Virus record (IMG/VR): IMGVR_UViG_3300040801_002780
Span: 1 to 31,747 of that record
DNA from: a virus
Reading direction: 5' to 3' (one strand)
Length of the DNA stretch: 31,747 nt
How positions within the stretch are numbered: position 1 is the first letter of the stretch; each line of letters begins with the position of its first letter. Of this stretch, positions 1 to 31,747 are shown in pieces. The position numbers and the translations under genes were made by a program. Below the pieces are notes generated by a model, which did no database searches, was not told the DNA's origin, and was given only the letters and a program-made list of their open reading frames with translations.

Positions 1-2
1 TT

Positions 3-869
3 GCTACGCAAACGCTTTACACTCAATCAAGAAAAGAATTTTTTGACACTAGAGTTTATGAAGTAACTGAAACCGTTAAGCTAAATTACTTAGACACTTC
101 TGGCAGATCAGTTGTTGTTTTAGACAAAACCGATAATCCATCTTTTCCAAGAAGTACCCATGACTTTTGCAACAAAGAAACATGGTGGCAAAACTCAATA
201 AGAGTAGTAGACCAACTTGGAACAACTAGTGACAATCTTACCTATGATTTCCCACACACTCATTTTATTGATGTAATAAATGGAGTTACAACAAGACAAG
301 ATTTAATAGCAAACACTCACCATGTAGTAGTCAAGGTAAACGGTTCAGTAGTAAATAGCGGTTACACTATTAATCATAAAGCAGGAACAGTAACTTTTGA
401 CACTGACCAAACAGGAAATACAATCGAAGCAAATTACAATTATGCTACTGACTCTAAATGGACTTTAACTCCTGACTCAGGAAAAGTTTTAAATATAAAT
501 AAATCAGAAGTCCAATTTGCTGTTGATGTTACAGTAAATACGCCGTTAGTATTTCAAGTTTGGATTGATAATCCATTTATAAGTGTACCTAGCCATCCAT
601 TAAACGGAATACCTAGAATTATTGCAAAACAAATTAGCTATAACTCTGAAAGAGATTTAATAAATGAGTCTAACCTAGGGACTGGATTTATTAGACAGTT
701 CGGTAACCTGCCTAACGACATTTTAGTTTTTCCTTTTAACTATATATCTAATCAACCTATAGCTTCTTCTATGAACGCAGAGTTAGTTATTTCAAGCGGC
801 GGTGACCAAGAACTTGAAGGTTCTTATGGAACTGCTACTTTTTATCTAGTCTCAAAGGATGAAAATTAA
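3..869 (+). CDS. Virion structural protein, 3' part (unrecognised)
   Basis: An open frame runs from the left edge (first full codon at position 3) through 288 codons to a TAA at 867-869; the start lies outside the window. The protein is rich in Thr, Asn, Val and aromatic residues and in alternating hydrophobic/polar stretches, which suggests beta-sheet; I see no enzyme motif. The stop overlaps the start of the next gene (TAATG), so it is the upstream member of the head-neck operon. Its place just before the head-tail connector fits a head decoration, vertex or minor head protein, but that is inferred from position only. I do not recognise the family. Confidence 0.7.
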   Translation, partial: ATQTLYTQSRKEFFDTRVYEVTETVKLNYLDTSGRSVVVLDKTDNPSFPRSTHDFCNKETWWQNSIRVVDQLGTTSDNLTYDFPHTHFIDVINGVTTRQDLIANTHHVVVKVNGSVVNSGYTINHKAGTVTFDTDQTGNTIEANYNYATDSKWTLTPDSGKVLNINKSEVQFAVDVTVNTPLVFQVWIDNPFISVPSHPLNGIPRIIAKQISYNSERDLINESNLGTGFIRQFGNLPNDILVFPFNYISNQPIASSMNAELVISSGGDQELEGSYGTATFYLVSKDEN

Positions 870-1462
870 TGACTTGGCAAGAATTAGTAATAAGAGTTAC
901 TAAACCTGTAGTTATCCTTTTAGGTAAACTATATCTTAGAGTTCAGAAACCACTTATTACTGGTATGGAATATTATTTATGGAGAGACAATATCCAAGTA
1001 GGTGATATTATTCTTTCTTCTTCAAACGGTGAGATAGGGTCAAACCTTATAAACCCTTCTGATATTAAACATGGTTCTATTTATCTAGGACGTTGTTTAG
1101 ATCATGAAGTACGTTACGTTAGCGAAGCATTAGGGGAAGGAGTAAAACTCACTGACCTAGTTAGTTTCCTTGTAAGTAAAGACCGCATTGTAGTAGTAAG
1201 ACCAAAGTTTAAGTTCGACGAAAAGAAAGTAATAGAGTCAGCTATGACTCGTGTGGGCTATGAATACGACTACGAGTTCGAGAGTGGCGACAATCAATAC
1301 TACTGCTTTGAACACATTGCACTTTCTTTCATAGATCAAAACGACGCAATAGAGTTTAAGAAAAGTAAAACACTTGGTTATGAATATTATAGCTCAGATA
1401 GTTTCTTGAAAGATGATAACCTTTTTGAAATTATTGTAGATAGCGAGGGTAAATTATGTTAG
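869..1462 (+). CDS. YiiX-like permuted NlpC/P60 (papain-like) hydrolase
   Basis: 197 aa. The core has the order seen in permuted papain-like YiiX/BtrH-type enzymes: a GDIILSSS strand at residues 45-52, then the candidate catalytic His68 in KHGSIYLG, and much later the candidate nucleophile Cys146 in YYCFEHI. Classical NlpC/P60 enzymes have Cys first, so the order supports circular permutation. The family hydrolyses peptidoglycan peptides, amides or lipid-linked substrates; the substrate here is unknown. Residues 10-32 are fairly hydrophobic and could associate with a membrane. The gene starts inside the previous stop (TAATG) and its end overlaps the gp6-like gene by 7 bases, so it is co-translated with head-neck genes, an unusual position for a wall or lipid hydrolase. 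Family assignment is fairly sure, role is not. Confidence 0.75.
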   Translation: MTWQELVIRVTKPVVILLGKLYLRVQKPLITGMEYYLWRDNIQVGDIILSSSNGEIGSNLINPSDIKHGSIYLGRCLDHEVRYVSEALGEGVKLTDLVSFLVSKDRIVVVRPKFKFDEKKVIESAMTRVGYEYDYEFESGDNQYYCFEHIALSFIDQNDAIEFKKSKTLGYEYYSSDSFLKDDNLFEIIVDSEGKLC

Positions 1463-2103
1463 TCACACTAGAAGCTATGAAAAAGTCACTTGGCATTACG
1501 GATAATGGCCAGGATGAATTTTTAACTGAGCAAATAAATCTGATAAGTGAAACGATAGAACTTTATTGTGGACGTAAGTTTAAAAAAGCTAATTACACTC
1601 AAACTTTTTATCGTGACGAGTTTAATAAAGACTTGGTAAACGAGATTTATCTTTATCACTATCCTGTAAACGCAATTCAGTCTATCACAGACCAAGACGG
1701 TAACGAGATTACTGACTACCGACTTGTATCTACTACAGGACTTATTCGTTCACGAGAAAGATTTTTTGCTGACTACGACTTCTTCCATAGTTATGAAGGA
1801 GAAATGACTGTTCAGTATAACGCAGGGTTCGCTAACGTACCCTTAACTATTCAGTCAGTAGTAAAGACACTTGTAACTGAGCGTTACAATAAAAGAGTAG
1901 CAGGAGTTGATCTTAACTTTGGAAGTGACGTACAACGTATTAGTATTCCAGGTACTATCAGTATCGACTATGACTATACTCTCCAAAACAATGACCAAAC
2001 CACAGCGTTCGGTACTATTCTTGGAAACCAAATAAATATCTTAGACCAATTTAAGTCTGAGAGAAAAGTAGTAGGTGCTTTAAGGGAAGGCTATGTCTAT
2101 TAA
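1456..2103 (+). CDS. Head-tail connector, HK97 gp6-like
   Basis: 215 aa. The N-terminal 45 residues carry the pattern of gp6-like adaptors: a short helix (LEAMKKSLGI), an acidic turn, then a helix with ISETIELYCGRKF. The rest contains a YHYPVNAIQSI strand and a QYNAGFANVPLTIQS segment, both typical of this family. These proteins form a ring under the portal and start the neck. Ribosome binding: GAGGG about 8 bases before the ATG, which lies inside the end of the upstream gene. Position before the closure, neck and terminator genes agrees with the usual order. Somewhat longer than HK97 gp6, as in many relatives. Confidence 0.85.
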   Translation: MLVTLEAMKKSLGITDNGQDEFLTEQINLISETIELYCGRKFKKANYTQTFYRDEFNKDLVNEIYLYHYPVNAIQSITDQDGNEITDYRLVSTTGLIRSRERFFADYDFFHSYEGEMTVQYNAGFANVPLTIQSVVKTLVTERYNKRVAGVDLNFGSDVQRISIPGTISIDYDYTLQNNDQTTAFGTILGNQINILDQFKSERKVVGALREGYVY

Positions 2104-2410
2104 CAATGCCTTTAACATTTTAGTGAACCTTCAAGGCAGAGACATGGAGCTCATCAAAGCAGACTTTAGTTTAACGGTAACTGTTAAAGCTGCGGTGAGT
2201 AATGTTTTTCGTAACCTTAGTGGCCCAGAAGAAATAGTTGTGGAAGGTAGAGAATTTGTTGTAGCTAAAGAAACCTTAGATGAGTTCGGTACTCCTGAAC
2301 GAGGCGACCGATTAGTAGACCCTGAACTAGGTAAGAACGTAATCAAAGAAGTGCGACCTATGGTTACACTTGGCGGTGCTATTATCGGCTACCGTATAAG
2401 GACTTCTTAA
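2093..2410 (+). CDS. Putative head closure (stopper) protein
   Basis: 105 aa, small and beta-rich. Residues near 50-80 (EEIVVEGREFVVAKETLDEFG followed by PERGDRLVD) resemble the barrel of head-completion/stopper proteins that hold DNA in the filled capsid and join it to the tail. It overlaps the connector gene by 11 bases and ends in TAATG at the next start. GGGAAGG precedes the ATG. The assignment rests mainly on size, fold-like pattern and gene order between the gp6-like and gp10-like genes; I would not call it from sequence alone. Confidence 0.55.
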   Translation: MSINNAFNILVNLQGRDMELIKADFSLTVTVKAAVSNVFRNLSGPEEIVVEGREFVVAKETLDEFGTPERGDRLVDPELGKNVIKEVRPMVTLGGAIIGYRIRTS

Positions 2411-3222
2411 TGGTAGCGCAAGCTTTCAGTTCAGAGATTAGAGGGAGAGAGATCGGCACTAGGGGCAAACGTCAGTGGACACTTGACGGCGACATAAACG
2501 GCCGAATAACCCTTGAGCAATACTTAGATATATTAGAACAGTTCTTATTTAGAACTTCTTTAGACGTTCTTAAAGAAGAAAGAGCTAAAGGTTTCCCAGA
2601 AGACTTTATCACTATTACTGATAATCAATTAGGTAAACCTGCTCGTGAAGTCAATGCTCGTAAACGAGGGAGGATTGAGTACAACGCAGGACAAACTGTA
2701 TCTGAGCTAATAAACTTCATTTTTAAAGAAGTACTACTTCGCTCACCTGTCGATACAGGAGTCTATAAAAGATCGCATATTCTTTTATACAATGCTCGTG
2801 AGGTAGCAGACAATATACAAGACGCTTTAAAATGGGCCGATCAAGTTACTTTAAAGCAAGGCGATATTATCGAACTTATAAATGTACAACCCTACGCTCG
2901 TAAACTAGAAAGGCTAGGAGTAACTGCTCAAGCCCGAAGACCTAGAAGTAGAAAAGCTAGTAAGAAATCACAAAATCTAGGTTTCACTCGGGTAAATAAA
3001 CCTAACGGAGTTTATTTTCTTACGGCGCAGTTAGCTAAAAAAACTTTTGGCCCTGCGGTAGGTAGTTTAAAGTTTGAATACAGACAAGGTGAAGGGGCCA
3101 TATCTAGCGCAGCACAAGAATTTAGCGGTAAGAGTAGACGTTCTACTTTTAAACGTGATGGCAGACCTTATCTTTATCCTACAATTATAGTGCGTGTCGA
3201 TCAGCGAGGTTTTAGAACATGA
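2410..3222 (+). CDS. HK97 gp10-like neck/tail completion protein
   Basis: 270 aa. The central signature is RSPVDTGVYKRSHILLYNA at about residues 117-135, the typical SPVDTG(x)2(+)xS motif of gp10/gp17-like neck and tail-completion proteins. It is followed by segments rich in Arg/Lys with an aromatic Tyr-Ala (QPYARKLERLG) seen in the same family. The protein is longer than HK97 gp10 because of a basic N-terminal extension and a C-terminal tail. The start uses the A of the upstream TAA; the end overlaps the next ATG (ATGA). Role: joins head connector and tail terminator. Confidence 0.65.
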   Translation: MVAQAFSSEIRGREIGTRGKRQWTLDGDINGRITLEQYLDILEQFLFRTSLDVLKEERAKGFPEDFITITDNQLGKPAREVNARKRGRIEYNAGQTVSELINFIFKEVLLRSPVDTGVYKRSHILLYNAREVADNIQDALKWADQVTLKQGDIIELINVQPYARKLERLGVTAQARRPRSRKASKKSQNLGFTRVNKPNGVYFLTAQLAKKTFGPAVGSLKFEYRQGEGAISSAAQEFSGKSRRSTFKRDGRPYLYPTIIVRVDQRGFRT

Positions 3223-3671
3223 GTAGTAAATATGTAAGAGAAGAATTAGCTACCTTTATCGCCACTGAATTACCGACTGAAACAGTCGTAGATTTAACTG
3301 CAGAGTTTAGAACCTTAGAAGACTTACTTGAAGACGCAGGAGTTACTGGCCCAGATAATTGGTTAGGGCTTCAATTTATTGGAAGTGACGAAGTACCTCA
3401 AGCACTCGCAGCTACAAACAATACTGGTAAATACAGAGAAGTTGGGGCAATCTATATACATATAGTTGATGTGGTGAAGAAAAATGTACACCTCGACATT
3501 CTTGATCGAGCAGAGTTAGTTAGAAACGCTTTTCGAGGTCGTAGAATTAACAGTATAATTATTGAGAGTGTAAGCCCACCTAACTTTAGTACAGGTGTAA
3601 CATTAAATTTTGAAGGCGGCTATACAAGTGCTGCCGTGATACTAGGTTATCAAAGAGACTTAAATCTATAG
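3219..3671 (+). CDS. Tail terminator protein (gpU/DUF4128-like)
   Basis: 150 aa. The pattern WLGLQFIGSDEVPQAL, then a strand pair REVGAIYIHIVDVV, a helix LDILDRAELVRNAFRGRR and closing strands fits tail terminators of the lambda gpU / DUF4128 type. These form the hexameric ring that stops tail-tube growth and docks to the head. Start is an ATGA overlap with the upstream gene. It sits immediately before the major tail protein, the usual place. Confidence comes from both pattern and order. Confidence 0.7.
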   Translation: MSSKYVREELATFIATELPTETVVDLTAEFRTLEDLLEDAGVTGPDNWLGLQFIGSDEVPQALAATNNTGKYREVGAIYIHIVDVVKKNVHLDILDRAELVRNAFRGRRINSIIIESVSPPNFSTGVTLNFEGGYTSAAVILGYQRDLNL

Positions 3672-3682
3672 GGAGAAAAATT

Positions 3683-4873
3683 ATGTCAAGTTCAAATTTA
3701 GTACGAGTTACTTTAATTGAAGAAACTGCTTACGGTGAGACACCTGCAGTAGGTGACTTCGAAACAGCAAGATTTACCAGTGAAAGTTTATCAGGTACTC
3801 CTGAAACTACTGAGTCAGCACAAATTAGAGTTGACCGTTTAAGTAGTGGCCAGGTGGTAACTGGTCTTACTGTCGGCGGTGACTTAAACTTCGAACTTGC
3901 AAAAGAAGACTCACTAGACTTATTTCTAAAATCAGCAATGTTAAACGAGTGGGTTACTTCTGCTCCTGTTACAGTTGATTTAACTTTAGATATTGTAGCT
4001 AAAACTCTAACTCGTGCTTCAGGTGATTGGAATGGCGAAGTAGTTGTAGGAGACATTATCACTCTTGCAGGTTTCGTAGCTACCGCTAATAATACTCAGG
4101 TTCAAGTAGCAGAGATTGTAAGTACTACTGAGATTAGAGTCGTACTTGCAGAAGGTGTTACTTTTGTAGACGAAACTGGTTCAGGTACTTCTTTTCAAGT
4201 AGCAGATTATTTAACTATAGGTACAGAGAAAAAATCTTTCTCAATGGAAAAAGCATTTCTTGATCTTACTGATAGAGCTATTAACTACCGTGGTATGACA
4301 GTTTCTAGTATGTCTCTTTCAGTAGCGTTTGGTGAATTAGCTAACGGTACTTTTTCTTTCAGTGGAAATGATTACCAACCTGTAGAGCTTGCTGCAGACT
4401 TCATTACTGACGGTAGAACTATCAACGGAGCAGCTACTTCTAATACAATGAACGGTTCAGTTGACATGCCTTTTATTGCTAACAGTGCAGTAGGTCAGTT
4501 TGATGACAGTACTTTTTGTATTCAGTCAGTGACAATGGAATTAGATAACAACCTAACTGCTCAAACTTGTATCGGTCAGATCGCACCTGACGACTACTCT
4601 CCAGGTACAGCAGCTATTTCAGTTTCTCTTTCAGCTTACCTTGCTGACGGTAACTGGGATATTCTCGCTAAGAAACTTTCACAAGAACCTTTTGCAATTG
4701 GTTTCTTAATTAGAAACGTAGACGGTTTTTATGGTTTCTATATGCCTGCAGTTCAAGTTTCTTTTGAAGACCCTGCTTCTCCAGGTCAAAATCAGGACGT
4801 TATTCTTGACATGTCTGGTACTGCTAAGGTTGGAGCTAACGGCGAAAGTTCATTAAGAATATATAGATCATAG
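3683..4873 (+). CDS. Major tail tube protein
   Basis: 396 aa, rich in Ser, Thr, Gly, Val and Ala with almost no Cys, as expected of an abundant tube protein. The first 60 residues (ETAYGETPAVGDFETARFTSESLSGTPE pattern) match tail-tube proteins that open with a short strand and a P-x-x-D-F turn. Residues about 95-175 (from LDIVAKTLTRASGDW on) look like an inserted extra domain. GGGAGAAAAATT before the ATG is a good ribosome site with an 11-base gap after the terminator gene, one of few non-overlapping starts in this operon. The stop codon lies inside the structured region at 4866-4939. Confidence 0.8.
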   Translation: MSSSNLVRVTLIEETAYGETPAVGDFETARFTSESLSGTPETTESAQIRVDRLSSGQVVTGLTVGGDLNFELAKEDSLDLFLKSAMLNEWVTSAPVTVDLTLDIVAKTLTRASGDWNGEVVVGDIITLAGFVATANNTQVQVAEIVSTTEIRVVLAEGVTFVDETGSGTSFQVADYLTIGTEKKSFSMEKAFLDLTDRAINYRGMTVSSMSLSVAFGELANGTFSFSGNDYQPVELAADFITDGRTINGAATSNTMNGSVDMPFIANSAVGQFDDSTFCIQSVTMELDNNLTAQTCIGQIAPDDYSPGTAAISVSLSAYLADGNWDILAKKLSQEPFAIGFLIRNVDGFYGFYMPAVQVSFEDPASPGQNQDVILDMSGTAKVGANGESSLRIYRS

Positions 4874-4939
4874 GTTTTATTCGTTTTCCCTATGATCGGG
4901 GCGGCCACTGTATAGTGGCCTAACCTTTCTAGGAAAACG
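4866..4939 (+). promoter_or_regulatory. Competing RNA hairpins after the major tail gene
   Basis: Three perfect inverted repeats crowd into 74 bases. Hairpin 1: GATCATAGG (4866-4874, including the tail gene's stop) with CCTATGATC (4889-4897). Hairpin 2: GGCCACT (4903-4909) with AGTGGCC (4914-4920), loop GTAT. Stem 3: CGTTTTCC (4882-4889, extending to CTA) with GGAAAACG (4932-4939, preceded by TA), enclosing hairpin 2. Hairpin 1 and stem 3 share bases 4889-4892 and cannot form together. No long U-run follows hairpin 2, so it is not a textbook terminator; it may attenuate, process or stabilise mRNA between two genes needed in very different amounts. Confidence 0.65.
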
Positions 4940-4968
4940 TAAAAATAAAAATAAAAGGAGAAACGAAA

Positions 4969-5367
4969 ATGAAAACGAATTTAGATGCGTTCTTTAAAAC
5001 TAACAAAGACCATGAGCAAAAAGGTGTATGGTTTGATCTTAACGACGACGTAGGTTTTTTAATTAAACGTATGGGCGGTAAGAATACTCAAGCTGTAAAA
5101 GCTGCTTCTGCTAAACACTATAAGAAGTATGCTCGTGCAATACAAAACGGTACACTACCTGCTGAAAAAGAACGTGAAGTACTTGTTAAAACTTTTGTCG
5201 AGTCTTCTGTAATGGATTGGCGTGGAGTAGAAGTAGAAGGCGAGTTAAAAGAATTTAGCCATGAAAATTGTGTAGCTCTTTTCTTAGAACTTCCTGACCT
5301 TGCTGACACTCTTATTGAATACGCTAGTAACTACGAGAACTTCAAGGAAGAGTTGGGAAACTCCTAA
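4969..5367 (+). CDS. Tail assembly chaperone (G-like, unshifted product)
   Basis: 132 aa. It lies between the major tail and tape measure genes, the place of lambda gene G. It opens with a short helix and a WFDLNDDVGFLIKRMGG strand pair, followed by helical segments and an acidic C-terminus, the look of tail assembly chaperones that coat the tape measure during tube assembly. A strong AAAGGAG lies 10 bases before the ATG. The last codons contain the slippery heptamer GGGAAAC, so this is the short product of a frameshifted pair. Confidence 0.8.
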   Translation: MKTNLDAFFKTNKDHEQKGVWFDLNDDVGFLIKRMGGKNTQAVKAASAKHYKKYARAIQNGTLPAEKEREVLVKTFVESSVMDWRGVEVEGELKEFSHENCVALFLELPDLADTLIEYASNYENFKEELGNS

Positions 5368-5699
5368 AAGACTACATAGCGTGGTCACATCACTGGAAGG
5401 GAAGGGAAGACCAATACTACCGACTTGAAAGTATTGGTAAATTAAAAGATGAAGACAGGCGACCAGAAGGAGCAGAGTACTTTGAGTATTACATTGAAGC
5501 TTTTATGGAACTTAGTACCTGCAGGGGCATGTCAAACCGAATAGAGTTTACTGCAATAGTCGAGTACTACACCTTGTTCGGCATTGGTAGTTTTGAAGAG
5601 TTTCTGTATATAATAAGAGAAATGGATAATGAGCTTATAAGGTTAGATGATGGCGACAGAAACAAGAAGAATAGTAGTAGAACTCCAGTCAAAAGGTAA
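4969..5699 (+). CDS. Tail assembly chaperone frameshift fusion (G-T-like)
   Basis: A -1 shift at 5355-5361 carries ribosomes into an open frame that continues to a TAA at 5697-5699. The predicted fusion has 131 residues from the G frame and 112 from the second frame, 243 in total. The second part reads LLKDYIAWSHHWKGRE directly after the shift and later FEYYIEAFMELS and FEEFLYIIREMDNELI, helical with aromatic residues as in lambda gpT regions. It has no good start of its own (the first ATG is about 145 bases in, within the conserved part), which supports expression only by frameshift. The end overlaps the tape measure gene by 53 bases. Confidence 0.8.
5344..5361 (+). promoter_or_regulatory. 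-1 ribosomal frameshift signal
   Basis: The heptamer at 5355-5361 reads G GGA AAC in the zero frame and GGG AAA after a one-base slip, a canonical X XXY YYZ site one base different from lambda's GGGAAAG. AAGGAAGAG at 5344-5352 is a Shine-Dalgarno-like sequence just upstream of the kind that stimulates -1 slipping in dnaX. The zero-frame stop TAA is two codons downstream (5365-5367). No strong pseudoknot is obvious after it. Confidence 0.85.
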
Positions 5700-8034
5700 T
5701 CGTAGTTTAGATAAAATTGCGAAAGGCTTTGACGGTATTCGACGTTCTAGTGCTCGTACTGCTAATGCCCTTGAAAAATTTGACCGTATCTTTTCCAGAC
5801 TTGCAAGCTTTACTATTGCAGGAGTAGGTATTACTTCTATCGTAGGAGTAGCCGACAGTCTCCAATTATTACGTGACCGTATTAGAGTGTTTGAAGGTGA
5901 CCGAGCAGACGAAACATTTCTTAGGCTAGGTGAAGTAGCTAACTTTACTAGAACAAGTATTGATAACATTGCAGAGTCCTATAACAGACTAGCATTATCT
6001 ACTAAAGACCTGGGGCTTAACAGTGAAGCTTTACTTGGACTAACTACTGCACTCCAACAATCATTTCGTTTATCAGGTGCTAGTATTGCAGAAGCAAATG
6101 CAGCTACGATACAGCTATCTCAAGGTTTAGCTTCGGGACAATTACGTGGTCAAGAATTAAGATCGGTATTAGAGCAAAACGCCGTTATCGGTGAAATACT
6201 TGCTGACACTTTCGACACTGCTAGAGGTAACTTAATTAAGTTTGCTGAAAGTGGAGAGATTACTTCACAAGTTGTTTTACGTGCGCTTGCTGATAATGCA
6301 CAAAGATTAAACGATGAAGCAGAAAAACTAGGTCAAACTTTTGGACAAACGGTGACTCGTGCTGTAAACGACGCTAAGATACAATTTGCTGAACTAAATA
6401 AAACTGTGGGACTAAACTCTTTGTTTCAAAAAGGAGTGGAGGCTTTAGTAAATAACCTAGACACACTTGCTGCACTTCTAGCAGGAGCAGTGATTACTAA
6501 AGCAGTGTTCGCTTTAGGTACTGCCTTTACCTCACTATCGGGAGGTATAACTCTTACCAATATTGCCCTGGGTATTTTACAATCTCAACTACTCGGCACT
6601 CTAGTAGCCTTAGCAGTTAACCCTGTTACCGCTTTTGCAGTAGCTTTAGGTACTTTGGCTGCAGCTACCGTATTACTTATAACTAACTGGGAACGCCTTG
6701 GTTTTTTAGTTGGGGGTAGCATTTTAATTATTTTTAAAGGTGCTGTTGACGGATTGAAAAATATTGTTGATGGCATAAGAGATTTTATATCTAGTATTCC
6801 AGGAGTACCAGAAGCTATAACTAGGGCTTTAGATAATATAAGTTCGAGGTTTGGCAGAAACTCAGCTACTTTAGAACGAGGTATAATAAGGTTTGCAGAG
6901 GCACAGAATAAGGTAGAAGAAAGTACTAACGGCACTGCAGATGCCCAACGTAAGTATATCCAAGAACTATTAAAAGCCTCCCAAAACGTACAAAACACAG
7001 GAAATGCTTCAAGTAATTTCGCTGCTCAGTTGGGAGAGCTAAACCAAAAATATAATAAAGGTATTCTTAGTTTACAGCAATACAACGCAGCAGTTCAAGG
7101 ATTAGAGCTAGGCAGACTTAACGAACAGTTCAATAAGGGTCAAGTAAATTTAGACCAATACAATCAAAGACTCGATAGAATAACTGGCGGTGCTATTCCT
7201 AAACTAAATAAGCAGTTGGAGCAAGGTCAAATTGACCTTATCGAATATAACGAAAAACTTAGAGAAATAGATTTTGAAAGAGTTAAGCGTGGTTTTGAGC
7301 AAGGCACTGTAAGTGCTATCGAATTTAACTCGGCACTTATTAAGACTCAAGAACAGTTCAGTGCCGACGGTGCTTTATTTCAAGGAACTAACCAATTTAT
7401 CCAAAGCGCAGGAACACTTGCCTCCAATATTGCTGACGCAGTAGAGAATACCTTTAACAGGCTAGAGGACTCTTTAGTTGATTTTGTTAACACAGGTAAG
7501 TTTGAGTTTAGACAATTCACTAACGCAATACTTCAAGATTTATTGAGAATTATTATTCGACAAAACATTGTACGAGGGCTTGCTAGTGGTTTAGGTAGTG
7601 CGTTCGGAGGTTCTAGTGGGGGTTCGGGAATAGACGGAGGTTTTACTGGCCCTCCTGCTGCAGCTAACGGTGCTTCATTCATTGGGCAAAATGCTACGTT
7701 CTTCGCAAATGGAGGCGTAGTAGATAGAACTACTGCTTTTGGTTTCGGAAATAATCAAACTGGTATTATGGGAGAAGCTGGCCCAGAAGCAATACTCCCT
7801 CTACGTCGTGGTGCTAATGGCGATCTTGGAGTTCAAGCACAACCTTCGAACGTGAACATTAACATTGTTAACAACTCTAACGATACTGAGATTACTCAGC
7901 AAGAAAGAACTGACGAGTCGGGTAACCGTACAATAGATTTATTTATTGAAAATAAAGTAAGAGACTCTATAGCTAATGGCGGTCTTGACCGAGCTTTTAA
8001 ACAGAGTTTCGGACTTGAAAGACGAGGACTATAA
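5647..8034 (+). CDS. Tape measure protein
   Basis: 795 aa. Residues about 75-190 match the tape-measure N-terminal domain (IAESYNRLAL, then LTTALQQSFRLSGAS, then GLASGQLRGQELRSVLEQ). Residues about 270-370 are hydrophobic, with likely membrane-inserting helices. Between about 470 and 570 four short repeats follow the pattern (F/Y/L)(N/E)(K/Q)G(x)5(Y/F)N, which resemble SHOCT-like segments. The C-terminus has the gpH-like FVNTGKFEFRQFTNAILQ motif and GEAGPEAILPLRRG. By the usual rule of about 1.5 angstrom per residue the tail would be near 120 nm. The first codons are ATGATG; either may start. The start lies inside the frameshifted chaperone frame. Confidence 0.95.
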   Translation: MMATETRRIVVELQSKGNRSLDKIAKGFDGIRRSSARTANALEKFDRIFSRLASFTIAGVGITSIVGVADSLQLLRDRIRVFEGDRADETFLRLGEVANFTRTSIDNIAESYNRLALSTKDLGLNSEALLGLTTALQQSFRLSGASIAEANAATIQLSQGLASGQLRGQELRSVLEQNAVIGEILADTFDTARGNLIKFAESGEITSQVVLRALADNAQRLNDEAEKLGQTFGQTVTRAVNDAKIQFAELNKTVGLNSLFQKGVEALVNNLDTLAALLAGAVITKAVFALGTAFTSLSGGITLTNIALGILQSQLLGTLVALAVNPVTAFAVALGTLAAATVLLITNWERLGFLVGGSILIIFKGAVDGLKNIVDGIRDFISSIPGVPEAITRALDNISSRFGRNSATLERGIIRFAEAQNKVEESTNGTADAQRKYIQELLKASQNVQNTGNASSNFAAQLGELNQKYNKGILSLQQYNAAVQGLELGRLNEQFNKGQVNLDQYNQRLDRITGGAIPKLNKQLEQGQIDLIEYNEKLREIDFERVKRGFEQGTVSAIEFNSALIKTQEQFSADGALFQGTNQFIQSAGTLASNIADAVENTFNRLEDSLVDFVNTGKFEFRQFTNAILQDLLRIIIRQNIVRGLASGLGSAFGGSSGGSGIDGGFTGPPAAANGASFIGQNATFFANGGVVDRTTAFGFGNNQTGIMGEAGPEAILPLRRGANGDLGVQAQPSNVNINIVNNSNDTEITQQERTDESGNRTIDLFIENKVRDSIANGGLDRAFKQSFGLERRGL

Positions 8035-8396
8035 TGGCAGAACAATGGCCACTTACGTTACAACAAAAATTAAACCAAGCTAGTTTCTCCGAGCAATTAG
8101 GGGATACTACTCTTAGGTCGGAAACAGAAATAGGTTTAGCCAAAGTTAGAAGAAGGTTTACTAAAGGTGTCGATAAGTTGACAGTTACTATTGATGTTGA
8201 AAAAGATGAAGTAGCTACATTCAAAACTTTTTATGACACGACACTAAATGGAGGGGTTACTCCTTTTGAGTTCAATGACCCTTATACCAACACGTTAACT
8301 GAGTTTAGGTTCGACACTTCAAGTCCTCCTAGACTAAGCTTAATTGGTGCGAATACTTTAAGACTATCAATGCAATGGGAGAGAATACCTGTATGA
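8034..8396 (+). CDS. Minor tail-tip protein (gpM-like position)
   Basis: 120 aa. The start overlaps the tape measure stop (TAATG). The sequence shows a basic RRRFTKGVDKLTVTID strand, a helix EVATFKTFYDTTLNG and the motif GVTPFEFNDPYT, a G-x-x-PF-x-F-x-D-P turn common in distal-tail/gpM-like proteins. It would form part of the ring that starts the tail tube below the tape measure. The position between tape measure and gpL-like genes agrees. Family recognition is moderate. Confidence 0.6.
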   Translation: MAEQWPLTLQQKLNQASFSEQLGDTTLRSETEIGLAKVRRRFTKGVDKLTVTIDVEKDEVATFKTFYDTTLNGGVTPFEFNDPYTNTLTEFRFDTSSPPRLSLIGANTLRLSMQWERIPV

Positions 8397-8746
8397 GAGC
8401 AACACTTAACCAAACAACTAATGAAAAGATTTATCGTGGTGAAGACAAAACTATTGTACTTTATCTTTACGACGAAGAAACTTTTGAACCTATTAACTTA
8501 TCAGCTTACGATGAATACCTTCTTTGTTTACCAAACGACGACTTAACTACTCTTTCGTTAACAGGTGCGCTTACTGGTACTGCAGTTGAAGGTAAGATTA
8601 CATTTACGGTAACTGCTGTTGAGTCAGCTTTACTTGCTGTTCAAACAAATAATTTAGTAATAAGACTTAACAATACAGTAGGGCCAGTTGTAGATATTGA
8701 AGAGTTTCCTGCTAATCAGATCAATGTAGTGGACGCTAGTTGTTAG
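8393..8746 (+). CDS. Small tail/baseplate protein with BppU-like Ig fold
   Basis: 117 aa with the start I prefer at 8393 (MRATLNQ), an ATGA overlap with the upstream stop and GGGAGA about 9 bases before; an in-frame ATG at 8375 lies inside the upstream gene and lacks such a site. The sequence RGEDKTIVLYLYDEETFEPINL, split over strands, followed by a G-x-I-x-F-T-V-T strand resembles the N-terminal Ig-like domain of baseplate upper proteins (BppU/DUF2479). That domain mediates attachment of receptor-binding proteins. The similarity is by pattern only. It is inserted between gpM-like and gpL-like genes, where lambda has no equivalent. Confidence 0.5.
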   Translation: MRATLNQTTNEKIYRGEDKTIVLYLYDEETFEPINLSAYDEYLLCLPNDDLTTLSLTGALTGTAVEGKITFTVTAVESALLAVQTNNLVIRLNNTVGPVVDIEEFPANQINVVDASC

Positions 8747-9220
8747 ATGGCCAATCAACTTAGCCCAGAATTATTAGAGCAGTTATACGGTCAGCAATCT
8801 AATGACCCTTTCTTAACTCTTTTAACTCTGACTAACCCATTGTTCAGTGAAACTATTTATGTTGTAAATAACTCAGAGAACATAACAAGCAACGGCCAAG
8901 AATATACGGCATTTCCTTTTAGCCTTACTCTACCTATTGACGACAATGAAACAGTTCGCTCAGTGTCAATAACTTTTGACAATACTTCTTTGGAACTAAT
9001 AAATGAATTTCGTACAGCTACTCAAGAAATTGATGTAACTATGAAAATGATCTTAGCTTCAAGACCTGACGAAATACAATACGAAATAGGAGAGCTAAAA
9101 CTAAAAGGCATTGAGTACAATAATAAAACTATTCGAGCGTCATTAGTAATGGACGACTTTTTAAGCGTAGGACTCACTAGTGAAAAATACACTCCCACAA
9201 ACTACCCAGGACTTTTCTGA
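8747..9220 (+). CDS. DUF1833 / gpL-like tail tip protein
   Basis: 157 aa. The order LLTLTNPLFSETIYVVNNSENI, then YTAFPFSLTLPIDDNE, then VSITFDNTSLELI and the late segment QYEIGELKLKGIEY is the recognisable DUF1833 pattern, a tail-tip family related in role to lambda gpL. It follows the upstream stop directly with no spacer (TAGATG). The C-terminal Pro-Gly-Leu-Phe overlaps the next gene by 41 bases. Lambda gpL carries an Fe-S cluster; this protein contains no cysteine, so it should not. Confidence 0.75.
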   Translation: MANQLSPELLEQLYGQQSNDPFLTLLTLTNPLFSETIYVVNNSENITSNGQEYTAFPFSLTLPIDDNETVRSVSITFDNTSLELINEFRTATQEIDVTMKMILASRPDEIQYEIGELKLKGIEYNNKTIRASLVMDDFLSVGLTSEKYTPTNYPGLF

Positions 9221-9572
9221 TTTTGTAGTTTCTAAATTGATCGGTACTCCTTACGAAGTAAAAGATTGTTGGGGTATTATAAGAGACTTCTTTGAACTGC
9301 ACGGTATCAATGTAGAAGAGTATTATAAAGAAGCACCTAACGACCAACAAAGGTCAAGCGACCTTATAAGCGTGTATAAAAATGACTTTAAAAAAGTGCA
9401 AACTCCTGAATACGGTGACATAATTCTAATTAATTTATTAGGTTTTGTTTCTCATTGTGCAGTGTATATAGGTGACGGAAAAATGCTACATAGCAATAAA
9501 AATATAAACTGCGTAGTTGACAAAGTTAGTAGGTGGGAAAAACGAATAGAAGGGTATTATAGAATAGCATGA
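9180..9572 (+). CDS. Tail NlpC/P60 cysteine peptidase (gpK-like)
   Basis: 130 aa starting at a GTG. The order is classical NlpC/P60: nucleophile Cys30 in VKDCWGIIRDFF, then GDIILINLLGFVSHCAVYIGDG with the catalytic His near residue 98, then KMLHSNK. It cleaves peptidoglycan stem peptides and probably helps the tail tip enter the wall. Lambda gpK also has a JAB/MPN domain; that is missing here, so this is the NlpC part alone. It overlaps the DUF1833 gene by 41 bases in another frame; no closer start leaves room for the fold. The end overlaps the gpJ-like start by 4 bases (ATGA). Confidence 0.85.
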   Translation: MKNTLPQTTQDFSDFVVSKLIGTPYEVKDCWGIIRDFFELHGINVEEYYKEAPNDQQRSSDLISVYKNDFKKVQTPEYGDIILINLLGFVSHCAVYIGDGKMLHSNKNINCVVDKVSRWEKRIEGYYRIA

Positions 9573-12500
9573 TAAAATTAAAACTAAATCCCTATGGAAG
9601 TAAAGAGAGTAACTATGACTTTGACGGTCGTGACGCTTACTCGCAGTTTGAAAAAGTACTTCTTAAAGAAGGGATACACCACGACGTTCATGACGCTTTT
9701 CATATTCTTTATAACGGTAAAATATTAGACGCTGAACTTGCTAAGAAAGTTAAGCCTACAGGCGACGACACTCTTTTAATTTGTCCTAAAATTAAAGGCG
9801 GTAGTTTCGGGGAAACTTTTAAACTTATCGCCACTATTGCCGTAGCTGCCGTGGTAGCCCCTGCCGTAGCTTCCTCTATTGGTGCTGCAGGTTGGAAGGG
9901 TGCATTAGTAGCTGCCGCAGTTACAATAACTGCTTCACTATTGCTGAACGCATTAATACCTCCTCCTGAACCAGGACTTCCTACACTAGGCGGTTTACCC
10001 GATAATTTAGATAACTCACAAATGTTCGCTATTACTGGACAAAGTAACCGTACTCAACAATACGGTTCAGTACCTAGGGTTTACGGTACATTTAATATGT
10101 TTCCTAATGTTGTAGCCCAACCCTATACAAATATTGAAGTTGACCCTAGTACAGGCGAACTAGTCCAAGTGTTATACGCACTTTATGACTTCGGTTTTGG
10201 GCCTAACTTAATCAGTGATTTAAAAATAGGTGAAACTCCTATTGAGAACTTTCAAGACATTGAGTATAGATACGTTGACCCTAACAAACCACTTATTGAC
10301 GAAGGCCCTTGGGATACCCAAGTAAACCCTTCTTTTCAAATTTATAAGGGTGACGTTGAGCTCCAAGAAATAGCTACTGTTATTAATAAAAACAGAGAAG
10401 GAAGTTATGAAGTAGGTGACGTAAGTGACTATCGAGTTATTCGTAACGGCCCTATTAATCCCGACCTAGCTAACCAAGAAATATCTTTAACTATAACTTA
10501 TCCTCGTGGTTTATTTTCTTTTAGCAATAGAGGAAATAGGGGCAACGCCACTGTCGAGTGGGAAATAGAGTTTGCAGAAATAGGCACAGAGAACTGGTTT
10601 GCCTATAACGATACTAGCCAAGTTTTTGATTTCAAAACGGTCGGCGGTAATGCTTTTGTAACAGAAGCTAGAAGTGTACCTGCGTTTAGTCTTGACCCTG
10701 CTGACGGATACTCGCAAATAGGTCTTCCTTACTCGCAGGGTTTTTCAGGTTTTGGGGAGTCAAGAAGTACTACTACTACAAACTACGGTTACTTAAAAGG
10801 CTCTAATACTATAAGAACGACAGTTGACGTACAACCTAACACTAAAATAACTTTTGACGGAACATTTCTAGGTAACGCAGTAAGTAGTGTAACGGTTTCC
10901 AACGGTTTCGAGATTACTTTAGACACTCCTTTAGCTAATGACATTTATGTTTTCAGGAGAGTTCAACAGACAAGAAGAAACAATGAAACAGGGGATACTT
11001 CCACTTCGGACAGTTTACAGGGTAGTACTGGGCGTATCTCTGTTGAGTTTTCGCCACTTAAAAAAGCTTTTGCTCAAGCAGCTACTCAAAAACAATATTA
11101 TTCACAGATAACTTTTAAACCGCGTACTCCTGGAGAATACAAGATACGAGTCACTAGAATAAGAAGTGACTTTACTTACGGTAACCAGAGAATAGCTGAC
11201 GCTACTTGGATTGATCTTAGAACAAGACTTGAAACAAACACAATAAATACTAAGTTTCGACATACTTTTCTTGAGATAAAAGTACGAGCTACTAATCAAA
11301 TTAATGGTAACCTTGATAATATCTCAGCTATCGTACAGGGAATAATACCTATTTATAATCAAGTAAGTGGTCAATGGGAGTTAGGTGCTACTTCTAATCC
11401 TGCTTGGATATTTGCAGACCTTCTTACTGGCGACGTTAATAAAAGAGCAGTAGATAAGTCGAGACTGGACTTAGACTCCTTACAAGAATGGGCCGACTAC
11501 GCTGACGAAATACCTGTAACTCCTTCAGGACAACCTAGACCTTTCGATACTCCAAGATTTACTTGTAATTTTATTCTCGATTTTAGCACTAGTCTTAAAG
11601 CATTACTGCAAAACATAGGCGGTTCATGTCAAGCAAGTCTTAATATAGTTGACGGTAAATACGGTGTACTTATTGACAGACTTCGTACCGTACCTGTTCA
11701 AGTATTTACTCCAAGAAACTATAGTAACTTCAACTCAAGACGAGCTTACGTTGCTACTGCAGAAGCATTAAAGGTTAGATATAATGAACCTACTGAAAAT
11801 TATAAATTAACTGAGCGTATTGTTTACAATGATGGCTTTGATGAAACTAATTTAACAAAAGAACCAGAAGAACTTAAAACTTTTGGAGTAACTGATAGCG
11901 ACATGGCGTGGCGTTTTGGTCGTTATATGTTAGCTCAAGCTACTCTAAGACAAGAAACTATCGGCATTGAAGTAGACTTTGAAAATCTTGTATGTACTCG
12001 TGGGGATTACGTTCAATTCACTCAAGACTCAATGCGAGTAGGTGGTAGACCTGCACGAGTAAGTAGTGTAGTCGGAAATAGGATAACAATAGACGACGGC
12101 ATTGACACAGTTGTAGGCCCTACTTATGGATACGTCTTTAGAAATCCTAACGGTATTTTTGAAAGTACTTTAACTCCTGTAAGTAGTGACACTTTTGACC
12201 TCGATGGCGACATACCTAACAAAGGTGATTTAATTGTAATAGGTGAAGTAGATCAAATTGTTTTTGATTGTATTGTAACCGCAATAAGCCCAGTAGATGA
12301 TACTAGAGCTTCTATAACTTTAGTTGAAAAAGCTGACGGAGTATTTACTTCACTTGAAACAGGAACAATACCTAATTACAACCCACAAATTAATAGTAGT
12401 GCTGATATAAGCGGTGAACCTCCAGGTGAAGTTAGCAATTTAGATATAATAGAAACAGGTTTCACAGTAGGAGAAGGTCGCTTTGATTACTTTGTTCGTC

Positions 12501-13810
12501 TTGGATGGCAAAACCCTACTACTGGCGGTATTGCAGAAGCTTATGAAGTTTATGTAAACCGTGGAGAGGGTTTTGAACTTGTCGATGTAGTTAGAGAAGT
12601 CGGCTATGATTACACAGTAGACAACGCCTTTTTAGGCACTGAACATTGCTTTAAAGTCCTGGCCGTTTCAAGTGGCGGTCGGAAAATAAACTTAGGAGAA
12701 GTAGGTACTGAGTGTACTACTCCTGAGAGAAAGATTACACCTCCTGCTGACGTTGAAGAACTTAACATTAACATTACTAATCAAGTTATCGGTCTTGATT
12801 GGACTCTCCTTCCTCCTAGTGAAGGTATTCAAAACTATTTTATTCGTTTTAACCCAACGCTAGAGGGTACTTGGGATACTGCAATACCTCTAGTGACTGC
12901 AGACTCTACTACGTCTTCTGCTTCTGTTCAGGGTAGACGAGGTACTTACCTTATTAAAGCAGTTGACTTTGAAGGAAACGAAAGTGCTACTGCTACTAAA
13001 GCAGTTACAAGTATTCCTGAATTATTTGATTTAAACATTGTTGAAAATATAAACGACGCTCCTACTTGGAACGGAGTTTTTGATCGAACAGAAATAGTAA
13101 ACGGCGACATTCATTTAAGAAAAGACGGATTAGGGAATTACTATAACGAAGGTTTTTATTACTTTGAGTCACCGCTAAATTTAGGTGAGAATTACACAGT
13201 ACGTCTTCAATCGTTAGTCGAAGCAGGTAGTTATACCGAAGCTGACTTAATGGTAAACTGGATACCACTAGCATCAATTACTGCAATGGCCACTTCAACA
13301 AATGCAGATTGGAACGTCGAAACTCAAGTAAGATATACAGATAGAATTAACTTTATCGAGTCATGGCAACCTCTAAGTGATGTAGTAAGCATGAGTGAAG
13401 GTGACATTGATAACTGGCAACCTTATGTCACTTTTAATAATGGTGACTTTACTGCTAGAATATTCCAATTAAGATTGAGACTAACTTCACTTAATATAGG
13501 TGTAACGCCTAGAGTAATTGATGGATTAGTTAAGGCAGACATGCCTGACAGAATAGAAGACGGAAACAATATAGTAAGCGACATTGCAGGTACAGATATT
13601 GTTTATGACCCTCCTTTTTATGGGCCAGGTACAACTCCGTCAATTCAAATTTCTCAGGACACTGCACAAACAGGAGACTACTACGTGCTTACTAATAAGA
13701 CGCTAGACGGTTTCACAATAACCTTTTACGATAGTACTAACGCTGCAGTTTCGAGACAATTTGACTATCAAGTTAAAGGCTATGGCCGCAAAAACGATAC
13801 TTTTATTTAG
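9569..13810 (+). CDS. gpI-gpJ-like fusion, central tail tip / host-specificity protein
   Basis: 1413 aa. Residues 1-75 look like the beta-grasp domain of lambda gpI. Residues about 80-130 are glycine- and alanine-rich and hydrophobic, ending in LLNALIPPPEP, also as in gpI. From about 140 the gpJ part begins (QMFAITGQSNRTQQYGSVPRVYG, a family hallmark when read in two halves). It continues through beta-rich hub domains and two fibronectin type III-like modules at about 955-1150. In lambda gpI and gpJ are separate proteins; here they are joined. The protein closes the tail tube and carries the fibre. Start is an ATGA overlap with the NlpC gene. Confidence 0.9.
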   Translation: MIKLKLNPYGSKESNYDFDGRDAYSQFEKVLLKEGIHHDVHDAFHILYNGKILDAELAKKVKPTGDDTLLICPKIKGGSFGETFKLIATIAVAAVVAPAVASSIGAAGWKGALVAAAVTITASLLLNALIPPPEPGLPTLGGLPDNLDNSQMFAITGQSNRTQQYGSVPRVYGTFNMFPNVVAQPYTNIEVDPSTGELVQVLYALYDFGFGPNLISDLKIGETPIENFQDIEYRYVDPNKPLIDEGPWDTQVNPSFQIYKGDVELQEIATVINKNREGSYEVGDVSDYRVIRNGPINPDLANQEISLTITYPRGLFSFSNRGNRGNATVEWEIEFAEIGTENWFAYNDTSQVFDFKTVGGNAFVTEARSVPAFSLDPADGYSQIGLPYSQGFSGFGESRSTTTTNYGYLKGSNTIRTTVDVQPNTKITFDGTFLGNAVSSVTVSNGFEITLDTPLANDIYVFRRVQQTRRNNETGDTSTSDSLQGSTGRISVEFSPLKKAFAQAATQKQYYSQITFKPRTPGEYKIRVTRIRSDFTYGNQRIADATWIDLRTRLETNTINTKFRHTFLEIKVRATNQINGNLDNISAIVQGIIPIYNQVSGQWELGATSNPAWIFADLLTGDVNKRAVDKSRLDLDSLQEWADYADEIPVTPSGQPRPFDTPRFTCNFILDFSTSLKALLQNIGGSCQASLNIVDGKYGVLIDRLRTVPVQVFTPRNYSNFNSRRAYVATAEALKVRYNEPTENYKLTERIVYNDGFDETNLTKEPEELKTFGVTDSDMAWRFGRYMLAQATLRQETIGIEVDFENLVCTRGDYVQFTQDSMRVGGRPARVSSVVGNRITIDDGIDTVVGPTYGYVFRNPNGIFESTLTPVSSDTFDLDGDIPNKGDLIVIGEVDQIVFDCIVTAISPVDDTRASITLVEKADGVFTSLETGTIPNYNPQINSSADISGEPPGEVSNLDIIETGFTVGEGRFDYFVRLGWQNPTTGGIAEAYEVYVNRGEGFELVDVVREVGYDYTVDNAFLGTEHCFKVLAVSSGGRKINLGEVGTECTTPERKITPPADVEELNINITNQVIGLDWTLLPPSEGIQNYFIRFNPTLEGTWDTAIPLVTADSTTSSASVQGRRGTYLIKAVDFEGNESATATKAVTSIPELFDLNIVENINDAPTWNGVFDRTEIVNGDIHLRKDGLGNYYNEGFYYFESPLNLGENYTVRLQSLVEAGSYTEADLMVNWIPLASITAMATSTNADWNVETQVRYTDRINFIESWQPLSDVVSMSEGDIDNWQPYVTFNNGDFTARIFQLRLRLTSLNIGVTPRVIDGLVKADMPDRIEDGNNIVSDIAGTDIVYDPPFYGPGTTPSIQISQDTAQTGDYYVLTNKTLDGFTITFYDSTNAAVSRQFDYQVKGYGRKNDTFI

Positions 13811-13819
13811 GAGATATAG

Positions 13820-16800
13820 ATGAGTCAGGACATTTACAACGACATAAACCCGAACATTACTGACGGTACTGAGCTTGCTAATTTGCTTAACGGTTTTAAG
13901 GATGCGGTAGTAAGTGGTTTCAGTGGTGCGACAAGGCCAGCTAATTTACAAGCAGGTGGTTATTGGATTGATGATACAACCGACGTTTTAAATTGGGTTT
14001 ATTATTTCTATGACGGTACTCAAGATATTCCTGTATTCACATTAGATATAAATAACGGACAAGCTAACATAAGTGGCGGTGGTGAGTCCTTAGCACTTAC
14101 AAAAGTAAGTGACGACCAATTACCTCCTGAACTTCGTTTTGTTAAAAAGCGATTAGGTCTAGGACAAACTTTAACAGGTGATAACCTTGGAGAGTTAAAG
14201 TTTTACGGCACTGACAGTGGCGGTGTCGAAAGACTACAAGCTAACTTTGAAGTAACTACTACTAACGATACAAGTATTACTCAGCTTGGAAGTTACTTTC
14301 GTATTGAAATGGCAGACTTTAACACAGGTAGTTTAGCTGAGGTTCTTAGGCTTACTAACGGTGAAATTGGTATGGGGGAAATTTCTCCCGAAGCTAGTAT
14401 TCACATAAGAAGAAGTGACGCTTCAATAAGATTAGAAAGAGAAGAAACAAGTAATGCTCCTGCGACGGTTACTCTGCATAAGAAACGACTTACTAACAAC
14501 GGACAAGTTGAAAGTGGCGATACTATCGGCCGAGTTGAAGGTAGAACTACTGACCAAAACGGAGCAGAATATACAGTTACAACTATAGACCATGTAGCAC
14601 AAGAAACTCACACTGACGTTGCTCAAGGCACTGACGTAGTTATTAGCACTACTGGAGTAGGGAGTACTATACTAACTGAGCGTGGACGTTTTAGCGATAG
14701 CGGTTTAGAAGTAAGCGGTGACTTAACAGTAAGTGGAAACTTGACAGTACCAGGAGTTTCTTCGGGTGACGTAACTGCTACAAAAGAAAGTGACGACGCA
14801 GTTTCTCCAAGACTTGCTACTGATAAAAGTAGAATTGCAGGTAACGGACAAGTACTAACTAACGACGGTATTGGTAAAGTAGAGTTTGGTTCTACTGACG
14901 TTGACGGTGACGAGTTTGAAGGTGCTAATATAGAAGCGTTTGCTCAAGAAGACCACGACAATACTAATCGTGGTACTGAGATTCGTATTCAAACTATTGA
15001 CAGTACGACCACAGCTTTAACTACTAAAGTCCAGATTGGCGACACTTCACAAATTAATACTGATACTACAATCGACGGTAGCTTAACGGTAACTGGAAAT
15101 CTTCAAGTAGATGGGACTACAACTACAGTCAATAGTGATGTTTTAGACGTAGTTGACGCTAACGTAACTATCAATAAAGGCGGTAACCAAGCAAGTGCCG
15201 ACGCTGACGACGCAGGTATTACCGTTGAAATGAGTGACGCTACTGACGCAAGAATTGGTTACGACTCGACTCTAGCAAGTAAATTTAAAATAGGTGAAGT
15301 AGGAAGTGAGTCTGAAATAGTTGACGCTGATAGCGCACAGACTGTTTCAAACAAACAATTTCTAAGTGCTAATATAGACGCTCCTGACATTGACGGCGGT
15401 ACAATCGACACTTCTATTATTACTGACAGTGCTATTGTTACTCCTAGTCGTTTGGACATGAAACAAGACACATTCACTAACTTACAAACCTACGCTCTAA
15501 CTGCGACGAACGGTCAGTTTGTTCACGCTACCGACACTAAACAGACCTTCCAAATTATAGATAACGCTTTAGCTCCTGTAGGAGGCGGAGGAGTAGGGAG
15601 TGCAGACACTTACTATGTTGAGACTTTTGAAGAAGTAAACAGCACTGGTGATTTAACAACACTATTTAGTCTAACAGGTAGTGGGACATTAGAGCTTGAT
15701 GAAACAACAGAGCTAAATGGAGATAAGTCTTTTAAATACACTCAGGCTGTTGGGTCACTTGGCGACACAATTGATTCACCAAGTATTTTACTGCAAGAAA
15801 AACAAGAAAATAGAGAATCTAAAATTAGATTCGTTGCAAGCTATGACGGTGCAGATGATGAAGTTGAAGTTAATATTAACGGTCTTAAAATTAATATCAA
15901 AAACGGCACTAAAATATATGAAGGCAGATTCTTTGCGACTACTGGAAACATTAATTATCAAGTTTTAGTAAACGTAGAAAATGACGGTGCTATTTTAAGA
16001 TTAGACGATGTAGAGATAAGTACAGATAATCAACTTATAAGAGACTTAGGGTTTGGTGATTGGACTAATGGCGGCACTATACAAATTGACGCCACCACTA
16101 CTGCCCCGACAAAGGGCACAACAACAGAAGACTTTGTATTTTACGCAAAAAGGGGCGATCACTACAAGTTTAAATATACATACGAGCAAACTACAGCAGG
16201 GGCAGCAGGGAGTGGCGATTATCTTTTTAGCCTACCCGATGGCTTAGAATTTTCAGACGATGTAAAAAAAGTTACGTCTGCTACTGGCGGTTTAACTGAT
16301 TTATCCTCGGCGTCCAATAGCTTCGGTTATGCAACGCTTTTACAGGTATCGACTGCGGGGTATGGGGTTATATTACCGTATGACTCTACTAGATTTAGAG
16401 TCATGAGTGTTTCGCTTTTTGTTACAACCGACCCTGTATCTTCAAGTTTCTTTTCGCTTTCATCGACAAACGCCTACAGCTTTGAATTTGAAGCACCAAT
16501 TAAAAACGCAAGCTCCACAGAAGGCGTAATCACATCAACAGAGATACCTGTTAATGAGTATAGCGGTAGAGTTGAAAACAACGCTGGAACTGTTACGCTC
16601 TTAAGTGAAAATGTACCAGGTATTACAGCTAGTTTTGTTTCAACAGCAAGAGTTAGACTGGATTATTCTTCTCTAAATTTAACAAATCCCCCTGTTGTAG
16701 TAGCCACACCACAAAACTCTACCTACGAGGCTAGGGTTTTCTCCATATCAAATACGCAAGCTGATATTATAACCACAAGGTTTGACGGACTTCAATTAAA

Positions 16801-17326
16801 CGATGATTTTGATTATATAATTTCATTACAAGGCACAGACTACAAAGACCTAACTGCTAATCTTATTCAGACTGTTCCGAAGGTTGCCAATATAGCGCAT
16901 AAAGTAAGCGGTGGTTCAGGTGGTGGTTCGGTCGCAGCCAACACTCCTACAACCTGCCCTTTAAATGAATTAACTGGCGATACTTCTTTTCTAAAAGTTG
17001 AATCTAACCAAATAGTTATAGGTAAGGGAACTTATAAAATAGACGTAGACAAACAGGTAAACTCTCAGCTCGATAGTGTAGACTTTTGGTTAAGAGATGC
17101 TGACTCAAATGCAAGAATTTTAGACGGTCTTACTATCAACTTTGCTGCATCTTCAGGTAATGGAGTATTTCTTAGGTTGCAGGGGGTTTTTACTTTAAAC
17201 TCCCCTGCTAATTTAGAAATAATGGTAGAGAGCAACGTTACAGATAATACAGACGGTCTTGGAGTGGTAAACACAACTACCTCAGAAAATGTCTACACAA
17301 GCGGAACGATAACAAAACTTAAATAG
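13820..17326 (+). CDS. Tail fibre / receptor-binding protein
   Basis: 1168 aa. AGGAGATATAG gives a strong ribosome site. The N-terminus has a virion-attachment look (RPANLQAGGYWIDDTTDV). From about residue 100 to 440 three imperfect repeats share (K/S)R(x)5GQ, then G(x)3FGTD-like turns and a GT(x)I(x)T strand. They are followed by VTGNLQVDGTTTTVNSDVLD and QTVSNKQFLSANIDAP, both common in long tail fibres. After about residue 590 the style changes to a jelly-roll-like domain and a final beta domain, the likely receptor-binding end. Codon choice also shifts there, which suggests module exchange. No peptidase or hydrolase motif was seen. Confidence 0.8.
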   Translation: MSQDIYNDINPNITDGTELANLLNGFKDAVVSGFSGATRPANLQAGGYWIDDTTDVLNWVYYFYDGTQDIPVFTLDINNGQANISGGGESLALTKVSDDQLPPELRFVKKRLGLGQTLTGDNLGELKFYGTDSGGVERLQANFEVTTTNDTSITQLGSYFRIEMADFNTGSLAEVLRLTNGEIGMGEISPEASIHIRRSDASIRLEREETSNAPATVTLHKKRLTNNGQVESGDTIGRVEGRTTDQNGAEYTVTTIDHVAQETHTDVAQGTDVVISTTGVGSTILTERGRFSDSGLEVSGDLTVSGNLTVPGVSSGDVTATKESDDAVSPRLATDKSRIAGNGQVLTNDGIGKVEFGSTDVDGDEFEGANIEAFAQEDHDNTNRGTEIRIQTIDSTTTALTTKVQIGDTSQINTDTTIDGSLTVTGNLQVDGTTTTVNSDVLDVVDANVTINKGGNQASADADDAGITVEMSDATDARIGYDSTLASKFKIGEVGSESEIVDADSAQTVSNKQFLSANIDAPDIDGGTIDTSIITDSAIVTPSRLDMKQDTFTNLQTYALTATNGQFVHATDTKQTFQIIDNALAPVGGGGVGSADTYYVETFEEVNSTGDLTTLFSLTGSGTLELDETTELNGDKSFKYTQAVGSLGDTIDSPSILLQEKQENRESKIRFVASYDGADDEVEVNINGLKINIKNGTKIYEGRFFATTGNINYQVLVNVENDGAILRLDDVEISTDNQLIRDLGFGDWTNGGTIQIDATTTAPTKGTTTEDFVFYAKRGDHYKFKYTYEQTTAGAAGSGDYLFSLPDGLEFSDDVKKVTSATGGLTDLSSASNSFGYATLLQVSTAGYGVILPYDSTRFRVMSVSLFVTTDPVSSSFFSLSSTNAYSFEFEAPIKNASSTEGVITSTEIPVNEYSGRVENNAGTVTLLSENVPGITASFVSTARVRLDYSSLNLTNPPVVVATPQNSTYEARVFSISNTQADIITTRFDGLQLNDDFDYIISLQGTDYKDLTANLIQTVPKVANIAHKVSGGSGGGSVAANTPTTCPLNELTGDTSFLKVESNQIVIGKGTYKIDVDKQVNSQLDSVDFWLRDADSNARILDGLTINFAASSGNGVFLRLQGVFTLNSPANLEIMVESNVTDNTDGLGVVNTTTSENVYTSGTITKLK

Positions 17327-17333
17327 GTAAAAC

Positions 17334-17372
17334 ATGAGCTTACAAAACGAGTTAGATAAAAAAAGGGAATAA
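17334..17372 (+). CDS. 12-codon leader ORF
   Basis: ATG at 17334 opens a 12-residue frame (MSLQNELDKKRE) that stops three bases before the next gene. GGTAAAAC upstream is a weak ribosome site. The AAAAAGGGA that serves the next gene lies inside this frame, so its translation could be coupled to 17376. It may equally be the worn start of a longer lost gene. Real translation is uncertain. Confidence 0.3.
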   Translation: MSLQNELDKKRE

Positions 17373-17375
17373 TTT

Positions 17376-18008
17376 ATGACTTTAGATCAAATTAATAATT
17401 TAACGGTAGTGTCTGTACAACAAATTTTAATAGCTAGATTAGAAGAAAAAGAGCTTGAGGTAACTGAAATTACCCTTAAAAATGAACTTCAACTTTACAA
17501 ACAAGAGCTTATCGAGATTGAAAACGCTAGGCTTGCTGAACTTGCTAGAATAAATGACATAAAATCTAGGTGGAACTCTATGCCTGACATTCGCTTGGCC
17601 CTAACTTCACTAGGAAATTACATACCTAATCCTGCTATAGAGCTAAAAAGAATTATAGCAGAAGACGACCAAGACTATTTAGCTCAACTAGAGTCAGCTT
17701 ACGTTATTGAAAGTAATAATCTAGCTAACAAAGCTATTAAAGAGCAACGTAAAAACAGTGGACGTATTGCTCGTGAAGCATGTCTTTCAGCACTTGATAT
17801 TATTGCAGGTTACAACATTGAGCGTAATCTAACTAAAGAGCAAAAAGACCAAATGCTAGTAAATTTCTCAGGTATTTTACAGGCCTTACAGTCAAACCGA
17901 CCAGGCTTAGCACTTGCTTTAATTACTGCTACTGAACCTGACGGAGTTTTAATTACACAAGAAATAAAAGACGAGGTAATTGCAGACTTAAACAGCTTCT
18001 TAGTTTAA
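17376..18008 (+). CDS. Coiled-coil protein of unknown function
   Basis: 210 aa, almost entirely helical. Residues about 15-70 form a heptad-like coiled coil (RLEEKELEVTEITLKNE, then LQLYKQELIEIENARLAEL). The C-terminal half is also helical (ITATEPDGVLITQEIKDEV) without a catalytic motif. No signal peptide or membrane segment. It sits between tail fibre and lysis genes, where many phages have fibre assembly factors or accessory virion proteins; either is possible. I do not recognise the family. Confidence 0.75.
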   Translation: MTLDQINNLTVVSVQQILIARLEEKELEVTEITLKNELQLYKQELIEIENARLAELARINDIKSRWNSMPDIRLALTSLGNYIPNPAIELKRIIAEDDQDYLAQLESAYVIESNNLANKAIKEQRKNSGRIAREACLSALDIIAGYNIERNLTKEQKDQMLVNFSGILQALQSNRPGLALALITATEPDGVLITQEIKDEVIADLNSFLV

Positions 18009-18041
18009 CTTTTAACTTTTTTAACTTACTATAAAGTAGGT

Positions 18042-18275
18042 ATGGAACAAATAATTATGAATTTAGTTGAGTTATTTCCTATTATTGCATCGTTTCTAGG
18101 TTCGATATTAGTCATGCAATTTAAAGGTATTCGACAAGATTTAAAAGAACTAAATAAGTCAGTTAAGATGCTCAACATCGAAGTAGCAGAAGTTATTAAA
18201 GACCAATCTTGGCATAAAGAAGAAATTGCTGATATAAAAATTAGATTAATACAACTCGAAAGGAGAGAAAAATGA
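18042..18275 (+). CDS. Small TM/coiled-coil protein, putative holin or lysis accessory
   Basis: 77 aa. Residues about 8-27 (LVELFPIIASFLGSILVMQF) form one membrane helix, followed by a charged coiled coil to the end. This plan is shared by XhlA-like hemolysin/holin accessory proteins and by inner-membrane spanins. It starts the lysis cluster and overlaps the next gene by 4 bases. The 33-base gap upstream is T-rich (three copies of TTAACTT) and holds a small hairpin CTTAC/GTAGG just before the start, which may limit ribosome access; AGTAGG is the ribosome site. Which lysis role it has cannot be decided. Confidence 0.65.
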   Translation: MEQIIMNLVELFPIIASFLGSILVMQFKGIRQDLKELNKSVKMLNIEVAEVIKDQSWHKEEIADIKIRLIQLERREK

Positions 18276-18496
18276 ACAAAGAAAGACTAAAAGAACTCGC
18301 TAAGAAACGTGGACTAGACATTGCAGAAGAAGCTGCAGGTAATCTAGGTGAACTGGCTATCGACATTCTTAAAGAAGTAGTAGCTGAAACTGAAAATGCT
18401 GTTGACGATGTAGTATTTGCTTCACTAGAAAGTATTGCTCGTGCTGAACTTGCTAAACTAGTCGATAAAATCGACGGTGAGCAAGACTTACCTTAA
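18272..18496 (+). CDS. Small helical acidic protein of the lysis cluster
   Basis: 74 aa, start overlapping the previous stop (ATGA) with AAAGGAGAGAAAA just upstream. Strongly acidic after a basic N-terminus, with long amphipathic helices (LGELAIDILKEVVAETENAV). No Cys, no membrane segment. Small acidic helical proteins occur in lysis cassettes as regulators, but I cannot name a family. Stop and next start overlap (TAATG). Confidence 0.6.
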   Translation: MNKERLKELAKKRGLDIAEEAAGNLGELAIDILKEVVAETENAVDDVVFASLESIARAELAKLVDKIDGEQDLP

Positions 18497-18684
18497 TGAA
18501 AGCATTTCTTTTAAGCCTATTAAAAGATTTAGTACTAGAAGGCCTTCCTAAATTATGGAGGGCCATTACTCGTAATAAAAAACGTAAAGAAAAACAAGAA
18601 GCTATTGACGCTGCACTGGAAAAGTATGAACAAACAGGCGACCCTAAAGACCTTGCTGCTTACGAAGACTTGCTTAATTCTTAG
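18496..18684 (+). CDS. Small amphipathic protein overlapping a lipoprotein gene
   Basis: 62 aa. The N-terminal 25 residues (MKAFLLSLLKDLVLEGLPKL) form an amphipathic or weakly membrane-bound helix, followed by a Lys/Arg-rich stretch (RNKKRKEKQE) and a helical acidic C-terminus. The last 59 bases of the gene also encode the start of a lipoprotein in another frame, the architecture of embedded Rz/Rz1 spanin pairs. The hydrophobic stretch is too broken for a convincing inner-membrane spanin anchor, so the spanin role is a guess. Confidence 0.55.
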   Translation: MKAFLLSLLKDLVLEGLPKLWRAITRNKKRKEKQEAIDAALEKYEQTGDPKDLAAYEDLLNS

Positions 18685-18892
18685 CAGTTGTAGCACCTTA
18701 GACATGAAACGATGCGACCTTGAACCCTATCACATAAAGGGTGAAGTATGTCGTTACTCAAGGCTAGACAAAGAAATAGTTTGTCGTAAAGCTACGCCAC
18801 AAATTATAGGTATAAAAGGAAAAGAACTTTCTTGTTTAAAGAAAAATCTTGATAACATTTCAGATTACGTTAAAGGACTCATTGAGAAATGA
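18626..18892 (+). CDS. Lipoprotein, candidate outer-membrane spanin
   Basis: 88 aa from ATG 18626 (a TTG at 18605 is possible but would disturb the signal). The N-terminus is a lipoprotein signal: Lys3/Lys8, a hydrophobic core LLLTKTCLIL, and lipobox L-S-S-C with Cys22. Four further cysteines (30, 42, 53, 70) could form disulfides in the periplasm. The gene begins out of frame inside the 62-aa gene and ends overlapping the endolysin start (ATGA). Embedded position beside the endolysin suggests an o-spanin-like membrane-disruption role. Rz1-type proteins are Pro-rich, and this one is not, so another envelope role is possible. Confidence 0.65.
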   Translation: MNKQATLKTLLLTKTCLILSSCSTLDMKRCDLEPYHIKGEVCRYSRLDKEIVCRKATPQIIGIKGKELSCLKKNLDNISDYVKGLIEK

Positions 18893-19305
18893 TAACTAGA
18901 CAAGAAATTCTTAAAGGACAAGAACTACCAGAAGACTTACAACCTGCTTTTGAAGCATTACTTTACAAGTCTAATGAGATTCGTAAGTGGTATGGTAAAC
19001 CTTTAATTGTGACTAGCGGTTATCGTAGTATGGAAACTCACCTTCGTATTTATGAAGACAGGGGAATAGAAAAAGCTTTTATCCCTATGGGTAGCAAACA
19101 CCTTAAATGTTTAGCCATTGACTTCGCTGACCCTTTTGGTTTCTTCCAAAACTGGATATTAAATCACATGAATTTAATTGAAGGACTTGATGTTTACTTT
19201 GAAGACTTCTATCACACTCATGGAAACAGAGTAGATGGACGCAATGCGTGGGTACACATGCAAATTGTACCTCCAAGAAGCGGTAAGCGTTTCTTTATTC
19301 CTTAG
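18889..19305 (+). CDS. Endolysin, M15-family D-Ala-D-Ala / L-Ala-D-Glu peptidase
   Basis: 138 aa. M15 zinc-peptidase motifs are clear: SGYRS at 43-47, SKHLKCLAIDFAD with zinc ligands His71 and Asp78, and AWVHMQ with His123. These enzymes cut peptide bonds in peptidoglycan. There is no signal peptide and no separate wall-binding domain, so it would need a holin to reach the wall. Start is coupled to the lipoprotein stop (ATGA). The last 11 bases overlap the end of the leftward HNH gene. Confidence 0.85.
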   Translation: MITRQEILKGQELPEDLQPAFEALLYKSNEIRKWYGKPLIVTSGYRSMETHLRIYEDRGIEKAFIPMGSKHLKCLAIDFADPFGFFQNWILNHMNLIEGLDVYFEDFYHTHGNRVDGRNAWVHMQIVPPRSGKRFFIP

Positions 19306-19831
19306 ACTTCCAATTGTAACCGTAAATAATACCTTTCACACAGCCTTGAGACACAGAAAAATATTCCGCTATCTCTCTTATTATACAGCCTTCCTTTCTC
19401 ATATTAACTATTTCTTTGACTTGTTTTAAGGTAAGTACAGAAGAATAATGTTTCTCACCTACAGGGGTAAGGCCAGTATCTAAGGAGTGTTTTACATTCT
19501 CAAGTCTAGTTACGAGTTCTAAATTTTCTAAAGAATTATTAGATTTATTTCCGTCTATATGGTTAACCTCTAACTCACTTTTTTCAGGAAGTCCTAAAAA
19601 TGCGTAGGCAAGAAGTCGGTGTTGGTAGAAAGTCTTACCTCTGAAATTTATTCTCTTATACCCTTTTCCGTTACAACAAAATCTCAGCGTTCTAAAAGGT
19701 ATCTTTCGGGAAACCTTAGTACCTTTTTTAAAGTAGGTAGACATGTGCGACTTAATAATCAAGACACCTAAATTATTTATGTAGTGATTACTACTTAGAA
19801 AAGGTAAGTTTACCCATTTTTTCTCTTCCAT
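19295..19831 (-). CDS. HNH homing-type endonuclease with C-terminal HTH
   Basis: 178 aa. Residues 70-115 give the HNH_3 pattern: QHRLLAYAFLG, EVNHIDGNKSNNS, NLELVT and NVKHS; His71, His91 and Asn103 are the likely active-site set. The N-terminus (KKWVNLPF) resembles the start of NUMOD4-type nucleases. Residues about 133-171 (LTLKQVKEIV, IREIAEYFSVSQGCV) form a helix-turn-helix used by homing nucleases for site recognition. It is antisense to all neighbours, converges with the endolysin and overlaps its end by 11 bases, as expected for a free-standing homing gene inserted at a module border. Confidence 0.85.
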   Translation of the reverse strand: MEEKKWVNLPFLSSNHYINNLGVLIIKSHMSTYFKKGTKVSRKIPFRTLRFCCNGKGYKRINFRGKTFYQHRLLAYAFLGLPEKSELEVNHIDGNKSNNSLENLELVTRLENVKHSLDTGLTPVGEKHYSSVLTLKQVKEIVNMRKEGCIIREIAEYFSVSQGCVKGIIYGYNWKSKE

Positions 19832-20211
19832 TCGTTTCTTTTACAACTATTATGCGAACTTTTCAAACGGTGACAAGGTACGCATAGCACTTGTAAATTG
19901 TCTTGGCCACAATACATACGTCTTATGTATTCATCGAAGTCTCCATTAAAACTTCCTATCTCTTCTATGTGATCTACTTCGACTTCAAAATCCCTAAACC
20001 ATGCCTTACAAGTATTGCATTGGTAATGATAAACTAATTTATCTTTACCGTTTTTATATGTACCAGTCTTAAACCTTTTTCGCACTGCTTTTAAACAAAG
20101 GCTACGACCCTGCCAAGTAACAGTACCTTGACGCAGGACATTTAAAATATGTTTCTCAGTTTTTTTATCCACGCTATATTTTAGTTGACATGACACACTT
20201 ACAAAAGTCAC
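19810..20211 (-). CDS. HNH endonuclease (zinc-type)
   Basis: 133 aa from a GTG; other in-frame GTG codons at residues 6 and 14 are possible and no good ribosome site marks any of them. Cysteines in CNTCKAW (CxxC near residue 65) and CVPCH (CxxC near 110) would hold a zinc ion. VEVDHIEEIG and DNLQVLCVPCHRLKS give the HNH core. It overlaps the following HNH gene by 22 bases, so the two may be co-transcribed. It probably cuts DNA at a phage site; whether it supports homing or packaging cannot be told. Confidence 0.75.
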   Translation of the reverse strand: MTFVSVSCQLKYSVDKKTEKHILNVLRQGTVTWQGRSLCLKAVRKRFKTGTYKNGKDKLVYHYQCNTCKAWFRDFEVEVDHIEEIGSFNGDFDEYIRRMYCGQDNLQVLCVPCHRLKSSHNSCKRNEWKRKNG

Positions 20212-20255
20212 GATAAGTAAAAGTTTTGAAAGTTTAAAAAGTTTAATAGGCGAAA

Positions 20256-22274
20256 ATGAAAACGAAATTTTGTTACTTGGATTTTGAGTTTAACAAGACT
20301 CAGGAAGAATTGTTAAACCTTGTATGTTCCTCACACATGGTAGGAAGTGAAGTCACTAATTTATGGCTACACAAAAACTATCAGGACAACCACACACATT
20401 TAAAAAACGAACTGCTACGTTTAAAAAACGAAGGCTATGTTTTTCTAGCATGGCAGGTAGTAGCAGAAGCTAGGTCAATATACTCACTAGGTCTTAATCC
20501 AATGGACTTTGAGTTTATTGACCTTATGCTTGAATACCGTTGCATAGCTAATCACAATGATAAGTTAATGTATGGCAATCAACTCGTTAAAGGTAAAATT
20601 AAAAAAACTAGAAGACCTCCTCCTAAATGGGAGAGAACAGAGAAAGACGTAAAGTTATCTTTTAAACCTACTCACTCACTAGCGGAAGCTACTTATAAAC
20701 TTACAGGTGAAATTAGGGATACTGAACATAAAGAACTAATGCGTGACCTAATAATTAGTACACCTGACGGATTTAAAAGGTCAGAAAAAGAAGCTATCAT
20801 GCTTTACTGTGAAGAAGACGTAATTCATTTACCTAAAATTCACCACGCGATTCTTAATTGGTATCGTAAACTTCTTAAAAGTAAAATTAACGAAGAAGAA
20901 CTTCAAGAAGAAATGTTATACCGTGGAAAATATGCTGCACTTACTGCAATAAGAGAGTCAAAAGGTTATCCGATTGACTACGAAAAAACTAAAGCTTTTA
21001 GTAGACAAGTACCGCTTATTATTGAAGAGTGCCAAAGAGATATTAATTCTCAGTTCCCTAATACCTTCCGATACAAAAATGGTAAGTACACTTGGAATCA
21101 AAGCCTTACTAGGGAGAGGGTAGGGGGTATCATTGACCCTAAAAAGTGGCCAAAGACTGAAACTGGAAATCTATCACTGGCTAGGGACTCATTTTCAAAG
21201 CATGCCCCTTACCGACATTCTTATCCAAGAAATAATTTTCTCGCTCAAATGTTAAGATACTTAAAATTAAAACAATCAATGAACGGTTTTGTATCTAGCA
21301 AAAAGAAAAATTTTTGGGACTCAGTAGGTAGTGATGGGAGAGTTAGGCCCTATATGAACATATACGGTAGTCAAACTAGTAGAAGTCAACCTGGTAGTAC
21401 TGCATTTATCCCACTTAAACCTGCTTGGCAGAGAAGTTTAATTTATCCTAAGAAAGGTAAGGCAATAGCAGGTCTTGATTATGGTAGTGAAGAGTTTTTT
21501 ATTTCAGCTTTACTTAGTAAAGATAAAAATATGATCGACGCTTATTTATCGGGAGACGTTTATTTAGCTTTTGCTAAAGACGCAGGACTAGTACCAAAAG
21601 ACGGTACAAAAAAGAAATACAAAAAAGAACGTGATCTTTGTAAAGCTACTGTTCTAGGTATGAGTTATGACATGACTAAGTTTGGTTTGGCCAAAGACCT
21701 AGAAGCAAAAACAGGAAGACCTTGGACTCCTGACGAAGCTCAAGTCTATATTGATCTTTTTGAAAATGCTTATCCTACATTTATGGAGTTTAAAAGAAAT
21801 GTTCAATTTACTTATCAAGAGGATAGCCGACTACAGCTATGTGACGGTTGGTATTTGTTTGGGGATAACGATAACTCTCGTAGTGTCGGAAATTTCCCTA
21901 TACAAGGCATGGGTGCGGCAATCATGCGAAAAGCAGACTTTTTATGTTACGAAGCAGACTTATATGTACCTTTCACTCTCCATGATGCTCTTTATATTGA
22001 GTTTGATAGCGATTGCTTCGGAGCTATTGATAAAGCAATAACACAAATGAGAGAAGCTTTTGCTTATTTTTTCGAGGAAGAAGTTCAAGACCTAGCAAGA
22101 CAAATTAGAATTGATTGTGAAGTATGGAGTCCTGACTACACTAAAGGTGAAAAGGTAACTACTCCAGGTGGAGTAGAGTTACACTTAGAGGACATACATA
22201 TTGATGAACGTGCAATTGAAGAGTATGAAAAATTTAAAAAGTATTTTGACGACTCTGACTTGGAGTTATTTTGA
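20256..22274 (+). CDS. Family A DNA polymerase with 3'-5' exonuclease
   Basis: 672 aa. Exo I is YLDFEF (Asp9, Glu11) and Exo III is YCEEDV (Tyr184, Asp188); the usual Exo II residues are hard to place. Motif A is AGLDYGSEE (Asp408). Motif B is RDLCKATVLGMSYDM: Arg459, Lys463, Tyr471, with Leu467 where E. coli Pol I has Phe762 and Asp472 for the usual Gly. Motif C is LHDAL (Asp577), with Ala replacing the usual Glu. No 5'-3' exonuclease domain, as in T7-like replicative enzymes. It heads the replication operon; a weak AGGCG precedes the ATG. The stop overlaps the methyltransferase start. Confidence 0.95.
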   Translation: MKTKFCYLDFEFNKTQEELLNLVCSSHMVGSEVTNLWLHKNYQDNHTHLKNELLRLKNEGYVFLAWQVVAEARSIYSLGLNPMDFEFIDLMLEYRCIANHNDKLMYGNQLVKGKIKKTRRPPPKWERTEKDVKLSFKPTHSLAEATYKLTGEIRDTEHKELMRDLIISTPDGFKRSEKEAIMLYCEEDVIHLPKIHHAILNWYRKLLKSKINEEELQEEMLYRGKYAALTAIRESKGYPIDYEKTKAFSRQVPLIIEECQRDINSQFPNTFRYKNGKYTWNQSLTRERVGGIIDPKKWPKTETGNLSLARDSFSKHAPYRHSYPRNNFLAQMLRYLKLKQSMNGFVSSKKKNFWDSVGSDGRVRPYMNIYGSQTSRSQPGSTAFIPLKPAWQRSLIYPKKGKAIAGLDYGSEEFFISALLSKDKNMIDAYLSGDVYLAFAKDAGLVPKDGTKKKYKKERDLCKATVLGMSYDMTKFGLAKDLEAKTGRPWTPDEAQVYIDLFENAYPTFMEFKRNVQFTYQEDSRLQLCDGWYLFGDNDNSRSVGNFPIQGMGAAIMRKADFLCYEADLYVPFTLHDALYIEFDSDCFGAIDKAITQMREAFAYFFEEEVQDLARQIRIDCEVWSPDYTKGEKVTTPGGVELHLEDIHIDERAIEEYEKFKKYFDDSDLELF

Positions 22275-23230
22275 AAGTACTAAGTTTATTTGATGGCATT
22301 AGCGGTGGACAAGTAGCACTTGAACGAGCAGGGTTACCTATTGAAAAATACTACGCAAGTGAAATAGATAGACATGCTATTACTGTTACTCAAAAAAACT
22401 ACCCTAAAACCATTCAACTAGGTAGCGTTACTGAAGTTGACGGAAATAAATTTAAGAGTATTGATCTTTTAATTGGTGGTAGTCCTTGCCAAGGCTTTAG
22501 TTTTGCAGGTAAGCAATTAAACTTCGACGACCCTCGCAGTAAATTATTCTTTGAGTACGTTAGAATTTTAAAAGAAGCTAAACCTGAATATTTTCTTCTT
22601 GAAAATGTAAAAATGAAAAAACAATACCAGGACATAATAACTGAACACCTGGCAGTAGAACCTATTGCTATAAATAGCGCACTTCTTTCAGCACAAAACA
22701 GACAAAGACTTTACTGGACAAACATACCTGAAGTATCTATTCCTGCAGACAAGGGAATAGTTTTAAAAGATATAATAGAAGGAGAGTTTGAAGACCTTAT
22801 CAATTACTCTTCTAGTGGTAGAGGTAATGGAGTAGTAGAAGGACGTTGTTATATTTCTACAAATAAAAAAGCCAATGCACTTACTAAAACAGGTTACTCT
22901 AAACGTGCCTTCACTGGAGTAATTCAACTTAACGATAGTAATGAGTCCCAGGGTAGACAACCTTACCAACAAAACCGTATTTATAGTGTAGATGGCAAGT
23001 CACCTTGTCTTAATGCTGACGGTGCTAGAAGACTTAACATTTTTGATGAGAGTGAAGTTCGTAAACTAACTCCAGTAGAATGTGAAAGACTTCAAACATT
23101 CCCTGATAATTTCACAAGTTCAATAAGTAATAATCAAAGATACAAAGCATTGGGTAACAGCTTCACAGTTGATGTGATAGCTCACATATTAAAACACATA
23201 ACCTATGCCTCATACGAGGACATTTTTTAA
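22271..23230 (+). CDS. C5 cytosine DNA methyltransferase
   Basis: 319 aa starting at TTG (TTGA overlap with the polymerase stop; TTGGAG lies 5 bases before). All key motifs are present: motif I SLFDGISGGQVAL, motif IV GGSPCQGFS with nucleophile Cys73, motif VI ENV (111-113), motif VIII QNRQRLYW (142-149), motif IX RKLTPVECERLQTFP and motif X ALGNSF. It methylates carbon 5 of cytosine in a sequence set by the region about 160-260, which is not predictable by eye. No restriction enzyme lies beside it, so it is an orphan, probably protecting phage DNA from host restriction or marking it. Confidence 0.95.
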   Translation: MKVLSLFDGISGGQVALERAGLPIEKYYASEIDRHAITVTQKNYPKTIQLGSVTEVDGNKFKSIDLLIGGSPCQGFSFAGKQLNFDDPRSKLFFEYVRILKEAKPEYFLLENVKMKKQYQDIITEHLAVEPIAINSALLSAQNRQRLYWTNIPEVSIPADKGIVLKDIIEGEFEDLINYSSSGRGNGVVEGRCYISTNKKANALTKTGYSKRAFTGVIQLNDSNESQGRQPYQQNRIYSVDGKSPCLNADGARRLNIFDESEVRKLTPVECERLQTFPDNFTSSISNNQRYKALGNSFTVDVIAHILKHITYASYEDIF

Positions 23231-23241
23231 AGGAGAACGAA

Positions 23242-23703
23242 ATGGTAAAAAGAGTGTTTAAAACAAAAAAGAAAGTAGGCGGTAGTCTTCCACGTAACTT
23301 TCATCCATGGGCCAGAAACAACGGAACTGAACCAGTTTGGGAAGAAGGTGATTATGTTATTGGTAAGTTTATTACTACTATCACTGACAATTACAAAAAA
23401 GATTGCCCAGTGCTAGAAGTTTACGAAGCTAATCTTTCAAACGACGTACTAGACAAAGACGGCAATGCAGTTGAGATTGAAGGTAAAAACCTTCAACTAA
23501 ATGCTTGTGGTTCTCTAACATGGCAAATGTTTGGAGAGAATGACAAAGGTAAAGAAGCTGTAAAAGAAGGTGAAGTTATCCAAGTTATGTACACTGGTAA
23601 AGACGTAATGGAAGACGGGCCTTATGCAGGTAAACCTTTTCATACTGTTGAAGTATCTATAATGGAAGAAGACGAAGAAGAAATAGATGAAGACCTATAC
23701 TAG
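23242..23703 (+). CDS. Single-stranded DNA-binding-like protein
   Basis: 153 aa. AAAGGAG before the ATG is a strong site. The body has OB-fold-like strands (GDYVIGKFITTI, VLEVYEANL, LQLNACGSLTWQMF, VIQVMYTGKD) and ends in a very acidic tail EEDEEEIDEDLY, the hallmark by which SSBs recruit partner proteins. Many phages carry such an OB-fold SSB (DUF2815-like) next to polymerase, nuclease and SNF2 helicase. The acidic tail overlaps the start of the nuclease gene by 17 bases. Function is inferred from fold pattern, tail and neighbours. Confidence 0.7.
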   Translation: MVKRVFKTKKKVGGSLPRNFHPWARNNGTEPVWEEGDYVIGKFITTITDNYKKDCPVLEVYEANLSNDVLDKDGNAVEIEGKNLQLNACGSLTWQMFGENDKGKEAVKEGEVIQVMYTGKDVMEDGPYAGKPFHTVEVSIMEEDEEEIDEDLY

Positions 23704-24616
23704 TAGCGAATTAAGTAACGAGGACTACCACGGACACGTTGGTAGTTTCTCGTCTTCAAGTCTTAAAGTAGCATTAGAGGATATTGAACTATTCCATAAA
23801 CAATGTGTTCTTAAAGAAGGTGAAAAACTTCACATACCTGCTTTTGATACTGGAACTTACTTTCACACTAAAGTTTTAGAACCTCACTTGTTAAATGACG
23901 AGTGCGTAGTTTTTGACGGAGTTCGTAGAGGGAAAAAGTGGGACGAGTTTTACAAAGAACACAAAGGCAAAGCTATTGTTTCTAAAACTCAAGCGGCTAC
24001 TGCAGATAAACTTGCTGAATTAATACAACACTCACATGTGGCGACTACTTTAATTGAGCTATGTGAACCAGAAGTTAGTTGTTTTGTTGAAGTACTGGTA
24101 GATTTTGTTAACAAGCGTATTTTTTCTAGGGACTTAACACTTGAGTTCACAATGAACGGAGTTAAAGTACTAGACGTTGACGACTTTGTTGAAGCTGACG
24201 AGTCTTCTCAGTATTTAGAACTAAAAGTACGTGCCGATGCTTTATGTAAAGCTGACGGTTATGTTCTTGACCTTAAAAGTACCACTGGCAATTGTAAAAA
24301 TGCTCCTGCAGTTAAGAAGAAAATCAGTATGTATCAGTATGATCTTTCAGCTAGTATGTACCTCGATCTTTTTAGTGCAGCTTACGGTAAAACTTTTGAT
24401 AAGTTCTACTGGACATTCGCTAGTAAGGACAAGCATAACTGCAAAACCTATTTAGCGAGTGAAGACAATGTTAGAGTTGGTCGTGCTAAATGGCATAAAG
24501 CAGTTTTTCTTATTGCAGAAGCTAAATACAATGACTACTTAGTTGAGGAAACAGTTGATATTTTAGAACCAGAAACATACCAAAAATTTGAATGGTTAAA
24601 GGAAGAAAAGAGATGA
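23687..24616 (+). CDS. PD-(D/E)XK exonuclease, RecE-like (DUF3799 type)
   Basis: 309 aa. The N-terminus NEDYHGHVGSFSSSSLKVAL and FDTGTYFHTKVLEP match RecE-like/DUF3799 nucleases. The catalytic core is seen in LKVRADALCKADGYVLDLKSTTG (read in parts): Asp in RADAL, then DLKS with Asp and Lys. SMYQYDLSASMYLDLF is the conserved QYxxxAxxY helix. It probably degrades one strand of duplex DNA to give 3' tails for recombination-dependent replication. No RecT-like annealing protein is recognised beside it, unless the next gene has that role. Overlaps both neighbours. Confidence 0.85.
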   Translation: MKTYTSSELSNEDYHGHVGSFSSSSLKVALEDIELFHKQCVLKEGEKLHIPAFDTGTYFHTKVLEPHLLNDECVVFDGVRRGKKWDEFYKEHKGKAIVSKTQAATADKLAELIQHSHVATTLIELCEPEVSCFVEVLVDFVNKRIFSRDLTLEFTMNGVKVLDVDDFVEADESSQYLELKVRADALCKADGYVLDLKSTTGNCKNAPAVKKKISMYQYDLSASMYLDLFSAAYGKTFDKFYWTFASKDKHNCKTYLASEDNVRVGRAKWHKAVFLIAEAKYNDYLVEETVDILEPETYQKFEWLKEEKR

Positions 24617-25149
24617 AATTAAAATTTAATGAAGTAAAGTACTCATTTAGAAAAAACCTCGGAAACTATGAAAGTGAAGAGACTGGACTAAGCGCATCTA
24701 TTGAAGAAGGTGACGTTACTGAAGCACTCCAAGTACTTAAAGACATGGTACATGGCCGAGCAGTTAAAGCTAAACCTAAAGCTGTACTTCCAAAGAAAGA
24801 AACTAGAACTTTAGAAGCTAAGCCTGAAGACAAGGTAGAAGAGACTAAAGAAGAAGTTAAAGCTGAACCTGTAAAAAAAGAACCTGCTAAAAAGAAAGTA
24901 GCTAAGAAGACTCGTAAGAAGAAAGTAGCTACTGAGGTTTACGACCGCACTAATGACTCTCACAAAAAACGTCTTGGAGAGTTATGCAATGAATTGTTCG
25001 GTGGTAGTGACTGGAGAAAAGACAAAGACAAAATTACTTTAGTCAAAAACGCTAGTCAGTTATGCAGTGGTGAAGAGACTATGGTAGGTGAAGACGGTGA
25101 AGTTACCGATAATTTTAAATCAGTTTTTAAAGAACTATTGAAGTTGTAA
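24613..25149 (+). CDS. Lys/Glu/Ala-rich linker protein of unknown function
   Basis: 178 aa with the start chosen at 24613, an ATGA overlap with the nuclease stop and GGAAG 9-13 bases upstream; an in-frame ATG at 24592 is less likely. Residues 1-45 form a small conserved-looking domain (MKLKFNEVKYSFRKN, then TGLSASIEEGDVTEAL). Residues about 50-105 are a low-complexity Lys/Glu/Pro/Ala linker similar to histone-like tails. Residues about 108-178 form a second small domain (SHKKRLGELCNELFGG, then DKDKITLVKNASQL). Between recombination nuclease and helicase, a DNA-binding accessory role is plausible; no family recognised. Confidence 0.7.
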   Translation: MKLKFNEVKYSFRKNLGNYESEETGLSASIEEGDVTEALQVLKDMVHGRAVKAKPKAVLPKKETRTLEAKPEDKVEETKEEVKAEPVKKEPAKKKVAKKTRKKKVATEVYDRTNDSHKKRLGELCNELFGGSDWRKDKDKITLVKNASQLCSGEETMVGEDGEVTDNFKSVFKELLKL

Positions 25150-26478
25150 ATGCACACGCCTAGTGAAGGACAAGAACTAGCAATAGAATACGCTACTAGT
25201 AAACGCTATAGTATTATCGCTATGCCTCCAGGTCAGGGTAAAACTTTATGCGCAGTTGAAGTAGCTCGTCGGCTAAAGCTGAACACACTAGTTGTTTGTC
25301 CTTCCTATGCTAAAAAAGTGTGGGTCAAAGAATTTAAAAACCAATTCGGTGACCAATTACAGATCACACTTTTTAACAAAGGTGCTGACATTTATCCTTT
25401 ATGGGACGACGGAGTAGCTATAGTTAGCTACTCCCTTTTAACTGAACCACGAGTAAAAGACCCTACTAAGCGCATGGACTCAGTATTTGAATGGGCCGAC
25501 TTAATTGTATTTGACGAAGGGCATCTACTAAAAGAAACAGACAACAAACGTACACTAGCTGCGCACAAACTAGTATATGAGAACCAAGTACCCTACGTCA
25601 TGTTACTAAGCGGTACTCCTGCAAAAAACCGAGTGCATGAACTCTACTCACAAATAGCACTATGCCATTACAAAAATGATTACAGTGAGTTCTTACAAAA
25701 ATACCCTACTTGGGTATATTTTGCTAACCAGTTTAGTGAGAAGTCTTACAAAGTAATTAAAACTAGAAGAAGAAATATCCCTACTGTTAATTACAGTGGC
25801 GTTAAAAATAAAGAAGAATTAAAAGAAATACTTGATACCTGCTATTTTAAATTACCAGATAAATACCTACATAAATTACCTGAAAGAACAATCATTAATG
25901 TAGAACCTGACATTACTCAAGATATTCCTGAGTTAATGAAAGAGTTTGAAGAGTTTATACTAGAAGAAAAAGGTGTTAGTCCTGCAATTAAAGCTAAAGC
26001 TGCACTAGCTAGTGCCAAGTTCACTGCTTCGTTAGCGATTGACCTACAAATGAAACATGGAAGTGTAGTCATATTCACTGACCACGTTGCTAGTGCGAGT
26101 GAAATAGCTAGAAGTCTTAAAGCTAAAAAGATGAGTGTAAACGAAGCCATTAGTGGAGAATTAACTGTAAAGAGAAGAGAAAAAATACTCGAAGACTTTC
26201 AGGAAGGTGCTACTGATTTTATTGTGGCTACTGTAGGTACACTAAGTACTGCAATTAGTTTAACTCGTAGTCAGTGCATGATTATCAATGACCCTCCTTG
26301 GGTAAGTGGTGACTTGGAACAGACTGAAAAAAGAATACTAAGACGTGGCCAGAAGAACCACTGCTACTACTACCGAGTAATGGCGACTAAACAAGCTGAA
26401 AAGATTTACAAAGTTTTAGATAAAAAGAAGAAAGACCTAAAACAAATTGATGAGTTAATGGAAGATGAAAAAAGCTAA
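25150..26478 (+). CDS. SNF2-type DNA helicase/translocase
   Basis: 442 aa. Superfamily 2 motifs: I MPPGQGKT (25-32), Ia CPSYAKKVW, II FDEGH (DEGH at 122-125), III LLSGTPAKNR (SGTP at 154-157), and in the C-terminal half VIFTDHVASA, VGTLSTAI and motif VI as QTEKRILRRGQKN, the SNF2-style QxxxRxxRxGQ. It is compact, without accessory domains. ATP-driven translocation on duplex DNA in replication or recombination is expected. It follows the preceding TAA directly (TAAATG) with no clear ribosome site, so coupling is likely; overlaps the HNH gene by 14 bases. Confidence 0.9.
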   Translation: MHTPSEGQELAIEYATSKRYSIIAMPPGQGKTLCAVEVARRLKLNTLVVCPSYAKKVWVKEFKNQFGDQLQITLFNKGADIYPLWDDGVAIVSYSLLTEPRVKDPTKRMDSVFEWADLIVFDEGHLLKETDNKRTLAAHKLVYENQVPYVMLLSGTPAKNRVHELYSQIALCHYKNDYSEFLQKYPTWVYFANQFSEKSYKVIKTRRRNIPTVNYSGVKNKEELKEILDTCYFKLPDKYLHKLPERTIINVEPDITQDIPELMKEFEEFILEEKGVSPAIKAKAALASAKFTASLAIDLQMKHGSVVIFTDHVASASEIARSLKAKKMSVNEAISGELTVKRREKILEDFQEGATDFIVATVGTLSTAISLTRSQCMIINDPPWVSGDLEQTEKRILRRGQKNHCYYYRVMATKQAEKIYKVLDKKKKDLKQIDELMEDEKS

Positions 26479-26860
26479 ACTATATAGTAAACCTAAAAAT
26501 AAAAAAGCTAAGTCGTTTAAAAATAAAGAAAGAGTTGAACGACAAAGTATGTATAATACTCCTGAGTGGAAGACCTACAGGTTTAGGTTTCTTCACCATA
26601 ACCCTAAATGTTATGTGTGTTCAGCTAAGTCTCATGTAGTAGATCATATTATTAATGTGGCGGTAAGACCTGATCTTTTTGAAAATACTACTAACCACAT
26701 TCCTATGTGTAAGCAGTGCCATAGTTTTATTACTCAGAAGTTTGACAAGGGTAAAGCTCAAAGGCTAGAAGAAAAAATGAAGTATATAGACAAGATGCGA
26801 AAAGAATTAGGTGTGGAAGTAAAAGTAAAACTAATAGAGTATAGGAAGGTGAAAAAATGA
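26465..26860 (+). CDS. HNH endonuclease, free-standing
   Basis: 131 aa. Basic N-terminus (KNKKAKSFKNKERVERQ), then YNTPEWKTYRFRFL, NPKCYVC with CxxC, VVDHIINV and a late CKQCHSF (CxxCH). This is the layout of small phage HNH nucleases of the HK97 gp74 type, in which two CxxC pairs bind zinc. In HK97-like phages such a protein helps terminase; here it belongs to the replication operon. It overlaps the helicase end, and its stop overlaps the next start (ATGA). Confidence 0.8.
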   Translation: MKKAKLYSKPKNKKAKSFKNKERVERQSMYNTPEWKTYRFRFLHHNPKCYVCSAKSHVVDHIINVAVRPDLFENTTNHIPMCKQCHSFITQKFDKGKAQRLEEKMKYIDKMRKELGVEVKVKLIEYRKVKK

Positions 26861-27006
26861 GTGCAATTTTAATGGCAATTTTAGGAGTTTATTATAAGAG
26901 TGAACCGAAAGAACAATTAAAAGCGTTAATTGTTTTTACTACTTGTGATGTTCTAACGGTTCTTATTTATTTGTTGATCTATACTAATAAGTTTACTGGA
27001 GTTTAA
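26857..27006 (+). CDS. 49-aa membrane protein
   Basis: A short frame coupled to the HNH stop (ATGA) with GGAAGGTG 7-14 bases before the ATG, a clear ribosome site. The protein has a short hydrophobic N-terminus (MSAILMAILGVYY), a charged middle and a hydrophobic segment TVLIYLLIYTN near residues 33-43. It would sit in the inner membrane. It ends the rightward operon: its TAA at 27004-27006 abuts the stop of the leftward gene at 27007. Function unknown. Confidence 0.65.
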   Translation: MSAILMAILGVYYKSEPKEQLKALIVFTTCDVLTVLIYLLIYTNKFTGV

Positions 27007-27183
27007 TTACTTGTGCCTTTTGTTTTGGTAACAGTCACAGCAAATTTTATGTACGGTAGTCGCATCTATTGCTACGTTATATCCTGCAGGAGTTTCTTGT
27101 GCCTTATTACAGCACCTACAAATGTAATAAACGGTAGCTTCTTTATCGACGTTCTTAAATGAAATGTTCTCTGTGCTACTCAT
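27007..27183 (-). CDS. 58-aa Cys-rich protein, putative zinc finger
   Basis: Start chosen at 27183 (MSSTENISF), which overlaps the stop of the upstream lipoprotein gene (TAATG on this strand); longer versions run into that gene. Cys22, Cys24, Cys25 and Cys48, Cys49, Cys51 give two CxxC knuckles about 22 residues apart, enough for one zinc ion. The C-terminus is basic (NKRHK). Small zinc-ribbon proteins in phages often bind DNA or host RNA polymerase, but nothing here proves that. Confidence 0.6.
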   Translation of the reverse strand: MSSTENISFKNVDKEATVYYICRCCNKAQETPAGYNVAIDATTVHKICCDCYQNKRHK

Positions 27184-27491
27184 TACTTTACCCTCGCAGT
27201 ACTGTGAGCAATTTTTGGAGTACATTTACTAAACCAACGTACTCCATACTGGTCACTCCAGATTTTACATGCGTACTTCTCAGGGCCACAATTAAAACCG
27301 TAAATAGCTCCTGTTACATTACCGAACAAGTCCTTATAGGTATTGATGTGAACCATGTCTACTAGTGGTTCAGTACAGGCAGTTTCGTTGGCAAAACGGT
27401 TCTTCCAGTAAGCTGTCTTCTGTTCGTTTGTCATAGTAGCGCAGGAAGTAGAAAAGATAGCGAGTAAAATTAGTACAATTAAATCTCTCAT
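27183..27491 (-). CDS. Small secreted lipoprotein, candidate surface exclusion protein
   Basis: 102 aa. The N-terminus MRDLIVLILLAIFSTSCATM is a lipoprotein signal with Cys17 as the lipidated residue; the lipobox is S-T-S-C, with Ser in place of the usual Leu at -3. The mature part has four cysteines (39, 68, 75, 90), enough for two disulfides. AGGAGA lies 6-11 bases before the ATG, and an extended -10 promoter precedes it. Isolated, with its own promoter and opposite to its neighbours, it fits a phage lytic- or lysogenic-conversion gene such as the T5 Llp type that blocks receptors; no sequence similarity to Llp is claimed. Confidence 0.65.
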   Translation of the reverse strand: MRDLIVLILLAIFSTSCATMTNEQKTAYWKNRFANETACTEPLVDMVHINTYKDLFGNVTGAIYGFNCGPEKYACKIWSDQYGVRWFSKCTPKIAHSTARVK

Positions 27492-27511
27492 AGTTGTTCT
27501 CCTAGTTATGC

Positions 27512-27529
27512 GTATATTATAACATATAC
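27512..27529 (-). promoter_or_regulatory. Extended -10 promoter with palindromic operator
   Basis: Reading leftward, TGTTATAAT is a perfect extended -10 (TGnTATAAT), with TATAAT at 27521-27516 and the lipoprotein ATG 25 bases further on. No good -35 is seen 16-18 bases upstream, which extended -10 promoters do not need. The promoter lies within an 18-bp inverted repeat with perfect half-sites GTATAT and ATATAC (27512-27529), a plausible repressor site. Confidence 0.55.
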
Positions 27530-27555
27530 TAGGGGGGTCACTTCCACAGATTGTA

Positions 27556-27584
27556 AAAATTTTAAGGGGGCGGTTTTATCCCGC
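27556..27584 (-). terminator. Weak hairpin-T terminator candidate
   Basis: Reading leftward, GCGG-gataaaa-CCGC is followed by CCCCTTAAAATTTTT. The stem has only four base pairs and the stop codon of the small membrane protein gene lies in the loop. It may end that transcript before the lipoprotein promoter. Weak evidence. Confidence 0.25.
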
Positions 27585-27743
27585 GTACGAGTATAGGCGG
27601 TAAAGCACTGAACTTATTATGATTAGGGCAAATATACAGGCTATTGTTTCCTCATATTTCTCCAGAAATAGGTCAAACTTATCTAGCTTCTTTTCCAGAA
27701 ACTCATCAACTTTTTCTATCAATCTGCCAACTTTTTCGTGCAT
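27576..27743 (-). CDS. 55-aa membrane protein with N-terminal coiled coil
   Basis: Start chosen at 27743 (MHEKVGRLIEK) because TAGGAATAGT precedes this ATG; an upstream in-frame start at 27776 lacks a site. Residues 4-33 form a charged heptad-like helix and residues about 34-50 (TIACIFALIIISSVLY) one membrane segment, giving a tail-anchored protein with the helix probably in the cytoplasm. A frame on the opposite strand (27619-27819) has no ribosome site and looks like a shadow. Function unknown; possibly with the neighbouring lipoprotein a conversion/exclusion module. Confidence 0.5.
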   Translation of the reverse strand: MHEKVGRLIEKVDEFLEKKLDKFDLFLEKYEETIACIFALIIISSVLYRLYSYAG

Positions 27744-28091
27744 ACTATTCCTATATTTATACGAAAATTGTTTCAATAAATATTGTGATTGTCATGGTAA
27801 ATTTGTGGTGATTAAGTAAGAAGGCCAGAAGTATTTCATGGAGAAAATCTAAATTTTTGTAGCGAGTTAACTAACTAGGAAAACCCTGTATGTGCCTTAA
27901 AAATTTTCTTCTGACCTATTGGAGAGTATAGGGTATTTTTCGATTTTTTCCTATAGGTAAGATAAAAACTTAAATTTTTTCTATCGAACAATGGTTTATC
28001 GAATATTATAAAAAAGTCGTTTCGGCTAAGTGTTGGAAATTAAAAGATTTTTGAATTTTTTAAAATTGAGGTCAATTGATTTTATCGAGTG

Positions 28092-28236
28092 TAGGCTTAA
28101 CTACCTGGAATTAAAAGCAATTTGTAAACGCCCGAAATTACTAAAATAGCTTTTCAAGTGTTTTTAAAGTTGAGATTTTAGCTATTTAGATAAAATTCAA
28201 CTTTTAGCTTTTAGGCCTAAGGTAGTTAGGGCCTTT
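28092..28236. repeat. Large nested inverted repeat (multi-stem structure)
   Basis: The outer arms are AGGCTTAACTACCT (28093-28106 region) and AGGTAGTTAGGGCCT (28220-28234). They pair over about 14 positions with one G-U and one bulged base. Inside lie AAAGTTGA-g-ATTTTA (28166-28180) with TAAAATTCAACTTT (28191-28204), a 14-bp stem with one bulge and a 10-base loop, and the alternative pair AAATAGCT (28144-28151) / AGCTATTT (28180-28187). TTAGGCCTAA (28211-28220) is a perfect palindrome. The arrangement resembles a branched RNA or a replication-control site. Confidence 0.6.
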
Positions 28237-28237
28237 T

Positions 28238-28276
28238 ATTACTTAGTTGATGGGAAATAACAACGTACTAAGTAAT
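28238..28276. repeat. 10-bp perfect inverted repeat
   Basis: ATTACTTAGT (28238-28247) and ACTAAGTAAT (28267-28276) are perfectly complementary with 19 bases between. It lies directly after the large nested structure. The preceding GGGCCTTTT is similar to the right arm and T-run of the terminators found at 31.0 and 31.25 kb. Confidence 0.6.
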
Positions 28277-28297
28277 AAATAAACATTAAATAAAATC

Positions 28298-28354
28298 TAG
28301 TTAAAAGGCCTATTGATAAAAACATGACTTAAAATCAAAAGGCCTAAATAACTA
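28298..28354. repeat. Hairpin A with conserved 16-nt loop
   Basis: GGCCTATTGAT (28307-28317) pairs with ATCAAAAGGCC (28334-28344) at 10 of 11 positions. Past a small internal loop TAGTTA (28298) pairs with TAACTA (28349). The loop 28318-28333 is AAAAACATGACTTAAA, identical to that of hairpin B, and contains ATG ACT TAA. Its first ten bases equal the start regions of downstream genes (AAAAACATGA). Confidence 0.7.
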
Positions 28355-28361
28355 ACAACAA

Positions 28362-28395
28362 AATAAGTTTAAAAACATGACTTAAAAAACTTATT
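28362..28395. repeat. Hairpin B with conserved 16-nt loop
   Basis: AATAAGTTT (28362-28370) pairs perfectly with AAACTTATT (28387-28395). The loop 28371-28386 is AAAAACATGACTTAAA, the same 16 bases as hairpin A, although the stems are unrelated. Loop conserved and stem not is the mark of a loop-recognised RNA element. Confidence 0.7.
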
Positions 28396-28433
28396 AAAAT
28401 TTCATTCAACTTCTAAACTATCGAAATTATCTA

Positions 28434-28453
28434 AATAATATAAGTTTATTATT
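28434..28453. repeat. 7-bp perfect inverted repeat
   Basis: AATAATA and TATTATT flank a TAAGTT loop. All A/T apart from the loop, so it may arise by chance in this DNA, but it continues the run of hairpins at 28.09-28.45 kb. Confidence 0.4.
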
Positions 28454-28497
28454 CAGGTACTATTTAAGTAATACTAAAAAATTCAATTTTTCAATGA

Positions 28498-28542
28498 TTT
28501 TAGGCGGTTATGAGGACAAAATTAAAAGCAATTTAGGCGGTT
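28498..28542. repeat. Direct repeats, iteron- or operator-like
   Basis: TTTAGGCGGTT occurs at 28498-28508 and again at 28532-28542, 34 bases apart, about three helical turns. Between them AATTAAAAGCAATTT (28520-28534) repeats exactly a 15-mer found at 28109-28123. GC-containing repeats stand out in this AT-rich stretch. They lie just upstream of the probable promoter for the rightward operon. Confidence 0.45.
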
Positions 28543-28557
28543 TTTAGAGAATAATTA

Positions 28558-28586
28558 TTGCAGTGAGTCACTTTTAGCATTAATAT
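28558..28586 (+). promoter_or_regulatory. Candidate promoter for the rightward small-gene operon
   Basis: TTGCAG (28558-28563) and TAATAT (28581-28586) are separated by 17 bases and lie about 36 bases before the first ATG. Both boxes deviate from consensus (3 of 6 and 4 of 6). An alternative -10 TATAGT at 28584 lacks a matching -35. Confidence 0.35.
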
Positions 28587-28604
28587 AGTAAATAACTCAA
28601 GTAC

Positions 28605-28624
28605 TAACAAAGGATAAAAACATG
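28605..28624 (+). promoter_or_regulatory. Conserved translation leader, first of six
   Basis: TAACAAAGGATAAAAACATG occurs exactly at 28605-28624, 28866-28885 and 30230-30249. It recurs with one change at 30546-30565 (A for C before ATG), and as TAACAAAGGATAATAAAATG at 30727-30746 and 31043-31062. AAAGGA is the Shine-Dalgarno part, but identity covers the whole spacer, beyond what ribosome binding needs. The first copy is flanked by AGTACT on both sides (28600-28605 and 28627-28632), which could enclose it in a hairpin loop. Confidence 0.75.
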
Positions 28625-28861
28625 ACAGTACTAAATTACAATGAACTTAAAAGAGAATTTAAAGAGATTGATCGACGTATTAGAAGACAATCGCAAGTCA
28701 GTGACGTACTAGACAGCGAAAAGGCACTAATTGAAAAGAGAATTAAGGAACGTACTAAGGATAATTTTACAGGAATTTACTGTAACAAAGGCCAAGGGCA
28801 ATTATTTAATTTAATAGTGTTCTCATTTTTAGGCCTAACTTATTTATCATTTTTCGCTTAA
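28622..28861 (+). CDS. Small protein with C-terminal membrane segment
   Basis: 79 aa, first gene after the structured region, with the shared leader. Residues 6-45 are a charged helix (ELKREFKEIDRRIRRQSQV), and residues about 60-78 (LFNLIVFSFLGLTYLSFF) one hydrophobic helix, so it may be tail-anchored in the membrane. No family recognised. Possibly co-transcribed with the PcfJ-like gene 21 bases downstream. Confidence 0.6.
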   Translation: MTVLNYNELKREFKEIDRRIRRQSQVSDVLDSEKALIEKRIKERTKDNFTGIYCNKGQGQLFNLIVFSFLGLTYLSFFA

Positions 28862-28882
28862 TAACTAACAAAGGATAAAAAC

Positions 28883-30232
28883 ATGAAATTACTAGTAACT
28901 AAAAACACTTATAAGAGAACTAACTGCGAATTGACTTTTAGCAGTGACTTAAAAGAGGCCAAGGCCTACGGTTATGCCTGGTTTAAATACTTGCATACTG
29001 ACAAAGTAGGAAACTTAATACTTAGTGAGTATTCAAGTATGACAAGTAAAAGCCACATAGGCGATATTGAAAATAAATTAAAAGCACATAATAAAAAAAT
29101 AGCTTTAAGGTTAGATTTTATTAATTATTTTAGTAATTCTTTCAATAAAACTATTCACGTATTTAATGGTAGGTATTCGCATTATGGTCACAATTTAGGC
29201 GATATTAACAATGCAATTGAGGCCGAAATAAGACTAATAAAAGAACATATTTTAAGAATAATTGAAAAAATAAAAACACCACGTACTCATAAAACTAAAA
29301 ACGAGAAACGTAAAAATGAAATTAAGTATTGTATTAGACGTATTAAAGATATTAGATTTTTCCGAGATAATTACTTGGATAAAAAACTTAAAAAACTACC
29401 GTACGATATTTCGAGATACCAACAATTTTTTGGGTATGACTATGCTTTTACTGCAGTGCAAGGCGATGAGGACTTAAAAACACAAAATAAAAATGAAAAT
29501 ACTAATTTAGTTCTAAAAGTTTTTAAAGATATTTACGGTAAATACTTAAAAGTAAATGAAAATAGGCTAAATTATTATTTTAAAAATTTTAAAATACCAC
29601 GTGCAACACTATACACTGATAATGGTATTGGTACTAAGGGAATACCGTTAGAACTAGATAAACTTAATAAACTGTTAGGCCTAAATTGTAATTTCGATTA
29701 TTCTAAAATTGTTTTTTATGATCATATTAGAGATATTGAGTCCTCAATACCAAGTGACATTGATTCGATTGAATATTTAGAACTTTTAAAAGTTATTAAA
29801 AGACTAAAAATAACTAAGGATAATTTGAATACATTACAGCTTGATAGACTTCACACGGCCTTAATTAATAAAGCTAACCGTGCAATGAACGACGATAAAA
29901 CGCCTAAAATTTGGCCTCAATATCAAGTTAATGAAACGCTATTAAAAATCGAGCAACTAACTAGTAATGACGATAAACTAGACTTCTACGCTATTAAAGA
30001 TCAAGGCCAGCTTAGAAAAGAGTCAAGGATAATGAAACACTGTATAGGTCAGGCACGTATGCATTACCATGATAAAATTCTACGTGAAAATTATCAAGCA
30101 TGTAATTTCCAAGGTTATACGTTCTATTTATCGCCTAGCTTAGAAGTACTTCAGACTAACGGTAAACATAATGCAAGTACACCTAGTAATGTAATAGATG
30201 CGCTTGAAACGCTACTTTTACAAGTAGCCTAA
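28883..30232 (+). CDS. PcfJ-like domain protein
   Basis: 449 aa. The C-terminal 90 residues carry the PcfJ-like pattern: GQLRKESRIMKHCIGQA (MKHCIG at 384-389), then a strand-rich part ending LEVLQTNGKHNASTP, like the M-x-HCVG core and Q-x-x-G-x-x-N-x-x-P end of that family. PcfJ is known from conjugative plasmids and related domains occur in phages and plasmids; the biochemical role is not settled. The N-terminal 350 residues are basic and helical without a recognised domain. The gene is much richer in A and T than the phage structural genes. Its TAA forms the first bases of the next leader. Replication initiation is possible but has no direct support. Confidence 0.65.
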   Translation: MKLLVTKNTYKRTNCELTFSSDLKEAKAYGYAWFKYLHTDKVGNLILSEYSSMTSKSHIGDIENKLKAHNKKIALRLDFINYFSNSFNKTIHVFNGRYSHYGHNLGDINNAIEAEIRLIKEHILRIIEKIKTPRTHKTKNEKRKNEIKYCIRRIKDIRFFRDNYLDKKLKKLPYDISRYQQFFGYDYAFTAVQGDEDLKTQNKNENTNLVLKVFKDIYGKYLKVNENRLNYYFKNFKIPRATLYTDNGIGTKGIPLELDKLNKLLGLNCNFDYSKIVFYDHIRDIESSIPSDIDSIEYLELLKVIKRLKITKDNLNTLQLDRLHTALINKANRAMNDDKTPKIWPQYQVNETLLKIEQLTSNDDKLDFYAIKDQGQLRKESRIMKHCIGQARMHYHDKILRENYQACNFQGYTFYLSPSLEVLQTNGKHNASTPSNVIDALETLLLQVA

Positions 30233-30246
30233 CAAAGGATAAAAAC

Positions 30247-30537
30247 ATGATTCAAAATGTAACTAAAAACTATTTTCACGATCAATTTAATTCAATTAGG
30301 CCCGATAATTTTAGCTATGAGGGACTAAATACTCTTTACGATTATTTAGTAGAGCTTGAGGAGTCTTGCGATATGCAAATAGAACTAGACGTAATTGCAA
30401 TTTGTGGTGATTTTTCAGAGTATAAAATTGATGAGGCTTTAGAATATTATCAGGCCGACGATATCGACGAACTAAAACATAACACTTCTGTGATTGAAAT
30501 ACCCAATACCGAACGTATTATTTTACAGTGCTATTAA
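30247..30537 (+). CDS. Small acidic conserved-type phage/plasmid protein
   Basis: 96 aa. The patterns NFSYEGLNTLYDYLVELEE, IELDVIAICGDFSEY and a closing VIEIPNTERIILQCY resemble a small acidic protein family common in phages and plasmids of diverse bacteria, always short and without known function. Strongly acidic, with no signal or membrane part. Read from the shared leader, 14 bases after the PcfJ-like gene. Acidic small proteins are sometimes DNA mimics or antirestriction factors, which is only a thought here. Confidence 0.65.
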   Translation: MIQNVTKNYFHDQFNSIRPDNFSYEGLNTLYDYLVELEESCDMQIELDVIAICGDFSEYKIDEALEYYQADDIDELKHNTSVIEIPNTERIILQCY

Positions 30538-30562
30538 TAACTAATTAACAAAGGATAAAAAA

Positions 30563-30739
30563 ATGAAACATATTAAATTAAATAATTTTAAAAGACAGGA
30601 AAAAAAACTTTTAAAAATTACTAGTATTAAGCTTAGGCCCGATCAACTTACTTTTATTAAAGATAATGAGGTGAATTTAAGTCAATTAGTTAGGGCCTTG
30701 CTTGATAACTTTATTAAAAAAACTAATAACAAAGGATAA
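30563..30739 (+). CDS. Ribbon-helix-helix transcription regulator
   Basis: 58 aa. After a basic N-terminus, TSIKLRPDQ is the beta ribbon, LTFIKDNE helix A, VNLSQ the turn, and LVRALLDNFIKK helix B: the classic MetJ/Arc/CopG layout with N-L-S at the turn and an Arg in helix B. Such proteins bind palindromic operators as dimers, control plasmid copy number, partition or phage genes. Its stop is formed by the leader of the next gene (GGATAA). The 3' end of this gene is copied at 31004-31062. Candidate targets are the repeats at 28.5 kb or 27.5 kb. Confidence 0.75.
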   Translation: MKHIKLNNFKRQEKKLLKITSIKLRPDQLTFIKDNEVNLSQLVRALLDNFIKKTNNKG

Positions 30740-30746
30740 TAAAATG
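30690..30746 (+). repeat. Direct repeat copy 1: RHH gene 3' end plus leader
   Basis: 57 bases from TTAGGGCCTT in the RHH coding region through the leader to the next ATG. The sequence is repeated at 31004-31062, differing only in the length of an A-run (7 here, 9 there). Confidence 0.85.
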
Positions 30747-30965
30747 AAAAATAGATTAAAAAGAATTTCAGATAATGGTGACGTAATAACTATTTTTAAA
30801 TCTAAAAATAAAAATGAAGTCTTAGAGTACATGCAATGGATACTCGAAAATAATACGTTTCAATGTACTTATAAGAAAATAACTTATATTGACGGCTCTA
30901 AAGGATACATAAAGACTAAAAATAATGGTGCTATAATTCAATATAAGTTAGAACTAGCAGACTAA
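30744..30965 (+). CDS. Small basic protein of unknown function
   Basis: 73 aa, start set by the shared leader (an upstream TTG frame would run through the repeat). MKNRLKRISDNGDVITIF, a helix NEVLEYMQWILENN and strands CTYKKITYI and AIIQYKLEL suggest a small alpha/beta fold. Basic; no family recognised. It lies between the two copies of the duplicated segment and is followed by a hairpin terminator. Confidence 0.55.
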   Translation: MKNRLKRISDNGDVITIFKSKNKNEVLEYMQWILENNTFQCTYKKITYIDGSKGYIKTKNNGAIIQYKLELAD

Positions 30966-30968
30966 TAG

Positions 30969-31013
30969 CACTACTAAATTAAGCACCAATAAAAGGCCCT
31001 ATTTTAGGGCCTT
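30969..31013 (+). repeat. Trailer repeat copy 1
   Basis: 45 bases after the 73-aa gene, ending in a terminator hairpin. The same 45 bases with two changes occur at 31223-31267 after the 53-aa gene. Together with the leader repeats this shows a duplicated unit with different centres. Confidence 0.85.
30993..31013 (+). terminator. Hairpin terminator
   Basis: AAGGCCCTA, loop TTT, TAGGGCCTT: a perfect 9-bp stem. The T-run is short because the duplicated RHH segment begins at its right arm (sequence continues GCTTG), so it may be weaker than the copy at 31245. Confidence 0.6.
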
Positions 31014-31062
31014 GCTTGATAACTTTATTAAAAAAAAACTAATAACAAAGGATAATAAAATG
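31004..31062 (+). repeat. Direct repeat copy 2: RHH gene remnant plus leader
   Basis: 59 bases matching 30690-30746 with two extra As in the A-run. The RHH codons for the C-terminal helix (ALLDNFIKK) are still readable but the end is frameshifted. Its first 10 bases are also the right arm of the terminator at 30993-31013, marking the recombination joint. Confidence 0.85.
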
Positions 31063-31221
31063 ATTTTCAAAGGATATATAAAGCATAATAAAAATAGAAA
31101 AATTAATAGGGAAAAATTAGAAAAATTTTTAAAAGTTATGGAAAATTTCGAAATACGTGTTATGCATAATACCTTAGTAAAAGAGAGATATCGAAAAATT
31201 TACGGTAAAAGTTGGAAATAA
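31060..31221 (+). CDS. Small basic protein of unknown function
   Basis: 53 aa from ATG 31060, right after the second copy of the AATAAAATG-type leader; the longer in-frame reading from 31012 is RHH remnant. Rich in Lys, Arg and Asn, with a helix REKLEKFLKVMENF. No similarity by eye to the 73-aa protein that has the same flanks. Ends before a strong terminator. Confidence 0.55.
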   Translation: MIFKGYIKHNKNRKINREKLEKFLKVMENFEIRVMHNTLVKERYRKIYGKSWK

Positions 31222-31244
31222 ACACTACTACATTAAGCACTAAT

Positions 31245-31269
31245 AAAAGGCCCTATTTTAGGGCCTTTT
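31245..31269. terminator. Bidirectional rho-independent terminator
   Basis: AAAAGGCCCTA, loop TTT, TAGGGCCTTTT: a perfect 11-bp stem with A- and T-runs on both sides, so it can work in both directions. It lies between the rightward 53-aa gene and the end of the leftward gene, whose stop codon is inside it. Confidence 0.8.
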
Positions 31270-31438
31270 CTATATCTGCTATTAAGGCCTCTCTATAGCC
31301 TACTTCTATTAAGGCCTGTAATACAGCCTCATTATCGGCCCCTACTACCTCAATGCACTGCTTACCCTTGCACACTACTACTAGTATATAGGTGCTGTAA
31401 TATTCAATCGTATATCGGTACTTGCCGTAAGTTCTCAT
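31253..31438 (-). CDS. Small protein of unknown function (leftward)
   Basis: 61 aa. YRYTIEYYSTYILVVVCKG suggests two beta strands, followed by helices (NEAVLQALIEVGYREALI, ADIEKALK). GGCC-rich codons stand out against the AT-rich surroundings. No convincing ribosome site is visible before the ATG; the upstream DNA is nearly pure A/T and has -10-like TAAAAT. It ends in the shared terminator. It is protein-like but unrecognised. Confidence 0.5.
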   Translation of the reverse strand: MRTYGKYRYTIEYYSTYILVVVCKGKQCIEVVGADNEAVLQALIEVGYREALIADIEKALK

Positions 31439-31747
31439 TAATTCAATTTAATTTTAATTTTAAAATAAATTTAGTTTTATTTCCCTGATATAAATACCTA
31501 ATATCAATAATCAATGCAATAACAGCTAAATAAACTAATAAAAACTAAACTCATATTAGCTTTATAACAGTGTTTATTGCTTAGGCCCTATTAATATATC
31601 TAATAAATAACTATCTATTACAAGCTAAATATGGAGCTCATATAAGATATCTAATAATAACAACTACTTACAATTATCTAATATTAAGTACTTATTTAGT
31701 ACTATCTTATAAGTAGCTATTATTACTAGCATATCAAATAAAATAAA
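31439..31747. other. Gene-free AT-rich right end
   Basis: No gene of credible length. TATCTAATA occurs three times (31597, 31648, 31675), and TACTTAT/ATAAGTA near 31689-31714 forms a 7-bp inverted repeat overlapping two AGTACT boxes. It may hold the promoter of the leftward 61-aa gene or part of an origin; the extreme A/T content makes chance repeats likely. Confidence 0.4.

Follow-up and report, generated by a model that had tools for sequence, protein, structure and literature searches.

Two Phage Hairpins with Unrelated Stems and an Identical Loop Matching Operon Gene Starts, within a Predicted Structured Element

Why should two neighboring hairpins in a phage genome differ throughout their stems yet present exactly the same 16-nt loop? 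The locus that raises this question belongs to IMG/VR record IMGVR_UViG_3300040801_002780, a partial genome that was analyzed as one stretch of 31,747 nt (31.7 kb), hereafter called the window. Its genes form a siphovirus-like set whose products include tail tube, tape measure, and tip proteins, a DNA polymerase of family A, a C5 cytosine methylase, and a helicase, and its G+C content, 36% overall, is 28% in the right end from position 27500. The hairpins lie in an ORF-poor, non-coding stretch of about 800 bp (27% G+C) between divergent genes, flanked on one side by small minus-strand ORFs, the last reaching up to 27776, and on the other by a plus-strand operon that begins at 28622 (Table 1). 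Two of the minus-strand ORFs adjoin the structured element described below, one lipoprotein-like (27183-27491) and the other with coiled-coil and membrane character (27576-27776), and both are possibly lysis genes. Across the whole window, CCGG does not occur at all (about 21 expected) and GGCC occurs 68 times against 34 expected, a twofold excess; beside these departures stands the phage-encoded C5 cytosine methylase, at 22271-23230.

The initial annotation described hairpin A, with arms at 28307-28317/28334-28344 (10 of 11 positions paired), and hairpin B, with arms at 28362-28370/28387-28395 (9 of 9), around an identical loop, and these coordinates and pairings are right as given. The stem assigned to A is its inner part, but the full hairpin is longer, with arms of the form TAGTTA..AGGCCT.TTGAT / ATCAA.AGGCCT...TAACTA. 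The stems were said to be unrelated, and indeed those of A and B have no more in common than chance would give, apart from one T-A pair; because this pair closes both loops, the identical stretch amounts to 18 nt. Given the repeated loop, the per-site chance of pairing is about 2e-5 for B (9/9) and 5e-5 for A (10/11), and the joint chance of both stems is about 1e-9. The RNA fold of 28296-28396 has z scores of -6.1 on the plus strand and -5.0 on the minus strand, with none of 400 shuffles as stable. All 16 loop bases are identical and the stems, although unrelated, are paired, indicating, as had been proposed, that the loop is more important than the stems. If A and B share one ancestral hairpin, their sequences would imply that nearly every pair was replaced on both sides and the loop left entirely intact. 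Kissing between the two loops through CATG was considered and rejected as too weak (-3.4 kcal/mol).

Table 1. Positions of the predicted structural features and of the downstream genes in the window.
Feature	Position	Strand	Description
Whole structured element	28051-28486	+ (inferred)	About 436 nt; closed by a perfect 12-bp helix, 28051-28062/28475-28486
Branched domain upstream of A and B	28078-28297	+	Helices P2, P3, P4, and P5; hairpins D and C
Hairpin D	28167-28203	+	Pair probability 0.92 in the full plus-strand fold, 0.57 in one shorter context
Hairpin C	28235-28279	+	13 perfect pairs; 19-nt loop TGATGGGAAATAACAACGT; pair probability 0.97
Hairpin A	28298-28354	+	17 Watson-Crick pairs; loop AAAAACATGACTTAAA
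Loop of A	28318-28333	+	Putative start mimic with mini-ORF ATG ACT TAA; GATAAAAACATGAC, 14-nt identity with the gene 1 start
Hairpin B	28362-28395	+	9 pairs (9/9); loop AAAAACATGACTTAAA
Loop of B	28371-28386	+	Identical 16 nt, also with ATG ACT TAA
Small hairpin E	28429-28458	+	Within the element, in the predicted fold
Gene 1 start module	28605-28625	+	TAACAAAGGATAAAAACATGA; has GATAAAAACATGAC in common with hairpin A
Gene 1	28622-28861	+	79 aa; coiled-coil-like N terminus, hydrophobic C terminus
Gene 2	28883-30232	+	449 aa; PcfJ-like; operon start module; Pfam PF14284, E 4e-6, above cut-off
Gene 3	30247-30537	+	96 aa; operon start module; phrog_9974, E 1.4e-12
Genes 4 to 6	30563-31221	+	58, 73, and 53 aa; variant start modules AACAAAGGATAA(A/T)AAAATGA

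Even with one mismatch allowed, the window has no third occurrence of the loop sequence. A survey of 474 kb of phage DNA yielded 428 hairpins, and no other pair spaced by 1 kb or less combined a long identical loop with different stems. The only other set of identical loops among these hairpins, at 6700-6813 of an unrelated viral contig, has repeated stems too, forming a tandem palindrome array of CTAGGCCTAG-AATAACCCTAAAGGAC in which stems and loops are both repeated. The 16-mer has 31 matches in IMG/VR, none of them in a clear hairpin, and none of the papers listed in a literature search for tandem hairpins with identical loops describes such a design. Blastn against phages and plasmids, scans of viral and genome collections for the two-loop pattern, and searches with start-module patterns and the PcfJ-like protein found no homologue of the element in the phage, plasmid, viral-contig, and genome-contig collections covered, from which records very close to the window may be missing. 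There is thus no between-genome covariation, and the sole covariation signal at hand is that between A and B, two copies inside one genome. Two loci with a repeated core but no matching stems (L048, from a Clostridia MAG, and L079) were judged coincidental; in the former, AAACATGACTTAA occurs twice at 1413-1463, between two ORFs on the minus strand. The non-coding region is absent from the polymerase relatives examined, which are distant. A structured gap in a distant relative (G004, 31400-32000) is unrelated in sequence; it has 28% G+C and a fold z of -7 on the minus strand and is built of ATAAATTTTACAC- and TATAGAC-type repeats.

What the loop resembles becomes apparent from the operon downstream. 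All six operon genes (28605-31063) begin with a start module, AACAAAGGATAAnAAnATGA, and the operon has a strong Shine-Dalgarno sequence, AAAGGA, at fixed spacing; the leaders of the other genes in the window are varied. Hairpin A has 14 nt (GATAAAAACATGAC) in common with the start of gene 1 and 13 nt (GATAAAAACATGA) with those of genes 2 and 3, the matches to GATAAAAACATGA(C) lying at 28616, 28877, and 30241. The identity of the loop with the start regions of three downstream genes had been noted over ten bases, and it is both correct and longer than that. Gene starts outside the operon have at most 10 nt in common with the whole element. Shuffling the region 300 times produced a common word of at least 14 nt twice, making the link between loops and gene starts suggestive, not overwhelming (the 1% level when taken alone), and it gains some weight from the fact that both loops match in one register around the ATG. 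Each loop consists of an A-rich tract, AUG, A, and then a stop, with the identity extending through the stop codon, and is without a Shine-Dalgarno sequence.

Two further predicted pairings involve the start of gene 1. A 6-bp stem (AGTACT/AGTACT) at the start of gene 1 was considered as a third hairpin of this kind and rejected as expected by chance. The 9-nt segment ATTGTCATG at 27788-27796 is predicted to pair with CATGACAGT at the gene 1 start (probability 0.76); CATGAC, present in both loops, is another potential partner.

Gene 1 of the operon has only weak PHROG matches (hemolysin and Rz-like spanin), and no relative of the PcfJ-like product of gene 2 was found in viral contigs, phages, or plasmids. 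Gene 4 (30563-30739, 58 aa) has the look of a ribbon-helix-helix protein, with a weak match to CcdA, and is a possible regulator of the operon.

The two hairpins had been presented as a pair, and both are predicted to form on the plus strand; they are not, however, a free-standing unit, being two arms of a larger predicted element of 436 nt. The element has fold z scores of -7.95 (plus strand) and -8.11 (minus strand), with none of 150 shuffles as stable on either strand, values that are somewhat inflated because the limits were picked from the fold itself; a windowed fold scan run before the limits were set gave the same peak. Its ends are sharp, with z scores of -0.53 in the left flank (27745-28050) and -0.35 in the right (28487-28640). 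The branched domain has z scores of -5.9 (plus) and -6.7 (minus), and its predicted helices mostly have probabilities of 0.85 to 0.99 in the longer contexts. The terminal inverted repeats of 12 bp could be read as transposon-like, a reading that was rejected as there is no target-site duplication.

Fold energy is equally strong on both strands, so that energy alone does not tell the strand, but the predicted display of the loops differs. On the plus strand, hairpin A has a pair probability of 0.92 to 0.98 in all contexts and hairpin B one of 0.76 to 0.90 in six of seven (0.42 in the other); both loop cores are 0.87 to 0.96 unpaired in six of seven contexts, with B at 0.63 in the seventh. On the minus strand, hairpin B forms in two shorter contexts (0.93 and 0.70) and is replaced by an alternative pairing in the other five, including all the longer ones (0.03 to 0.14), where the openness of its loop falls to about 0.4. 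Because only the plus strand reliably displays both loops together, prediction favors a plus-strand RNA. The initial annotation had also suggested an antisense-type loop. For a plus-strand RNA this is ruled out, because the loop is identical and not complementary to the gene starts, and it is conceivable only for a minus-strand transcript; overall, that interpretation of the locus is partly supported.

What the DNA shows directly is that the loops are repeated, that inverted repeats and start modules are present, and that loops and modules match; the larger fold is a computed prediction. Beyond these, we infer transcription, its strand, a ligand, and a direction of regulation. The reading that we prefer, and hold only tentatively, is that 28051-28486 may be a structured plus-strand RNA with loops that imitate the operon starts and bind a ligand in common with them. 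Such an RNA would form the operon's 5' leader or, alternatively, a noncoding RNA of its own directly before the operon and in the same direction, and A and B would be two copies of one functional unit, in which differing stems keep one 16-nt loop open. The loops would act as start-module mimics from which the Shine-Dalgarno sequence has been left out and, since they mimic the module, a ligand that reads the module would bind the loops too. By analogy, the most likely ligand would be a RegA-like translational regulator, a protein acting as T4 RegA does on A-rich AUG regions. With such a ligand, the two loops would bind the regulator with high affinity and either titrate it or report its level, and repression of genes 1 to 3 would be relieved or set.

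The main RNA rival is an antisense transcript from the minus strand, in which loops of UUUAAGUCAUGUUUUU would pair with UAAAAACAUGA(C) of genes 1 to 3 and block initiation, the presence of two loops providing redundancy as in leader-complementary phage and satellite RNAs. Of the duplexes predicted for 33 starts, those at gene 1 (-14.2 kcal/mol) and gene 3 (-13.4 kcal/mol) are the most stable, and that at gene 2 (-10.8 kcal/mol) is tied for third. There are also precedents: the PLE IIR transcript, which lies between inverted repeats, as this element likewise does, and has antisense homology to several ORF leaders (PMC7567579); the P1, P4, and N15 RNAs cited in the same paper; and LhrC, with its redundant loop sites (PMC4132741). 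The pairing, however, is A-U rich and leaves the Shine-Dalgarno sequence uncovered, no convincing minus-strand promoter or terminator is found close to the element, and the minus-strand fold in longer contexts is predicted to lose hairpin B and much of the opening of its loop; we regard this reading as improbable. Consensus promoters in general do not exceed their frequency in shuffled sequence. It is less probable still that the loops are two-codon minigenes, each translated as AUG ACU UAA, on which ribosomes would act in cis on the operon or release peptidyl-tRNA. In both loops, ATG ACT TAA does follow the start context that the operon itself uses, with identity through the stop, and an identical minigene (ATGactTAA) is translated in the txe toxin leader, where it regulates in cis (PMC8708949). 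Against this, B is without a Shine-Dalgarno sequence, the AAAAGG of A is about 15 nt from the AUG and lies in a paired arm, the operon itself has its strong AAAGGA at fixed spacing, and the loops are some 240 to 300 nt from gene 1, compared with 15 nt for txe.

Two further readings do without an RNA function. The locus could act as DNA, either as a replication origin or single-stranded hairpin element or as paired operators for a DNA-binding protein, for which the ribbon-helix-helix-like product of gene 4 is a candidate. Its placement in a long AT-rich non-coding stretch between divergent genes would suit such a role, as would the stability of the hairpins under DNA parameters (fold z of -4.15 over 28260-28410), the equal z scores of the two strands, the complete lack of G-U pairs in stems A, B, and C, and the spacing of the loops at 53 bp, or five helical turns. 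Binding to double-stranded DNA does not account for the stems, however, the match of the loops to plus-strand gene starts is left without explanation, and the cumulative GC skew has no clear turning point at the element; we regard this as improbable. The hairpins could instead be by-products, relics of duplicated start modules made palindromic by template switching and without function. The operon has been subject to duplication, with terminator-like hairpins (AAGGCCCTATTTTAGGGCCTT) repeated at 30969-31013 and 31223-31267 and a gene end plus start module at 30690-30747 and 31004-31063, which suggests recent cassette duplication at common GGCC words, and AATAACTAACAA occurs at both 28347 and 28859, a likeness between the DNA near B and another gene leader. 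On the other side, the two palindromes are in register with each other about a loop that has not changed, and the fold spans 436 nt; we regard an origin as a by-product as unlikely.

Where would a plus-strand RNA of this kind stand among known systems? The sites of T4 RegA are A+U rich, contain an AUG and a 5' poly(A) tract, are unstructured, and occur at many early gene starts (PMC3014915). The loop is likewise A+U rich and predicted to be open, with an AUG and a 5' poly(A) tract, and an A+U-rich unstructured AUG site (GATAAAAACATGA) occurs at genes 1 to 3, with a related module at genes 4 to 6. RegA sites, in contrast, are at the genes themselves and not in paired upstream hairpins (PMC3014915), and since the RegA protein family (PF01818) has no match in the window, which is a partial genome, or in five distant relatives, the resemblance that we propose is one of working and not of membership. 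Cluster K mycobacteriophages have a short repeated module, SAS/ESAS, at the starts of non-structural genes, a repetition long noted without its function being known (PMC3203893). Like SAS, the module described here is repeated at translation starts, in this case at six of six operon genes, and inverted repeats accompany part of the SAS modules (PMC3203893). SAS, however, is GGGATAGGAGCCC, unlike the module here, and ESAS has conserved 17-bp inverted repeats with a variable spacer (PMC3203893), whereas the present hairpins have variable stems and a fixed loop.

The PLE IIR and the P1, P4, and N15 RNAs are, like the RNA proposed here, structured or repeat-bounded noncoding RNAs matched to several ORF leaders, although they are antisense to those leaders (PMC7567579), whereas the better-formed strand here is sense. 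Leader-complementary RNAs (PLE IIR, P4 CI, and P1 c4) are transcripts complementary to gene leaders; at this locus the minus-strand loops are complementary to the starts of genes 1 to 3, but hairpin B is predicted not to form on that strand in the longer contexts. Minigene mg2 of axe-txe has an identical ATG ACT TAA in a leader; unlike the loops, which lie in hairpins hundreds of nucleotides off, it has a Shine-Dalgarno sequence and lies 15 nt from its gene (PMC8708949). Long, strongly folded noncoding stretches are also known from phages as GOLLD and ROOL (PMC12286853) and as the ICP1 transcript of about 800 nt (PMC7567579). The element differs from these in that it is a predicted RNA for which no relatives were found, with no tRNA near it and no Rfam match at gathering score across the window; over 27480-28640, Rfam matches with E values up to 10 were at chance level. 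We regard the element as akin to start-associated modules, RegA-like sites, and large phage RNAs and as a member of none.

It is doubtful, though conceivable, that the element stands for a new class, a phage noncoding RNA of about 436 nt in which paired hairpins are decoys of an operon start module, such that one RNA would tune several genes by competing for the reader of that module. If the plus-strand reading is true, the phage would control a cluster of small genes through sense-strand copies of their start sites held in hairpin loops, which may suggest why some phages repeat one start module before many genes.
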